This document shows, one piece after another, positions 1 to 64,000 of a stretch of 64,000 nucleotides of DNA; the stretch's first letter is position 1, and every line of letters starts with the position of its first letter. The notes below the pieces were generated by a model. That model saw only the letters and a list, made by a program, of their open reading frames with translations, did not search any database and was not told where the DNA came from. A program made the translations under genes and the position numbers. This DNA comes from Bacteroidaceae bacterium (GTDB taxonomy: Bacteria; Bacteroidota; Bacteroidia; Bacteroidales; Bacteroidaceae). The stretch lies in assembly GCA_902362595.1 (NCBI GenBank), contig CABIXF010000005.1, positions 1 to 64,000 of the forward strand, written 5' to 3'.

Positions 1-1
1 T

Positions 2-58
2 GATTTCAACGATATCAAAGAACTCGATTATCCCCTTTTTGAAGGACTATTTGATTAA
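2..58 (+). CDS. C-terminal end of an unidentified protein (5' partial)
   Basis: An open frame enters from the left edge and ends at a TAA at 56-58. Only 18 residues are visible, ending in PLFEGLFD. That is too little to assign a family. A weak hairpin follows, which agrees with this being the end of a separate transcript before the aconitase gene. Confidence 0.5.
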   Translation, partial: DFNDIKELDYPLFEGLFD

Positions 59-65
59 TTTTTTA

Positions 66-100
66 ACTCGTCCATTTTTATTGGACACTAATGTTTTGTT
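66..100 (+). terminator. Weak candidate terminator
   Basis: A 5-bp stem GTCCA/TGGAC at 70-86 is followed, after a gap of some bases, by a T-rich stretch. The stem is short and the T-run is not adjacent, so this is only a candidate end for the partial upstream gene. Confidence 0.3.
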
Positions 101-279
101 TTTTTATGTAAATGAAAAAGTAAGAATGGTTGAGGAGTTGTGGGGGTATGGATTTTGATGCTTGTAACTTATTGGCGGATTCCTGTTGAAAGATGTATTT
201 TGTTAATAAAATGTAATAATAAATGGCAGTTTGTCATTTTTTTATTCGTTTTAAGTGTGATATTGTGATATATTTTCGA

Positions 280-287
280 TATATTTG
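280..287 (+). promoter_or_regulatory. -7 box of acn-icd-gltA
   Basis: TATATTTG matches the Bacteroidetes sigma-ABfr -7 consensus TAnnTTTG. Transcription would start near 294, giving a leader of about 20 bases. This rules out in-frame starts upstream of 316. I see no clear -33 TTTG. Confidence 0.6.
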
Positions 288-315
288 CGCACTAAGTTAT
301 AAAAAGATTGCTCAG

Positions 316-2571
316 ATGATTTACGACATGGAAATGCAGAAGACGTTCTATGCGTCGTATGCGGAAAAAGTAGGAAAAGCCCGGAATAAACTGGGGCGCG
401 CCATGACCTTGGCCGAGAAAATATTGTATGCCCATTTGTACGACGAGCACACGATGGCTCCGTTCCGTCGGGGAGAAGAGTATGTCAATTTCCGTCCCGA
501 CCGGGTGGCCATGCAGGATGCCACGGCACAGATGGCATTGCTGCAGTTTATGAATGCCGGGAAATCCGTATCGGCAGTACCTGCCACTGTACATTGCGAC
601 CATTTGATTCAAGCATATAAAGGAGTGGAAGAGGATTTGCCTTCTGCTTGTACCACGAATAAAGAGGTATATGACTTTTTGAAGAGTGTGGCTTCGAAAT
701 ACGGTATCGGCTTTTGGAAGCCGGGAGCGGGAATCATTCATCAGGTGGTACTCGAGAACTATGCGTTCCCAGGCGGAATGATGGTGGGTACCGATTCTCA
801 TACGCCGAATGCAGGTGGCTTGGGAATGATTGCCATCGGCGTAGGTGGTGCCGACGCGGTGGACGTGATGACCGGCATGGAATGGGAACTGAAGATGCCG
901 AAACTGATTGGCGTGAAGCTGACCGGTAAACTGAACGGTTGGGTTTCGCCGAAGGATGTGATTCTGAAGCTGGCAGGCATTCTGACCGTAAAAGGGGGAA
1001 CCAATGCCATCATCGAATATTTTGGAGAAGGTACGCATTCGTTGTCGGCTACCGGAAAGGCTACCATCTGTAACATGGGAGCGGAAGTGGGAGCCACGAC
1101 TTCGGTTTTCCCGTACGATGAGGAAATGAAACGCTACCTGTGTGCGACCGGCCGTGAGGAGATTGCTTTACTGGCTGAGGCCAATGCAGCCGACTTGCAG
1201 GCGGATGCGGAAGTGGCACTGTGTCCGGAGAAATATTACGACCGGTTGATTGAAATCGATCTTTCGGCTTTGGAACCCTATGTGAACGGTCCGTTCACCC
1301 CCGATGCGGCTTGTCCGATTTCGGAATTTGCGGCCCGTGTGAAGAAGGAAGGTTTCCCGCAGAAAATGGAAGTGGGACTGATTGGTTCCTGCACCAACTC
1401 TTCTTATCAGGATTTGAGCCGTGCGGCTTCGGTAGCCCGTCAGGTAAAGGCAAAGGGACTGAAGATGCAGGCTTCGCTGATTATCAATCCGGGTTCGGAG
1501 CAGGTGTATTGCACGGCACAGCGCGACGGCATGATTGAAGACCTGAAGAGTATCGGTGGCGTGGTGATGACCAATGCCTGTGGCCCTTGTATCGGCCAGT
1601 GGAAGCGTGTGACCGACGACCCGTTGCGGGCCAATTCCATCGTGACTTCGTTCAACCGTAACTTTGCCAAACGTGCCGACGGGAATCCGAATACGCATGC
1701 GTTTATCGCTTCACCGGAAATTGCAGTCGCTTTTGCCATTGCCGGTGACTTGTGCTTCAATCCGCTGACAGATACCCTGAAGAATGAAAAGGGCGAGGCG
1801 GTGAAACTGGATCCTCCTACGGGAGAAACTTTGCCTTTGAAAGGCTTTACGGTGGATGACAACGGGTATGTGGCTCCTTCGGCCGACGGAGGCAAGGTGG
1901 AAGTCACCATTCAGCCGGATTCACAACGTTTGCAGAAACTGGAACCGTTTGCTCCATGGAACGGAGAAGACTTCCTGGAACTGCCGTTGCTGATTAAGAC
2001 GCAGGGAAAATGTACCACTGACCATATTTCAATGGCCGGACCGTGGTTGCGTTTCCGTGGGCACCTGGAAAATATTTCCGACAACATGCTGATGGGAGCG
2101 GTCAATGCTTTCAACGGCAAGACGAACTGCGTATGGAATCAGCTGACGGGCGAGTATGAGGCGGTTTCTGCCGTGGCCAAGCAGTACAAGGCGAAAGGCA
2201 TGGGCTCTATCGTTGTGGCGGAAGAAAACTACGGAGAGGGCTCCAGCCGGGAACATGCCGCCATGGAACCACGTTTCCTGAACGTGCGGGTGATTCTGGC
2301 CAAGAGCTTTGCGCGTATCCATGAAACCAACCTGAAGAAACAGGGTATGCTGGCGCTGACTTTTGCCAACAAAGATGATTACGACAAGGTGCGTGAACAC
2401 GACCGGATTTCCATCCTGGGATTGCAGCATTTTGCACCGGGACGTCCGCTGTATGCCGTACTGACGCACGATGACGGCACGACGGAGACTTTCGAAGTGC
2501 TTCACACCTATAATGAAATGCAAATTAACTGGTTCAAAGCAGGTTCTGCCTTGAACACCTTTAAAAAATAA
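316..2571 (+). CDS. acnA: Aconitate hydratase, mitochondrial type
   Basis: Cytosolic Fe-S enzyme interconverting citrate and isocitrate via cis-aconitate. The protein is 751 aa. The three [4Fe-4S] ligands are visible as Cys359 in GSCTNSS and Cys422/Cys425 in ACGPCIGQW, almost the numbering of mitochondrial aconitase (358/421/424). The C-terminal swivel domain carries [14 protein letters not shown]. The frame is open upstream to 223, but the start at 316 ([11 protein letters not shown]) is chosen because the -7 box lies at 280-287. It heads an operon with icd (7-base gap) and gltA. A mitochondrial-like aconitase is known from Bacteroides fragilis. Its role here is making 2-oxoglutarate for glutamate. 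Confidence 0.97.
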
Positions 2572-2578
2572 GAGAGAT

Positions 2579-3844
2579 ATGAGTAACAGCAAGATGTATA
2601 TGGAAGACGGGAAACTGATGGTTCCCGACAATGTGGTGATTCCTTTTATCGAAGGAGATGGAGTAGGCGCTGAAATTACTCCGGTATGTCAGAAAATTGT
2701 CAATGCGGCGGTAGAACTGGCCTACGTGGGCAAGCGCAGCATTGAATGGAAAGAAGTGCTGGCAGGGGGTAAGGCGTTTGAAAAGACCGGTGAATGGTTG
2801 CCGCAAGCTACATTGGATGCGTTCAAGGAATACCTGGTAGGTATCAAGGGGCCGCTGACCACTCCGGTAGGCGGAGGTATCCGTTCGTTGAATGTGGCGT
2901 TGCGTCAGACCCTCGACTTGTATGTCTGTCTGCGTCCGGTACGTTGGTTCAAGGGCGTGGTTTCTCCGGTAAAAGAACCTCATAAGGTGAACATGTATAT
3001 TTTCCGTGAAAATACAGAGGATATTTATGCCGGTATCGAGTGGGAACAGGGCACTCCGGAAGCGCAGAAGTTCTATAAATTCCTGCATGATGAAATGGGC
3101 GTCACCAAGGTACGTTTCCCGGAGACTTCTTCATTTGGTGTGAAACCGGTATCGAAGGAAGGAACACAGCGGTTGGTACGTGCAGCTATCCAGTTTGCAT
3201 TGGACAACGGGCTGCCTTCAGTGACACTGGTACATAAAGGAAACATCATGAAGTTTACCGAGGGAGGCTTCAAACGCTGGGGATACGAAGTGGCTGAAAC
3301 GGAATTCAAGGACCGTACTTTCACCATGAACGAGTATGACCGTCTGAAGAAAGACTTGGGCGAAGAATCTGCCAAGGCTGCCGTAGCCAAGGCCATCAAT
3401 GAAGGCAAACTGGTGGTGAAGGACTGCATTGCCGATGCATTCCTGCAGAATACGCTGTTGCTGCCGGAAGAATATTCTGTGATTGCGACATTGAACCTGA
3501 ACGGAGACTATATATCCGACCAGCTGGCTGCCATGGTGGGCGGTATCGGCATCGCACCGGGTGCCAACATCAATTACCAGACCGGACATGCTATTTTTGA
3601 AGCGACTCACGGCACGGCGCCGAACATTGCCGGACAGGATGTGGTCAATCCTTGCTCCCTGTTGTTGTCGTCGGTGATGATGCTGGAATACATGGGCTGG
3701 AAAGAAGCTGCCCAGCTGATTGTGAATGCATTGGAAAAAGCATTCTCCAACGGAGAAGCTACGGCCGACCTGGCCCGTTTCATGCCGAAAGGAAACGCAC
3801 TGGGAACAAAGGATTTTGGACAGCGAATCGTCGAACTGCTGTAA
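2579..3844 (+). CDS. icd: Isocitrate dehydrogenase, E. coli Icd type, unusual cofactor residues
   Basis: Oxidatively decarboxylates isocitrate to 2-oxoglutarate. 421 aa, collinear with E. coli Icd (416 aa). Substrate residues are kept: Ser103, Asn105, Arg109, Arg119, Arg143, Tyr150 and Lys220. The cofactor pocket differs. The E. coli NADP determinants Lys344-Tyr345 are Asn349-Ile350 here, Tyr391 is Ala396, while Val356 and Arg400 are kept. This mixed set leans toward NAD or dual use, which I infer and cannot test. The gene starts 7 bases after acn with a purine-rich AGAGAG site. The product is likely a cytosolic dimer. Confidence 0.95.
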
Positions 3845-3893
3845 GAGCAGACGGTTTTTTTGTCGGAGTGATTAATGGATAAAAGAGTAGTTT

Positions 3894-5234
3894 ATGAAAA
3901 AGGAATATATCGTTTACAAGCTTTCCGAATGTGCCAAGCAGGCATGCCGTATAGACAATGAACTGTTTACCAAATACAATGTGAAGCGTGGCCTTCGTAA
4001 TGAAGACGGTACGGGAGTACTGGTGGGACTGACGAAGATTGGTAATGTGGTAGGGTATGAACGTACCGACCAGGGACTGAAACCGATTCCGGGCAAGTTG
4101 TTCTATCGTGGATACGACCTGGATGACATCGCTCATGCGCTGTTGCGTGAGAAACGTTTCGGCTTTGAGGAAGTGGCTTATCTGTTGCTTTCGGGAGAAC
4201 TCCCGGACAGTGAACAGCTGGCTTCGTTCAAGGAACTGATTAACGACAACATGCCGCTCGACAAGAAGACCACGATGAACATCATCGACCTGGAGGGACA
4301 GAACATCATGAATATCCTGGCCCGCAGTGTACTGGAGATGTATACGTTCGATCCGAATCCGGATGACATCTCACGCGACAACCTGATGCGTCAGTCCATC
4401 GAGCTGATTTCGAAGTTCCCGACCATCATTGCGTATGCTTATAACATTTATCGTCACAGCATACACGGACGTTCCTTGCATATCCGTCACCCGCACGAGA
4501 ACCTGTCGTTGGCCGAAAACTTCCTTTATATGATTAAAAAGGACTATACGCCGCTGGAAGCCCGTATGCTTGACTTGCTGTTGGTGTTGCAGGCTGAACA
4601 CGGAGGTGGTAACAACTCTACGTTTACAGTACGCGTCACCAGCTCTACCCGTACGGATACCTATTCCAGTATCGCCGCCGGTATCGGTTCTTTGAAAGGT
4701 CCGTTACATGGAGGAGCCAATATTCAGGTGATCAAGATGTTCCATCACTTGAAGGAGGTGATTTCCGATTGGACGAATGTGGATGAGATTGATACGTACC
4801 TGACCCGTATGTTGAACAAGGAGGCATACGACGGCAGCGGACTGATTTACGGTATCGGTCATGCGGTGTACACCATTTCCGACCCGCGTGCGGTCTTGCT
4901 GAAGGAACTGGCCGGCGAGCTGGTGGCAGAAAAGGGATGCGAAAAGGAATTTGCTTTCCTGGAACTGTTGGAACAGCGTGCCATAGAATGTTTCAAGAAG
5001 GTGAAAGGTACCAAGAAGCAGGTATGTTCGAACGTGGACTTCTATTCGGGATTTATCTACGAAATGATGGGATTGCCGCATGAAATCTATACCCCGCTGT
5101 TTGCCATGGCCCGTATCGTAGGATGGACGGCACACCGCATTGAGGAGCTGAACTTCGAAGGTCGCCGCATCATCCGTCCGGCCTACAAGAACGTGCTGGA
5201 GGAAGTGGATTACAAGCCGATAAAAGACCGCTGA
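3894..5234 (+). CDS. gltA: Citrate synthase
   Basis: Condenses oxaloacetate and acetyl-CoA to citrate. 446 aa. Catalytic-type residues are visible: His272 in LHGGAN, His323 in GIGHAV and Asp382 in NVDFYSG, with an additional His236 in AEHGGGN. Third gene of acn-icd-gltA, 49 bases after icd. With no other cycle genes beside it, the cluster looks like a dedicated route from oxaloacetate to 2-oxoglutarate. A strong hairpin at 5257-5299 ends the operon. A 2-methylcitrate synthase cannot be excluded from sequence alone, but the neighbours argue for citrate. Confidence 0.95.
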   Translation: MKKEYIVYKLSECAKQACRIDNELFTKYNVKRGLRNEDGTGVLVGLTKIGNVVGYERTDQGLKPIPGKLFYRGYDLDDIAHALLREKRFGFEEVAYLLLSGELPDSEQLASFKELINDNMPLDKKTTMNIIDLEGQNIMNILARSVLEMYTFDPNPDDISRDNLMRQSIELISKFPTIIAYAYNIYRHSIHGRSLHIRHPHENLSLAENFLYMIKKDYTPLEARMLDLLLVLQAEHGGGNNSTFTVRVTSSTRTDTYSSIAAGIGSLKGPLHGGANIQVIKMFHHLKEVISDWTNVDEIDTYLTRMLNKEAYDGSGLIYGIGHAVYTISDPRAVLLKELAGELVAEKGCEKEFAFLELLEQRAIECFKKVKGTKKQVCSNVDFYSGFIYEMMGLPHEIYTPLFAMARIVGWTAHRIEELNFEGRRIIRPAYKNVLEEVDYKPIKDR

Positions 5235-5256
5235 TTATTGCGATGAAAATAACCGG

Positions 5257-5299
5257 AAGAGGCTGCAGAAACCCGAAGAAGGTTTCTGTGGCCTCTTTT
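5257..5299 (+). terminator. Rho-independent terminator after gltA
   Basis: A 15-17 bp stem (AAGAGGC.GCAGAAACC against GGTTTCTG.GCCTCTT) with a 7-base loop is followed by TTTTG. It closes the acn-icd-gltA operon just before the next promoter. Confidence 0.8.
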
Positions 5300-5326
5300 G
5301 TGTTAGGTATATCGGCCTGAATTGTG

Positions 5327-5334
5327 TACCTTTG
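5327..5334 (+). promoter_or_regulatory. -7 box of EamA gene
   Basis: TACCTTTG is a perfect TAnnTTTG match, placing the transcription start near 5341 and the ATG at 5361 about 20 bases downstream. Confidence 0.6.
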
Positions 5335-5360
5335 CGGAGTTTATTCTTACATTTCGCAGT

Positions 5361-6278
5361 ATGAACAGTTTGAAAGGATTTTTCTATGGACTTGCCACTT
5401 CGGTGACATTCGGTTTGATACCCTTGTTTACCCTTCCGCTGATGCGGAAAGGGATGATGTTTGATACCATTCTTTTCTATCGGTTCCTTTTTGCCACCTT
5501 TGCTTTGGGGGTAATGATGAAGGTGAAAAAGGAATCGTTTCATATAGAGCTGCGGGATATTCCGCTGTTTCTTTTGCTGGGATTGTTTTACACCGGTTCG
5601 GCCATGTTCTTGTTTTGGGGATATGGTTTTATGGGGGCGGGAGTGGCCACTACCCTGCATTTCACCTATCCGGTGTTCGTCACCTTGCTGATGTGGGTGC
5701 TGTTTCGTGAGAAGGCGTCTTGGGTGACATGGGTTGCCATTCTGCTGGCGGTGTATGGCGTGTCTGAACTTTCATTGAAAGGGGATGAATTGTCGTTTGA
5801 TGTGTCGGGGGTGATTATCGTTCTCCTTTCGGCTGTATGCTACGCCAGTTATATTGTGGCAGTCAACAAATCCCGTCTGCGCGATATGAACGGGCGGAAA
5901 CTGGCTTTTTATGTGTTTATTGTCAGCACGGTGATGTTTGCCGTGAAGGCGCTGACCAATCAAGGAATACAACCGGTGCCGGACGCCGTGTCGGTAGGGA
6001 ATCTGGTGCTGTTGGCCGTAGTGCCGACCGTCATCTCCAATATCACGCTGGTGTTGGCCGTACAGCATATCGGGGGTACGCTTACCTCTGTTCTGGGAGC
6101 CATGGAGCCGGTGACGGCTGTCTGTATCGGTGCTTTGATTTTCGGCGAATCGTTTACGGCACAGGAGGCTTGGGGAATTTTTCTGATTCTGGTGGCCGTC
6201 ACGTTGATTGTGTTGACTAAGACCATTCAGAAAACGTTGTCGACGGTGGTCCGTAAGATTCGTCCGCGTCATGCCTGA
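5361..6278 (+). CDS. EamA/DMT-family membrane transporter
   Basis: Inner-membrane protein of 305 aa with about ten hydrophobic segments arranged as two EamA repeats. The first begins FFYGLATSVTFGLIPLF and the second VSGVIIVLLSAVCYAS. The family exports amino acids and other small metabolites, but the substrate cannot be read from sequence. The start at 5361 (MNSLKGFFYG) is preferred over an in-frame start at 5322 because the -7 box at 5327-5334 lies between them. It has its own promoter and stands alone. The basic tail ends near the convergent ygiQ gene. Confidence 0.85.
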   Translation: MNSLKGFFYGLATSVTFGLIPLFTLPLMRKGMMFDTILFYRFLFATFALGVMMKVKKESFHIELRDIPLFLLLGLFYTGSAMFLFWGYGFMGAGVATTLHFTYPVFVTLLMWVLFREKASWVTWVAILLAVYGVSELSLKGDELSFDVSGVIIVLLSAVCYASYIVAVNKSRLRDMNGRKLAFYVFIVSTVMFAVKALTNQGIQPVPDAVSVGNLVLLAVVPTVISNITLVLAVQHIGGTLTSVLGAMEPVTAVCIGALIFGESFTAQEAWGIFLILVAVTLIVLTKTIQKTLSTVVRKIRPRHA

Positions 6279-6303
6279 CACGGACGAACCCCACGTGGAT
6301 TCC

Positions 6304-8154
6304 TTATTTTCCGTATAACTTGTTGATCAGGTCGCTGCGGCCAATTTTCCGCAGTTCATTGATGATGGCCTTGCGTTCTTCGGGCTTGTACCAGAAGAAG
6401 AACATGCGCTGGGCCAGCTTTTCGCGCGGCGTTTTGGCCGAGAAGACGGGTTCCAGGGTGTAAGGATGCAGTCCGGTGTACCATGCCTCCGTGGAGACCG
6501 TCATAGGGGTCGGGGTAAAATCCTGCACCTGCTCCAGATGGAAATCCAACCGCTTGGTAATGACGGCCAGTTCGGCCATATCCTCTTCCGTACATCCGGG
6601 ATGGCTGCTGATGAAGTAGGGAATAATCTGCTGCCGCAGTCCGGCTTCCTTATTGATTTTGTCGAAGATACGCTTGAACTCATAGAACTGTTCAAAGGGC
6701 GGTTTGCGCATCAGGTAGAGCACCTTGTCACTGGTATGTTCCGGTGCCACCTTCAGTCGTCCGCTTACGTGGCGTGTAATCAGTTCGCGTGTATATTCCT
6801 TGGTACTCTGGTTGGTTTTCGCGTCCTTGCTTTGGTGCAGAAGCAGGTCGTAACGTACTCCGCTTCCGATAAAGCTTTTCTTGATGCCCGGCAAGCTGTC
6901 TACCGCATGATAGATTTCCAGCAGTGGATGATGGTCGGTATTCAAGTTCGGGCAGATTTTGGGGTGGATGCACGACGGGCGTTTACAACGCTGACAGAGG
7001 GACGTATCTTTTCCTCCCATCTGGTACATGTTGGCTGAAGGACCTCCCAAATCACTCAGATAGCCTTTGAAGTCGGGCATCTCGGTGATGGCCTTCACTT
7101 CCTTGAGAATGCTTTCCTTGCTTCGGCTGACAATGAACTTTCCCTGATGGGCCGAAATGGTACAGAAAGCGCATCCGCCAAAACAGCCTCGGTGGATGTT
7201 GACAGAGAATTTAATCATTTCGTATGCCGGAATCCGTTTGTTCTTGTATTTGGGATGCGGCAGACGGGTATAAGGCAGGTCGAACGACATGTCGAGTTCC
7301 CCTTGTGTCATCGGGGGATAGGGAGGATTGGTCACTACTGTCTGCTTGCCTACCTGTTGCAGTATGCGGGCCGCGGCATAACGGTTGGACTCTTCCTCGA
7401 TGTGGCGGAAATTCTGTGCCTGCTTTTTTTTGTCTTTCAGACATTCCTCATGGGAATACAGGGTAAGGTCACCCTGTCCGTTGGGATTCTCCGGCAGGTG
7501 GGCAGCTTCTTCCTGCGAAATCAGGTAAGCCGTTTGCGGAATGTCGTGTGGCAGGTCGCCGGCATGCGTTTCTCCTTCCACTTTCAGCAGTCGTTCACTC
7601 AGTTCCGTAATAGGCTTTTCGCCCATGCCATAAATCAGCAAGTCCGCTCCCGATTCCACCAGGATGGAAGGACGTAGCTTTTCTTCCCAGTAGTCGTAAT
7701 GTGTCAGTCGTCGGAGGGAAGCTTCAATACCTCCCAAAACCACCGGTACATCGGGATACAGCTTCTTCAGAATTTGTGTATAGACAATGCTGGGATACTC
7801 CGGACGCATGTCGTGGCGTCCGTCCGGAGTATACGCATCTTCACTTCTCAGTCGTTTATTGGCCGTGTATTTGTTGACCATGCTGTCCATGCATCCGGCA
7901 GAAACGCCGAAGAACAGGCGGGGTCTTCCCAGTTTCTTGAAGTCGCGCAAGTCATCGCGCCAGTTGGGCTGGGGAATGATGGCCACTTTCAGGCCTTTGG
8001 CTTCGAGCATTCGTCCGATGACGGCAGCTCCGAAAGAAGGATGGTCCACATAGGCATCCCCGCTGAAAATAATGACATCCAGTTCATTCCATCCCCTCAG
8101 TTCGGCTTCTTTCTTGGTCGTAGGCAGCCAGTCGGTCAGCTTGTATTCTTTCAA
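6304..8154 (-). CDS. YgiQ family radical SAM protein
   Basis: 616 aa. It has the N-terminal YgiQ domain (DVIIFSGDAYVDHPSFG) and a radical-SAM core with the cluster motif C-x3-C-x2-C in HRGCFGGCAFC. A downstream Cys-rich segment (CQRCKRPSCIHPKICPN) may bind another metal or cluster. The family is widespread but its reaction is not established. It follows the 115-aa gene by 6 bases on the same strand, so the two form an operon read from the promoter at 8536-8543. Family assignment is firm; function is unknown. Confidence 0.93.
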   Translation of the reverse strand: MKEYKLTDWLPTTKKEAELRGWNELDVIIFSGDAYVDHPSFGAAVIGRMLEAKGLKVAIIPQPNWRDDLRDFKKLGRPRLFFGVSAGCMDSMVNKYTANKRLRSEDAYTPDGRHDMRPEYPSIVYTQILKKLYPDVPVVLGGIEASLRRLTHYDYWEEKLRPSILVESGADLLIYGMGEKPITELSERLLKVEGETHAGDLPHDIPQTAYLISQEEAAHLPENPNGQGDLTLYSHEECLKDKKKQAQNFRHIEEESNRYAAARILQQVGKQTVVTNPPYPPMTQGELDMSFDLPYTRLPHPKYKNKRIPAYEMIKFSVNIHRGCFGGCAFCTISAHQGKFIVSRSKESILKEVKAITEMPDFKGYLSDLGGPSANMYQMGGKDTSLCQRCKRPSCIHPKICPNLNTDHHPLLEIYHAVDSLPGIKKSFIGSGVRYDLLLHQSKDAKTNQSTKEYTRELITRHVSGRLKVAPEHTSDKVLYLMRKPPFEQFYEFKRIFDKINKEAGLRQQIIPYFISSHPGCTEEDMAELAVITKRLDFHLEQVQDFTPTPMTVSTEAWYTGLHPYTLEPVFSAKTPREKLAQRMFFFWYKPEERKAIINELRKIGRSDLINKLYGK

Positions 8155-8160
8155 GGCAGT

Positions 8161-8508
8161 TTATGAATTGTGGGTTTCTTCTGTAGATTCGTCTTCGTTG
8201 TCTTCTTTCTCTTCCTTTTCTCTTTCCCATTTGATATAGAGCAGAATGAGCTGGTGCAGTCCGAAGGCTTTCATGTTGTTGTGGTAAATGACGTCGATGC
8301 ACAAGTCGAGCAAATCCTTGCTGTTTTCTTCCATGGAAGCAATCAGTGAACGGATGTTCAGTTTCAGCTTGTCGAGCACGGTTTCGTCTACGATGCCGTT
8401 GCTGTCAATGAGTTGTTGGAAAAGTGAATATTTTTCAATGGTTTCCAGATGTTTTTCAGAAACGTCGATGCTTCGTGTACCGGAAGCGTTGGCCTGTATG
8501 GTATACAT
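8161..8508 (-). CDS. Small conserved-looking acidic-tailed protein, unknown function
   Basis: 115 aa and no family I recognise. It is predicted soluble and largely helical (VSEKHLETIEKYSLFQQLID), with a C-terminal tail very rich in Glu, Asp and Lys (KEEKEDNEDE). It has no signal peptide or membrane segment. It is the first gene of a two-gene operon with ygiQ. The start at 8508 lies 28 bases after a good -7 box. The tight spacing suggests a partner role for the YgiQ protein, which is inference. Confidence 0.75.
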   Translation of the reverse strand: MYTIQANASGTRSIDVSEKHLETIEKYSLFQQLIDSNGIVDETVLDKLKLNIRSLIASMEENSKDLLDLCIDVIYHNNMKAFGLHQLILLYIKWEREKEEKEDNEDESTEETHNS

Positions 8509-8535
8509 AATGCGATAATTTTAAAGTTTATGTAA

Positions 8536-8543
8536 CAAAGGTA
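8536..8543 (-). promoter_or_regulatory. -7 box of the 115-aa gene/ygiQ operon
   Basis: TACCTTTG on the minus strand (CAAAGGTA on plus) is a perfect TAnnTTTG, with a leader of about 20 bases to the ATG at 8508. Confidence 0.6.
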
Positions 8544-8632
8544 ATTTTTTTCTACGTATCGGCGGCGGTTTTTTCGGCTTTTATTTAGAGATTTTTGTGT
8601 ATTTCTCCATCGTAAAATGGAGGACTGCGGTG

Positions 8633-8640
8633 TATCTTTG
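8633..8640 (+). promoter_or_regulatory. -7 box of hemerythrin/LuxR pair
   Basis: TATCTTTG, a perfect TAnnTTTG match, about 120 bases before the preferred start codon of the hemerythrin-like gene. It is divergent from the promoter at 8536-8543. Confidence 0.5.
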
Positions 8641-8762
8641 TCTGAAAGGTCAAAAAGCGCAGGAATATACCTAAAAATAGTGATTGCGGTTTTTGACTGG
8701 ATTTCTTTATTTTGCCACGTAAAATGATGAATACGATATTTATGTGTAACAATACGACCCGG

Positions 8763-9443
8763 ATGTATAAACCCACGGACAAAATGAGTGACCTGATATG
8801 CGAGAACTATGCGCTTTTGCAAGTGTTGAGCCGCTTTGGCGTTTCGCTGGGCTTTGGTGACAAGTCGGTGCAGGAAGTCTGCGCGATGAACAATGTGGAC
8901 TGCAATACGTTTTTAATTGTAGTGAACTTTCTCGGTGAGGAGAGCAACCATATTCATGACCATTTGAGCGGGCTTTCCATTCCGGCCTTGATGGATTATC
9001 TGAAGCGGGCACATTCTTATTTTCTGGATTTTCAGCTGCCTACCATCCGTCGGAAACTGATTGAAGCCATTGATTGTTCTTCGGAAAACGAAGTGGCTTT
9101 TCTCATAGTCAAGTTTTTTGATGCGTATGTGCATGAAGTACGGAAGCACATGGAATATGAAAATGAAAAGGTGTTTACGTATGTGGAGCATTTGTTGAAG
9201 GGAGAGCGCTTGCCGGACTACAGTATCGGGGTGTTTGCCCGTCGTCATGACCAGGTAAATGCCAAATTGACCGAATTGAAAAATATCATTATCAAATATT
9301 ATCCGTCAGGTGGTGACAATCAGCTGTTGAATGCCACGCTGTTCGATATTTTTAGTTGTGAGGAAGATTTGGCTTCACACAACCGGGTGGAAGATTATAT
9401 TTTTGTGCCCGCCATTATGGAGCTTGAAAAGGAGATAAAATGA
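8763..9443 (+). CDS. Hemerythrin-domain protein resembling RIC/YtfE
   Basis: Cytoplasmic, 226 aa from the chosen start. In-frame starts also lie at 8742, 8727, 8724 and TTG 8712; MYKPTDKMSDLICENY looks like the natural N-terminus. Residues 1-50 resemble the ScdA_N/DUF542 domain but lack its Cys pair. The rest is a four-helix hemerythrin fold with likely di-iron ligands His84, His129, Glu133, His162, His206 and Glu210. The counterpart of YtfE His105 is not obvious. RIC proteins act in repair of Fe-S clusters after nitrosative or oxidative stress. The stop overlaps the next gene by 4 bases (ATGA), so the two are translationally coupled. Confidence 0.8.
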   Translation: MYKPTDKMSDLICENYALLQVLSRFGVSLGFGDKSVQEVCAMNNVDCNTFLIVVNFLGEESNHIHDHLSGLSIPALMDYLKRAHSYFLDFQLPTIRRKLIEAIDCSSENEVAFLIVKFFDAYVHEVRKHMEYENEKVFTYVEHLLKGERLPDYSIGVFARRHDQVNAKLTELKNIIIKYYPSGGDNQLLNATLFDIFSCEEDLASHNRVEDYIFVPAIMELEKEIK

Positions 9444-10048
9444 AACCGCAAGAAACAATATACATTGCTGTGGCTGAAAAGTCGATGATTGTCCGTAGCG
9501 GACTGGTGGCTGTGTTGAGACGTCTGCCCGATTTGTCGGTGCAGGTGATTGAAATTTCTTCGGAAGAGGGGTTGCGGCATTGCATGGAGGCGCACAGGCC
9601 TCAAGTATTGGTGATAAATCCTCAGTTTGGGGGATGGTTTGACGTGGCTGCTTTCAAGCAGGAATATGCCGAGCAGTCGATGAAGTTTGTATCATTGATT
9701 TATACGATGGTAGATGTCAGCCAGTTGAAAGGTTATGATGATTCTGTAGGGTTGTTTGATGATGTGGATTCATTGTCGCACAAGATTTCTCAGCTGATGA
9801 ACATGGCGGAAGAAGAGGACAGCGATCAGGATTCATTGAGTCAGCGGGAAAAGGAAATTGTGGGTTGTGTGGTCCGCGGAATGACCAACAAGGAGATTGC
9901 TGAGAAATTGTATATCTCTGTACATACGGTTATTACGCATCGCAGGAACATCACGAGGAAACTGCAAATCCATTCGGCAGCTGGATTGACCATTTATGCC
10001 ATTGTAAACAAGTTGGTAGAACTGAGTGAAGTGAAAATGAATTTATAA
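9440..10048 (+). CDS. LuxR-type regulator with degenerate receiver domain
   Basis: 202 aa, NarL/FixJ layout: a receiver-like domain (about 5-125), an acidic linker (EEEDSDQDS), and a LuxR HTH (about 133-195) with LSQREKEIV and NKEIAEKLYISVHTVITHRRNI. The receiver lacks the phosphorylation machinery. The acidic pocket is AVAEKS instead of VDD, the phospho-acceptor Asp is Asn in VLVINP, and the conserved Lys is not evident. It is therefore probably not switched by a histidine kinase. The 4-base overlap with the hemerythrin gene suggests that protein, or the redox state it senses, is linked to this regulator. Confidence 0.85.
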   Translation: MKPQETIYIAVAEKSMIVRSGLVAVLRRLPDLSVQVIEISSEEGLRHCMEAHRPQVLVINPQFGGWFDVAAFKQEYAEQSMKFVSLIYTMVDVSQLKGYDDSVGLFDDVDSLSHKISQLMNMAEEEDSDQDSLSQREKEIVGCVVRGMTNKEIAEKLYISVHTVITHRRNITRKLQIHSAAGLTIYAIVNKLVELSEVKMNL

Positions 10049-10118
10049 ATGAATCTTGCTATTTGGACCGATTCTAAAATACCCAATTTTAGGTATTGTC
10101 CGGAAAAGCGGATTCCCG

Positions 10119-10126
10119 TATCTTTG
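10119..10126 (+). promoter_or_regulatory. Orphan -7 box before a hairpin-containing intergenic transcript
   Basis: TATCTTTG is a perfect TAnnTTTG, but no ORF begins nearby. A GC-rich hairpin lies 63 bases downstream and a second promoter (10301-10308) serves lutA. It may drive a short non-coding RNA or a long lut leader. Confidence 0.5.
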
Positions 10127-10188
10127 CAGTGTTAGTCATATAGAAATTACGTAAACCACAAAAGTAAAAGAAGTTAGTTATTAGTTGG

Positions 10189-10220
10189 GTGCGCCCTGCG
10201 AAGTGATTCGCGGGGCGCAC
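10189..10220 (+). other. GC-rich hairpin in the lut upstream region
   Basis: A near-perfect 14-bp stem, GTGCGCCCTGCGAA against TTCGCGGGGCGCAC, with a GTGA loop. No U-tract follows, so it is not a classical terminator. It lies between the orphan promoter at 10119 and the lut promoter at 10301, and could be the structured part of a small RNA or leader. Confidence 0.6.
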
Positions 10221-10300
10221 GCATTTGTAACAGTTTGTTGTTCGTCTTTAAAACCTGTTCAAAATGCAAAGGAAAATTTTCATATCCGGAGAAAACCTTT

Positions 10301-10308
10301 TACTTTTG
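10301..10308 (+). promoter_or_regulatory. -7 box of lutABC
   Basis: TACTTTTG matches TAnnTTTG and sits 33 bases before the lutA ATG at 10341. Confidence 0.6.
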
Positions 10309-10340
10309 CTCGAAAGAAGACTAATAACTGATTTAGATAT

Positions 10341-11081
10341 ATGAAAGTAGGATTATTTATTCCCTGTTATATCAATGCCGTTTATCCACAGGTGGGAGTA
10401 GCTTCTTTTAAGTTACTGAAAAGTCTGGGGGTAGATGTCGATTATCCGCTGGATCAGACTTGCTGCGGACAACCGATGGCGAATGCGGGGTTTGAGGAAG
10501 AGTCTGTGGAGTTGGCCCGTCGTTTTGACCGTCTTTTTGAACAATATGATTACATTGTAGGCCCGTCGGCTAGTTGCGTAGTGTTCGTGCGTGACCATTA
10601 TGGTAACCTGTTGGCAAAAGAGTCGCACCGTTGTGCTAGTGAAGAAAAAATCTATGATATTTGTGAGTTCATCCATGATGTGGTGAAGCCTACCTCCTTG
10701 CAGGCTTCTTTTCCTCACAAGGTGAGTATTCAGAACAGTTGCCATGGGGTCCGTCTGATGCACCTTTCTTCTCCGAGTGAATTGAACATACCTTATTATA
10801 ATAAATTGCGCGATTTGTTGTCGTTGGTGAAAGGTATTGAGGTTGTAGAGCCAGAACGTCCGGATGAATGTTGCGGTTTTGGCGGTATGTTTGCGGTGGA
10901 GGAACATGCCGTATCCGGGCAGATGGGGCGTGACAAGGTGCAGCGTCACATCGATACGGGAGCTGAATACATCGTAGGGGCAGACAGTTCTTGTCTGATG
11001 CATCAGAACGGGATTATTTCCCGGGAGAAATTGCCCATCAAGACCATTCATATTGTAGAAGTTTTAGCAGCAGGATTATGA
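10341..11081 (+). CDS. lutA: Lactate utilization protein LutA
   Basis: 246 aa, CCG-domain Fe-S protein, part of the LutABC complex that oxidises L-lactate to pyruvate. It has two cysteine-rich CCG repeats, TCCGQPM (about residue 40) and ECCGFGGMF (about 178), which are typical cluster or heterodisulfide-type ligands. It has no signal peptide, so it is cytoplasmic or membrane-associated through partners. The stop overlaps the lutB start (ATGA), giving translational coupling. First gene of lutABC, behind a -7 box at 10301-10308. Confidence 0.92.
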   Translation: MKVGLFIPCYINAVYPQVGVASFKLLKSLGVDVDYPLDQTCCGQPMANAGFEEESVELARRFDRLFEQYDYIVGPSASCVVFVRDHYGNLLAKESHRCASEEKIYDICEFIHDVVKPTSLQASFPHKVSIQNSCHGVRLMHLSSPSELNIPYYNKLRDLLSLVKGIEVVEPERPDECCGFGGMFAVEEHAVSGQMGRDKVQRHIDTGAEYIVGADSSCLMHQNGIISREKLPIKTIHIVEVLAAGL

Positions 11082-12445
11082 GTACGAAACATTCGAAAGC
11101 TGCCGAGAAGTTTCAGGAGAACAAGGAACTGGCAGCTTGGCACGACCAGACATTGTGGATGATGCGTGCCAAACGTGATAAAATCAGCCGGGAAGTACCG
11201 GAATGGGAGCATTTGCGTGATATGGCTTCTGCCATTAAAATGTATAGCAACAGTCATCTTGACTTGCTTTTGCAGGAGTTTGAGAAGAATGCCCAGGCAA
11301 ATGGAGCACATGTGTATTGGGCAAAGGATGCGGATGAGTACTGTTCTATTATTTATAATATCTTGCACGGACATAATGTGCATCGCTTCATCAAGAGCAA
11401 ATCCATGCTGGCTGAGGAATGTGGATTGAATGAATTCTTGATTCAGAAAGGGATTGACGTGGTAGAAAGCGATTTGGGAGAACGGATTCTCCAGCTCATG
11501 CACAAGAAACCGAGCCATATTGTGGTGCCGGCCATCCACATCAAGAAGGAAGAAATCGGTGAACTGTTTGTAAAGGAGATGGGTACAGAACCGGGCAACA
11601 ACGACCAGACTTATCTGACACATGCAGCCCGTAAGAATTTGCGTCATAAGTTCCTGGAGGCAGAGGCAGCCATGACCGGTGCCAACTTTGCCGTGGCTTC
11701 TACGGGTGAGTTTGTGGTATGTACCAACGAAGGGAATGCCGATATGGGAACTTCACAACCTAAATTGCAGATTGCCGCTTTCGGGTTGGAAAAGATTGTG
11801 CCCGACCGGGAAGCTTTGGGTGTATTTACCCGCCTGCTGGCACGTTCCGGTACGGGACAGCCAATTACTACTTATACTTCTCATTACCGCAAGCCGCGTA
11901 AGGGAGGAGAATTGCATATCATTATTGTGGACAATGGGCGCAGTAATATTCTGGCCGATCAGGAGCATGTGAAGACATTGAACTGTCTGCGCTGTGGGGC
12001 GTGCATGAACACGTGTCCGGTATATCGTCGTTCGGGAGGATATTCGTATACGTATTTTATTCCGGGGCCTATCGGCATCAATCTGGGTATGCTGAAAGCT
12101 CCTTTGCATTATTATGACAACGTATCGGCGTGCTCTTTGTGCTATTCTTGTCAGAATGTGTGTCCGGCAAAAGTGGACTTGGCCGACCAGATTTACCGTT
12201 GGCGGCAGAAGTTGGACGATTTGGGAGTGGCCAGTTCATCTAAACGGACCATGTCGGGAGGTATGAAAGTGCTGATGGAACACCCAGCCTTATTCAATTT
12301 TGCATTGGCACGGGCGTCGTGGGTGAACTCATTCCCGCATGCACTGATATATAACGGATTGAATGACTGGGGGAAAGAACATGATATGCCTCAGTTTGCC
12401 AAAGAAAGCTTTAATGAGATGTGGAAAAAGGGTAAAGTAAAATAA
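11078..12445 (+). CDS. lutB: Lactate utilization protein LutB (Fe-S)
   Basis: 455 aa. The N-terminal LUD-type domain (about 60-290) is followed by two ferredoxin-like [4Fe-4S] motifs, CLRCGACMNTCP and CSLCYSCQNVCP, and a C-terminal DUF3390-like tail. It should pass electrons from lactate within LutABC. The ATG at 11078 overlaps the lutA stop. An open frame continues upstream inside lutA to 10991, but the coupled start fits the family N-terminus (MSTKHSKAAEKF). lutC follows after 5 bases. Confidence 0.93.
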   Translation: MSTKHSKAAEKFQENKELAAWHDQTLWMMRAKRDKISREVPEWEHLRDMASAIKMYSNSHLDLLLQEFEKNAQANGAHVYWAKDADEYCSIIYNILHGHNVHRFIKSKSMLAEECGLNEFLIQKGIDVVESDLGERILQLMHKKPSHIVVPAIHIKKEEIGELFVKEMGTEPGNNDQTYLTHAARKNLRHKFLEAEAAMTGANFAVASTGEFVVCTNEGNADMGTSQPKLQIAAFGLEKIVPDREALGVFTRLLARSGTGQPITTYTSHYRKPRKGGELHIIIVDNGRSNILADQEHVKTLNCLRCGACMNTCPVYRRSGGYSYTYFIPGPIGINLGMLKAPLHYYDNVSACSLCYSCQNVCPAKVDLADQIYRWRQKLDDLGVASSSKRTMSGGMKVLMEHPALFNFALARASWVNSFPHALIYNGLNDWGKEHDMPQFAKESFNEMWKKGKVK

Positions 12446-12450
12446 GGATT

Positions 12451-13038
12451 ATGAGTAGTAGAGAAGATATATTACAAAATATTCGTCGGAATACGCGGGT
12501 GCGTTATGAGAAACCCGATTTATCTGCTCTGGAACAGGAAGCGATTACGTATGCCAATCCGGTGGCACAGTTCACTAAAGTGGTAGCGGAAGTCGGCGGA
12601 CGTGTTGTGGAGGTAAAGGACGGTGAAGATATAAATGATTTGATTCGCAAGTTGTATCCGGATGCCAAACGCATAGCCTCCAACTTGAAAGAGATTACGT
12701 GTGCCACTTTCCATCCGGACGAGGTGGCTGCATCGGCAGATTTGGATGGAACCGACCTGGCTGTGGTACGCGGACGTATCGGCGTCTGTGAAAATGGGGC
12801 CGTCTGGGTGGAGCAGGATGTGGAACAGCGTGCGGTGTATTTTATTTCTGAAGCGTTGATTCTTTTGCTCGACCGAAAAAATTTGGTCAATAACATGCAT
12901 GAAGCTTACCAAAGGATTGATACAGGTGAATATGGTTACGGTGTGTTTATTTCGGGTCCTTCAAAAACTGCCGATATTGAGCAGGCATTGGTTCTGGGAG
13001 CTCATGGTGCACGTGAGTTGACGGTTCTGTTGGTATAA
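12451..13038 (+). CDS. lutC: Lactate utilization protein LutC
   Basis: 195 aa, LUD domain (DUF162/LutC superfamily), third subunit of the L-lactate oxidising complex. The conserved Gly/Glu-rich stretch GVCENGAVWVEQ lies in the second half. The N-terminal helix SSREDILQNIRRN is typical of the family. It sits 5 bases after lutB and ends before a strong symmetric terminator at 13057-13092, closing the operon. In an anaerobe the set probably lets the cell use lactate from its neighbours, which is inference. Confidence 0.92.
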   Translation: MSSREDILQNIRRNTRVRYEKPDLSALEQEAITYANPVAQFTKVVAEVGGRVVEVKDGEDINDLIRKLYPDAKRIASNLKEITCATFHPDEVAASADLDGTDLAVVRGRIGVCENGAVWVEQDVEQRAVYFISEALILLLDRKNLVNNMHEAYQRIDTGEYGYGVFISGPSKTADIEQALVLGAHGARELTVLLV

Positions 13039-13056
13039 GGAAGATATAGAAGAATA

Positions 13057-13092
13057 AAAAATCCAGCATTTTCACAAAATGCTGGATTTTTT
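13057..13092. terminator. Bidirectional terminator between lutC and the small minus-strand ORF
   Basis: A perfect 15-bp stem, AAAATCCAGCATTTT against AAAATGCTGGATTTT, with a 3-base CAC loop and A/T tracts on both sides. It can end lutABC on plus and the pfl-side transcript on minus. Confidence 0.9.
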
Positions 13093-13111
13093 ATTGAAGA
13101 TGCAATTGGTG

Positions 13112-13339
13112 TTATTTATGTTGCATAAGTTCTTGATTGAAGGAACTTGCATTTTTTGTAATATTGTGGTTATTGTTCAACTCCAAGAACTGTGTACCTG
13201 TCCACCACAATATATTCATTACAATCGCAGCCAATAAAATTGTATAAGCTGTAATTTTTGCTTCCAGTTGTTTGCTGGAAATTTTTCTTGATTTTTCTTT
13301 TCCCATCTCGGTACTTTTCACTAACCTTATTCTTTCCAT
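13112..13339 (-). CDS. Small single-pass membrane protein, unknown
   Basis: 75 aa (64 if the internal ATG at 13306 is used). A basic N-terminal region (MGKEKSRKISSKQLEAK) precedes one hydrophobic segment (ITAYTILLAAIVMNILWW), then a polar Asn-rich tail. I recognise no family. In support, it lies downstream of pflA on the same strand and ends 20 bases before a bidirectional terminator. There is a near-consensus TATATTTC about 40 bases upstream of its start. Against it, it is short and has no known homologue I can name. Confidence 0.45.
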   Translation of the reverse strand: MERIRLVKSTEMGKEKSRKISSKQLEAKITAYTILLAAIVMNILWWTGTQFLELNNNHNITKNASSFNQELMQHK

Positions 13340-13435
13340 ATAACGTTGTCTTATGTTTCCTGTTGTTTGTCATATAAATGAAATATAAGACGGAATACTG
13401 CACGTAATCTTGATTTTTTTTTGAATAAAAATCGA

Positions 13436-14164
13436 TTAGTTTACATAGACAGTATGAAAGTGTTTGTCAAACAGTGACTTGGCTTCGTCTAATTGAGCTT
13501 GTGTATTCAGTTTTACTTCTTTTAGTTTATAGTCTAAATGCATGGCCTCATACTTATGTACTCCCAGTGTGTGATAGGGAAGTATTTCTACACGTTCAAT
13601 CATCTGGTAATTTTTGAAGTGTTCTCCTAGTGCTTCTATATCTTCCTTGAAATAGCTGTAGTTCTGTACCAGTACATAACGTAACCAAAACGGTTTGTGG
13701 TTTTCTTCTAGCCAGGCAGCTGTTTTTAGCGTCTGTGCATTGCTTCTGGAGGTTAGTATTTTATGACGTTCGTCATTGAATTCTTTTACGTCCAGCAGCA
13801 CGAGGTCGGCCAGTGACAACAATTCCTTTACATCCTCGTTCCAGATTCCTCCGTTTGTATCGACGCAAATGTGGATGCCGGCTGCTTTTAGCATTCGGAA
13901 TAAAGGAACGAGGGCTTTGGCTTGAAATGTAGGTTCTCCTCCACTAAAAGTAATGCCTCCTTTTTTCCCAAAGAAGGGTTTTTGACTTACTGCCATTTTT
14001 AGAATTTCTTCTGATGCAGTTTCTTTACTTTCTCCTTTGGCATCAATCGTATCGGGATTGGCGCAATACAAACATCGGAAGTTGCATCCTTGTAAAAATA
14101 CTACCAGACGTATTCCGGGGCCGTCGTAAGTGCCTAGTGATTCGTATGAATGTACTTTAATCAT
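13436..14164 (-). CDS. pflA: Pyruvate formate-lyase activating enzyme
   Basis: 242 aa, cytosolic radical-SAM enzyme that installs the glycyl radical on PflB. The cluster motif C-x3-C-x2-C is in GCNFRCLYCAN, followed by the SAM-binding GGE motif in TFSGGEPTF. The start at 14164 (MIKVHSYESLGTYDGPG) matches the family N-terminus; an in-frame start at 14188 would add 8 unlikely residues. It lies 86 bases downstream of pflB on the same strand, separated by a hairpin that may lower its expression relative to pflB. Confidence 0.95.
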   Translation of the reverse strand: MIKVHSYESLGTYDGPGIRLVVFLQGCNFRCLYCANPDTIDAKGESKETASEEILKMAVSQKPFFGKKGGITFSGGEPTFQAKALVPLFRMLKAAGIHICVDTNGGIWNEDVKELLSLADLVLLDVKEFNDERHKILTSRSNAQTLKTAAWLEENHKPFWLRYVLVQNYSYFKEDIEALGEHFKNYQMIERVEILPYHTLGVHKYEAMHLDYKLKEVKLNTQAQLDEAKSLFDKHFHTVYVN

Positions 14165-14182
14165 AATTGAATAGAAAATAAG

Positions 14183-14223
14183 AGACACAAGCTTTCCGCG
14201 GGATACCGGGATAGCTTGTGTCT
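14183..14223 (-). terminator. Intra-operon hairpin between pflB and pflA
   Basis: An 11-bp perfect stem AGACACAAGCT/AGCTTGTGTCT with a 19-base loop, followed on the minus strand by CTTATTTTC. The U-tract is weak, so it looks like a partial terminator or RNA-processing site that could set the pflB:pflA ratio. Confidence 0.55.
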
Positions 14224-14250
14224 TGTGAATAATATACTCTTTAGTTTCAA

Positions 14251-16473
<2,223 letters not shown>

Positions 16474-16523
16474 AAATTGAAATATTAAAAAGTTATATGA
16501 ATTTGGTTCTCTTTAAACCGTTG

Positions 16524-16554
16524 CAAAGGTAGCGAAAAAGCAGCTTATGCGCAA
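16524..16554 (-). promoter_or_regulatory. Promoter of pflB
   Basis: On the minus strand TACCTTTG (16524-16531) is preceded after 20 bases by a -33 TTG (16552-16554). Both the sequence and the spacing fit the Bacteroidetes housekeeping promoter. Confidence 0.75.
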
Positions 16555-16657
16555 TACCTGATTTATGGTATATTATTAATTTGTATTAATTACAAAAACG
16601 TATGGGGTTTAAGCTGCAGGAGGTAAATACTCTGTTTCGAAAAAAAATCTGCAAAAG

Positions 16658-16689
16658 TTTGCACAACTCAAAAAGTCGCTCTATCTTTG
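16658..16689 (+). promoter_or_regulatory. Promoter of the tRNA cluster
   Basis: A TTTG -33 element at 16658-16661, a 20-base spacer and a TATCTTTG -7 box at 16682-16689. This is the best full match to the Bacteroidetes promoter in the window, about 37 bases before the first tRNA. Confidence 0.8.
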
Positions 16690-16725
16690 CACCGCATTTG
16701 AAAGAAAATGCGTTTCCCAAAGAAT

Positions 16726-16812
16726 GGAAGTTTGGGTGAGTGGCTGAAACCAGCAGTTTGCTAAACTGCCGTACGGGTAACCGTACCGGGGGTTCGAATC
16801 CCCCAGCTTCCG
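16726..16812 (+). tRNA. tRNA-Ser(GCT), copy 1
   Basis: 87 bases with the long variable arm of a class II tRNA. The acceptor GGAAGTT pairs with AGCTTCC, with discriminator G. The anticodon GCT (16760-16762) lies in a 7-base loop TTGCTAA closed by GCAGT/ACTGC. The T-loop is GGTTCGAATCC. CCA is not encoded. It reads AGC/AGU and is identical to the copy at 16921. Confidence 0.97.
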
Positions 16813-16835
16813 CTCTTGTTTTGGGAAAGAGAAAT

Positions 16836-16908
16836 GGCGCTTTCGTCTAGTGGCCTAGGACGCGGCCCTCTCACGGCTGAAACACGGGTTCGATTCCCGT
16901 ATGCGCTA
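16836..16908 (+). tRNA. tRNA-Glu(CTC)
   Basis: 73 bases, class I cloverleaf. The anticodon CTC (16870-16872) lies in the loop CTCTCAC with stem CGGCC/GGCTG, and the T-arm is ACGGG-TTCGATT-CCCGT. The acceptor GGCGCTT against ATGCGCT contains a G1-U72 pair and a U6-U67 mismatch. CCA is not encoded. It reads GAG. Confidence 0.93.
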
Positions 16909-16920
16909 CTATCGGCTACT

Positions 16921-17007
16921 GGAAGTTTGGGTGAGTGGCTGAAACCAGCAGTTTGCTAAACTGCCGTACGGGTAACCGTACCGGGGGTTCGAATCCCCCA
17001 GCTTCCG
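16921..17007 (+). tRNA. tRNA-Ser(GCT), copy 2
   Basis: An exact 87-base copy of the tRNA at 16726-16812, 12 bases downstream of tRNA-Glu. All three tRNAs are probably cut from one transcript starting at the 16682 promoter and ending at the 17008-17046 hairpin. Confidence 0.97.
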
Positions 17008-17046
17008 CAAAAAAGAGGATGTGTCAAAATGATGCATCCTCTTTTC
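17008..17046 (+). terminator. Terminator of the tRNA cluster
   Basis: An 11-bp stem, AAAAGAGGATG against CATCCTCTTTT, with a 13-base loop. It directly follows the last tRNA. Confidence 0.85.
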
Positions 17047-17093
17047 GTTATATAATCATCGTTTTGCCATTTTTCATAGAGTATGATTTATGT

Positions 17094-17131
17094 GGCTCAA
17101 CGTAAAAATCTGGGCTCAACGTAAAAATCTG
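17094..17131 (+). repeat. Perfect tandem duplication of a 19-base unit
   Basis: GGCTCAACGTAAAAATCTG occurs twice head to tail (17094-17112 and 17113-17131). It sits in the 354-base gap between the tRNA terminator and the fucosidase operon, about 95 bases upstream of that operon's -7 box. It could be a paired regulator-binding site or a simple duplication. Confidence 0.85.
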
Positions 17132-17223
17132 AGGGATTCGTTGATTAAGCATAAATTTGATACAATGTGAGAAAAATAAATAAAAATAAGGTGGAAGAGT
17201 CCGATATACAGATAATAAATCTG

Positions 17224-17231
17224 TATATTTG
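17224..17231 (+). promoter_or_regulatory. -7 box of the glycan-degradation operon
   Basis: TATATTTG matches TAnnTTTG, leaving an untranslated leader of about 125 bases before the fucosidase start at 17362. The rest of the 17047-17361 gap is AT-rich and holds only the 19-base tandem repeat. Confidence 0.55.
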
Positions 17232-17361
17232 AGAATAGTTAGACCAATTTTTATTTTTTACTCATGTAGGTTTTCTTATTCCGTAGGGAAAACTGTGGAA
17301 GTTGGTTCTTGGATAAGATTAATTTTTGAGTGTTTGTTGTTAATTTAAATCTTTTATTATC

Positions 17362-18708
17362 ATGAAAAATCAATTGCTTGCAGCGTTGCTTTTGTTCGGA
17401 TTTTTGGGGACTCCAGTTTGGGGACAGACACCGGAGAAGGAACAGGTCGATGCGCAGAAGGAAAAAAGGATGGAGTGGTTTGCAAATGCCAAGTTGGGCA
17501 TTTTTATTCATTGGGGTATTTATTCGGTGAAAGGGGTATCCGAGAGCTGGTCTTTTTTCAATAAATATCTGCCTTATGAAGAATATATGAGTCAGAAAGA
17601 TGGTTTCACTGCCTCAAAATATAATCCGAAGGCTTGGGTGAATTTGATAAAAGAAAGTGGGGCACGTTATACCGTTATTACGACCAAGCATCATGATGGT
17701 ATGGCCTTGTGGGATACTAAAGCCGGAGAGTTGAGTACGGTGAAATGTACACCGGCAAAACGAGATTTAATCAGTCCTTTTGTCAAAGAAGTCCGTAAGC
17801 AAGGGTTGAAACTGGGATTCTATTATTCATTGTTGGACTGGTCGCATCCGGATTATCCAAATATGACACGTACTGATGTGCGTTATACGAATGATTCTGT
17901 ACGTTGGAAACGTTTTGTGGAATTTAATATGGCACAGCTGTCGGAATTGAACAAAACATGGAAGCCGGATTTGTATTGGTTTGATGGTGACTGGGAACAA
18001 ACGGCTGAGGCTTGGAATTCAAAGGGCATTGTAGATTTGTTGCGTTCGGATAATAAGAATGTGATTATCAATTCCCGTATCCAAGGTTATGGAGATTATG
18101 CGACTCCTGAACAGGGTGTTCCTATTGTGCGTCCTCAGGATAAATACTGGGAGTTGTGTATGACGATGAATGACTCGTGGGGATATCAGCATACGGATAC
18201 CAATTATAAATCTCCTTTTATTTTGTTGCGTACGTTTGTCGACTGCCTGAGTATGGGAGGAAATTTGTTGCTGGACATCGGTCCGAAGGAAGATGGAACC
18301 ATTCCTGAAGAGCAAGTGGCTATCTTGAAGGAATTTGGGCGTTGGACCAAGAAACACAAAGAAGCTATTTATGACACTCGTGCGGGTATCCCGACGGAAC
18401 ATTTTCAAGGATATACCACTTTGAATAAGGGGGGAGATATTCTGTATCTGTATTTACCTTACAAGCCTAACGGCCCGATTGAAGTGAAGGGATTGATGAA
18501 CAAGGTGAACCGAGTGTGGGTAGTAGGCAACGGAGCCATGTTATCTTATAAGGTTTACAACAAAAACTATTGGAGTGAGGTTCCTGGTAATCTTTATATT
18601 GATGTGCCTGATCGTGTGCTGGATCCGCAGATAACCGTTGTGGCCGTACTGTTGGATGGACCGGTTAAATTGTATCGGGGAGCAGGGCAGGTAATTGAAA
18701 GTAATTAA
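17362..18708 (+). CDS. GH29 alpha-L-fucosidase, secreted
   Basis: 448 aa with a signal peptide (residues 1-21, ending PVWGQ), so exported to the periplasm or beyond. GH29 hallmarks are GIFIHWGIYSVKG (His50), TTKHHDGMALWDT (His110-His111) and the probable nucleophile Asp208 in LYWFDGDWE. It removes alpha-linked L-fucose from glycans. The linkage preference is not readable. First gene of a three-gene operon with a CBM9-like/GHL10-like protein (13-base gap) and a PNGase F-like amidase, which points to fucosylated glycoprotein N-glycans. Confidence 0.93.
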   Translation: MKNQLLAALLLFGFLGTPVWGQTPEKEQVDAQKEKRMEWFANAKLGIFIHWGIYSVKGVSESWSFFNKYLPYEEYMSQKDGFTASKYNPKAWVNLIKESGARYTVITTKHHDGMALWDTKAGELSTVKCTPAKRDLISPFVKEVRKQGLKLGFYYSLLDWSHPDYPNMTRTDVRYTNDSVRWKRFVEFNMAQLSELNKTWKPDLYWFDGDWEQTAEAWNSKGIVDLLRSDNKNVIINSRIQGYGDYATPEQGVPIVRPQDKYWELCMTMNDSWGYQHTDTNYKSPFILLRTFVDCLSMGGNLLLDIGPKEDGTIPEEQVAILKEFGRWTKKHKEAIYDTRAGIPTEHFQGYTTLNKGGDILYLYLPYKPNGPIEVKGLMNKVNRVWVVGNGAMLSYKVYNKNYWSEVPGNLYIDVPDRVLDPQITVVAVLLDGPVKLYRGAGQVIESN

Positions 18709-18721
18709 TAAAAACAGGAAC

Positions 18722-20770
18722 ATGAGGAAACAAGTAATAGGTAGTTTGTTTGCATTGTTAGTAGTGGGACAGCTTTGGGCGCAGAATTTATATACAAGAT
18801 ACGAGCGTATGCTTACGTTGCCCGAAGGTTATGTCTGCTATCGTACAAATGGAAAAATAAAAATTGATGGGAAGCTGGATGAGGCAGACTGGCAGAAGGC
18901 TCAGCCTACTTCTTCTTTTGTAGATATTAGTGGAAAGGGATTTGCTAAGCCTTGTTATGATACATCGGCTAAAATGTTGTGGGATGATTACTATCTTTAT
19001 GTGGCTGCCACTTTGCAGGAAGAAGATATTAAGGCAAAGCTGAGTCTGCGGGATACGATTATTTATTATGATAATGATTTTGAGGTATTTTTAGACCCGG
19101 ATGGCGATGGGCAGAATTACTTTGAAATAGAAACTAATGCAAAGGGAGTGATGTTCGATTTGATGTTGGATAAGCCTTACCGTTCAGGGGGTAATTTCCT
19201 GGTGCAATGGGATTGTCCGGGATTGCAACTGGCTGTACATCGTGAAGGAACTTTGAACAGGTCGGACGATAAAGACAAACAATGGACGGTAGAAATGGCT
19301 ATACCTCATAAGGCGTTGACGGTAAATTTCTCCAACCCGGCTAAGGCAGGGAATTACTGGCGTATTAATTTCTCACGGGTGCAGTGGTTAAAGCCCGGAC
19401 AGCGGGAGGAAAACTGGGTATGGATGCCTACGGGACGGATTGATATGCACATGCCCGACCGATGGGGATTCTTGTATCTTTCGGATAAAGTGGTAGGAAA
19501 AGGTACAGATACATTTAAATATCCCTATAACTTAGCTGCTTATAAATTGCTGTGGGCCATGTTTTATGCGCAGCTGGATTATTATGCCAAAGAGAAGAAT
19601 TATCTGCGTGCCAAAGAGAATTTCTTTTTGACCGATGCGGAACTGCAGGATTTACCTGTGGGTTCGGAAATATCCGTAGAAGCTACCAGTCGTACATTCT
19701 GCATGTCAGTAACCGTACCGAAAGAAAAAATACGTTATGTGGTGGATCAGAACGGACGGTTTATTTGTGAGGCGATTACTCCCCGGCAGGTGAGAAACTG
19801 GGTCTGGATGCGTATCAATAAAGAAAAAGGGGATGAGTTTTATAAAAAACATTTTGCCTTGATGAAAGAATGCGGTATTAGTGGAGTCATGTTTGAAGGA
19901 TATGACGAGAATACATATCGGGTGTGTAAAGATGCGGGGCTGGAGGCTCATTATTGGAAGTGGACGATGAACCGTAAGGAGGTCCTTGAAACACATCCCG
20001 ACTGGTTTGCCGTAAACCGCAAGGGAGAGTCTTGCTACGATAAACCGGCTTATGTGGATTATTATCGTTTCTTGTGTCCGAATCATGAAGGTGTGGCTGA
20101 ATATCTGGCTGCCGATTATTTGAAAGAAGCGAATCTGCCTTATGTGGATGGAGTACATTTGGATTATGTTCGTTTTCCGGATGTGGTGCTTCCGGTTAGT
20201 TTATGGAAGAATTATGGCATTGAGCAGACAGCGGAATTGCCGGAATACGATTATTGTTATTGTGAGGTGTGTCGGAGAATGTTTAAGGAACAGTCCGGGA
20301 AGGATCCGTTGGAATTGAAATATCCGATGGAAGACCAGTCGTGGATAAACTTCCGCTTGGATGCCATTACGCGTGTGGTGGATAAGATTACGCGGACTCT
20401 CAAGGCAGAAGGGAAGCAAATCTCTGCAGCTGTATTCCCCGGTCCGTCGATGGCTCGTAAGATGGTGCGTCAGGATTGGGGAGAATGGTCACTCGATGCA
20501 TATTTCCCGATGATTTACAATGGCTTTTATTATGAAGGGCCGGAATGGATTGGGCGTTCGGTCAAGGAAAGTGTTCAGACTGTTCATGGAAAAGCAAAGA
20601 TTTATGCGGGGCTGATGTTCCCGGATATTAAAAATACATTCGAGCAGGCGTTGGAGGAAGCTTTTAACAACGGTGCTTCTGGCGTTTCTTTCTTTGATGG
20701 TCCGGACGAGGAATACCTTCGTAAATTTAAAGCCTATTTGGACAAGAGAGGTTTTGAAGTTGTAAAATAA
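18722..20770 (+). CDS. Secreted CBM9-like/GHL10-like two-domain glycan protein
   Basis: 682 aa with a signal peptide (about 1-21, ending GQLWAQ). Residues about 40-260 resemble the CBM9-type carbohydrate-binding beta-sandwich ([35 protein letters not shown]). Residues about 340-680 look like a TIM-barrel of the glycosyl-hydrolase-like 10 or DUF4015-like kind, with the acidic strand end [13 protein letters not shown]. The catalytic residues are not proven. The start at 18722 is preferred over an in-frame start at 18695 inside the previous gene. It probably binds and processes the same glycan as its operon partners. Confidence 0.8.
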
Positions 20771-20784
20771 TCATTTATAAGTAT

Positions 20785-22023
20785 ATGAAGATAGTTAGTA
20801 TGTTTGTTTCCTTGTTCGTGGCCATGAATATCTATGCGGCAGGACATAAGGAACTTCCGGCCAAGGGAGATTTAAATTTGGCAGTGTTTAATAAGGAAAA
20901 TATTCGTTTCGCACCGGATGTGTATCCCAATTACGCTGAGGCTGATGCCAATGGCGTCATTCACCTGGTGAACGGGCGTATCATTTTGAAGAAGATTCAG
21001 ATACCCGATTACCAACGGGATGTAACGGTGAGTGTGAAAGTGACGGTGGCTTCAAATGGCGACCGCTGGGATAAGTCGGGTTCTTGCTTTGTGATTCCCA
21101 AACATTCGGCCATCAATCTGTTGAGTATTGCACAGGGAAAAAAGAAGTTCCCGGAAATCGACAGCCTGAAATTGGAGAAGATGGTGGGAATCGTGCCCGG
21201 AAAGGACTACTTGCCTACGATTGAACTGATGCGTTTCATGACGCCATTTGGGGTGGGATATTACAGCGAGAATGATGATTCGTTGTCCAGTAAGCGCCGT
21301 CCGGTCTATATCCCCAAATGGGAGAAATGTGTGCAATGGGAGCAGGATATCACCGATTTATATCCGGCCTTGAAAGGAGAAGCCTATGTCGGCATTTTTA
21401 TTGATACCTGGACAAAAGAAGGTTATGTGGCCAGTATGGAGCTGAAGGTAAAGGAAACGCCGGTGACTTGCGAAAAGCTGGTACGCCGTCATGTAGAACC
21501 CTTGATGAATACGGTGTATTATATCGGGCAGACGTATCCGGATATTTTTGCGCGCAAATCAGTTTCCACTGATTTCGTATTACCGGAGAATGCAAAGAAT
21601 GTACGTCTGAAATACATTGTTACCGGCCATGGAGGTCATGAAGGTGGGGATGAATTTGTACAGAAGCGAAATATTCTCTCTGTAGATGGAAAAGAGGTCT
21701 ATAATTTCATTCCTTGGCGAGATGATTGTGCTTCTTTCCGTCGTTTTAACCCCGCTACAGGAGTATGGTTGATCAAACGTTTGGCGGCTTATATTAGTGA
21801 AGACGGTTATAAGACCAAAGAAGTGGAAGAGCCCTTGGCTTCTTCCGATTTGTCTCGTTCTAACTGGTGCCCGGGTTCGGATGTGACGCCGGAGGAAATA
21901 AGCTTGAAGGATTTAAAGGCCGGCAAGCATACTTTTACGGTCCGTATTCCTGAGGCACAGCCTGCAAGCGGCAATGAATTGAATCACTGGCTGATTTCTG
22001 CTTATCTGGTGTGGGAAGAATGA
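20785..22023 (+). CDS. PNGase F-like peptide-N-glycosidase
   Basis: 412 aa with a signal peptide (1-19). Two PNGase F-type jelly-roll domains are seen. The N-terminal one has [11 protein letters not shown] (Asp96 matching PNGase F Asp60), [12 protein letters not shown] and FIDTWTKEG (Asp207 where PNGase F has Glu118). The C-terminal one has [12 protein letters not shown] (Glu290 matching Glu206) and SRSNWCPG (Arg358 matching Arg248). The family cleaves the N-glycan-asparagine bond. Conservation of the main acidic residues suggests activity. As the third gene of the fucosidase operon it could release fucosylated N-glycans. There is no SusC/SusD pair beside it. Confidence 0.85.
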
Positions 22024-22117
22024 TTCTTTGAAAAGGATTGGTATATTCCCTAAAAGAATAAAGTCGCTTCTAAACAGAGTGTTACGGTAAAACTCTGAGT
22101 AGATTGAATTTAAAAAT

Positions 22118-22178
22118 AAAAATCTCCTGCTTCAGCCTTCGTTTATCTAGATTATCTGGCTAAAAGCAGGAGATTTTT
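22118..22178. terminator. Bidirectional terminator after the glycan operon
   Basis: Stem AAAATCTCCTGCTT against AAGCAGGAGATTTTT with a long AT-rich loop. It ends the plus-strand operon and, read on minus, the S41 protease gene. Confidence 0.8.
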
Positions 22179-22258
22179 ATGTAATAACTTATAGATTATA
22201 AGTAAGTTTATTCAATTTCTCTATTTGGAAACTGCCCATTTCTTTGAATCTGATGTTT

Positions 22259-23827
22259 TTATTTTTGCTCTGTTCTGATAAGTATATTGTGTGGGGCTTT
22301 TGAGGGTAATGTCAGAATGCGTTTCCCAAAAGTCACATTTTCTACCTGGGGCAGTTTACGGAACTTGGAAACCATGCTACGGCTGAGAGTGGTAGATGAC
22401 GTGCCGTCATCGTAAGTACGTCCAGCTTCGATAAGTGCCTGCTTTAACAGCGGTTCGTTCACGTCGCCTATGGCATAAGGTAGGAGCGGATTGTCTTCAA
22501 TGACAATGTCTGGAGTCAAGCCGTCGGGCATACAAGGTGTTTTCCCTTGGGCATTCTGATAAATACTTATCATGACATAAGCTCCCCAGTTGTGGAGTTC
22601 GGCCGGTGATTGCACGTAGAAGTCTTTGGCTGGGAGTAGGGCTCCCGTACAATATTTTCCATGAGATTGACTTCCGATAAGTTCTATCTGCGTGTAAGGC
22701 ATCAGTCCTCCCAAAAGAGCTTCTGAAGCGGAGGCGGATCCGGAACCAATCAGTCCGTAAATTTTTTCCAGTCCGATGTTGGCGTCCTTGGTACTCACTG
22801 TTACAGTTTGGTCTTGATCCTGATACTCAAAATCTGTGCCAAAACGGTATTCCAAATCGATGCCTTCTTGTTGGTAATATTGAGTCAAAAGCTTGTTATA
22901 AACTTCTTTCTCAAAAACTTCTTTTTGGGTTACTGCGCTTTGGGGCGCGAAAAGAGAGGCCAGCACATGTTCTGTGGTCACATATCCTCCTCCATTGTAG
23001 CGTAAGTCGAGGATGAGTTCTTTGATCTGCTCTGATTTAAACTTGCGGCTGATTTCAATGAGTTGGGGAATTGATGACAGGTCAAATCCTGTATAAGCCA
23101 GATAACCTACCTTTTTACCATTGAATTCATAGATGGAATCGCAAATCACCGGATTCTCATACATGGAAACGGCGGTAAGTGACACTTCTTTGTTTTGTTC
23201 GTGGATGTAATTGTCCGACCCCAATAATCCAAGGGTGACGGTCAGTGTACTACCATAATAGAGGTTCAGGTAATTGCTGGAATTTATGATGTTACCGTCC
23301 ATCGTGAGAAGGATATCTCCTCGTTTGAGTCCAGCTTGGGCAGCCGGAGAATCTTTGTATACATAATTGACCACTCCTATGTATCGTTCTTTTTCTTCAG
23401 AACTTGAGATATCGTATAAACTCAAGCTCCAGCCGAAGGTAGTGACCGTACCGTTTATTTCATTCTCAAAAGAAGTCATATCATCGGTAAGCATGGACCA
23501 TTTGTCGATGTATTTTTCTCCTTCGTGATATCTTATCTGGTCGAAGGTGCCGATAGGGTCATTGTTGGTTTCAATGTTCCATCGGTTCAGGTCTTCACTG
23601 ATTTCTTCGTTCCATAGGTAATAGGTCTCTAACGCGTCTTTACCAAACATATTGGCATAATACGTTTCGGTAGATATGCTTTGAGATGGGTCGTCATCTG
23701 TATCTTTGTCATTGTCGGAGGGGCCGATGGATGGGTTATTTTCTTGTGGATCTTCATCCGTGCATCCAGTAACTGCCACACTTCCTAATAGGGCAAACAA
23801 GAGTACCCACGATAGCTTTTTGCTCAT
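22259..23827 (-). CDS. S41 family (C-terminal processing) protease, lipoprotein
   Basis: 522 aa. A lipoprotein signal with lipobox VTGC (Cys22) is followed by TDEDPQ, an acidic run like the Bacteroidetes surface-export signal. Next come an acidic linker, an N-terminal S41-associated domain, a PDZ domain (about 150-205, DSPAAQAGLKRGDILL) and the S41 catalytic domain. The nucleophile Ser lies in GSGSASASEALLGG and the likely Lys in SHGKYCTG. Probably a surface or periplasmic endopeptidase. It has its own promoter at 23867 and is not in an operon. Confidence 0.9.
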   Translation of the reverse strand: MSKKLSWVLLFALLGSVAVTGCTDEDPQENNPSIGPSDNDKDTDDDPSQSISTETYYANMFGKDALETYYLWNEEISEDLNRWNIETNNDPIGTFDQIRYHEGEKYIDKWSMLTDDMTSFENEINGTVTTFGWSLSLYDISSSEEKERYIGVVNYVYKDSPAAQAGLKRGDILLTMDGNIINSSNYLNLYYGSTLTVTLGLLGSDNYIHEQNKEVSLTAVSMYENPVICDSIYEFNGKKVGYLAYTGFDLSSIPQLIEISRKFKSEQIKELILDLRYNGGGYVTTEHVLASLFAPQSAVTQKEVFEKEVYNKLLTQYYQQEGIDLEYRFGTDFEYQDQDQTVTVSTKDANIGLEKIYGLIGSGSASASEALLGGLMPYTQIELIGSQSHGKYCTGALLPAKDFYVQSPAELHNWGAYVMISIYQNAQGKTPCMPDGLTPDIVIEDNPLLPYAIGDVNEPLLKQALIEAGRTYDDGTSSTTLSRSMVSKFRKLPQVENVTFGKRILTLPSKAPHNILIRTEQK

Positions 23828-23866
23828 AGTTCGATATTTGAAATGGTTTGTAAGGAAATTAGGTCA

Positions 23867-23874
23867 CAAATATA
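23867..23874 (-). promoter_or_regulatory. -7 box of the S41 protease gene
   Basis: TATATTTG on the minus strand, about 40 bases before the ATG at 23827. Confidence 0.55.
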
Positions 23875-23963
23875 TGAAAAGAGCAGAAAAAGGCAATGGA
23901 TTGTAGCTTTTTTTCGTGGAATGAAATAAAATGTGACAAATTGTCTGGTTGAGGATGTCGGAT

Positions 23964-24016
23964 ATGAAAAATCCGCTCCGTATCAAGAATGTTTGGATAC
24001 ATGTGATACGAAGCGG
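23964..24016 (-). terminator. Terminator of the FadL-like porin gene
   Basis: On the minus strand a 14-base stem (TCCGCTTCGTATCA against TGATACGGAGCGGA) is followed by TTTTTC, right after the porin stop codon. Confidence 0.75.
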
Positions 24017-24023
24017 AAGAAGT

Positions 24024-25352
24024 TTAAAATTTATAGTTCAAGCTCAGGCCGAAAACTTTGTTGGTACGGTAGTATATGTCTGTTCCACTGAGTCCGGTAC
24101 CGTTGTAGCTGGCCACTTCTTTGGTATATTTGTCATAGTGCGTCCAAAAATAAGCCACATCGATGCTCCATGCCTGTGTCAGATTTACTCTTGCTCCAAA
24201 GCCCAAGGAATACGAATCACAATAGAAGCTGGTGTCGGTCTGGAATTCATCACTGAGGCCATAATTGGTCCGTTGGTATCCCCCGCTGACGGTCAGCCGT
24301 TTGGTGATGTCCCATTCCAGGCCTGCCAGATATTCATGTGTACCGTGTTTCAGGGTCTTTTGACGGTCGTTCAGCATGCCTGCATGCTTGTCATCGAAGA
24401 AATGATATTCCACCGAAGCACGCAGGTTGGGCAGAATTTCGTATCCGGCGGCTACACTCAGGAAGGCCGGAATGTCACTTGGTGTCTGTTCACCGTCGGC
24501 GTAAGGTTTCATGATAGCTTCTGGAGTACCTGCAGGCACTTCCAGTACATTGGTTTTGTTTTCGATGTTCAGGTTTGTCTTGAATTCATATTTGGCTGCC
24601 AGGTTCCAGCGTCCCAGTTTGGCATCTATTCCGAGGATAGGAGTCAGTCCCCATCCGCTTTGGTCACAGTTCAGTTCCAGGTTAGTCAGTTGGGTGCCAC
24701 CCAGGTTTTCTTTCAGGTGCGCTTTCAGGTATCCCTCGTATCCGCTGCTTACGTAGTTCATTCGTCCACCTGCAAAAACGCTCAGCCAGTTATTGATTTT
24801 ATAGCTTAATCCCAGTTGCAGTCCGTAAATATACTGCTTGCCGTCCATGGCGGTATTGATGTCGTACATTTGCGGAGTGACTTTCCCACCCGTCTGCTGG
24901 CTGATCATTCCCATGGCCAGGGCATCAAACATGGGAAGACCGTTGCTGAACGAGGCCTTTCCTCCACCTCCCGTAATGGCGAAGCTGGCAGAAATCACCC
25001 AGTTGTCTTTTTTATAGAGTCCTTGGAAGCTGGGGATAAGAGGAGCAGAAGCTGTTCCTTTGTACTGACGGTTGGTTCCGGCACCGTCCGCTTGTTGGAA
25101 GAGTGGGAACGTAGCATTTATTTCGCGTGTCTGATAAGCACTTTGTCCGGTCAGTGACAGATAGAATCCTTCGTGAGACAGGAAGGAAAGTCCGGCGGGG
25201 TTACTGTACACACCGTCTACATCGATGGAAGCTCCTCGTGCGACCATACGGAGGAAAGCGGCGTGTTGGTTGGTATTCGTAAGATAATCTCCCGCAAAAG
25301 CCGGAGAGGAAAGACACAGTGTCGCTGCACTGAGAAAAAGAATTTTCTTCAT
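24024..25352 (-). CDS. FadL/OmpP1/TodX-family outer-membrane transporter
   Basis: 442 aa with a signal peptide (MKKILFLSAATLCLSSPAFA). The family motif NPAGLSFL follows near residue 48. The rest alternates like a beta-barrel and ends in a C-terminal Phe (LSLNYKF), typical of outer-membrane insertion. FadL proteins pass hydrophobic molecules such as fatty acids; the substrate here is unknown. The frame is open upstream to 25496, but 25352 starts the signal peptide and lies 35 bases after the -7 box at 25387-25394. Confidence 0.88.
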   Translation of the reverse strand: MKKILFLSAATLCLSSPAFAGDYLTNTNQHAAFLRMVARGASIDVDGVYSNPAGLSFLSHEGFYLSLTGQSAYQTREINATFPLFQQADGAGTNRQYKGTASAPLIPSFQGLYKKDNWVISASFAITGGGGKASFSNGLPMFDALAMGMISQQTGGKVTPQMYDINTAMDGKQYIYGLQLGLSYKINNWLSVFAGGRMNYVSSGYEGYLKAHLKENLGGTQLTNLELNCDQSGWGLTPILGIDAKLGRWNLAAKYEFKTNLNIENKTNVLEVPAGTPEAIMKPYADGEQTPSDIPAFLSVAAGYEILPNLRASVEYHFFDDKHAGMLNDRQKTLKHGTHEYLAGLEWDITKRLTVSGGYQRTNYGLSDEFQTDTSFYCDSYSLGFGARVNLTQAWSIDVAYFWTHYDKYTKEVASYNGTGLSGTDIYYRTNKVFGLSLNYKF

Positions 25353-25386
25353 TCGTTTTAATAGGTTGTTTGTTAGAAATAGGCCG

Positions 25387-25394
25387 CAAAAGTA
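25387..25394 (-). promoter_or_regulatory. -7 box of the FadL-like gene
   Basis: TACTTTTG on the minus strand, with a possible TTGG -33 element about 19 bases upstream. Confidence 0.6.
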
Positions 25395-25511
25395 ATTTAA
25401 AATTGCGCAAGAACCAACGAAATGTGCAAAATTTATTTTAAATGAAATTGTTTTATTTGAAACGAATGGGGCGATTTCAGGTCTTTTCCTTCCCATCTTG
25501 TGCGAAATGTG

Positions 25512-25519
25512 TATCTTTG
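25512..25519 (+). promoter_or_regulatory. -7 box of the MATE gene
   Basis: TATCTTTG matches TAnnTTTG, 39 bases before the ATG at 25559. Confidence 0.6.
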
Positions 25520-25558
25520 CAAAAGTATGCGGTTTTTACTCAATTTATTTCCTGACGT

Positions 25559-26881
25559 ATGTACACCAATAAAGAAATCTGGCATGTGACCTATCCGATT
25601 TTTCTGGGCTTGCTGGCTCAGAATGTGATTAACGTGACCGATACGGCCTTCTTAGGACGTGTGGGCGAGGTCGCATTGGGGGCATCAGCCATGGGAGGAT
25701 TGTTGTATATCTGTGTGTACACTATTGCTTTTGGATTCAGCGTCGGTTCACAGATTCTAATAGCCCGACGTAACGGTGAGGGCAATTACCGGGCCGTGGG
25801 ACCGGTCATGTGGCAAGGCACGGCTTTCAGCTTCGTAATGGCTGTCTGCCTGTTGGCACTGATGTATTTTTCTGCCGGACTGTTGATTCGCCTGCTGATT
25901 GCTTCCGATTCCATTTATGAAGCCACGTATGAATTCTTTGTCTGGCGTATTTGGGGATTCCTGTTTGCCTTTGTGAATGTCATGTTCCGGGGATTGTATA
26001 TCGGCATTACCCGTACCAAGGTACTGACCTTGAATGCGGTGGTCATGGCACTGGTGAATGTGGTGTTGGACTACGGATTGGTCTTTGGAGAATTGGGCTT
26101 GCCGGAGATGGGGGTACGGGGAGCCGCCTTGGCCTCTGTCATTGCAGAAGCTTCTTCGTTGGTATTTTTCCTGTTATATACCTATTATAAAGTAGATTTG
26201 AAGAAATACGGATTGAACCGTTTCGGACAATTCGACATGGCGATGGTGATGCGTATCTTGCGTATCTCCTGCTTCACGATGGTGCAGTATTTTCTGGCCA
26301 TGGCCATCTGGTTTGTCTTTTTCATGGCACTGGAACGTTTGGGACAGCGGCAGCTGGCAATCGCCAACATTGTGCGTAGTGTGTACGTGGTGTTGCTGAT
26401 ACCCGTACAGGCGCTGTCCACCTCAGCCAACACGCTGGTCAGCAATCTGATTGGGGCAGGAGGAGTAGCAGGCGTATTGACGTTGCTGCATAAGATTGCC
26501 CGCATGTCTTTTTTGATTATGGTGGTGTGTGTGGCACTTTGTGTCGCTTTTCCTGAAAGTATCTTGTCGGTTTATACCAATGAAGAAGCCTTGTGGCACG
26601 AGTCTGTATCGGCCTTGTATGTGGTGTGTGGAGCCATGTTGATTTCCTCACTGGCCAATGTGTACTTCAATGGCATATCCGGTACGGGAAACACGCAGGC
26701 TGCCTTGGTGCTTGAAGTATGTGTGCAAGTGTTCTATGCCCTTTATGTGGTAGGAGTAGGTATGATTCTCCAGGCACCGGTGGATATTTGCTTCACTACC
26801 GAGGTCATTTACTATATATTGATGCTGACTTTCAGCCTCATTTATCTGAAAAAAGCAAAATGGCAGAATAAAAAGATTTGA
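25559..26881 (+). CDS. MATE family multidrug/Na+ antiporter
   Basis: 440 aa inner-membrane protein with about 12 hydrophobic helices in two six-helix halves. N-terminal MATE features include YPIFLGLLAQNVINVTDTAFLGRVG, and GIGITRT-like and NTLVSNLIGAG segments match the family. These pumps export cationic drugs, dyes or metabolites using H+ or Na+ gradients; the substrate is unknown. It has its own promoter at 25512. ffh follows 66 bases later from another promoter, so the two are probably independent. Confidence 0.92.
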   Translation: MYTNKEIWHVTYPIFLGLLAQNVINVTDTAFLGRVGEVALGASAMGGLLYICVYTIAFGFSVGSQILIARRNGEGNYRAVGPVMWQGTAFSFVMAVCLLALMYFSAGLLIRLLIASDSIYEATYEFFVWRIWGFLFAFVNVMFRGLYIGITRTKVLTLNAVVMALVNVVLDYGLVFGELGLPEMGVRGAALASVIAEASSLVFFLLYTYYKVDLKKYGLNRFGQFDMAMVMRILRISCFTMVQYFLAMAIWFVFFMALERLGQRQLAIANIVRSVYVVLLIPVQALSTSANTLVSNLIGAGGVAGVLTLLHKIARMSFLIMVVCVALCVAFPESILSVYTNEEALWHESVSALYVVCGAMLISSLANVYFNGISGTGNTQAALVLEVCVQVFYALYVVGVGMILQAPVDICFTTEVIYYILMLTFSLIYLKKAKWQNKKI

Positions 26882-26898
26882 GCATACTGATTTTTTTG

Positions 26899-26906
26899 TA
26901 ATTTTG
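26899..26906 (+). promoter_or_regulatory. -7 box of ffh
   Basis: TAATTTTG matches TAnnTTTG, 41 bases before the ATG at 26948. Confidence 0.55.
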
Positions 26907-26947
26907 CACGCTGGAAAATTTTGATAATAAATAAAAAAGCAACATAT

Positions 26948-28273
26948 ATGTTCGATAATTTAAGTGAAAGACTGGAACGGTCGTTTAAGATATTGAAGGG
27001 TGAAGGAAAAATCACCGAAATCAATGTGGCCGAAACCTTGAAGGATGTCCGTCGTGCCTTGTTGGATGCGGACGTGAATTATAAAGTGGCGAAGAACTTT
27101 ACCGATACGGTAAAGGAAAAGGCTTTGGGACAGAATGTCTTGACAGCAGTCAAGCCCAGCCAGTTGATGGTAAAGATAGTACACGATGAACTGACCACCC
27201 TGATGGGAGGAGATACGGCAGAAATCGAGTTGAAAAACCGTCCGGCTGTCATCCTGATGTCAGGTTTGCAGGGTTCTGGTAAGACTACCTTCTCTGGCAA
27301 GCTGGCCCGTATGATGAAGGCCAAGAAAAACCGCAAGCCTTTGCTGGTAGCCTGCGACGTGTATCGTCCGGCTGCTATCGAACAGTTGAAAGTGCTGGGA
27401 CAGCAGGTAGAAGTGCCGGTGTACAGCGAATTGGACAGCAAGGATCCTGTGCAGATTGCGTTGAACGCCATTCAGGAAGCCAAGGCAAAAGGTTATGACT
27501 TGGTGATTGTCGATACCGCCGGACGTCTGGCTGTTGACGAGCAGATGATGAACGAGATTGAAGCCATCAAGAAGGCCATCAATCCGGATGCAACCCTGTT
27601 TGTGGTAGATGCCATGACCGGACAGGATGCGGTGAATACAGCCCGTGAGTTCAACGAACGTCTGGATTTCACCGGTGTGGTACTGACCAAGTTGGATGGT
27701 GATACCCGTGGTGGTGCGGCCCTGTCTATTCGTACCGTGGTCAACAAGCCGATTATGTTTGTCGGTACAGGTGAAAAACTGGATGCCGTAGACCAGTTCC
27801 ATCCGGCTCGTATGGCCGACCGTATCTTGGGTATGGGTGATATCGTTTCTTTGGTAGAACGTGCGCAGGAACAGTACGATGAAGAAGAGGCAAAGCGTTT
27901 GCAGAAGAAAATCCAGAAGAACCAGTTTGATTTCAACGACTTCCTGACACAGATTCACCAGATTAAGAAGATGGGTAACCTGAAGGAACTGGCTTCCATG
28001 ATTCCGGGGGTAGGAAAGGCCATCAAGGATATTGACATTGACGACAATGCCTTCAAGAGCATTGAAGCCATTATCTATTCCATGACACCGGAAGAACGTA
28101 CACATCCGGAAATCCTGAACGGCACACGCCGTACGCGTATCGCCAAAGGTAGTGGTACCAGCATTCAGGAAGTGAACCGCTTGCTGAAGCAGTTCGACCA
28201 GACTCGCAAGATGATGAAGATGGTGACAGGTAGCAAGATGGCCGGTATGATGCAGAAAATGAAGAAAAAATAA
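26948..28273 (+). CDS. ffh: Signal recognition particle protein Ffh
   Basis: 441 aa SRP54 GTPase that binds signal sequences and 4.5S RNA and delivers ribosomes to FtsY. The N domain (1-85) is followed by the G domain with P-loop GLQGSGKTTFSGKLA, then DTAGRL, TKLDGDTRGGAAL and GTGEKLD. The C-terminal methionine-rich M domain ends KMAGMMQKMKKK. The start at 26948 (MFDNLSERLE) is the family N-terminus; an in-frame start at 26921 is too close to the promoter. A strong terminator follows. Confidence 0.97.
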   Translation: MFDNLSERLERSFKILKGEGKITEINVAETLKDVRRALLDADVNYKVAKNFTDTVKEKALGQNVLTAVKPSQLMVKIVHDELTTLMGGDTAEIELKNRPAVILMSGLQGSGKTTFSGKLARMMKAKKNRKPLLVACDVYRPAAIEQLKVLGQQVEVPVYSELDSKDPVQIALNAIQEAKAKGYDLVIVDTAGRLAVDEQMMNEIEAIKKAINPDATLFVVDAMTGQDAVNTAREFNERLDFTGVVLTKLDGDTRGGAALSIRTVVNKPIMFVGTGEKLDAVDQFHPARMADRILGMGDIVSLVERAQEQYDEEEAKRLQKKIQKNQFDFNDFLTQIHQIKKMGNLKELASMIPGVGKAIKDIDIDDNAFKSIEAIIYSMTPEERTHPEILNGTRRTRIAKGSGTSIQEVNRLLKQFDQTRKMMKMVTGSKMAGMMQKMKKK

Positions 28274-28294
28274 TTCTTGAAATTGAAAGAATAC

Positions 28295-28346
28295 AGAGCG
28301 GACAGCAGGAATCTCGCAGGAGAAGACTGCTGTCCGCTCTTTTTTA
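28295..28346. terminator. Terminator after ffh, overlapping the stop of the NamZ-like gene
   Basis: A perfect 14-bp stem AGAGCGGACAGCAG/CTGCTGTCCGCTCT followed by TTTTTT on plus. The stop codon of the convergent minus-strand gene lies within the T-run. Confidence 0.9.
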
Positions 28347-29531
28347 TTCATATAGCAGATACTTTGCACGGATAGCCCGATAGAGTTGCAAATCTTTTTC
28401 CCAGGTCCGGCGGATTTCCGTTTCGGTCTTTCCCTGCAGGATGTCCTTGCGTACTTGTGAGGTCCCCATCAGCAGGTCGAACCATCGGGAGCGGGTGAAG
28501 AACCGTTTCTCTGCATCCGGATAGAGGGACTGGTAGGCCCGGTAGAATTGGATGACGTATTGCAAGGAAAAGCCTTGAGGGAGCTGGTCTGTTGTACGTA
28601 AATCTATTCCGTAGCAGGTACAGTCGCGGTGCAGGGGATGCTTGTCGAATCCTTCCAGTGCTTTGGGCGTGAAGTGGAAGGAAAAGGCTTTGCGCAAATA
28701 GGGTGAGCCTGCTACCTGGAATGGGAATAGGGTACCTCTTCCTACGCTCACCGCAGTACCTTCAAACGGGCAGAGGGAAGGATAGAGTGCAATGGAAAGG
28801 TCATTGGGAAGGTTGGGAGAGGGCTTCACCGGAAGCGAATACGATTGTCCGTGTCTCCACCCTTCCACTGGGATGATGTGTAGGGAACATTGCAGTTGGT
28901 GGCCCAGCCATCCTTCTCCGTTGATCATCCGGGCCAGTTCGCCCAGCGTACAGCCGTGAAGCACCGGGATAGGAAGCATGCCCACAAAACTTTTATAGGC
29001 TTTTTCTCGTACCGGGCCGTCTACGTAGTCACATGGATTGGGGCGGTCCAGCACAATCAGTTCCTTATGATTCTCTGCACAGGCTTGCATCACGTAGTAA
29101 AGTGTACTGAGATAGGTATAGAACCGAGCACCTACGTCCTGCATGTCGAAAACCAACACATCCGTACCCGCCAGTTGGGAGGGAAGCGGTTTCTTGCTTT
29201 TCCCGTAAAGAGAACGGATGGGAACTCCCGTGCGGAGGTCTTTCCCATCTTTGACACTTTCTCCGGCATCGGCTTCTCCGCGGAATCCGTGTTCCGGTGC
29301 AAACACCTGCACGATTTTGAGGTAGGTAGACAGGGTGTCCAGCAAATGGGTTTTTCCGCAAAGTGAAGTGTGGTTAACAACGAGCGAAACCCGTTTTCCT
29401 TCCAGTAGCGGAAGTAATTTATCCAGTTGGTCGGCCCCGTTGCGCACGGTGGCTTGTCCTTGCAGGGCCCCAAACCAGAGGCAGCACAGCCCCAGTATGT
29501 AATTCAATCGGAATCTTTTCGTGTAACTCAT
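28344..29531 (-). CDS. namZ: DUF1343/NamZ-type exo-beta-N-acetylmuramidase, secreted
   Basis: 395 aa with a signal peptide (about 1-27, ending LQGQA), so periplasmic or exported. The N-terminal DUF1343 half contains SLVVNHTSL, FAPEHGFRGEADAGE, GKSKKP and DVLVFDMQDVGARFYTY; LDRPNP and GPV follow. NamZ (GH171) releases MurNAc from the non-reducing end of peptidoglycan fragments. In Bacteroidetes it is typically linked to MurNAc recycling, which fits the MurU and AmgK-like genes 3.5 kb away. The promoter at 29562 overlaps the divergent HD gene's promoter region. Confidence 0.88.
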   Translation of the reverse strand: MSYTKRFRLNYILGLCCLWFGALQGQATVRNGADQLDKLLPLLEGKRVSLVVNHTSLCGKTHLLDTLSTYLKIVQVFAPEHGFRGEADAGESVKDGKDLRTGVPIRSLYGKSKKPLPSQLAGTDVLVFDMQDVGARFYTYLSTLYYVMQACAENHKELIVLDRPNPCDYVDGPVREKAYKSFVGMLPIPVLHGCTLGELARMINGEGWLGHQLQCSLHIIPVEGWRHGQSYSLPVKPSPNLPNDLSIALYPSLCPFEGTAVSVGRGTLFPFQVAGSPYLRKAFSFHFTPKALEGFDKHPLHRDCTCYGIDLRTTDQLPQGFSLQYVIQFYRAYQSLYPDAEKRFFTRSRWFDLLMGTSQVRKDILQGKTETEIRRTWEKDLQLYRAIRAKYLLYE

Positions 29532-29541
29532 GGATTTTTTA

Positions 29542-29549
29542 TAGATTTG
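29542..29549 (+). promoter_or_regulatory. -7 box of the HD-domain gene
   Basis: TAGATTTG on plus matches TAnnTTTG, 28 bases before the ATG at 29578. It lies upstream of, and interlocked with, the minus-strand box at 29562-29569. Confidence 0.5.
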
Positions 29550-29561
29550 TGAGACTTTTTA

Positions 29562-29569
29562 CAAATATA
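29562..29569 (-). promoter_or_regulatory. -7 box of the namZ-like gene
   Basis: TATATTTG on minus, 30 bases before the ATG at 29531. The two divergent -7 boxes are only 12 bases apart and each lies downstream of the other's start, so polymerases would interfere. Confidence 0.55.
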
Positions 29570-29577
29570 GCACCTTT

Positions 29578-30117
29578 ATGATGAATCCACTTGCATTGAT
29601 AGACAAATATTATCCGGTAGAAAATGAGTTGAGACACATTCTGCTGGTACACAGCCGTTCGGTAGCCGACAAGGCACTGGCCATGGCCCGGAAACATCCG
29701 GAACTGAACTTGGACTTGAATTTCATTGAGGAAGCCGCCATGTTGCACGACATCGGTATCTTTGAGACCGATGCCGATGGCATTTATTGTTTTGGTAAAT
29801 ATCCCTATATCTGCCATGGCTATCTGGGGGCGGAACTGGTGGCCCGTGAAGGATACCCGCGTCATGCACTGGTGTGCGAGCGTCACACGGGGGCAGGACT
29901 GTCCTTGCAGAGCATTCTCGAACAGAATTTGCCGATACCCCATCGCGATATGATTCCTGTCAGTCTGGAGGAGCAGATTATCTGTTTTGCCGATAAGTTC
30001 TATTCAAAGACCAAACTGGATAAGGAGAAGAGTGTGGAAAAGGCCCGTAAGAGCATCGAGAAGCATGGCGACGAGGGGCTCACCCGTTTTGATGCCTGGT
30101 GTAAACTCTTCTTGTAG
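29578..30117 (+). CDS. HD-domain phosphohydrolase-like protein
   Basis: 179 aa, cytosolic. The metal-binding HD motif is clear: His near residue 25 (HILLVHSRSVA), His-Asp in EEAAMLHDIGIFE, His in ICHGYLG and a later Asp in CFADKFYSK. This is the layout of small HD phosphohydrolases acting on nucleotides or phosphoesters. The substrate is unknown. The C-terminus is Lys/Glu-rich (KSVEKARKSIEKHG). It is divergent from namZ with facing promoters and has no obvious terminator before the LptD-like gene. Confidence 0.85.
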   Translation: MMNPLALIDKYYPVENELRHILLVHSRSVADKALAMARKHPELNLDLNFIEEAAMLHDIGIFETDADGIYCFGKYPYICHGYLGAELVAREGYPRHALVCERHTGAGLSLQSILEQNLPIPHRDMIPVSLEEQIICFADKFYSKTKLDKEKSVEKARKSIEKHGDEGLTRFDAWCKLFL

Positions 30118-30171
30118 AACTAAAAATACATAAATAAGGAAAGGTTTGACATTTATTTGTAGGATAATGCT

Positions 30172-30179
30172 TACTTTTG
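30172..30179 (+). promoter_or_regulatory. -7 box of the lptD-like gene
   Basis: TACTTTTG matches TAnnTTTG, 27 bases before the ATG at 30207. Confidence 0.6.
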
Positions 30180-30206
30180 CACCGCATATTGCGTAAGAAA
30201 ACGGTG

Positions 30207-32960
30207 ATGACATCATTTAGAAGAACAACATATTTATTGCTATCCTTGTTTGTTTTTGGCTTTTTCTGCTCATTCTATGCCGAAGCGCAGCGTGTGAGAG
30301 GAAAACGTATGCGGGGAGGGGACAGAAATTCGGTGACAGCCGATTCTCTTCAGCGGGATTCATTGGCGATGGATTCGTTAGGGATGGATACATTGGCCGC
30401 AGACACCGCCAAGAAGAAGGAGCCGCTGGATGCCCCTGTCATTTATGAGGCGAGCGATTCCATTGTCTTTACCAAGGGAGGTTATGCACATCTTTATGGA
30501 GAAGGAAAGGTCAATTACCAGAACATCGAGTTGACTTCTGCAGTTATCTCCATGAATATGGACAGCAGTACGGTCTACGCAAGAGGTGTGGCCGATACGA
30601 CGGGGGTAGAGACCGGTACGCCGATATTCAAGGATGGAGAAACTCCCTACGAATCCAAGATTATGCGCTATAACTTCAAGACGAAGAAAGGATTCATCAA
30701 TAATATTGTCACACAGCAGGGTGAAGGATATGTCACCAGTGAGGAGGGAAAAAAAGGAGCCAATGACGAGATTTACATGCGCCATGGAAAATATACTACC
30801 TGTGATAACCATGAGCATCCTCATTTCTATTTGAAACTCTCCATGGCGAAGGTCCGTCCCAAGAAGAATGTGGTATTCGGTCCGGCCCAGTTGGTGGTGG
30901 AAGATGTGCCGCTGCCCATTGCCGTACCCTTTGGATTCTTCCCTTTCAACAGCAGCTATTCTTCCGGTTTCATCATGCCGACGTATGGAGATGAAATGAA
31001 CCGTGGTTTCTATCTGCGTGATGGAGGATATTATTTCGCCATCAGCGACAAGATGGACTTGAAAGTATTGGGTGAAATCTTTACCAAGGGTTCGTGGGGA
31101 CTCTCGGCGGCTTCCAATTACACCAAGCGATACAAGTTTAGCGGTTCTTTTAATGCCAGTTACCTGGTGACGAAAACCGGTGAAAAGAACATGCCCGACT
31201 ATTCAGTGTCGAAGGACTTCCGTATTCAGTGGAGTCACCGGCAGGATGCCAAGGCCAATCCGAACAGTTCGTTCTCGGCCAGTGTGAACTTTGCCACCAG
31301 TAGTTATGACCGTTCCAGCTTGAGCAGTTTGTACAATCCGCAGCAGTACTCTCAGAATACCAAGGCGTCTAGTGTGAGTTATTCTCGTAACTTTCCGGAA
31401 ATCGGGTTGAACATTTCGGGAGCGTTCAATATCACGCAGAATACGCGTGACTCTTCTTTGAGCATGACCTTGCCGGATGTCAATATCTCGTTGAACCGTA
31501 TCTATCCGTTCAAGCGGAAAAAGTCTGCGGGTGATGAACGCTGGTATGAGAAGATTTCTTTGCAGTATACCGGAAGTATTACCAACTCCATCAGTACGAA
31601 GGATAACTTGCTGTTTAAAACCCCGTTGACTCAGTGGGAGAATGGTATGCAGCATAAAATTCCGGTTTCGGCCACTTTCAACCTTTTCAAATACATCAAC
31701 ATCGTACCTTCGTTCAACTATACGGAACGCTGGTATTTGCGGAAAGTGAAGCAGAGCTACGACCCGAACTCTACTTCTACCGATCATGTGCGTCGGGATA
31801 CCATCAATGGTTTCAACCGTGTGTACGACTATAATCTGGCATTGCAGATGAATACCAAATTGTATGGTATGTACAAGCCGTTGTTCATGAAGAGCAAGGA
31901 AATTCAGATTCGTCACGTCTTTACACCGACAATCAGCTATACGTATACGCCGGATTTCGGTAAGGCACGTTATGGCTATTACGATACCTATACTTATACG
32001 GACGAAAACGGAGAAGTGCGTACCGTGGAATATTCGCCGTATGAAGGGGCTGTGTATGGGGTGCCCGGAAAACAGATGTCACAGAACATCAGTTTCTCTG
32101 TGGATAACAACATTGAAATGAAGATGAAGTCGGACAAGGATACCACGGGCTACAAGAAAATCAGTCTGATTGACCAGTTGGGAGCTTCTCTTTCTTATGA
32201 TGTGGCCAACAAGCGATGGAGTGACTTGAGCATGAACCTTCGTATGAAGTTGACCAAGAGCTATACATTCAATATGAACGCTTCCTTTGCTACCTACGCC
32301 TATCAGTTTGATGAAAATGGTAATGTCGTGGTAGGTGATCGTACGGAATGGTCTTACGGGCGTTTCGGACGTTTCCAGGGCTACAGCGGTTCGTTTTCTT
32401 ATACCTTGAACAACGATACCTTCAAGAAACTTTTCGGTAAGAAGGATGAAAATGACGATAAGAACAAGAAGGATAAGGAAAACTCGGATGAGGAGGACGA
32501 TACTGACGAGGAAACCGAAAGTCAGAACAATAATTCCAATATGCGAAAGACGGAGAAGGCTTCTTTGGATTCGGACGGTTACCTGGCCTTTAAGTTTCCG
32601 TGGAGCATCAGCTTGAGCTACAGTTACAGCATTCGGGAGGACCGTTCCAAGAAAATCAATATCAAGAAGATGCGGTATCCGTACTCACTGACCCATTCAT
32701 TGAATGTGTCGGGTAACTTCAAGATTGGAAGCCGCTGGAACATGACGTATTCTACAGGGTATGACTTTACCACTAAGGAAATGTCTATGACCACCTTGAA
32801 CATTACCCGCGACTTGCACTGTTTTAATATGAGCTGTGGGTTGGTGTTCGGCCCGTTCACTTCCTACAATTTCTCCATCCGTGCCAACTCCAGTATGCTG
32901 ACCGATGCCCTGAAGTGGGACCAGCGAAGCAATACGGGTAGTGCCGTTACATGGTATTAA
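30207..32960 (+). CDS. LptD-like outer-membrane LPS-assembly protein
   Basis: 917 aa with a signal peptide (about 1-31, ending FYAEAQ). A periplasmic OstA/LptA-like jelly-roll (about 90-210: FTKGGYAHLYGEGKVNYQNIELTSA) precedes a large C-terminal beta-barrel ending in aromatic VTWY. This is the Bacteroidetes LptD layout, where it inserts lipid A-linked glycans into the outer leaflet. An unusual acidic/Asn stretch at about 750-780 (DENDDKNKKDKENSDEEDD) probably forms a loop. The start at 30207 is chosen because the -7 box lies at 30172-30179. Its stop is only 2 bases from the stop of the convergent murU-like gene. Confidence 0.85.
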   Translation: MTSFRRTTYLLLSLFVFGFFCSFYAEAQRVRGKRMRGGDRNSVTADSLQRDSLAMDSLGMDTLAADTAKKKEPLDAPVIYEASDSIVFTKGGYAHLYGEGKVNYQNIELTSAVISMNMDSSTVYARGVADTTGVETGTPIFKDGETPYESKIMRYNFKTKKGFINNIVTQQGEGYVTSEEGKKGANDEIYMRHGKYTTCDNHEHPHFYLKLSMAKVRPKKNVVFGPAQLVVEDVPLPIAVPFGFFPFNSSYSSGFIMPTYGDEMNRGFYLRDGGYYFAISDKMDLKVLGEIFTKGSWGLSAASNYTKRYKFSGSFNASYLVTKTGEKNMPDYSVSKDFRIQWSHRQDAKANPNSSFSASVNFATSSYDRSSLSSLYNPQQYSQNTKASSVSYSRNFPEIGLNISGAFNITQNTRDSSLSMTLPDVNISLNRIYPFKRKKSAGDERWYEKISLQYTGSITNSISTKDNLLFKTPLTQWENGMQHKIPVSATFNLFKYINIVPSFNYTERWYLRKVKQSYDPNSTSTDHVRRDTINGFNRVYDYNLALQMNTKLYGMYKPLFMKSKEIQIRHVFTPTISYTYTPDFGKARYGYYDTYTYTDENGEVRTVEYSPYEGAVYGVPGKQMSQNISFSVDNNIEMKMKSDKDTTGYKKISLIDQLGASLSYDVANKRWSDLSMNLRMKLTKSYTFNMNASFATYAYQFDENGNVVVGDRTEWSYGRFGRFQGYSGSFSYTLNNDTFKKLFGKKDENDDKNKKDKENSDEEDDTDEETESQNNNSNMRKTEKASLDSDGYLAFKFPWSISLSYSYSIREDRSKKINIKKMRYPYSLTHSLNVSGNFKIGSRWNMTYSTGYDFTTKEMSMTTLNITRDLHCFNMSCGLVFGPFTSYNFSIRANSSMLTDALKWDQRSNTGSAVTWY

Positions 32961-32962
32961 TG

Positions 32963-33700
32963 TTAATGCTGTAGAAATTCTTCGGCCCGGGCCAGCGTGT
33001 CCGGCTTGCCGATGTCAATCAGTTGTAAATCTTCCTTTACGCATCCGCCGAGCAGGAGTTGGCGGCAGTTCTGTAGGTAAAAATCCATAATGGGAAATTT
33101 GCCGGTCCATTGCTCTCCTTCCATGTAATGAAACAATTCCGGTGAAATCACATGGATGCCGCTGAAGGCGTATTCGCGGTATTTCCCCGGTTCATATACC
33201 AATCCTTCCGGTTTGGTCTGCAGGGTGTCTTTGTGAATCCAGCCCTTCAGGCGGTTGTCTGCATCGAACAGCAGGTAGCGCGAGGTCTTGCGCGGGCTGA
33301 CCAGCAAGGTGGCCAGATTCCGGCTCTTTCGGTGAAACTCATAGACTTCTTTCAGGTCGGCATTCGACAGAATGTCCACATTGTGTACCAGGAAAGGTTC
33401 CGTTCCTGTGAAGAAAGTTGCTGCCTTCTTGATGCCGCCTCCCGTATCCAGCAGCATCTTGCGTTCGTCACTGATGTGGATGGTTAGTCCGAAATCTTGG
33501 TTGGCTTTCAGAAAATCGAGAATCTGTTCTCCGAAATGATGGATGTTGATGACCAGTTCAGTAAATCCCGCTTCTTTCAGTTTGAGAATCACATGCTCCA
33601 GCATGGGACGTCCGGCCACCGGCACCAAGGCTTTGGGAGTATGGTCGGTCAGTGGTTTGAGCCGGGTACCCAGTCCGGCAGCAAATATCATGGCTTTCAT
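32963..33700 (-). CDS. MurU-like sugar-1-phosphate nucleotidyltransferase
   Basis: 245 aa, cytosolic. The pyrophosphorylase signature is MIFAAGLGTRLKPLTDHTPKAL; the metal-binding Asp lies in HNVDIL and the sugar site in DTGGGIKKA. The best functional match is MurNAc-1-phosphate uridylyltransferase (MurU), which makes UDP-MurNAc. The evidence is the 4-base overlap with an AmgK-like kinase gene that would provide MurNAc-1-P. Other sugar-1-phosphate nucleotidyltransferases (glucose, mannose) share the motifs, so the substrate rests on context. Confidence 0.85.
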   Translation of the reverse strand: MKAMIFAAGLGTRLKPLTDHTPKALVPVAGRPMLEHVILKLKEAGFTELVINIHHFGEQILDFLKANQDFGLTIHISDERKMLLDTGGGIKKAATFFTGTEPFLVHNVDILSNADLKEVYEFHRKSRNLATLLVSPRKTSRYLLFDADNRLKGWIHKDTLQTKPEGLVYEPGKYREYAFSGIHVISPELFHYMEGEQWTGKFPIMDFYLQNCRQLLLGGCVKEDLQLIDIGKPDTLARAEEFLQH

Positions 33701-35127
33701 TTGGCTTTCAGTAATTGGTCTATTTGTTGTTCCCGATGAATCAGGTGTACGTTGATTTTGAATTTCTCATGCAAGTGTTCGGCCGTATGCTGTGCGGAAT
33801 ATACCGAGCGGTGCTGTCCACCGGTACAGCCGAAGCAAATCATCAGGTGTGAGAAACCCCGTTCCAAAAAACGCTGCACATGGGCATCCACCAAGGCATC
33901 GGTGTGGCGCAGGAACTCCGTGATTTCTCCGTCTTTTTCCAGAAACTCGATGACCGGTGCATCCCGTCCCGTGAGCGACTTGTACTGCTCGTAGCGTCCG
34001 GGGTTGTGTACGGCGCGGCAGTCGAACACGTATCCTCCGCCGTTTCCGCTCTCGTCTGTCGGAATCCCTTTCCGGTAGGAGAAACTCATCACCGTCACGG
34101 TCAGGTTGCGGCGGTTGCGGACCACGGCAAACTGCTTCAGTCCCGTCATGCGCTGCAACACTTCGCAGAGATAAGGATATTCCGGGAAACCTTCCTGCAA
34201 CAGCTGGCGCAGGTTCTCGATGGCAAAAGGAATGCTTTCAATGAAATGGGCCTTTTTTTCGAAGTAACCGCGGAAGCCGTAAGCTCCCAGTACCTGCAGC
34301 GTGCGGAACAATACCACATGGCGCAGGCGCGACAGGAATTCCGTTTTTTCGATTGGCTTGTACGGGCGAAGGGCGTCCATGTACTCGTCTATCAGTTCCT
34401 GGCGGAGACTGTCCGGATAGTTGGCCTTGGCCTGCCAGAGGAAAGAAGCCACGTCGTAATAAATCGGTCCTTTCCGTCCTCCCTGAAAGTCTATCAGGTA
34501 AGGTTCTCCGTCTTTCACCATGATGTTCCGGCTCTGGAAGTCGCGGTACATGAATACCGGTTGGGATTCCATACTTCCCATCAGGGTCTGGCAGAGGGCA
34601 TCGAAGTCATCTTCCAGCAAATCTTCCCGGAAATCTACGCCCGTCGCTTTCAGAAAACAATATTTGAAGTAGTTCAAGTCCCACAGGATGCTTCTATGGT
34701 CAAATTCTACCGCCGGATAGCATCTCCCGAAATCCAGCCCTTTTGCCCCTTCAAACTGCACGCGGGGCAACAGCCGGATGACCTTTTTCAGCAGGTTCCG
34801 TTCTGTCTCGTCAAATTCTCCCGTCTCTCTTCCGTGGGCGATGAGCTGGAACAGGGAATCCGTGCCCAAATCATCCTGTAGGTAGCAGAGTCCGTCGTCG
34901 GAAACAGCATGTACTGCCGGCACGGGTAAATGCTGTGCCTGAAAATGATGCGACAGGTAGATGAAGGCTTCGTTCTCTTCGCGCGAAGTACCGCACACCC
35001 CGATGAGGGTCGGGTTGCCCTTCAGGCGGTAATAGCTTCGGTTGGAGCCAGCTCCCGGCAGTGCCTCTACGCTTGCAGGGGCATGTCCGGTCAGCCGGCT
35101 ATATAGGGTTTCAAGTATTTGAGTCAT
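33697..35127 (-). CDS. AmgK-like amino-sugar kinase fused to a RapZ C-terminal domain
   Basis: 476 aa. Residues about 1-330 form an aminoglycoside-phosphotransferase-type kinase, with the catalytic loop YRDFQSRNIM (about 194-203) and the metal-binding Asp in LIDFQGG (Asp213). Residues about 342-467 match the RapZ C-terminal domain: VMSFSYRKGIP, GYVFDCRAVHNPGRY, LTGRD and the signature CFGCTGGQHRSVYSA. AmgK phosphorylates MurNAc/GlcNAc at C1. RapZ-C binds glucosamine-6-phosphate in enterobacteria. The RapZ N-terminal ATPase is absent. The stop overlaps murU by 4 bases. I infer a MurNAc/GlcNAc kinase with an amino-sugar-sensing domain. Confidence 0.88.
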   Translation of the reverse strand: MTQILETLYSRLTGHAPASVEALPGAGSNRSYYRLKGNPTLIGVCGTSREENEAFIYLSHHFQAQHLPVPAVHAVSDDGLCYLQDDLGTDSLFQLIAHGRETGEFDETERNLLKKVIRLLPRVQFEGAKGLDFGRCYPAVEFDHRSILWDLNYFKYCFLKATGVDFREDLLEDDFDALCQTLMGSMESQPVFMYRDFQSRNIMVKDGEPYLIDFQGGRKGPIYYDVASFLWQAKANYPDSLRQELIDEYMDALRPYKPIEKTEFLSRLRHVVLFRTLQVLGAYGFRGYFEKKAHFIESIPFAIENLRQLLQEGFPEYPYLCEVLQRMTGLKQFAVVRNRRNLTVTVMSFSYRKGIPTDESGNGGGYVFDCRAVHNPGRYEQYKSLTGRDAPVIEFLEKDGEITEFLRHTDALVDAHVQRFLERGFSHLMICFGCTGGQHRSVYSAQHTAEHLHEKFKINVHLIHREQQIDQLLKAK

Positions 35128-35139
35128 GTAGTTGGTGCG

Positions 35140-37917
35140 TTAAGATTGCGGATTGAGTTTCTCGGCCAAGTATTGTCCCGTATAGGAAGCGGCACATTGG
35201 GCTACCTCCTCCGGTGTACCGGCCACTACCAGATTACCTCCCTTATCGCCTCCTTCCGGTCCGAGGTCGATGACATAGTCGGCACACTTGATGACATCCA
35301 TGTTGTGCTCGATGATGACTAAGGTATGTCCCCGGCTGATGAGGGCGTCGAAGGCCTCCAGCAGTTTCTTGATGTCGTGGAAGTGCAAGCCTGTGGTCGG
35401 TTCGTCGAACACGAAGATGGTAGGCTGTGCCTTTTCGATACTGAGGAAGTAGGCCAGTTTCACGCGCTGGTTTTCTCCTCCGGAAAGGGTCGAAGAGGAC
35501 TGTCCCAGCTTGATGTAGCCCAGCCCCACATCTTGCAACGGACGGAGCTTCTTGACAATCTTCTTCTGGTTGTGTTCCGTGAAGAACTCGATGGCCTGGT
35601 TGACCGTCATTTCCAGTACGTCGTAGATGTTTTTCCCTTCGAACTTCACTTCCAGCGTGTCGTTCTTGAAGCGTTTGCCGTGGCAAGATTCGCACTCCAG
35701 CACCAAGTCGGCCATGAACTGCATTTCTACCGTCACCGTACCTTCTCCCTTGCATTCTTCGCAGCGTCCGCCTTCCGTGTTGAACGAGAAATAGCCTGCG
35801 CTGTATCCCATCTGCTTGGCCAGCGGCTGGTCGGCAAACAGTTTCCGGATTTCATCGTACGCCTTGACGTAGGTCACCGGATTGCTTCGGGAAGATTTTC
35901 CAATTGGGTTCTGGTCTACAAACTCGATGTCACTTACCTGGTGGATGTCGCCGCCCAGTGAGACAAATTCGCCCGGACGTTCGCTCGACTCGCTGTATTC
36001 CCGCTTCAGGGCTTTGTAGAAGATGTCGCGCACCAGCGTACTCTTTCCGGAACCGCTGACACCCGTCACCACCGTCATCACGTTGAGAGGGAAGCGTACG
36101 TCGATGCCTTTTAGGTTGTTCTCACGAGCTCCCTTGATTTCGATGTAGTTGTTCCACGGGCGGTGGCTGGCAGGAGGGTCAATGGTTTCTTCTCCCAGCA
36201 GGTATTTCACGGTATAGCTGTCGCTGCCTTTGTGCAAGTCTTTCATGTCGCCTTGGTACACCACCTGTCCACCCAGTCGTCCGGCTTTCGGACCGATGTC
36301 GATGATGTAGTCGGCTGCCCGGATGATTTCCTCGTCATGTTCCACCACTACCACCGTGTTGCCCAGCTGTTGCAACTGGCGCAGCACCTTGATGAGGCGG
36401 GTGGTGTCGCGGCTGTGCAATCCGATGCTCGGTTCGTCGAGGATGTACAACGAGCCCACCAGACTGCTTCCCAGCGAGGTAGCCAGGTTGATTCGCTGGC
36501 TTTCACCTCCGGAGAGCGAGTTGCTCAACCGATTTAGGGTCAGGTAGCCCAGTCCCACATCCGACAGGAAGGTCAGGCGGTTCTTGATTTCACTCAACAA
36601 CCGTTGTGCCACGAGAGTGTCGTGGGCATCCAAGGTCAAGGTACGGAAAAACTCCTGCAACTGGGTAATCGGCATTTCCACCAGTTCCGAGATGTTCTTT
36701 CCGCCTACCCGCACGTAGCTGGCTTCCTTTTTCAGCCGGCTGCCATGACAAGTAGGGCAGGTCGTTTTTCCCCGGTAGCGGGCCAGCATCACGCGATACT
36801 GTATCTTGTATTGGTTTTCCTCCAGCATCTTGAAGAAAGAGTCGATGCAGACCTTCTCTCTCGGTCCGTGCCAGAGGTAATCCTTCTGTTCCTGCGTCAG
36901 TTCATAGTACGGTGTGAAGATGGGAAAATCATGAGCCGGCGCTTCCCGCAGGAACTCGTTCAGCCATTCTCCCATTTTCTCACCTCGCCAGCAGAGTACG
37001 GCCCCGTCGTACACGCTCAGTGCCCGGTTGGGGATTACCAGATGTTCATCGATGCCGATAATCTTGCCGAAGCCTTCACACGTAGGACAGGCTCCCAGCG
37101 GCGAGTTGAACGAGAACATCTGGTCGTTCGGTTCTTCAAACTTGATGCCGTCAGCTTCAAATTTGGTGCTGAACACATGCAGGCGGGTGTCGTCCGACAA
37201 GTAAAAACGGAGCATGCACGTGCCGTCGCCTTCGTACATGGCCGTTTCGGCAGAATCCGTCAGTCGGCTGATGGCATCCTTGCTGTCGTCGCAGCTCATA
37301 CGGTCTACCAGCAGATACACCTTGTCGCTTTCGTGGTAGGTATAGTCCTCAATGCGTACCATTTCGCCGTCCACCTCCAGTCGGGTGAATCCTTGCTTCA
37401 TGTCCATGTCCAGCTGTTCCGCCACGGTTCTTCCGTCGCGGGGAAGGATGGGGGTCAGCACCGTGTAGCGTGTACCCTTCGGATACGACAGCATGCAGTT
37501 CACAATGTCTTCCACGCTGTCCTTCTTCACCAGTTGTCCGCTTATGGGCGAATAGGTTTTTCCCACCCGTGCGAAAAGCAGACGCAGGTACTCATAAATC
37601 TCGGTCGATGTACCTACGGTAGAACGTGGGTTGCGGCTCGTCACCTTCTGTTCGATGGCGATGGCCGGCGGAATCCCCTTGATAAAGTCACATTCCGGTT
37701 TGCTCATACGTCCGAGAAACTGGCGGGCGTAGGCAGACAGGCTTTCCACATAGCGTCTTTGCCCTTCGGCATACAGCGTGTCGAATGCCAGCGACGACTT
37801 TCCCGAACCGGACAGTCCGGTAATGACTACCAGCTTGTTGCGGGGGATACGTACGTCGATGTTTTTCAGGTTATTCACCCGGGCACCCTTTATGGTAATA
37901 AAATCATTTTCTGACAT
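35140..37917 (-). CDS. uvrA: UvrA-family excinuclease ATPase
   Basis: 925 aa. Two ABC modules, with P-loops [15 protein letters not shown] and [15 protein letters not shown], and signatures [12 protein letters not shown] and [12 protein letters not shown]. The UvrB-interaction region (about 120-240) is present, so it is not the short UvrA2 form. The C-terminal zinc finger (CEECKGEG...CESCHGKR) is intact. The first zinc finger keeps only CPTCEG; the preceding C-x2-C of E. coli is replaced by [10 protein letters not shown]. The start at 37917 ([14 protein letters not shown]) is used rather than 37974. It ends 12 bases before the amgK-like gene on the same strand. Confidence 0.92.
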
Positions 37918-38004
37918 GTGTCTCTTCTTGTTAGATGAACGTGCGAAGTTACGAAAAATAGCTGGAATTATCAAAGCGAATACTTCCGTACGGAAAGAAG
38001 TCTT

Positions 38005-38096
38005 TTACGTTTTCCGGTGCGGAACCGTATGTTTTCCTTGCGCGAAACGTAGGTTTCCACATCGGGAAACGTAGGTTTTGCGGAAGGGAAACATAG
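38005..38096. repeat. Cluster of GGAAAC(G/A)TA(G/C) motifs in both orientations
   Basis: In the gap between uvrA and the ABC operon the 13-mer GAAACGTAGGTTT occurs at 38044-38056 and 38066-38078, with GGGAAACATAG at 38086-38096. Inverted relatives ACGTTTTCC (38007-38015) and GTATGTTTTCC (38027-38037) lie just before. GGAAACATAG also appears at 52785-52794. These look like short dispersed intergenic repeats able to form hairpins. Confidence 0.7.
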
Positions 38097-38169
38097 AAAG
38101 TTACTTGACGTTTGGTGGATATTGTCTCATTCTTTTCGGAAAATCATTTGTTTTTCCAATAAGAATTCC

Positions 38170-38177
38170 TATCTTTG
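38170..38177 (+). promoter_or_regulatory. -7 box of the ABC transporter/gntR operon
   Basis: TATCTTTG matches TAnnTTTG. The predicted start (about 38184) falls inside the palindrome at 38178-38199. Confidence 0.7.
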
Positions 38178-38199
38178 CTGTACCACTTTGATGGTACAG
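38178..38199 (+). promoter_or_regulatory. Palindromic operator candidate for the GntR regulator
   Basis: CTGTACCA and TGGTACAG form a perfect 8-base inverted repeat with a 6-base spacer, directly after the -7 box and over the predicted transcription start. This is the expected place for a repressor site. The operon's last gene encodes a YtrA-type GntR regulator, so autorepression is the simplest reading. Confidence 0.7.
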
Positions 38200-38224
38200 T
38201 ATAACGATTTTCAGTTGAGTGACT

Positions 38225-39037
38225 ATGGTAGAACTAAGAAGTGTTTCATTTGGGTATCAGTCTGATAGAATGGTGTTGGACAATCTGAGTCTCCGTTTGG
38301 AGGAGGGACGATGGTATGGTTTGCTGGGCATGAATGGTTCCGGTAAGACTACGCTCTTGAAACTGATGGCAGGCAAGCTCTTTGCGCAAAGCGGTGAGAT
38401 TGATGCAGACGGTCGTAGCGTACGGAAGAGGGAGGTCGAGACCTTGCGGAATGTGTTCATGCTGCCGGCTGATTTTACTTTTCCCGATATGAGACTGGAT
38501 CAGTTTCTGTCTGTTTACACCGGTTTCTATCCCGGGTTCCGTGAAGACGTGTGGAATGACTGCCTGGCCGATTTCGGGCTGCAGCGGGACATCAAGAACC
38601 TGAACAAATTATCCTTGGGAGAAAAACACAAAATAGCTTTCAGTATCGCTTTGTCGTTAGGGACGAAGATGGTATTGATGGATGAGGCAGCCAATGGAAT
38701 GGATATTCCTGCGCGAAAAATGTTTCGTAAGTTGTTGATGAAGCATGTCCGGGAAGATCAGATAGTGGTTTTGTCCACTCACATTGTGCAGGACATTGAA
38801 AATCTGTTGACCGATGTGATTGTGTTGAGAAAGGATGCCTCTGTGTATGCGGCTTCTTTGGAAGAAATATCCAGTCGCTATTCATTCGGTATCCAGAGCG
38901 ATGAAGAAGGAGCACTGTATGCAGAACCTTGTGCAGAGGGTTATCATGTAATCACTCCTAAACGAGAGGAGATAGATACGGAAGTGTCTTTGGAACTGCT
39001 GTTTAATGCCTTAATGAAGAAGGGAGGAAAGGTATGA
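38225..39037 (+). CDS. ABC transporter ATP-binding protein
   Basis: 270 aa, cytoplasmic ATPase subunit. Walker A is LLGMNGSGKTTLLKL (about 34-48), the signature is LSLGEKHKIAF (a variant of LSGGQ), and Walker B is KMVLMDEAANGMD, followed by the switch His in VLSTHIVQD. The start ATG at 38225 is preferred over GTG 38219. The C-terminal 50 residues extend past the core. It overlaps the permease gene by 4 bases. YtrA-regulated ABC systems often respond to cell-wall stress, but the substrate here is unknown. Confidence 0.9.
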   Translation: MVELRSVSFGYQSDRMVLDNLSLRLEEGRWYGLLGMNGSGKTTLLKLMAGKLFAQSGEIDADGRSVRKREVETLRNVFMLPADFTFPDMRLDQFLSVYTGFYPGFREDVWNDCLADFGLQRDIKNLNKLSLGEKHKIAFSIALSLGTKMVLMDEAANGMDIPARKMFRKLLMKHVREDQIVVLSTHIVQDIENLLTDVIVLRKDASVYAASLEEISSRYSFGIQSDEEGALYAEPCAEGYHVITPKREEIDTEVSLELLFNALMKKGGKV

Positions 39038-39753
39038 AAAGTTTTGCCGTAAAAGAAATGTGGAGGTTCAGTCAGCTTCAGTTAAAGGAAATGTTTTTCT
39101 ATGGAAAAAAGAAAGCGTTTATCCAGCTTTTGCTTTTACGTTCCTTCAGTATCTGTGTGTTCTGTGCCTTTGTGTCAGGAGATAGTTTGAAAGAATGTTT
39201 GTCACTTATCGAACAATTGCTGATTCTCCTGTCCTATTATTATACGTTTTGGAGTCTGATGGAAAACATGCGGAATGATAAAGATTTGATAAATAAGTTC
39301 ATGCTTCCGGTCACGTGGGCAGAAAAATATGTAAGTTTGTTTGTCAGTACCTTTTTGATAGGTACGGTGATGTTGGTGGGATGTGCGGTCTTGTCGAATA
39401 TCTTCATACAACTGGCTGCTCCGTTGTTTTTTACGGAGAAAACAGACGGACTGGTTCTTCTCTTTTTGGGAGGAGGCTATGGATTTACACAACTCATCGT
39501 GCAGGTGGTAGTGGCTTTTTATGTAGCGATGTTGACGCTGGTGGTGATGTGCAGGAAACAGTACAGTAAGATTCAGTTCTGGCTGCTAGTCGTTTTATGT
39601 GTGTGCTCTTATGTGTTGCCTGTGGTGTGCATGTATGGATTAGGTGCTCCCAAAAGCATCATCAAATACACTTGGGTATCGGTTTCTGTGGTTTGGAGCA
39701 TAGTGGCTGTTGTCATGACCTATAAAGGTTTTAGAAGGTTGGAGTTTAAATAG
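39034..39753 (+). CDS. ABC transporter membrane protein (permease)
   Basis: 239 aa with about six hydrophobic segments (for example ICVFCAFVSG, YVSLFVSTFLIGTVMLVGCAV, FWLLVVLCVCSYVLPVVC). No Pfam family is recognisable by eye. It pairs with the ATPase through a 4-base overlap and is followed after 4 bases by gntR. It probably forms a 2+2 complex with the ATPase in the inner membrane. Export of a peptide, lipid or antibiotic is likely for this operon type, but that is inference. Confidence 0.8.
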   Translation: MKSFAVKEMWRFSQLQLKEMFFYGKKKAFIQLLLLRSFSICVFCAFVSGDSLKECLSLIEQLLILLSYYYTFWSLMENMRNDKDLINKFMLPVTWAEKYVSLFVSTFLIGTVMLVGCAVLSNIFIQLAAPLFFTEKTDGLVLLFLGGGYGFTQLIVQVVVAFYVAMLTLVVMCRKQYSKIQFWLLVVLCVCSYVLPVVCMYGLGAPKSIIKYTWVSVSVVWSIVAVVMTYKGFRRLEFK

Positions 39754-39757
39754 GAAG

Positions 39758-40132
39758 ATGGTAGATTTCAAACAAGATAGGGCTATTTATCTGCAGATGG
39801 CAGAACGAATCTGTGACGAGATATTGGCCGGGAAGTATCATTCGGATGATCGCATACCCAGTGTGCGTGAGCAGGCCGTCCTGTTCGAAGTCAACACCAA
39901 TACCGTGGTGAAGACCTACGACCTGCTGTTGCAATGGGGTATCATTTATACCCGGCGGGGATTGGGCTATTTTGTGACTGTCGATGCTCTGAAAAAGATC
40001 AGACAGGCCCGCAGTCTGAAGTTTATGACTGAAAATCTGCCGGAGCTTTTCAGTCAGATGAAACTACTGGACATCCCGATTGAGACCGTAGTCAAGAAAT
40101 GGGAGGAGTTTAAAGAAGGCGAGAATTCATGA
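39758..40132 (+). CDS. GntR family regulator, YtrA type
   Basis: 124 aa. The N-terminal winged helix-turn-helix of the GntR family (about 8-75) has IYLQMAERICDEILAGKYHSDDRIPSVREQA and VNTNTVVKTYDLL, then GLGYFV. Only a short helical tail (about 45 residues) follows, as in the YtrA subfamily, with no large ligand domain. It is the last gene of the ABC operon and probably binds the palindrome at 38178-38199. Its end overlaps the convergent AAA gene by 6 bases. Confidence 0.92.
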   Translation: MVDFKQDRAIYLQMAERICDEILAGKYHSDDRIPSVREQAVLFEVNTNTVVKTYDLLLQWGIIYTRRGLGYFVTVDALKKIRQARSLKFMTENLPELFSQMKLLDIPIETVVKKWEEFKEGENS

Positions 40133-41686
40133 ACGGACTTCTTCTGTCACCCATTTTTCGATGCTGCGTGTACGATGGCTGAAGTTTACTCCCAGTTTGT
40201 AGACTTTTCTTGTATCGGTGGCAAAAGGCAGTGCATATTGTTTGTCATTGATTTGCTTTAGCGCTTCCTCCGCGCTTCCGTCCAGTTTGAACTCCATAAC
40301 ATAGATATACTGCTCTGTTTTCACTACCAGGTCAATGCGTCCTTCCGAGGTATGGTATTCTGCCTGGGTATAAAAGCCTAACAGTTTGAAAACAATAAAC
40401 AGCACATTCTGATAATGTAATTCCAAATCTCGTATCAGTTCATAAGGAGTGTCTGTAAAGAAACTTTGCAGACGTTTCATAAAAGCATCTATGTCTCCGT
40501 TTCGAATCTCTTTTACGAAACACATGAGTTCAAAGGACGGATTGCCGGAAGGCATATAGGCATAACAAGGCAGCAAGAAGCGGGTAAATCCTTCTGCCAC
40601 TTCCTTATTGGGGAATCCCAGTTTGTACACCTTGAATTCTTTGTCGTATCCTTTAATGGTGAGGTAGCCACTTTGGTAGAGAATGGGAACGGGGTTGGTC
40701 TCCATTGTGTCAATGCTTCCCAATGAATCGGCGGTGGCTATTTCTTCCGTGAGCCGTTGCAAATTATATTTGCTGCGTTTGATTAATTCTACGAGAAAAG
40801 TCGGTGTGCCTGTTTCAAACCAATAACTTCCGAATTCCCTGCTTTTCATGGCGTTAAGCAGACTGAAAGGATTGTAGATGTCTTCCGACCGGTAGGCAAA
40901 ATGGTATCCGTCATACCAATCTTTCAGTTGGCGACAAGTTTCCGTATAGGTCAGTGCGTTGTTGTCGGCCAATAGCTGGATGTCTTCTGCAAAGACTTCC
41001 GATAATTCCTTTTCTGTGATTCCGCATAGATTGTTGTACATGGACTGTAAGGAAATGTCTTCCAGGTTGTTCAGGTCGCTGAATACACTGACCTTACTGA
41101 ATTTGGTCACACCTGTCAGCAGAGCGAACCGGAGGTACTTGTCGCAGGTCTTCAATACTCCGTAGAAAGCTTTCAGTGTGTTGCGGTAATTGCGGAGAAG
41201 AGTCTCGTTACCGATGGCCTGCAACATCGGTTTGTCGTATTCATCGACTAATACGACCACATTCTTTCCGGTGGTACGGCTGATTTTTTCTATCAGGTAG
41301 GCAAAACGTTCTTCCGGTGCCCGATTCTTTTTCTCATCTCCATAGATTATTTCCCAACTTTCCAGATGTTGGTTGAGTATGGCATAAAGAGAAGCTTCAT
41401 CCTCGTATCTCCGTGCATTCAGGTCGAGATGCAATACGGGATAAGCTGTCCATTCCTTTTCCTTTTGTTCCATGAAAAGGCCTTTAAACAGCTCTTTTTT
41501 GCCTGAAAAATAGGCATCAAGCGTGGAGAGGAGCAGACTCTTTCCGAAGCGTCGGGGACGGCTCAGAAAGTAGTATTTACCACTGCTTACCAGTTGGTAA
41601 ATCAATGCCGTCTTGTCCACATAGCAGTAGCCGTTTTTACGTATCTCTTCAAAACTTTGTATGCCTACCGGATAAATCTTGCTCAT
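40127..41686 (-). CDS. AAA-ATPase-like protein with PD-(D/E)XK nuclease domain
   Basis: 519 aa. The N-terminal AAA-ATPase_like domain (PF09820 type) begins YPVGIQSFEEIRKNGYCYVDKT, with P-loop-like SRPRRFGKSLLLSTL and Walker B VVVLVDEYDKP. The C-terminal PDDEXK_9-like domain has GRIDLVVKTEQYIYVMEFKLDG, showing the D and ExK of a nuclease core. Many copies of this family occur in Bacteroides genomes. The function is unproven; defence or DNA-processing roles are speculation. It stands alone with its own promoter at 41716. Confidence 0.88.
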   Translation of the reverse strand: MSKIYPVGIQSFEEIRKNGYCYVDKTALIYQLVSSGKYYFLSRPRRFGKSLLLSTLDAYFSGKKELFKGLFMEQKEKEWTAYPVLHLDLNARRYEDEASLYAILNQHLESWEIIYGDEKKNRAPEERFAYLIEKISRTTGKNVVVLVDEYDKPMLQAIGNETLLRNYRNTLKAFYGVLKTCDKYLRFALLTGVTKFSKVSVFSDLNNLEDISLQSMYNNLCGITEKELSEVFAEDIQLLADNNALTYTETCRQLKDWYDGYHFAYRSEDIYNPFSLLNAMKSREFGSYWFETGTPTFLVELIKRSKYNLQRLTEEIATADSLGSIDTMETNPVPILYQSGYLTIKGYDKEFKVYKLGFPNKEVAEGFTRFLLPCYAYMPSGNPSFELMCFVKEIRNGDIDAFMKRLQSFFTDTPYELIRDLELHYQNVLFIVFKLLGFYTQAEYHTSEGRIDLVVKTEQYIYVMEFKLDGSAEEALKQINDKQYALPFATDTRKVYKLGVNFSHRTRSIEKWVTEEVRS

Positions 41687-41715
41687 ACTCTTAGGATTGT
41701 TGGTTCAGGTAATGC

Positions 41716-41723
41716 AAATATAA
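41716..41723 (-). promoter_or_regulatory. -7 box of the AAA-ATPase gene
   Basis: TATATTTG on minus, 29 bases before the ATG at 41686. Confidence 0.6.
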
Positions 41724-41883
41724 GTTTTTTCTTTCTTAATTCTTATATGAAATGTATCCGCTGTGAAGTTTCTAGAAGTGTATCCTGTTTAAAGAATGTA
41801 TAAAAAACTGTCCTTGTGTTTAAATATAATAAAAGACGAGTCCTTTCATAGTGGTAAACTTTCGATTCTGAGTTTTCCTAAAA

Positions 41884-42423
41884 ATGCGAATCTATCAATT
41901 ACATTGGGACATGGACATCAATACAAAAATATTCAGAGAGCATTTCCTTCAATATTACCGTCCGCTTTGTCTGTTCGCACTTCATTACCTGAAAGATATT
42001 GATGATGCGGAAGATACGGTACAGGACTGTTTCATGGAACTGTGGAGGCGGAAAAACAGGGGAGTGGATACAAGTGGCCTTAAATCGTACCTGTATGCCA
42101 TGGTGAGGAACCGATGCATAGACATTTTGAAGAAAGATTCATTGATTGACAGCAACTTGCAGCCTTCCGACCTTGAAGAAATCCTTTCGGACGAAGAATG
42201 TGAAGAATGGGCTTACGATGAGGCTCGTATATGGACGGCCATAGACTCTTTGCCGGAAAAGTGCAGGGAAGTGTTTCTGCTGGCCAAGAAAGAGGGGTTG
42301 AAATACGAGGAAATAGCCGTCAGAATGGGTATCTCTGTCCATACGGTGAAGAACCAGATGAGCAAGGCAATTAAAACCGTGAAGGCAGGAGTGAAAAAGG
42401 TGTATCTGTTCTTTTTCGGATAA
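41884..42423 (+). CDS. ECF-type RNA polymerase sigma factor
   Basis: 179 aa; an alternative start at 41911 (MDINTKIFREHF) would give 170. Sigma region 2 is FREHFLQYYRPLCLFALHYLKDIDDAEDTVQDCFMELW. Region 4 is LPEKCREVFLLAKKEGLKYEEIAVRMGISVHTVKNQMSKA. It is the first gene of a sigma-FecR-TonB receptor set, so it should be released by the FecR protein when the receptor is occupied. There is no housekeeping -7 box in the AT-rich leader. Confidence 0.93.
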   Translation: MRIYQLHWDMDINTKIFREHFLQYYRPLCLFALHYLKDIDDAEDTVQDCFMELWRRKNRGVDTSGLKSYLYAMVRNRCIDILKKDSLIDSNLQPSDLEEILSDEECEEWAYDEARIWTAIDSLPEKCREVFLLAKKEGLKYEEIAVRMGISVHTVKNQMSKAIKTVKAGVKKVYLFFFG

Positions 42424-42488
42424 TTTTTTTGTTTCCGGCATAGGATTTTCTGCCGGACATTCAGTCTTAGCTAAAAACACATTTTCTT

Positions 42489-43310
42489 ATGAAAGATAAA
42501 GAAGAAAGAAAACTCCAGTTTGTCCTTCGGTATTACACATACGGGAAACTGGATACCCGGAAGGCCTTGCGAAAAATGATGGGTGAGGGACAATCCCATC
42601 CGTCCGGAAGGCGCTGGCTGTATTTTTCGGGTATAGCCGCGGCGATATTCCTTTGTATCGTGGGGTATCATATCCTGTGGAATGGAAAGGAACCTCATAC
42701 CGTGTGTCTCACGGCAGAGACTGGAGTGACCCGGTATTTTTTGCCGGACAGTACACTGCTCATTCTTTCCCAAGGGGCCACAGTGTCATACGATGCGGAT
42801 ACATACGGAAAAGAATGCCGGGCGGTGAGCCTGTCCGGGAAGGTGTATTTTTCCGTCCGCAGGAATGTGCATGCTCCTTTCCTGGCCACAAGCAACTATG
42901 CGCAGGTGAAAGTGTTGGGTACCGAGTTTGAAGTGGACGAATCCAGACAGGACACGGCTACCCGTGTGTATGTAAAATCCGGTAAGGTGGTGTTCAAGGC
43001 CCGATACGGCAAAGACGGGATTATCCTCACGAAAGACATGTGCGGCATGCTGGCCCATGGCGACGAAATGCCAGTGGTGAGCCGTCCGGCTTTTCCCAAC
43101 CCGTCGGCATGGGCAACGGGTAAATTCATTTACCGGAACACTCCGATTGAGGAGGTCCTCAAAGAACTTTCCCTTTATTATGGCACACCCCTGTATTCGT
43201 CGGCACATTACCGGACGATTACCGGAGAGTTCAAGACGGATAACCTGGAGGAAATCATCGCGTTGATTGAAAAGACACTGGATATAAAAATCACAAAGAA
43301 AAGCAGATGA
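42489..43310 (+). CDS. FecR-family anti-sigma factor
   Basis: 273 aa. A cytoplasmic N-terminus of about 38 residues, one membrane segment (WLYFSGIAAAIFLCIVGYHIL, about 41-61), the periplasmic FecR domain (VTRYFLPDSTLLILSQGATVSYD, VLGTEFEVDE, VYVKSGKVVF) and a C-terminal DUF4974-like STN-type domain (FIYRNTPIEEVLKELSLYYGTP). It transmits the signal from the TonB receptor to the sigma factor. It overlaps the receptor gene by 4 bases. Confidence 0.92.
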   Translation: MKDKEERKLQFVLRYYTYGKLDTRKALRKMMGEGQSHPSGRRWLYFSGIAAAIFLCIVGYHILWNGKEPHTVCLTAETGVTRYFLPDSTLLILSQGATVSYDADTYGKECRAVSLSGKVYFSVRRNVHAPFLATSNYAQVKVLGTEFEVDESRQDTATRVYVKSGKVVFKARYGKDGIILTKDMCGMLAHGDEMPVVSRPAFPNPSAWATGKFIYRNTPIEEVLKELSLYYGTPLYSSAHYRTITGEFKTDNLEEIIALIEKTLDIKITKKSR

Positions 43311-45883
43311 AGACAAGCATCCTACCCTTATTTTTTCTGGCTTCTTTGATGAATGCCTTATCCCTGTATGCACAGCATCGGGTCACAATTGAAGACCTGA
43401 TGGAACAGGTGAAACAAGTATATCCGGTCAGCTTTGTGTACGATGCTTCTATCAAGCTCGACATTCCTTATGTTGGTAAGCATCTCGATATGAACAGTCT
43501 GGAAAGTGCCCTTTCCACCCTGTTCGAGCATACAGGTATCCGATGGGAGATGAACGGCGAGTATGTGATACTTAAAAAACTGTCTTCCTATACGTTAAGC
43601 GGATACGTCTATCAGGAAAACGGAGAGACGGTTATCAATGCTACCGTGTGGGACATCACCTCTCATACAGGAACACTGACCAACGAGCACGGTTTTTACA
43701 GCCTGACCTTGAGTGAAGGAACCCACAAAATCCGATTCTCGCACATCGGCAGCGGAGAACTACTGGAAGAGATTACGTTGAAGGGAAATAAAACAAAAAA
43801 TATTTGGCTGAAATCGGATTACCAAATTGAGGAGGTGGTCGTGACCGCCGATTTGAATTCTCCTTTATACACCACCCAGACAGGGAAGGTGTCGCTTACG
43901 GCAAAGGATTTTGTGAACGGAAACAACTTTATGAGTTCGCCCGATGTGGTGAAGAAACTTCAAAGTCTCTCGGGAGTGGCCAGCGGGACGGAACTTATCT
44001 CCGGGTTGTACGTGCATGGCGGCAATAACGATGAAAACCTGTTTCTGCTGGATGGTACTCCCTTGTATCAGGTGAACCATGCCGGAGGACTGTTTTCTGC
44101 ATTCAATACGGACATTATCAAGAATATAGATTTCTATAAGAGTGGCTTCCCGGCCCGCTACGGCGGACGGCTTTCTTCGGTGGTCGATGTACGTACCAAT
44201 GACGGAAACCTGAAGAAGTATCGGGGCAGTTTCACGCTGGGACTACTGGAAGGAAGAATACAGTTTGAAGGACCGATTGTGAAGAACCGTACTTCGTTCA
44301 ATGTGGCCCTGCGCCGTACGTGGATGGACTTGCTCACGGCTCCGGCTCTTGCCATCATAAACTCCAGTCGTCGGAACAAGCAGAATCTGCGGTATGCGTT
44401 TCATGACTTCAATGCAAAGGTAACCCATATCTTTTCGGAAAAAAGTCGTGCGGATATCAGCCTTTATTCGGGAAATGACCTTTTCAAGTTCAGGCATAAA
44501 GAATACCTGTTTGACCCGGAGCCGACCAATGTAGACAAGTTCAGTCTGCAATGGGGAAACTTCACCGCATCCGTCAACTGGAAATACATTTTCTCGCACA
44601 AGATGTTTGCCAATATTACAGGGGTTTATACCCATAATCGGGCGAACTTCAATTACCTGAGTGAAGAGCGGTTGGGATATATTGAAGGAACGAAGGGAGC
44701 CATCGTAAAAGAGCAGCGCAATCGTTCCACTATCCATGATTTCGGCTACCGGATGGAGTTTGACTATCGTCCGAATGTGTGGAATCACATCCGTTTCGGA
44801 TCCAACTATATGCACCATCTTTTTGTGCCCCAGAATTATTATTCCAAGTACGACGATGCTTCTCCAAACGCGCTGACCGACCAAATCATCAGCCGGTACA
44901 GGAGCAATGAATTCACGCTTTATGCAGAAGATGACCTGTCGGTAGGTAAACACGTGAAGCTGAATGGAGGGGTACATTACACATTGTTTGGCATATCGGG
45001 TACGAAATATCATTCGATAGAGCCGCGTGCGGCAATCCACCTCAGGTTGTGCGACAAGGCCAGTCTGAAGGTTTCGTACACGGAGATGAGCCAGTTCATG
45101 CACCAGCTTTCGGCCACTTACCTGAACCTGCCCACCGACTATTGGGTGCCTTCCACCGCACTTATTACGCCGATGAAATCGCGGCAATATGCCGCAGGAG
45201 TCTACGGCAAACTGCCGTATGGCATTCGGTGGAACTTGGAGGGATTTTATAAGACCCTGGACAACCTGATAGAATATGACGGCAGCAGTGGCGTGCTTAA
45301 CCCTACGGCGGACCGGTGGGAGAATGAGGTGAGAACCGGAAAAGGAAAAGCTTACGGAATGGAGACCGATGTCAGTTACAGCAATGGGAAGACCTCGGTC
45401 GATGCTTCCTACACCTTGTCGTGGAGCAAGCGGTATTTCCCGGACTTCTATCCTGCATGGTATCCCGATAAGTTCGACAACCGACATAAATTTTCGGTCT
45501 CTATCTCGCATAAGTTCAATGACCGGATCGATGCATACGCCTCGTGGAACTATCGAAGTGGGAATCGCATCACCCTTCCGTCGCAGCAGGTGGATGCTCC
45601 TGTCATACCGGGAGTAGAAAAAACGAATGAAGAGATGCTGGTGTACGAGATGCCCAACAATGTCTCCCTTCCAGCCTATCACAGGTTGGATGTAGGGATT
45701 AACTTCCGCAAAACCACGAAAAGAGGTTTCGAGCGCATCTGGAATGTCAGTCTGTATAATGCGTATTGCCGGATGAACCCGCTTTATGCCACCGTACAGC
45801 AAAATCCGGACGGTACGTTTGTGGGGAAAGCCCACGGGGTATTTCCTGTCATACCGTCCTTCAGTTATACACTTAAATTTTAA
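43307..45883 (+). CDS. TonB-dependent receptor with N-terminal signalling domain
   Basis: 858 aa, outer membrane. A signal peptide (1-22) precedes an STN signalling domain (about 23-92, TIEDLMEQVKQVYPVSFVYD). Then come a carboxypeptidase-regulatory-like beta-sandwich (about 95-170), a plug (about 180-290, EEVVVTADLNSPL, YVHGGNNDENLFLLDGTPLY) and a barrel ending SFSYTLKF. The STN domain contacts FecR and is the sensor of the upstream pair. There is no SusD partner; a DUF4249 lipoprotein follows instead. The ligand may be a peptide, siderophore or other small compound. Confidence 0.93.
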   Translation: MKTSILPLFFLASLMNALSLYAQHRVTIEDLMEQVKQVYPVSFVYDASIKLDIPYVGKHLDMNSLESALSTLFEHTGIRWEMNGEYVILKKLSSYTLSGYVYQENGETVINATVWDITSHTGTLTNEHGFYSLTLSEGTHKIRFSHIGSGELLEEITLKGNKTKNIWLKSDYQIEEVVVTADLNSPLYTTQTGKVSLTAKDFVNGNNFMSSPDVVKKLQSLSGVASGTELISGLYVHGGNNDENLFLLDGTPLYQVNHAGGLFSAFNTDIIKNIDFYKSGFPARYGGRLSSVVDVRTNDGNLKKYRGSFTLGLLEGRIQFEGPIVKNRTSFNVALRRTWMDLLTAPALAIINSSRRNKQNLRYAFHDFNAKVTHIFSEKSRADISLYSGNDLFKFRHKEYLFDPEPTNVDKFSLQWGNFTASVNWKYIFSHKMFANITGVYTHNRANFNYLSEERLGYIEGTKGAIVKEQRNRSTIHDFGYRMEFDYRPNVWNHIRFGSNYMHHLFVPQNYYSKYDDASPNALTDQIISRYRSNEFTLYAEDDLSVGKHVKLNGGVHYTLFGISGTKYHSIEPRAAIHLRLCDKASLKVSYTEMSQFMHQLSATYLNLPTDYWVPSTALITPMKSRQYAAGVYGKLPYGIRWNLEGFYKTLDNLIEYDGSSGVLNPTADRWENEVRTGKGKAYGMETDVSYSNGKTSVDASYTLSWSKRYFPDFYPAWYPDKFDNRHKFSVSISHKFNDRIDAYASWNYRSGNRITLPSQQVDAPVIPGVEKTNEEMLVYEMPNNVSLPAYHRLDVGINFRKTTKRGFERIWNVSLYNAYCRMNPLYATVQQNPDGTFVGKAHGVFPVIPSFSYTLKF

Positions 45884-45889
45884 ATTCGT

Positions 45890-46855
45890 ATGAGATACAG
45901 AATGTGGTTGATTCTCTTAGGAGTCTTTATATGCCAGTCGTGTACGCACGACTTCAGTTTGAAAGAGATGGATGCCGAGAGCAAGGTCGTGCTTTTCTGC
46001 ATGCCTTTTACGGGGAGTGACACGACCTTGATACAGGTGGCCCGGAGCCGGGTGATTCATGGCCAGGAGGCGAGTACAGACGGCCAGCCTACGCTGGTGT
46101 TCAAGCTGAACGGAGAGGAGAAGGCGATAAAATACACGGAAACAGCTACCGGTTTGCTTCCGGCTCAGTCGTATTATGTGTTGGGCAGGCTGAAAGAAGA
46201 TGACCGTATCGAGATGGAAGTCTCTTATCCCGATTTGCCGCTCGCCAAGGCACAAACGGTGATACCGAAGGCCTTTCCATTGGAGAAACTGGAGGTGGTG
46301 CTGACAGACGGCAATTATGGCTGGAGCATACAGTTTCGCGTCTCTTTCACTGATACGGCCGATACGGAGGATTATTATGGGATGAGGGTCCTTAAAAAGA
46401 AAAAAACGGTGTATGCGAGCCCCGAAATGCGGGATACCATACAGTATATGCCTGTAGACCTTGATTTGGAAAAGGAACCGTTGCTTTCGGAAAAGACCGG
46501 ATTCGATGCTATTTTTGATATTTCGAAAGAGTATTACCGTTATCTATATTGTTGGGATGACAGCAAGATAGACGGGAAGAGTTATACGCTGAAGGTAGGT
46601 ACATATTACGATCTCGGTTATGAAGATGAAGAGCAAAAGGAAACCATCGCCTATAAAATCTATTTGTACAAGCTGTCGAAAGAAATGTACACTTACTTAG
46701 AGGCGCTCAATCGTATCCAAAACAATGATTTGGGAAAATATGGGTTGGCTCCCATCCGCAGCCATTATACCAATGTGGAGAACGGCATCGGGCTTTTAGG
46801 AGGATGTAATGTGTACGAAAGCGATTGGATAAGCTCTCCGAAAGAAAAAGAATGA
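45890..46855 (+). CDS. DUF4249 outer-membrane lipoprotein
   Basis: 321 aa with lipobox CQSC (Cys18), followed by THDFSLKEMD. The body is a beta-rich DUF4249 protein (ESKVVLFCMPFTGSDTTLIQVARSRVI), a family found beside TonB receptors in Bacteroidetes and possibly acting as their accessory lid or partner. It lies 6 bases after the receptor gene. The function is inferred from context. Confidence 0.88.
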   Translation: MRYRMWLILLGVFICQSCTHDFSLKEMDAESKVVLFCMPFTGSDTTLIQVARSRVIHGQEASTDGQPTLVFKLNGEEKAIKYTETATGLLPAQSYYVLGRLKEDDRIEMEVSYPDLPLAKAQTVIPKAFPLEKLEVVLTDGNYGWSIQFRVSFTDTADTEDYYGMRVLKKKKTVYASPEMRDTIQYMPVDLDLEKEPLLSEKTGFDAIFDISKEYYRYLYCWDDSKIDGKSYTLKVGTYYDLGYEDEEQKETIAYKIYLYKLSKEMYTYLEALNRIQNNDLGKYGLAPIRSHYTNVENGIGLLGGCNVYESDWISSPKEKE

Positions 46856-46879
46856 TAATTGATTTAAAATCATAAGATT

Positions 46880-47512
46880 ATGAAGACAAGACTTTTACTT
46901 ACGTTGGCAATATGTGTGTCGTTGTTTGCTTCGGTGCAGGCACAGGAATTCAGGTACGGACTTTCAGGAGGATATAATTATCACTCCACCAAGGAAAACA
47001 TGCCTAAATCCGGTTTTCATGCCGGATTGAAAGGGGAATATGCCTTCCGTGAGGCGGCGAAAGGGTTGTATGTGAATATGGGACTTATGTTTTCTTCCTA
47101 CGGCTGGAAAAGCCCTTATTATTATGTGATGAACGAAAATACTTACGAATATGAAAGTACGCCTTACTATCTTCATCTTCCCATTCACATAGGTTATAAA
47201 CTGCAGGTCGGGAAGAATGTCAGTCTGTTTCTGGATGCCGGCCCTCACTTCAATGTCGGTCTGTTCGGTCAAATGAAGCAGATAAGCAGCAATTTGGGAG
47301 AGCCGGAAGTCGTCAAGACAGTTTCCTCTAATGTATTTAAGGACGGAACGATGCCCCGCTTCGACTGGGGAGTGGGCTTTCGTGCCGGAGTGGAGATAGC
47401 CCGCCAGGTACAGATAGCCATAGGATACGACTGGGGCATGACGAAGACTTATCAGCATAATCCGGACACCAAGTTCAGGACGTTCGTGGCTTCGTTGACG
47501 TATTATTTTTAG
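46880..47512 (+). CDS. Outer-membrane beta-barrel protein (PorT-like)
   Basis: 210 aa with a signal peptide (MKTRLLLTLAICVSLFASVQAQ). The body is a small eight-stranded-type barrel (FHAGLKGEYAF, GLYVNMGLMFSSYGW, LHLPIHIGYKLQVG, FRAGVEIARQVQIAIGYDWG) ending in SLTYYF. It is the last gene of the sigma-FecR-receptor-DUF4249 operon, 24 bases after the lipoprotein. Its role is unknown; it is probably a small barrel accompanying the receptor. Confidence 0.85.
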   Translation: MKTRLLLTLAICVSLFASVQAQEFRYGLSGGYNYHSTKENMPKSGFHAGLKGEYAFREAAKGLYVNMGLMFSSYGWKSPYYYVMNENTYEYESTPYYLHLPIHIGYKLQVGKNVSLFLDAGPHFNVGLFGQMKQISSNLGEPEVVKTVSSNVFKDGTMPRFDWGVGFRAGVEIARQVQIAIGYDWGMTKTYQHNPDTKFRTFVASLTYYF

Positions 47513-47668
47513 TGAGAATGAAAATAATCACATACTGTTTCCACACCGGACGGACAATGGATAACCAAAGTGCGGCGGAATGTGAAATGTGGCGACTAAA
47601 TATGGGCAATCAGTAGAAAACCTGGTAAAATAGATACTTTCTAATCATCTGTCTTACAATTTAATTCT

Positions 47669-47676
47669 TATATTTG
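47669..47676 (+). promoter_or_regulatory. -7 box of the 267-aa envelope protein gene
   Basis: TATATTTG matches TAnnTTTG, 28 bases before the ATG at 47705. Confidence 0.55.
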
Positions 47677-47704
47677 TATTGTATTCACCAACATAGTTAG
47701 CAGT

Positions 47705-48508
47705 ATGAGCATCAGAATATATTTAATTACAGTGTTATGTTGCATCACAGTCAGTGTATATGCTCAGGAAAACGTCTCCGAACTGAAGAAAGATAGTCTG
47801 AAGACAATATCGAATGAATATGTAGGGAGTGAAAATCCGACGGTGAAACCATTCGCTGTAAAAGAAGAGATACCGGACATAAAGCCGGAAACGGATATTC
47901 CTCAAATGGAGATTCAGGAAATAAGGCTCCGCCGTCCATTTTATATGCCTTACTACACAAATCCTTCTCCGATGTTTTACGGCGATTACAGCACAAATGG
48001 GAAGATTGCTCCGAATCTGTACGGCTATGGTTCACAATCTATATTACCCGGAATTGGAAGAATCAACGAAGCCTCACTGATGTACCGGTATGATATAAAT
48101 GACTTTTGGGAAATTCAGGGAGGAGTGAATGCTACAAAGTATAATTTCCCATTCAGTACAGGTCAGGCTTTCGGTGCGGCAGGAGCCCTCATCTACAGAC
48201 CAACCGACAAACTGAGCTTCAGAGCCTTTGGCTCATACGCTCCCACAAGTGCCTACGGGTTTTACATGAACCGTTACGGGGGGACTATCGGCTATGAGTT
48301 CAATGATCGTTGGGGAGTGGAAATGGGCGTTGAAAGAATATACGACCCTATGAGAAAAAGTTGGGATACCCGTCCTATAGCAATACCTTACTATAAGTTC
48401 AATAAGACCAAGATAGGTCTGGATGTGGGAGGTATTCTGTATGAAATAGTAAGAAGCGTTAAATTTAAAAACCAAGGGGGCAATCCTACCATCATGCCGG
48501 GACGATAA
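47705..48508 (+). CDS. Exported outer-membrane-type protein, unknown
   Basis: 267 aa with a signal peptide (about 1-20, ending SVYAQ). A polar linker rich in Pro, Glu and Lys (about 25-75) precedes a beta-rich domain (EASLMYRYDINDFWEIQGGVNATKY, LSFRAFGSYAPTSAYGFYMN, GGTIGYEFNDRWGVEMGVER), suggesting a small barrel or surface sheet. I recognise no named family. It has its own promoter and no coupled neighbour. Confidence 0.75.
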   Translation: MSIRIYLITVLCCITVSVYAQENVSELKKDSLKTISNEYVGSENPTVKPFAVKEEIPDIKPETDIPQMEIQEIRLRRPFYMPYYTNPSPMFYGDYSTNGKIAPNLYGYGSQSILPGIGRINEASLMYRYDINDFWEIQGGVNATKYNFPFSTGQAFGAAGALIYRPTDKLSFRAFGSYAPTSAYGFYMNRYGGTIGYEFNDRWGVEMGVERIYDPMRKSWDTRPIAIPYYKFNKTKIGLDVGGILYEIVRSVKFKNQGGNPTIMPGR

Positions 48509-48700
48509 CTTTCCACGCTTTGAGATGTTTTTTAATCATTTGAACGGTCTTTTGAATTCTAACTTTTATTCTAAAGTCTAAAAATATGGAATAAGATTAT
48601 AAGACCAATTTTTAAGAAAGATAAAAAGTAAGCTTGTATTCTTTTTATTCCAGAATAAACATATAAATTAGACACCGAATCACCCATAAAAGGATTACAG

Positions 48701-49042
48701 ATGAATTTGTATAATATGAGACTTAAACTGATTGTTCTACTGATTTGCAGCATCATGCAGGTGGGCTGTGCATCCCTTTTGGGAGTGCAAAACAGTAAGT
48801 TCACTTCCGAAAAGATTGAAATTGGAATGAGTAAAAAGGATTTTTTGGCACTTGTTGGTGAACCCTACGCGAAGGAAATGACAATGGATATACATAACCG
48901 TCCCCTTGAACGGTTGCTGTATCAGGAAAGTCTTTACGACCGGGAATGGTACACTTTGACTACGGCATTTACTTTTCAGGATGGAAAACTGGTGAGTCAG
49001 GAAGTGATAAACAAAGAATATGTAGACAGAAAGACTCATTGA
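48701..49042 (+). CDS. Small lipoprotein resembling SmpA/BamE-type fold
   Basis: 113 aa with lipobox QVGC (Cys23 from this start). The start at 48701 has a good AAAGGA site 9 bases upstream; 48716 is possible. The mature part (IEIGMSKKDFLALVGEPYAKEM) resembles the SmpA/OmlA pattern of a short helix-sheet domain, then ends in a charged tail. It is probably attached to a membrane. The assignment to BamE-like proteins is tentative. Confidence 0.65.
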   Translation: MNLYNMRLKLIVLLICSIMQVGCASLLGVQNSKFTSEKIEIGMSKKDFLALVGEPYAKEMTMDIHNRPLERLLYQESLYDREWYTLTTAFTFQDGKLVSQEVINKEYVDRKTH

Positions 49043-49059
49043 TAAACCTTGACAATGCG

Positions 49060-49204
49060 ATGAAGAACGTAATTCTTCTCTTTGTTGTATGTCTCGTTTG
49101 AAACCTACAGGAAGAAACTGGAAGAAGGGAAAGAGATGGAAATTTTTTTGGCTCCCCGAGATATAAAAATCAAAGAAGTGGTGATAAAACACCTAGTTCG
49201 TTAG
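49060..49204 (+). pseudogene. Possible frameshifted remnant of a small exported protein
   Basis: An ATG at 49060 begins a signal-like MKNVILLFVVCLV that stops at once. A second frame continues with SFETYRKKLEEGKEMEIF and IKIKEVVIKHLVR to a TAG at 49202-49204. Joined by one frameshift the two give about 48 residues that look coding. The remnant lies in the 342-base gap after the small lipoprotein gene. It could be chance; the evidence is only the amino-acid character of the two frames. Confidence 0.3.
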
Positions 49205-49215
49205 CAGGGGATACG

Positions 49216-49262
49216 ATAAAGTAACGTGAGTTCGAGAAGGACATCAAACTCACGTTATTTCA
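49216..49262. terminator. Hairpin between convergent genes
   Basis: Stem AAAGTAACGTGAGTT against AAACTCACGTTATTT with a 13-base loop. It lacks a long U-tract but is placed to end both the plus-strand lipoprotein transcript and the minus-strand lipoprotein operon. Bases 49263-49384 hold nothing I can support. Confidence 0.6.
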
Positions 49263-49384
49263 TATTGCTCTGTTACTCTGTATTTATATTCTTTATTGTT
49301 TTCTGCTCGTCATGCACCTGCAAAGCGCTTGGTACGCCTAAAGTTAAACTGTTCGGATTGAGAAATCTCCATTTGATTATACGG

Positions 49385-50251
49385 TCAATCCAACACGCCT
49401 TCCGGTATAGATGCTGTGCTAACTAGTCCTGTTATTTCATATTCTGTATCAGGAACAGTCATTACCATTTTCATATCTATGGGGGAAGGTGATTTTGTCT
49501 GGGAGTTATCCGTAAGTTCCTTCCAATCTATGCCTAAATAGTTTTGAACGGCTTGTAGTGCGTATGAAGAACTTGCATTTTCACCCCATAATTCGATTTG
49601 AAAATCATGGGCCGTTGTGGCAGTACTGGAATCAGTCAAGTTCCCATCCTCATTGGAAGGATATGTTAAACGTAAATTAGGAATGTAATATAATTGTGAC
49701 GATGGATCTGTATCTGAGTCAATAGTAACAAAGAACTCATAACTGCCTTTAACCAGTGGCTGGTTGTATAACTGTCCATGTATATTGTCTTTAACAAAGA
49801 GATAGTAATCACGTGCTTGATTGTTTACTAAAAAAAGTACCATACCAGTTTTCAGTATCGGATGATTGCTCTCAGCAATGGCGTATGCCAGGTAGCAATC
49901 CGTCACTTTCACTTCTACTGTCTTCATATCACCTGTTACATTGTCCGTCACGTTGAGTGTGGTCTTTCCTTTCTGTTTACCTTCGATAAAAATATAGGTG
50001 TTTGCTCCTTCGTTTTGAATTATCTTGGCTTCTACCATAGTTTCATCTGCTGCGGAAACACTGAAGTCTCCACTCCCGTTTGTAATAGGAATCTGGGTGC
50101 CAACGTATTTTAATCTTACTTCATAAGAAGTTTTATTAAGGTTGAATGGAATCACGTTATTCGTGTTTTCGTTACCAGCGTCGCTGCATCCTGTAAGACC
50201 GCATACTGACAGGAGCAATATTCCTAATAGAAATCTTGTTTTCATTTTCAT
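49385..50251 (-). CDS. Lipoprotein, unknown function
   Basis: 288 aa with lipobox LTGC (Cys22), followed by SDAGNEN. The N-terminal half resembles a bacterial Ig-like (BIG2-like) domain (TSYEVRLKYVGTQIPITNGSGDFSVSAADETMVEAKI, GKTTLNVTDNVTGD). The C-terminal half is not recognised. It is probably anchored in the outer membrane. An internal start at 50245 is equally possible. It lies 15 bases after the 78-aa lipoprotein gene on the same strand, so the two are likely co-transcribed. Confidence 0.75.
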   Translation of the reverse strand: MKMKTRFLLGILLLSVCGLTGCSDAGNENTNNVIPFNLNKTSYEVRLKYVGTQIPITNGSGDFSVSAADETMVEAKIIQNEGANTYIFIEGKQKGKTTLNVTDNVTGDMKTVEVKVTDCYLAYAIAESNHPILKTGMVLFLVNNQARDYYLFVKDNIHGQLYNQPLVKGSYEFFVTIDSDTDPSSQLYYIPNLRLTYPSNEDGNLTDSSTATTAHDFQIELWGENASSSYALQAVQNYLGIDWKELTDNSQTKSPSPIDMKMVMTVPDTEYEITGLVSTASIPEGVLD

Positions 50252-50266
50252 GATATAGTTTTGTAT

Positions 50267-50503
50267 TTATTTTTCTATTGTTACCTTTTCGTATTTTATG
50301 CTATTCGCACATTCCTTCGAAATGATATGTGATTTTAGGCAAATTGGAGCACTCACGTGAACCGTGCCGTGATAAGTACCTTTCATGTCAAATAGCACTT
50401 GTTGTATCTCTTCTTTAGAAAATTCCTCCTCTTTATTACAACTGATAAAGGTAAATGTAAACAGGAACAGCATCAATATTCCAAATAGATTCTTTGTTTT
50501 CAT
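50267..50503 (-). CDS. Very small lipoprotein, possible truncated DUF4840-like
   Basis: 78 aa. A clear lipoprotein signal (MKTKNLFGILMLFLFTFTFISC, Cys22) is followed by KEEEFSKEEIQQVLFDMKGTYHGTV, which recalls the beginning of DUF4840-type lipoproteins. Those proteins are longer, so this copy may have lost its C-terminal part. It is first in a two-gene minus-strand unit with the 288-aa lipoprotein. No -7 box is obvious upstream. Confidence 0.6.
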   Translation of the reverse strand: MKTKNLFGILMLFLFTFTFISCNKEEEFSKEEIQQVLFDMKGTYHGTVHVSAPICLKSHIISKECANSIKYEKVTIEK

Positions 50504-50900
50504 GTTACTTTTTTGGGGTCCCGTTTTTATGTGTTTTCTCGTAACTTTAATACTTATATCTTCGCATCTAAATTATTTATTTTATTTTGGAATACCAAAT
50601 GTTTTCATCCATATTGTAAGCGTATATATTTTATATTCAGACATACAGGAATACGTCCGGATAAACTGTTATTTATCCACTTTCTATTTGCCTTGCTACA
50701 GAGCAACGGTAAGTTTGTCAGACAATTTAAATCATACGGTTAATGAAAAGTAAAATCAAGGTTGACCGGAAAGTGCTTCGGTAGAGAGAAACCATTTTAT
50801 GGTCAATTATATTTGCGAGAAATGCAGAAAGAAATTTGGACGGAGTGGAAAGGTTTTCTTCGGAACTCTCTGATATTTTCTGTAAAATACTCTGATAATT

Positions 50901-50990
50901 TCTCTGTTTTACAGTGTGGGATTTGTGTACCACACTGTGAAATATATATCCCGCACTGTGGTTTTTGTATCCCACAGTGTGAAACAGAGA
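50901..50990. repeat. 21-base tandem repeats inside a long inverted repeat
   Basis: Three head-to-tail 21-base units (50915-50935, 50936-50956, 50957-50977) plus a partial fourth share TGTG at the start and CC(A/C/G)CA(C/G) near the end. They are enclosed by 22-base arms (50901-50922 and 50969-50990, starting TCTCTGTTT on each strand) matching at 20 of 22 positions. They lie in the 641-base divergent gap between the small lipoprotein and the GHL10 gene. The remainder of that gap (50504-50900) is AT-rich without a supported gene. Confidence 0.85.
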
Positions 50991-51098
50991 ATTTCTCCTG
51001 AGGTTTTCTTTTTTATATAGGGACGAATAAAAGAATTGTTACTGTCAAATCATTCATAAATAATATCTTGCTGGAGGGTGCTTCTCAAATATAATCTT

Positions 51099-51106
51099 TA
51101 TCTTTG
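51099..51106 (+). promoter_or_regulatory. -7 box of the GHL10 gene
   Basis: TATCTTTG matches TAnnTTTG, 38 bases before the ATG at 51145. Confidence 0.6.
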
Positions 51107-51144
51107 CGACTTAATCGGACATTTGTCCGGAAAGGAAAAAGAAT

Positions 51145-52665
51145 ATGATAAAATTGACAGATATGAAGACTAGACTATTGATGTTGTTTGTCCTGTTGGG
51201 AAGCCTGTGGGCAGGCAGCTTGCATGCGCAGGCGCGTTATCCTAAACGGGAGTTCCGCGGAGCATGGATACAGTGTGTGAACGGACAGTTCCAGGGAATG
51301 CCTACGGAGAAGATGAAAAAAATGTTGGTAAGCCAGCTGGACAATTTGCAGAAAGCGGGTATCAATGCCATCATTTTCCAGGTGAGAGCGGAAGCGGATG
51401 CATTGTATAAATCGCCATACGAACCGTGGAGTCGTTTTTTGACGGGCGTACAGGGAAAAGCGCCTTCTCCCATGTGGGACCCGTTGCAGTTTATGATTGA
51501 GGAATGTCACAAGCGGAACATGGAGTTGCATGCGTGGATCAATCCGTATCGGGCCAAGACGAAAGGAACGGGGGCGTTGTCGCCGATGCATCCTTATAAC
51601 CAGCATCCGGAATGGTTCGTGCAGTATGCCGGACAGTTGTATTTCGACCCGGGATTGCCGGAATCCAGAAAATATATCTGCAAGATTGTGCGCGACATTG
51701 TGAGCCGTTACGATGTGGATGCCATTCACATGGACGACTATTTCTATCCGTACCCGAATCCGGGAGAGGATTTTCCGGACAATATCAGTTTTGCGGCGTA
51801 TGGCCGTGGATTTACCCGTCGGGCCGACTGGCGCCGGGACAATGTGAACGTGCTGATTAAGGAGATTCACGAGACGGTACGCGAATGTAAGCCGTGGGTG
51901 AAGTTCGGGGTATCTCCGTTTGGTATTTACCGCAACCGGAAAAACGACCCGAACGGAAGTGAGACCAACGGGTTGCAGAACTACGATGACTTGTATGCCG
52001 ATGTGCTGTTGTGGGTGAACAATGGTTGGGTGGACTACAATATTCCGCAGATTTACTGGGAAATTGGTCATCCGGCTGCCGATTATGAGACGTTGATTCG
52101 CTGGTGGGCACGTCATGCGGCTGCTCGTCCGTTGTATATTGGTCAGGATGTGGTGCGTACGGTATCTAAGGCAGATTTGATGAACCCGAACCAGAGCCAG
52201 ATTCCTGCCAAGTACAATTTGCAGCGTTCCTTGCCGACCGTACAGGGAAGTTGCCAGTGGTATGCGGCTGCCGTGGTGGAAAACAAGGGTCATTACCGGG
52301 ATATGCTGGTGAAGGAATACCATAAGTATCCGGCATTGCTTCCTGCCTCTCCGTTCATGGACGACAAGGCTCCCGGAAAGGTGCGCAAACTGAAACCGGT
52401 GTGGACAGCAGACGGTTACATTCTGTTCTGGACCGCACCGAAAGCCAAGACGGAGATGGACAAGGCTTATCATTATGTGGTGTATCGCTTCGATAAGAAG
52501 GAAAAGGTGAATTTGAACGATCCGTCTCACATTGTAGCCATCACACACGATGAATATTATAAGTTGCCGTATGAAGACGGCAAGACGAAGTACCGTTACG
52601 TGGTGACTGCACTCGACCGTCTGCACAATGAATCGAAATCGGTATCGAAAAAAATAAAGTTGTAA
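51145..52665 (+). CDS. Family 10 glycosyl-hydrolase-like (GHL10/DUF187) secreted protein
   Basis: 506 aa; signal peptide to about residue 29 (LWAGSLHAQ). A GHL10 TIM-barrel spans about 35-360: REFRGAWIQCV, NAIIFQVRAEADALY, HAWINPYRA, VDAIHMDDYFYPYPNPGEDF, VKFGVSPFGIYR and NIPQIYWEIGH. A C-terminal fibronectin-III-like domain (about 405-500) follows. GHL10 proteins are predicted glycosidases, with some acting on cell-wall or exopolysaccharide glycans; the substrate is unknown. The start at 51145 has AAAGGA at a good distance; 51163 is an alternative. Single-gene unit. Confidence 0.88.
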   Translation: MIKLTDMKTRLLMLFVLLGSLWAGSLHAQARYPKREFRGAWIQCVNGQFQGMPTEKMKKMLVSQLDNLQKAGINAIIFQVRAEADALYKSPYEPWSRFLTGVQGKAPSPMWDPLQFMIEECHKRNMELHAWINPYRAKTKGTGALSPMHPYNQHPEWFVQYAGQLYFDPGLPESRKYICKIVRDIVSRYDVDAIHMDDYFYPYPNPGEDFPDNISFAAYGRGFTRRADWRRDNVNVLIKEIHETVRECKPWVKFGVSPFGIYRNRKNDPNGSETNGLQNYDDLYADVLLWVNNGWVDYNIPQIYWEIGHPAADYETLIRWWARHAAARPLYIGQDVVRTVSKADLMNPNQSQIPAKYNLQRSLPTVQGSCQWYAAAVVENKGHYRDMLVKEYHKYPALLPASPFMDDKAPGKVRKLKPVWTADGYILFWTAPKAKTEMDKAYHYVVYRFDKKEKVNLNDPSHIVAITHDEYYKLPYEDGKTKYRYVVTALDRLHNESKSVSKKIKL

Positions 52666-52876
52666 AGAGGGAACCTAAAGGTAAAAGTGTTCCTTTTTGT
52701 TTATTTTCTGGTCTTTTTTTAGTGAAAATGAACAAAAAGGAACATTTATTTTTTATAAATGGAAAGGTTTAGAGTTTTGTGAATGGAAACATAGCCGAAA
52801 GGTGGGTCTCCGTGTTTCTCTTTATTAATGAAATTGTTTCGGAGGGGACAGAAACTTAATTTAATATTTATTGACT

Positions 52877-53485
52877 ATGAAGAAGACATTATTAACTTTG
52901 TTATTGGGATTGCTGGCTGTAACAGGTTATTCACAGGCTAGATTTGACATCCATGGAGGTATGTCAATGGCAAACATCACTAACAGTGAGGCTGATATGA
53001 AAGTGGGTTATACGGTTGGATTGGGTATGGATTATGCCATTAATGACATGTGGTCTTTCCAGTCTGGATTGAACTTTACCAGCAAAGGCTGTAAGGAGAG
53101 TGAGGAAGGGGTCGATGTAAAGATGAATCCGGTATATTTGGATATCCCTTTGCTGGCAGCAGTAAAAATGAATATAACAGAAAGTAATCGTTTCGTGATT
53201 AACTTTGGTCCGTATGTAGGCTTTGGATTGGGTGGAAAAATGACTGTTGAAACTAATGGGGCAGAAGTAGGCACCAAGTTGTTTAAGAAGGTGGGTAACA
53301 GTGATGAGGCCATGATGAACCGCTGTGCTGTGGGTTTGCAATATGGTATCGGGTTTGAACTGGACGACCATTATTTGATTAACCTGACCGGACAGTATGG
53401 ATTTACCAATATGATTAAAGACAGTTTTGTAAATGAAAATAACAAGAACCTGGCTTTCTTGTTGACGGTAGGATACCGGTTCTGA
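52877..53485 (+). CDS. Outer-membrane beta-barrel protein (PorT-like)
   Basis: 202 aa with a signal peptide (MKKTLLTLLLGLLAVTGYSQA). A small barrel of the PorT/OmpX-like kind: FDIHGGMSMANIT, VGYTVGLGMDYAINDMWSFQSGLNFTSKG, VYLDIPLLAAVKMN, FGPYVGFGLGGKM and a last strand LLTVGYRF. The start at ATG 52877 replaces a TTG at 52871. It is related in type to the gene at 46880. Function unknown; it ends before a bidirectional hairpin. The 211-base gap upstream holds a GGAAACATAG motif only. Confidence 0.85.
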   Translation: MKKTLLTLLLGLLAVTGYSQARFDIHGGMSMANITNSEADMKVGYTVGLGMDYAINDMWSFQSGLNFTSKGCKESEEGVDVKMNPVYLDIPLLAAVKMNITESNRFVINFGPYVGFGLGGKMTVETNGAEVGTKLFKKVGNSDEAMMNRCAVGLQYGIGFELDDHYLINLTGQYGFTNMIKDSFVNENNKNLAFLLTVGYRF

Positions 53486-53536
53486 TTGCAGATGAATCTG
53501 TTGGAGATAAAAGGAATCTATTTGTGATTATATAAG

Positions 53537-53598
53537 AAATCCTCCTGTGTTTAGCTTTAGTTTGTCTTGCATTCTATGGCTAAAGGCAGGAGGATTTT
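53537..53598. terminator. Bidirectional terminator between the barrel gene and tyrA
   Basis: Stem AAATCCTCCTG paired with CAGGAGGATTT, extended by TTTAGC/GCTAAA, with T-tracts on both strands. It ends the plus-strand barrel gene and the minus-strand aromatic operon. Confidence 0.8.
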
Positions 53599-53637
53599 TA
53601 TTTTCGTAATTTTAGTCTGAGACTTTTTTTCTGTTTA

Positions 53638-54411
53638 TTATTTGATGTTCTTTCGGATTTTGGTCAGGTAAGCATGCATGCCTTCCGCGTCTTTCCGGCT
53701 GATGATGTCCAGCAGTTCGTTCAGTTCCGTACGGATACCTTCCACTTGTGCCGGCGTGCGGGGATTGAACAGGATTTCCTGCAAGAGGAAATCGTCTTCG
53801 CTCAGCACGCCTTGGGCGATGGCCATGTGGCGCTTGAAGGTGGTACCCGGAGCATCCTGGTGTTTCATGACGGCCGCAAACACGAAGGTCGATACGAACG
53901 GGATGGACAAGGAGTAGGCCACGGTTTCGTCGTGTTCGTCGAACGTGTATTCAAAGATGTTCAGCTTCAGACGCTGGTAGAGGTCTTTGAAGAAAATCTT
54001 GCCCAAATGGTCGCCTTCCTTGATGATGATGGCGTTTTCGGTGCTCAGTTTGTCGAGGTTGGCAAACGTGGGACCGAACATCGGGTGGGTGGACACGTAA
54101 CGGAAACCGCAGTGCTCGTAAAACTCTTTCAGCCCGGTTTTCACGGAGGCAATGTCGCTGATGATGCAGTCTTTAGGCAGGAGCGGAAGCACCTGGTTGA
54201 ACGCATCGAGGGTATATTTCACCGTGGCGGCATTGATGACCAGTTCTGGCTGGAATTCCTTGATTTCATCCGGTTGGGTAAAACGGTAGCAGTTGTACAT
54301 GAAACGCAGGCGCTGGGGATTTACATCGTACACGGCTACTTCATGTTCAAAACTCAATACATCGGTAAAGAAGGAGCCCATTTTTCCGGCTCCTAAAATC
54401 AATATCTTCAT
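53638..54411 (-). CDS. tyrA: Prephenate dehydrogenase
   Basis: 257 aa. The N-terminal Rossmann fold MKILILGAGKMGSFF binds NAD(P), and STHPMFGPT matches the prephenate dehydrogenase substrate region. It converts prephenate to 4-hydroxyphenylpyruvate for tyrosine. It is the last gene of the pheA-aminotransferase-DAHP synthase/mutase-tyrA operon, 15 bases after the previous gene. No ACT domain is present, so feedback by Tyr is not evident on this enzyme. Confidence 0.9.
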   Translation of the reverse strand: MKILILGAGKMGSFFTDVLSFEHEVAVYDVNPQRLRFMYNCYRFTQPDEIKEFQPELVINAATVKYTLDAFNQVLPLLPKDCIISDIASVKTGLKEFYEHCGFRYVSTHPMFGPTFANLDKLSTENAIIIKEGDHLGKIFFKDLYQRLKLNIFEYTFDEHDETVAYSLSIPFVSTFVFAAVMKHQDAPGTTFKRHMAIAQGVLSEDDFLLQEILFNPRTPAQVEGIRTELNELLDIISRKDAEGMHAYLTKIRKNIK

Positions 54412-54426
54412 TTCTCGCTCCCGTGC

Positions 54427-55497
54427 TTACTTGTTGATGATTTCCATTTGCTGACGGACACTTTCTTCGTGAATCAGCTCGAACACTTGCTTGATGAAGT
54501 CGGGGTCCATTCCGCAGAGTGAGCCTTGTGCGCCTCGCTTGTCCAGAATCTCGTTGTAACGTCCGGTCTGCAGGATGGTCATGTTGTGTTCCTTCTTGAA
54601 GGTTCCGATTTCGCGACATACCCGCATACGTTTGGCCAATATGTCCATCAGTTCGTTGTCACATTCATCAATCTGGCGGCGCAGCTCGTTCAGGTTTTCT
54701 GTGGTCTGGTGTTCTGAACGGATGACGAGCAGGTTCAGGATGTAGTCGAGGATATCAGGTGTTACCTGCTGGGCGGCATCGCTCCATGCACATTCCGGAT
54801 TGCAGTGTGATTCGATGATGAGTCCGTCGAATCCCAGGTCCATGGCCTGCTGGCAGAGCGGAGCAATCAGTTCACGCTTTCCGCCGATGTGGCTCGGGTC
54901 GCAAAGGATAGGCAGATTTGGAATACGGCGACGCAACTCGATAGGGATGTGCCACTGTGGCAGGTTGCGGTATATCTTTTTGTCGTAGGAAGAGAATCCG
55001 CGGTGGATGGCTCCGATACGTTTCAGTCCTGCATTGTTGATGCGTTCCAGGGCGCCAATCCAGAGTTCCAGATCCGGGTTGACCGGGTTCTTCACATACA
55101 CCGGAATGTCCACACCTTTCAGGGCATCGGCAATTTCTTGTACAGCAAACGGGTTGGCAGTTGTACGGGCACCAATCCATACGATGTCCACGTCGGCTTT
55201 CAGGCATTCGTATACATGTTTGGCGGTAGCGACTTCGGTAGCCACGTACATACCGGTTTCTTTTTTCACTTCTTTCAACCAGGAAAGTCCTTCCACGCCG
55301 ATACCTTCAAAGCCTCCCGGTTTGGTACGGGGTTTCCAGATTCCGGCACGGAAAATCTTGATGCCTTTGTCGGCCAAGGCTCTGGCCGTAGTCATGACTT
55401 GCTCTTCAGTTTCAGCACTGCAGGGACCTGCAATGATCAGAGGGCGTTCCTGAGAAACACCTTCCAGTTCGATGGGTAATAAATCCAATTGTTCCAT
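54427..55497 (-). CDS. Bifunctional DAHP synthase/chorismate mutase
   Basis: 356 aa. Residues about 15-260 are a type I-beta DAHP synthase (LIIAGPCSAE, FRAGIWKPRTKPGGFEG, GARTTANPF, AIHRGFSSY, LCDPSHIGGKRE, GLIIESHCNP). Residues about 265-350 are a type II (AroQ) chorismate mutase (NLNELRRQIDECDNELMDILAKRMRVCREIGTFKKEHN). It thus starts the shikimate route and converts chorismate to prephenate. The fusion is typical of Bacteroidetes, where the mutase part can transmit prephenate feedback. Third gene of the aromatic operon. Confidence 0.95.
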   Translation of the reverse strand: MEQLDLLPIELEGVSQERPLIIAGPCSAETEEQVMTTARALADKGIKIFRAGIWKPRTKPGGFEGIGVEGLSWLKEVKKETGMYVATEVATAKHVYECLKADVDIVWIGARTTANPFAVQEIADALKGVDIPVYVKNPVNPDLELWIGALERINNAGLKRIGAIHRGFSSYDKKIYRNLPQWHIPIELRRRIPNLPILCDPSHIGGKRELIAPLCQQAMDLGFDGLIIESHCNPECAWSDAAQQVTPDILDYILNLLVIRSEHQTTENLNELRRQIDECDNELMDILAKRMRVCREIGTFKKEHNMTILQTGRYNEILDKRGAQGSLCGMDPDFIKQVFELIHEESVRQQMEIINK

Positions 55498-55521
55498 GGT
55501 AGTATTTGATTTTTGTAATGT

Positions 55522-56712
55522 TTATTTGTTCATAACTGCTTGAATGCGTTTCAGAGCTTCTTCCAGTTGGGGCTCTTTGGCACAAAGCGAAATGCGGATG
55601 TAGCGCTTTCCGTTGCTGCCGAAAATGAATCCCGGAGTGATGAAGACACGGGCTTCGTGAAGGATTTTCTCGGTCAGGTCTTCCACATCGGCGTAAGAGT
55701 CGGGGATACGACCCCACAGGAACATACCTACTTGTTCCGGGTCGAAGGTACATCCTAAGGTGTGCATGATTTCTTCGGCCAGTTTCCGGCGACGTGCATA
55801 GGTATGGATGTTAGCTTCTTCGTGCCATTCTGCACTGTTACGGTAGGCTTGAGCAGCGGCCAGCTGTAAAGGCCGGAAGGTTCCGGAGTCGATGTTGCTT
55901 TTTATCTTCAGAATCCACTGTACGAAGGTAGCATTGGTGCCCAGCATGCCCACACGCCAGCCCGGCATGTTGTGGCTCTTGCTCATGGAGTTGAACTCGA
56001 TGCAACATTCCTTGGCTCCCGGAATGTTCAGGATGCTGAGAGGCTTACGGTTCAGAATGAAGCTGTAGGGGTTGTCATTCACTACCACCAGCTGGTGACG
56101 GTGGGCGAAGTCGACCAGTTTTTCGTAAAGTTCCAGCGTGGCATTGGCGCCTGTCGGCATGTTCGGATAGTTGGTCCACATGATTTTCACCCGGCTCAAA
56201 TCCATCTTCTCCAGTTCGTCGAAGTCGGGTTGCCAATGATTGTCTTCCCGCAGGTTGTAGTTCACGATTTCGCTTCCCAGAATTTTGTTCAGTGAAGTGT
56301 AAGTGGGGTATCCCGGATTCGGAACCAGCACCTGGTCGCCCGGATTGACCAGTGCCAGGGTGACGTGCAGGATTCCTTCCTTGGAACCGATGAGCGGCTG
56401 GATTTCCGTAGCCGGGTCCAGGTCTACGTTGTACCATTTCTTGTACCAGTCGGCCATGGCCTTGCGCAGTTCAGGTATTCCCACAGTAGGCTGGTAGCCG
56501 TGTGCGTCCGGCTTGCGGGCATTTTCGCACAACACGTTGATGGTTTCTTCTGAAGGCGGCATGTCGGGACTTCCGATTCCCAGGCTGATGACGTTCTTTC
56601 CTTCGGCATTCATCTGTGCCACTTCTTTCAGCTTCCGGCTGAAATAATATTCGCTGACACTGCTTAACCGGTTGGCCGGCTCTATTTTATATGGTTGATT
56701 CTCCTTCTGCAT
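55522..56712 (-). CDS. PLP-dependent aminotransferase of the aromatic operon
   Basis: 396 aa, fold-type I class I/II aminotransferase. PLP site motifs: the Lys in NSMSKSHNMPGWRVGM, NYPNMPTGA, VVNDNPYSF and a C-terminal RISLCAKE Arg. Its placement between prephenate dehydratase and DAHP synthase/mutase suggests it transaminates phenylpyruvate and 4-hydroxyphenylpyruvate. The sequence also resembles LL-diaminopimelate-type aminotransferases, so the name is left general. The start at 56712 overlaps pheA by 26 bases, so the genes are translationally coupled. Confidence 0.9.
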   Translation of the reverse strand: MQKENQPYKIEPANRLSSVSEYYFSRKLKEVAQMNAEGKNVISLGIGSPDMPPSEETINVLCENARKPDAHGYQPTVGIPELRKAMADWYKKWYNVDLDPATEIQPLIGSKEGILHVTLALVNPGDQVLVPNPGYPTYTSLNKILGSEIVNYNLREDNHWQPDFDELEKMDLSRVKIMWTNYPNMPTGANATLELYEKLVDFAHRHQLVVVNDNPYSFILNRKPLSILNIPGAKECCIEFNSMSKSHNMPGWRVGMLGTNATFVQWILKIKSNIDSGTFRPLQLAAAQAYRNSAEWHEEANIHTYARRRKLAEEIMHTLGCTFDPEQVGMFLWGRIPDSYADVEDLTEKILHEARVFITPGFIFGSNGKRYIRISLCAKEPQLEEALKRIQAVMNK

Positions 56713-57529
56713 ATTCTCCTAAAATTTTAAGTGCTTTGGTTAATGGCATGACTGCATCAATGGATTGTTTGTATCTCAGATAATCGTTGAACAAGACGTC
56801 CACGTAGAACAGGTATTCCCATTCCCTTCCGATGATGGGCAACGATTGTATTTTGGTCAGGTTGATGTGATAGAATGAAAAGATGGACAACACCTGCGAG
56901 AGGCTTCCTTCGCTATGTGGCAATGAAAAGACGATGTTGGCTTTGTTGATTTTCGAACGGTCTTTCAGTTCGTCGGCCATCCAGGGGTCGCATACCACCA
57001 GAAAGCGGGTGAAATTGTGCTTGTTGGTCTCGATGCCTTCCTGCAGGATTTTCATGCCGTAAAGTTCGGCGGCATACTTGGAGCAGATGGCGGCATGTCC
57101 TTTCAGACCCTTTTCCTTGATGTCGCGTGCGCTGCCTGCGGTATCTTCCGTTTCCACTACTTTCAGCTGCGGGTGATGCTGCAGGAAATCCCGGCATTGT
57201 GCCAGTGCCACCGGATGGGAGTTGACTTCGGTCAGTGTGCTCCAGTCTTCTCCGGGCAGGCACATGATGCTGTGGCTGATGCGTAGTTTGTGTTCTCCGA
57301 TAATCGTTGCCCCGCTGTCTCTGAGCAACTCGTAATTGTGAAGGAGGCTTCCGGCAATCGTATTTTCAATGGCAATCATTCCGATGACGCTGCTGTCTTT
57401 CCGAAGGGTGTCGAACACGTCTTCGAACGTATTACAGCAAATCAGTTCGATTTCCTCGTCCTTGAAAAACTTATGGGCTGCGATGTCATGGTACGAGCCC
57501 GGAACTCCTTGTATGGCTATCTTTTTCAT
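56687..57529 (-). CDS. pheA: Prephenate dehydratase
   Basis: 280 aa. The prephenate dehydratase domain (1-185) has IQGVPGSYHDIAA, the family's IENTIAGSL and the catalytic Thr in HNFTRFLVV. A C-terminal ACT domain (about 200-275) follows. The usual ACT feedback motifs GALV and ESRP appear as GSLS and QSLP, so Phe inhibition may be altered. There is no fused mutase; that domain is on the DAHP synthase. First gene of the operon. An attenuator (leader peptide and terminator) lies between its promoter and start. Confidence 0.93.
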   Translation of the reverse strand: MKKIAIQGVPGSYHDIAAHKFFKDEEIELICCNTFEDVFDTLRKDSSVIGMIAIENTIAGSLLHNYELLRDSGATIIGEHKLRISHSIMCLPGEDWSTLTEVNSHPVALAQCRDFLQHHPQLKVVETEDTAGSARDIKEKGLKGHAAICSKYAAELYGMKILQEGIETNKHNFTRFLVVCDPWMADELKDRSKINKANIVFSLPHSEGSLSQVLSIFSFYHINLTKIQSLPIIGREWEYLFYVDVLFNDYLRYKQSIDAVMPLTKALKILGEYAEGESTI

Positions 57530-57548
57530 CTTGTGTAACTATAACTAT

Positions 57549-57581
57549 AAAAAAAGTCCCGCTCCATGGAAGCGGGACTTT
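57549..57581 (-). terminator. Attenuator terminator in the pheA leader
   Basis: On the minus strand the perfect 11-bp stem AAAGTCCCGCT/AGCGGGACTTT with a 7-base loop is followed by a seven-U run. It lies 20 bases before the pheA start and after the Phe/Tyr leader ORF, so it can stop transcription before the structural genes. Confidence 0.92.
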
Positions 57582-57608
57582 GTATTATCATTTCAATTTA
57601 ATTTTTTC

Positions 57609-57698
57609 TTACCGTATGCATGCAAACTCCCGCTTCACTTCATTGCTAAAGTAAAAGAAATAAAAGTAAAAGAAGAAGTAAGATGCAAATGTTCTCAT
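57609..57698 (-). CDS. Phe/Tyr-rich leader peptide of the aromatic operon
   Basis: 29 codons plus stop. Starting MRTFAS, it has an unbroken run of 11 aromatic residues (YFFFYFYFFYF, residues 7-17), followed by SNEVKREFACIR. In total 9 Phe and 4 Tyr of 29 residues. The ATG is about 31 bases downstream of a -7 box. The role is regulatory: ribosome stalling at these codons during Phe or Tyr shortage would expose the segment 57624-57636 to form an antiterminator. This ORF is not part of any larger gene on its strand. Confidence 0.88.
   Translation of the reverse strand: MRTFASYFFFYFYFFYFSNEVKREFACIR
57624..57636 (-). promoter_or_regulatory. Antiterminator arm inside the leader ORF
   Basis: On minus, GAAGCGGGAGTTT can pair with AAAGTCCCGCTTC (57569-57581), the 5' arm of the terminator, at 12 of 13 positions. 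It covers leader codons 20-25, downstream of the aromatic run. A ribosome reaching the stop codon would mask it and let the terminator form; a ribosome stalled on Phe/Tyr codons would leave it free. Confidence 0.82.
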
Positions 57699-57728
57699 AT
57701 TCTTGTTATTTTGTTGTTATTTCTGCTG

Positions 57729-57736
57729 CAAAAGTA
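57729..57736 (-). promoter_or_regulatory. -7 box of the aromatic operon
   Basis: TACTTTTG on minus. A TTTG lies 18 bases upstream, slightly short of the usual 19-21 spacing. Transcription would start near 57722, giving an untranslated leader of about 190 bases that contains the whole attenuator. Confidence 0.7.
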
Positions 57737-57828
57737 ATACTTTTCTTTAAAAAACAAATATTACATCAAATTTTTTCTACTCATTTTTAAAAAATACGTT
57801 CTTAATGCCGGATGTGAAGGTATTTTCT

Positions 57829-57836
57829 TACCTTTG
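57829..57836 (+). promoter_or_regulatory. -7 box of the malY/patB-like gene
   Basis: TACCTTTG matches TAnnTTTG, 47 bases before the ATG at 57884, divergent from the aromatic operon promoter. Confidence 0.6.
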
Positions 57837-57883
57837 TTGTATAGAGATATTTCATATATAAAACAGCCAAACAGATAAAAGAC

Positions 57884-59053
<1,170 letters not shown>

Positions 59054-59071
59054 TTAAAAGACATATAAAAG

Positions 59072-59120
59072 AAACGGCTGCGGAAATCTTTTTGAAAGCG
59101 CATTCCACAGCCGTTTTTTT
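59072..59120. terminator. Terminator after the malY/patB-like gene
   Basis: Stem AAACGGCTG.GGAAT-like paired with ATTCC.CAGCCGTTT and a run of T (CCGTTTTTTT). It also serves the convergent TPR gene on minus. Confidence 0.8.
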
Positions 59121-59142
59121 CTTAATTTATTAAGGGCGTGAA

Positions 59143-60096
59143 TCAATAAATCCCCGTCTGCAAGTTGTTCTTTTCAAAATTATCGAAATGACCGGAAATC
59201 AGATTCTCTTTTTCAGGAGCCAGTTCGATGGCTTTTTTCATGTCTTCTGTGGCTCCGTCCTTATCTCCCATCAGCAGACGTACCCGTCCTCTTTCCTGAT
59301 ACAGCTGAGCGTCCTGCGGTATCAATTCGATGGCCTCCTGATAGTTCTCCAAGGCTTGGTCCAGTTTCTTCTCTTCTGTCAGCAAGCTTCCTTTCAACAA
59401 GTAAGCCTTCACGTTAAATGGGTTCAGTGAAATCACTTGGTCCAGGCACCCTTCACCTTCTTCCGTTTGCCCGAGCTGAATGTGAATGGTGGCTTTCAGC
59501 AGAAGGGCTTCTTCCTCCTCCGGATTGAGTTTCAACACCTGTTCCAAGTCGTCTAAGGCGTCTTTTGCCTGACGCATTTCCCACAAAACCTCCGCACGGA
59601 GCAGGTAGGCCTCCGTATAACTTTCATTTTGGGCGAGGGCTTTGGTCAGCATCACGATGGCTTGCAATCCGTTTTTCATGCCGTGAGCCGCTTTCCCGGC
59701 CAAGTAGTAGGCCTGTGCGTTTTTATCATCTGCGGCGATGGCTTTCTGGCAGGCTTTTTCCATGCTGTCGTAATCTTCTTGCAGGAAGCATACGCTGGCC
59801 AGTGACAGCAAGGCCGGCACATTGGTTTCATCCTTTGCCACGAGCCGGTCGAGGGTGATGCGTGCATCGTCTGTCCGGTTGGCCTGAAGGTAGGCGCTGG
59901 CCAGCAGTCCCAGTGTTTCGTTTTCGTCGTTGAGTGCTACCGCCTCTTCAAAACATTTGATGGCGTAGTCCAGTTTTCCCATGTTGCGGGCACGGATGCC
60001 GTCGTATTTCAGAATGTCAAAATTTTTCTTGTCTTGCTTTTCCTGTTCGTTTTCATCGGATTGGCTTTTTCCGAATAAAGATGATAATAATCCCAT
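59143..60096 (-). CDS. Tetratricopeptide-repeat protein
   Basis: 317 aa, no signal peptide. After a polar N-terminus (GKSQSDENEQEKQDKK) it consists of about eight TPR units (for example AIKCFEEAVALNDENETLGLLASAYL, LEQVLKLNPEEEEALLLKATIHI and ALENYQEAIELIPQDAQLYQERGRVRL). It is a probable scaffold for protein-protein contact. No partner is evident; the gene stands alone. It ends LQTGIY. Confidence 0.85.
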   Translation of the reverse strand: MGLLSSLFGKSQSDENEQEKQDKKNFDILKYDGIRARNMGKLDYAIKCFEEAVALNDENETLGLLASAYLQANRTDDARITLDRLVAKDETNVPALLSLASVCFLQEDYDSMEKACQKAIAADDKNAQAYYLAGKAAHGMKNGLQAIVMLTKALAQNESYTEAYLLRAEVLWEMRQAKDALDDLEQVLKLNPEEEEALLLKATIHIQLGQTEEGEGCLDQVISLNPFNVKAYLLKGSLLTEEKKLDQALENYQEAIELIPQDAQLYQERGRVRLLMGDKDGATEDMKKAIELAPEKENLISGHFDNFEKNNLQTGIY

Positions 60097-60125
60097 GTAT
60101 AGTCGATTTAATGTTTTTTCTGTGA

Positions 60126-60133
60126 CAAAGATA
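60126..60133 (-). promoter_or_regulatory. -7 box of the TPR gene
   Basis: TATCTTTG on minus, 29 bases before the ATG at 60096. Confidence 0.6.
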
Positions 60134-60155
60134 GGCAGAAAAAGAAAGAAATTTG

Positions 60156-60163
60156 TATGTTTG
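60156..60163 (+). promoter_or_regulatory. -7 box of the TapB-like gene
   Basis: TATGTTTG matches TAnnTTTG, 28 bases before the ATG at 60192. It lies 22 bases from the divergent TPR promoter box. Confidence 0.55.
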
Positions 60164-60191
60164 CACCGTATTTTGTTTAAAAGATGAAACT

Positions 60192-60899
60192 ATGAAGAGG
60201 CTAATGTTTTTGGTCGCAGCTATTTTAGGCTGTCATTCTATGCAAGCACAATATTTCTGTACGACGGAAGGAACAGAATTGCATTATGTGAATTATGATG
60301 AGATTGGTCAGAGTACTTCCGACGAAACGATGACGGTGAGCAAGGTGGTAAAGGCAGACGGGAAGGTACAGGCTTCTTATTACGATAAGATTGTGACCAC
60401 AAAGGCAAAGAACAATACCAGCTATACATTGTTCAACTGGAGCTACGATGGAGCGAACACGGTTTGTACGGAAGACTTGATGTACGGTCCGTATGTGGAT
60501 TCTGATTCCGATCCTGATAAGTATAATGAAGCTGCTCGCTTGGGCTTGCTGGAGAAGCTCAAATTCAAAGGCGACAATTCGTTTACCATTAAGGATGGTG
60601 CCAAGGGAGGAGAGAGTATTCCTGACCGGTCCTATCAGTGGGTTCGCAACATGCTGAAGAATGATGTAAACATTTCCGGTGCGGCTTATATGGGTAACGA
60701 AACCATCAGTACCACTGCCGGAAAGTTCAATTGCGTGAAGATTTCTTATCTGCAGCGTACGAAAATCGTATTGAAGACCACTACACTGCGTATTACGGAG
60801 TGGTATGCAGAAGGAGTGGGACTGGTAAAGTCGGAGGCATACGATACGAAAGGAAAACTGGACAGCAAGACGTTGCTGGTTAAGATTGTAAAGAAATAA
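60192..60899 (+). CDS. Exported DUF3108/TapB-like protein
   Basis: 235 aa with a signal peptide (MKRLMFLVAAILGCHSMQAQ). The mature protein is beta-rich, with GTELHYVNYDEIGQ at the front and AGKFNCVKISYLQRTKIVLKTTTLRITEWYAEGVGLVKSE near the end. This is the layout of the TapB/DUF3108 group of periplasmic proteins of unknown function. The start at 60192 is preferred over the in-frame 60153 because the -7 box lies at 60156. A terminator follows at 60919. Confidence 0.75.
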   Translation: MKRLMFLVAAILGCHSMQAQYFCTTEGTELHYVNYDEIGQSTSDETMTVSKVVKADGKVQASYYDKIVTTKAKNNTSYTLFNWSYDGANTVCTEDLMYGPYVDSDSDPDKYNEAARLGLLEKLKFKGDNSFTIKDGAKGGESIPDRSYQWVRNMLKNDVNISGAAYMGNETISTTAGKFNCVKISYLQRTKIVLKTTTLRITEWYAEGVGLVKSEAYDTKGKLDSKTLLVKIVKK

Positions 60900-60918
60900 T
60901 TGGGCCGATCATACCATA

Positions 60919-60964
60919 CAAAGAGGCTGTTTCACTATTATAAGTGGAACAGTCTTTTTGTTTT
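60919..60964 (+). terminator. Terminator after the TapB-like gene
   Basis: Stem AAAGAGGCTGTTTCACT against AGTGGAACAGTCTTTTT, a 6-base loop, then TTTTTG. Confidence 0.85.
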
Positions 60965-61036
60965 GTAGGGTTACATGCAAGTAATCCGGGTATAAAAAGC
61001 CGTAATTTATATACGTTCATGAAGTGGAATAACACC

Positions 61037-61044
61037 TATTTTTG
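61037..61044 (+). promoter_or_regulatory. -7 box of the dxs-like gene
   Basis: TATTTTTG matches TAnnTTTG, 48 bases before the ATG at 61093. Confidence 0.5.
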
Positions 61045-61092
61045 CTTCGTGAAATTGCATCTTTAATGTATAACTTGTTTAAATATCATTTT

Positions 61093-62853
61093 ATGTATCT
61101 GGAAAAAATCAATTCACCGGCTGATGTCAAAAAGTTGTCGGTAGAAGAAATGAATGTGTTAAGCCACGAGATACGCCAGGCTCTGTTGCAGAAGCTGAGC
61201 GCACACGGAGGACATTTCGGTCCTAACTTCGGAATGGTGGAAGCTACAATTGCTTTGCATTACGTGTTCCATTCGCCGGAAGACAAGATTGTGTTCGACG
61301 TGTCACATCAAAGTTATACCCATAAAATGCTGACCGGGCGTAAGGATGCCTTCCTGCATCCGGAACAGTATGACGAGGTGTCCGGTTATTCCGAACCGAT
61401 GGAAAGTGTGCACGACCATTTTGTGATGGGCCATACTTCGACTTCTGTCAGCCTGGCGGGCGGATTGGCCAAAGGAAGAGACCTGACCGGGAAAGGCGGC
61501 AATGTGATTGCGGTCATCGGAGACGGTTCGCTCAGTGGTGGAGAAGCTTTGGAAGGACTGGATTATGCGGCAGAACTGGGAACCAATTTCATCATTATAG
61601 TCAACGACAACCAGATGTCGATTGCCGAGAATCACGGAGGACTTTACCGTAATTTGCAGGAGCTGCGCGAAAGCAACGGTCAGTGTCCTTGCAATCTTTT
61701 CCGGGCCATGGGACTGGATTATCTTTATGTGAACGAAGGCAATAACGTAGAGGCGCTTATCAAAGCTTTCCAGCAAGTGAAGGACATTGACCATCCGATT
61801 GTGGTGCACATCAACACGCTGAAAGGAAAAGGATATGCTCCGGCTGAAAAGGACAAAGAGACGTACCACTGGACCATGCCGTTCAATCCAGAAACGGGAG
61901 TGGTGTTCCATTCGAGTGAAGAGCCGCAGGACTATGCCGACCTGACCGCCCGCTACTTGTTGCAGCGTATGCAGGAAGACCGCCGCATTGTGGCCATTTC
62001 AGCCGGTACGCCTACCGTGATGGGATTTACTCCCGACCGTCGGAAGGCTGCCGGGAAGCAGTTTGTGGATGTGGGTATTGCCGAAGAGCATGCCGTGGCC
62101 CTGGCTTCGGGTATTGCCAAGAATGGAGGTAAACCGTTGTTTGGGGTGTACAGTACCTTCATCCAACGTGCCTACGACCAGCTTTCGCAGGATTTGTGTA
62201 TCAACCGCAATCCGGCGGTACTTCTGGTGTTCTGGGGTTCGCTCTCGGCCATGAACGATGTGACACATCTGTGCTTCTTCGATATTCCGCTGCTCAGCAA
62301 TATTCCGAATCTGGTCTACCTGGCACCGACCTGCCAGGAAGAGTATATGGCCATGCTGGAATGGAGTATCCGTCAGAATGAACATCCGGTAGCTATCCGC
62401 GTGCCGGCTACGGAACTGGCTTACGGGAATCGTCCGGTGGATGCAGATTACAGTCGGTTGAACCGTTATCAGACCGTCCAGAAAGGTAATCGGGTAGCCA
62501 TCCTGGGATTGGGCTCTTTCTTCGGATTGGCGGAAGAAACGGCTGACTTGCTCAAGAGTCAACATGGTATGGAAGTGACGCTGATTAACCCGCGCTACAT
62601 TACGGGAGTGGATGAGGCCCTGATGGAAGAACTGAAGGCCGACCACGAGCTGGTAGTGACGCTGGAAGACGGAGTCTTGGACGGCGGATTCGGCGAGAAG
62701 ATTGCCCGCTATTTCGGTTGCAGCCCGATGAAGGTGCTCAATTTCGGAGCCCGGAAGGAATTTGTAGACCGTTTCGACGTGCAGGAGTTCCTGGAGCAGA
62801 ACCACCTGACCGCTCCGCAGATTGCCGCAGACATCCTGCAGCAGCTTGCCTGA
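61093..62853 (+). CDS. Short 1-deoxy-D-xylulose-5-phosphate synthase-like enzyme
   Basis: 586 aa, thiamine-diphosphate enzyme. It has HGGHFGPNFG (His41), ThDP motif GDGSLSGGEALEG (143-155) with NDNQMSIAEN, catalytic Glu in VGIAEEHAVALASG and STFIQRAYDQ. Compared with E. coli DXS (620 aa) it lacks about 50 residues after NDNQMSIAEN, and the GPVDGH loop is YVNEGNN. The usual ADGQTHQG stretch is AMNDVTHLC. DXS makes the first isoprenoid precursor from pyruvate and glyceraldehyde-3-phosphate, but this may be a second paralogue with another acceptor. The start at 61093 fits the family better than 61042. Confidence 0.85.
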   Translation: MYLEKINSPADVKKLSVEEMNVLSHEIRQALLQKLSAHGGHFGPNFGMVEATIALHYVFHSPEDKIVFDVSHQSYTHKMLTGRKDAFLHPEQYDEVSGYSEPMESVHDHFVMGHTSTSVSLAGGLAKGRDLTGKGGNVIAVIGDGSLSGGEALEGLDYAAELGTNFIIIVNDNQMSIAENHGGLYRNLQELRESNGQCPCNLFRAMGLDYLYVNEGNNVEALIKAFQQVKDIDHPIVVHINTLKGKGYAPAEKDKETYHWTMPFNPETGVVFHSSEEPQDYADLTARYLLQRMQEDRRIVAISAGTPTVMGFTPDRRKAAGKQFVDVGIAEEHAVALASGIAKNGGKPLFGVYSTFIQRAYDQLSQDLCINRNPAVLLVFWGSLSAMNDVTHLCFFDIPLLSNIPNLVYLAPTCQEEYMAMLEWSIRQNEHPVAIRVPATELAYGNRPVDADYSRLNRYQTVQKGNRVAILGLGSFFGLAEETADLLKSQHGMEVTLINPRYITGVDEALMEELKADHELVVTLEDGVLDGGFGEKIARYFGCSPMKVLNFGARKEFVDRFDVQEFLEQNHLTAPQIAADILQQLA

Positions 62854-62879
62854 CGATTCTTTTTCCGTAACGATACAAA

Positions 62880-62930
62880 CAAATGGCTCCCCCAGTGACA
62901 ATGCATTTTGGGGGAGCCATTTTCTTTTTG
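62880..62930. terminator. Bidirectional terminator between dxs-like and acyl-CoA synthetase genes
   Basis: A perfect 14-bp stem AAATGGCTCCCCCA/TGGGGGAGCCATTT with T-tracts on the plus strand and A-rich flank upstream. It closes both convergent genes. Confidence 0.88.
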
Positions 62931-62947
62931 GTTGTTCGAGTCACTTT

Positions 62948-64000
62948 TTATATAATTTCGATACCCTGTTCGGCACAGAGTTTCAGACTCAAGTCTTTCA
63001 GTTTGAATTTCTGGATTTTGCCGCTGCCCGTCATCGGGAACTCCTTGACGAAGAAGATGTATTTGGGAATTTTGTAGCGGGCGATTTTTCCCTGACAGAA
63101 CTCCCGGACATCGAACTCGTTCATGGTGTAGCCCTCGTGCAGGATAATGAAGGCCCCTACGGCTTCTCCGTATTTCTTGGAAGGCACACCGGCCACCTGT
63201 ACATCCTTGATGCCCGGCATCTTGTAGAGAAATTCTTCGATTTCACGCGGGTAGATGTTTTCACCGCCACGGATAATCATGTCCTTGATGCGGCCCGTGA
63301 TGCGGTAGTTCCCGTTTTCATCCTTCACTCCCAAGTCGCCCGAATGGAGGAATCCCTTGGCATCGATAACCTCGGCCGTAGCCTCCGGGTTCTTGTAATA
63401 TCCTTTCATGTTGTTGTAGCCCCGGTTGCACATCTCTCCCTGTACCCCTATCGGACATTCCTCGCCGGTTTCCGGGTCGAGCACCTTCACTTCAGTAAAT
63501 TCAAAGTCGTGCCCTACGGTGTGATATCTCACTTCCGGATCATCGTCGATGCGGCTGTGCGTCATGCCCGGTGAGGTTTCCGTCAGTCCGTACACGCTGG
63601 TGACGCGCATGAACATCTTTTCTTCCACCTGTTTCATGAGTTCCACCGGACAGAGAGAGCCGGCCATGATGCCGGTGCGCAGGCTCGACAGGTCGAACAG
63701 ACTGAACATCGGATGATTCAGTTCGGCAATGAACATGGTCGGTACGCCATAGAGGGCCGTACACCGTTCCTTGTGAACGGAAGCCAGGACCAGCAACGGG
63801 TCGAAACGCTCAATCATCACCTGTGTACAGCCATGTGTCAGGCAGTTCATGGTGGCCAGTACCACTCCGAAACAATGGAACAGCGGTACACAGACACACA
63901 GCTTGTCGTCGGGGGTGAATTTCATGTGTTCGCCCGTCAGAAATCCGTTGTTGGCGATGTTGTAGTGGGTCAGCATGACGCCTTTGGGGAATCCCGTAGT
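62948..64000 (-). CDS. AMP-binding acyl-CoA synthetase (N-terminus outside the window)
   Basis: About 350 residues visible; the frame runs off the right edge, where [12 protein letters not shown] is the end of the AMP-binding P-loop motif. Downstream are YGLTETSPG (adenylate motif), [28 protein letters not shown] and the C-terminal catalytic Lys region [12 protein letters not shown]. It activates fatty acids or other carboxylates to acyl-CoA. The chain length cannot be read. Ends beside the dxs-like gene. Confidence 0.9.

Follow-up and report, generated by a model that had tools for sequence, protein, structure and literature searches.

In the pheL/pheA system of Escherichia coli, a leader peptide with Phe codons precedes a terminator located before pheA, and an alternative antiterminator can form in the leader; pheL controls pheA alone. 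Attenuators of the ilvGMEDA type use one leader with codons for several products of the operon. Leader-peptide attenuation needs a ribosome close behind RNA polymerase. In Bacteroidota, translation initiation is mostly independent of Shine-Dalgarno sites, and to our knowledge transcription-translation coupling has been little studied in this phylum. For Flavobacterium psychrophilum, structured elements in the 5′ regions of pheA and hisG have been described, together with strong indications that amino-acid operons are preceded by leader-peptide attenuators; the pheA element also occurs in other Flavobacteriaceae (PMC9723704). That element shares phylum and gene with the locus described below, differs from it in class, and is presented in the parts of the report compared here without leader sequence or pairing. 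Also, small open reading frames (ORFs) reminiscent of leader peptides were described in Bacteroides thetaiotaomicron, the pheA operon being unnamed in the parts of that report covered here (PMC7366714), and the main text of a wide attenuator survey contains neither the string 'Bacteroid' nor 'pheA' (PMC2965389). Among the papers listed by searches of the open-licence PMC literature, no description of a Bacteroides pheA attenuator was found.

The DNA analyzed here, referred to as the window, is a stretch of 64,000 nucleotides from a Bacteroidaceae bacterium (contig CABIXF010000005.1). It carries pheA followed by genes for an aminotransferase, a DAHP synthase/chorismate mutase fusion and tyrA, all on the minus strand, and a single leader unit in front of pheA (Table 1). 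The gene upstream of the leader starts at 57884 on the plus strand and is divergent from pheA; therefore, the terminator in the leader is not the transcript end of this neighbor, and this possibility was ruled out. Elsewhere in the window, three consecutive tRNA genes are located at 16726-16812, 16836-16908 and 16921-17007, of which the first and the third score identically and may be duplicates.

Table 1. Features of the pheA leader and the genes behind it, in window coordinates
Feature	Position	Strand	Basis or remark
-7 promoter box TACTTTTG, Bacteroidetes-type	57729..57736	minus	matches TAnnTTTG
Leader peptide ORF, 29 codons, MRTFASYFFFYFYFFYFSNEVKREFACIR	57609..57698	minus	ATG to TAA; kept in 78 of best 80 loci
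Aromatic run YFFFYFYFFYF, codons 7-17, candidate stall codons	57648..57680	minus	all Phe or Tyr
Hairpin P1 5′ arm = final three aromatic codons TTT TAC TTT	57648..57656	minus	invariant in 79/79 leaders
Hairpin P1 3′ arm	57633..57641	minus	shares four bases with antiterminator segment
Antiterminator segment (segment 2), GAAGCGGGAGTTT	57624..57636	minus	12/13 complementary to terminator 5′ arm; co-variation
U-G step outside helices, candidate RNA polymerase pause site	57619..57620	minus	U 79/80, G 72/80
Terminator 5′ arm (segment 3)	57569..57581	minus	pairs with 57565-57553
Terminator 3′ arm (segment 4) and U tract	57549..57565	minus	stem with segment 3, seven U
pheA, prephenate dehydratase	56687..57529	minus	PF00800
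Aminotransferase	55522..56712	minus	PF00155
DAHP synthase fused to chorismate mutase	54427..55497	minus	PF00793 and PF01817
tyrA, prephenate dehydrogenase	53638..54411	minus	PF02153 over its cut-off

Re-reading of the sequence recovered the -7 box of the initial annotation on the minus strand, which we take to be of the Bacteroidetes-type consensus TAnnTTTG (57736-57729), and the 29-codon ORF with its aromatic run was confirmed base for base. The terminator stands where it had been placed and has its seven U's (57555-57549), which overlap the A-U end of the stem; the stem of 11 bp given for it was a slight undercount, as the arms 57581-57569 and 57565-57553 form 12 Watson-Crick pairs out of 13 plus one U.G around the loop CAT. 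It does lie before pheA, with 19 instead of 20 bases between its end at 57549 and the pheA ATG at 57529. As annotated, segment 2 is complementary to the 5′ arm of the terminator in 12 of 13 positions; dinucleotide shuffling of the leader gave a match this good in 1 of 20000 cases. The leader (57728-57530) has a folding z of -3.6. The element resembles enterobacterial pheL/pheA in its leader with Phe codons, its terminator before pheA and its alternative antiterminator; unlike in pheL, the run mixes Phe and Tyr in front of an operon making both amino acids, and segment 2 lies inside the ORF or, in some relatives, abuts its stop codon. Like the ilvGMEDA type, it combines codons for different products of its operon, and it differs from that type in the amino acids, the phylum and the RNA. 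None of the Rfam families matched the leader at the gathering threshold; the best of 4227 families was RF01859 (Phe_leader) with 34.8 bits and an E-value of 2e-4 over the full model length, which falls short of the cut-off of 55 bits.

To compare the leader with those of relatives, GTDB genomes were searched for PheA, and the best 80 loci, from Bacteroides and Phocaeicola as well as from related MAGs of rumen and gut, were inspected. Of these, 78 have a complete leader in which 8 to 11 out of 11 residues are aromatic (F, Y or W); one of the two exceptions, L067, has only 37 bases upstream of pheA. In L055 (337-482), the stretch with the start codon is lost and run, segment 2 and terminator are kept, which may be a deletion or an assembly fault. 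In 78 of 79 relatives, the motif TAnnTTTG occurs no further than 110 nt upstream from the start codon of the leader, versus 6.8% of mononucleotide shuffles. According to a motif scan of the window and of the 79 loci for which upstream sequence is available, the distance between segments 2 and 3 is 53 to 76 bases. The ORF ends after segment 2 in 59 of 79 leaders and just before it in the other 20, and these two designs are two ways in which a finishing ribosome would cover segment 2. In the alignment across Bacteroides and Phocaeicola, which the initial annotation had proposed, run, segments 2 and 3 and terminator recur.

A broader sample was obtained from 295 Bacteroidales genomes, of which 84 were matched by the leader covariance model at E <= 0.01 and 126 had a detectable PheA. 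From these 126 genomes, 117 loci were used, many of them fetched first via a match to model R1 and the others via the presence of PheA, while nine were left out (not fetched, or with an unrecognised pheA start). A leader was defined by an ATG, at least six F or Y in nine residues and a distance of at most 400 bases from pheA, a threshold set after the first 80 loci; L067 as well as L119 and L120 (duplicates of L115 and L113) were dropped before counting. By this definition, an ATG leader was found in 104 of the 117 Bacteroidales loci compared with 19 of 2320 shuffles, and in 16 of 25 loci of a draw from the phylum compared with 6 of 500 shuffles, the latter draw being non-random (40 of 138 PheA genomes fetched, half of them from the top of the score ranking; a pheA start was recognised in 25). 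Among the 13 Bacteroidales loci without an ATG leader at threshold within 400 bases, three carry a leader with a GTG start and one (L164) has only 15 bases upstream. By one identical rule, a terminator was detected in 143 of 145 leader units and in 8 of 429 shuffled regions. A short ORF rich in codons for the products is hence present here by sequence and in most sampled relatives, and both the aromatic run and the pairing, which the initial annotation had expected to be kept in related genomes, were found conserved. Model R1 also gave weak second matches in B. fragilis, P. oris and P. vulgatus (E 0.07 to 0.73) and, in L096, L118 and L150, matches at contig edges with no gene behind them.

For the analysis of co-variation, 42 leaders were picked for diversity from the best 80 loci, with cells counting sequences and not independent events. 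The antiterminator helix pairs in 91.8% of cells compared with 87.3% in shuffles and at most 52.1% in slid controls, and it contains 19 cells with a double change compared with 9.3 +/- 3.3 in shuffles. Of these 19 cells, 16 fall in one pair, which switches between groups from A-U (22) to G-C (16), 2 in a neighboring pair and 1 in L035. Two of five measures fail to exceed the shuffles in the 42 leaders, namely the number of pairs with a double change (reached by 52 of 500 shuffles) and the number of pair types (reached by 467 of 500), and the double changes lie nearly all in one pair and are common within clades. Segment 2 is clade-specific, with GAAGCGGGA, GACGGGGTTTTA, GGGGCTGG, CCGGGTT and others, and segment 3 is altered to match. 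Its pairing with the own terminator arm exceeds the mean of the arms of 40 other loci in 139 of 143 units, and exceeds shuffles with p <= 0.01 in 101 and p <= 0.05 in 126 of the 143 units. By these comparisons, antiterminator and terminator keep matching while both change. The mutually exclusive antiterminator postulated initially agrees with all three lines, i.e. the 12/13 match in the window, the co-variation and the own-versus-cross pairing in relatives.

Since run, antiterminator match, terminator and the relation of codon content to operon content recur and change together in relatives, as the logic of ribosome-mediated attenuation put forward in the initial annotation would have it, the pheA leader is very probably a ribosome-mediated transcription attenuator, predicted to admit polymerase when charged tRNA-Phe or tRNA-Tyr is scarce. 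RNA polymerase would likely pause just past P1, thereby giving the ribosome time to start. With plentiful Phe and Tyr, the ribosome would cross the aromatic codons and cover segment 2 or, in the relatives with a short ORF, stop directly before segment 2 and thereby cover it; segment 3 would then pair with segment 4 and transcription would end before pheA. With Phe or Tyr in short supply, the ribosome would halt in the run, upstream of segment 2, so that the emerging segment 3 could pair with segment 2 and the terminator could not form in time.

In equilibrium folding of the full leader, the terminator came out ahead at each ribosome position that was tried (P 0.94-0.97; -20.0 against -14.9 kcal/mol), and as long as segment 4 has not emerged, the antiterminator formed even without a ribosome (P 0.96). 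The proposed switch must therefore rest on the kinetics of hairpin choice. The 5′ arm of hairpin P1 is formed by the invariant last three aromatic codons, the F/Y codons further upstream being variable. P1 pairs in 92.9% of cells, with zero pairs changed on both sides. It is conserved, yet compatible with the antiterminator in the predicted fold; a role as strict anti-antiterminator was therefore rejected, which leaves for P1 no more than a possible function as pause hairpin. The pattern G-10 Y-1 G+1 is a pause pattern of RNA polymerase. Downstream of segment 2, at the U-G step outside the helices, this pattern is fitted by 77 of 80 sequences versus 10 of 320 sites shifted by 20 to 35 bases, a weak control because the shifted sites are poorer in G. 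From this, we infer that P1 and the U-G site constitute a candidate RNA polymerase pause. The conserved UAUGUGU-like stretch past segment 2 (57620-57619) is accounted for by no helix and, in relatives with a short ORF, by no codon.

The initial annotation had noted that the mixture of Phe and Tyr codons fits an operon making both amino acids, and the relatives bear this out, with Tyr gone from the run where pheA stands alone. The median Tyr fraction is 0.42 for the 126 leaders whose pheA is joined, or at least not identified as lone (some joined leaders being Tyr-poor as well with 0.11-0.25), 0.14 for the 6 leaders of lone pheA and 0.56 for the 12 leaders of operons lacking pheA, two of which belong to a single locus. 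In 5 of 128 pheA leaders (L124, L125, L127, L190, L192), the best 9-residue window contains no Tyr, and all five precede a pheA whose next gene lies outside the operon, presumably ilvD in L190 and L192. In a scripted evaluation of 60 long loci, all fetched via a match to model R1 and including the two duplicates L119 and L120, 54 have another operon gene at most 600 bases behind pheA, 3 have no room for one, and the only 3 with an unjoined pheA have Tyr-free leaders; in the shorter loci, whether pheA is joined was judged by eye from the positions of the genes, with some contexts not covered. A sixth lone pheA (L177, genome G105) has a sub-threshold leader that carries Phe in its run and a single Tyr elsewhere. 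As L124/L125 and L190/L192 look like sister pairs, the independent cases of lone pheA number about four, and the Tyr-free leaders appear to form about three lineages; like pheL, these leaders precede a lone pheA.

In genomes with a split operon or no detected PheA, matches of the covariance model away from pheA mark leader units before the aminotransferase gene (L093, L097, L100, L142) or before tyrA (L126, L153). Operons with tyrA or the aminotransferase and without pheA have leaders of their own, several of them Tyr-rich, and the leaders of tyrA operons without pheA in L259 and L262-L264 are mixed and not Tyr-rich. No leader was found at the pheA genes lying apart from the operon in L160, L218 and L204, nor in L216 and L217, where the separation was judged only by the distance from tyrA and the DAHP synthase gene. 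As a natural experiment, the split-operon cases support codon sensing.

The same data bear on other explanations of the leader. A nascent peptide might arrest the ribosome in the manner of TnaC and sense free Phe or Tyr instead of a shortage of charged tRNA, a model that has the leader ORF and the stalled ribosome in common with attenuation. Arrest peptides keep specific residues in fixed positions, whereas here mainly the aromatic content is kept and composition tracks operon content; in addition, arrest by abundance would have the wrong sign for a biosynthetic operon, and we consider this model very improbable. A shade less probable still is that the ORF makes a functional small hydrophobic peptide, with the terminator acting as an unregulated brake: the peptide sequence is well conserved among Phocaeicola, but the order of F and Y, the run length and the tail all vary, Tyr vanishes from the run where pheA stands alone, and the tail tracks the RNA pairing (VKRE with GAAGCGGGA, VERE with GAGCGGGA, absent in the short form). 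Control of the terminator by a T-box, a riboswitch or an RNA-binding protein, with an incidental ORF, would leave a terminator and antiterminator looking alike, and it is judged just as improbable as the peptide, since an F/Y run is present about 100 times above chance by the shuffle comparison of the 117 loci and T-boxes and riboswitches were rejected, being absent from the Rfam matches to the leader both at the gathering threshold and in the list at E <= 10.

In a further arrangement, two leader ORFs lie in series before pheA, with starts 105 to 260 bases apart; like hairpin P1 and the split operons, this doubled form goes beyond the initial annotation. It was observed in 24 of the 117 Bacteroidales loci (L101, L109, L113, L115, L121-L123, L131, L134, L143, L146, L151, L152, L156-L158, L172, L186, L189, L194, L201, L213-L215), several of which are close relatives, L113, L115 and L121 among them, and in 1 of the 25 loci of the phylum draw (L219). 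Both terminators were found in 23 of the 24 doubled Bacteroidales loci, L134 being the exception, and in L219. In 21 of those 24 loci with both terminators, each unit pairs better with its own terminator than with that of its neighbor, the exceptions being L146, L158 and L201; some of the margins are small. Tandem attenuators with two leader ORFs in series are known from the Salmonella mgtCBR operon (PMC3641672). According to the parts of that report compared here, mgtCBR senses ATP and proline, whereas both units of the Bacteroidales loci are of the Phe/Tyr kind and stand before an aromatic amino acid gene. The doubled Phe/Tyr leader of the relatives is thus likely a new form of tandem attenuator; for doubled units as well as for codon retuning upon operon splitting, no description was found among the open-licence PMC papers listed.

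Taken across the order, we hold with moderate confidence that Phe/Tyr attenuation in Bacteroidales is modular. The same unit would stand before whichever aromatic operon a genome has, and its codon mix would be retuned when the operon is split, giving a Phe-only run for lone pheA and Tyr-rich runs for several tyrA or aminotransferase operons. The doubled loci, about a fifth of those sampled, would through their private stem codes represent two ribosome checkpoints, each read independently, which polymerase would have to pass one after the other, with a steeper response than one attenuator.

Candidate leaders were also seen before other amino-acid operons in six Bacteroides/Phocaeicola genomes each. 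A His-rich leader precedes hisG in 6 of 6 (L310-L315), about 279-354 bases before the HisG match, with runs from HRHHH to HHHHHH (longest MRTVITHHHHHHPGE, weakest MNITITHRHHHYSIE). An Ile/Val/Leu leader with a run of the LAVLHIIRVVV type precedes ilvD in 5 of 6, at -272 to -287 from the IlvD match in L322, L323, L325 and L326 and at -1180 in L327, where the offset is probably wrong because the locus was cut short; by the run criterion, none was found before ilvD in L324. Short ORFs that contain WW or WWW and resemble one another in their tails lie at the locus edge in 5 of 6 loci (L317-L321, not L316), about 1420-1470 bases upstream of the TrpE match, and are probably trp operon leaders. Leaders of thr operons were found in none of 6 loci, an unfair test, as the 1500-base flanks probably begin inside the long thrA frame. 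Judged from the runs in their ORFs, the His, Ile/Val and Trp leaders make it likely that leader-peptide attenuation is general in this group.

The conserved aromatic attenuator, together with the His and Ile/Val leaders, may provide ready-made reporters of transcription-translation coupling in abundant gut commensals. Also, codon-specific sensing would find a natural test in the split-operon cases, and the doubled units would form a natural cascade. If it operates as predicted, the attenuator tells how gut commensals sense their supply of Phe and Tyr.
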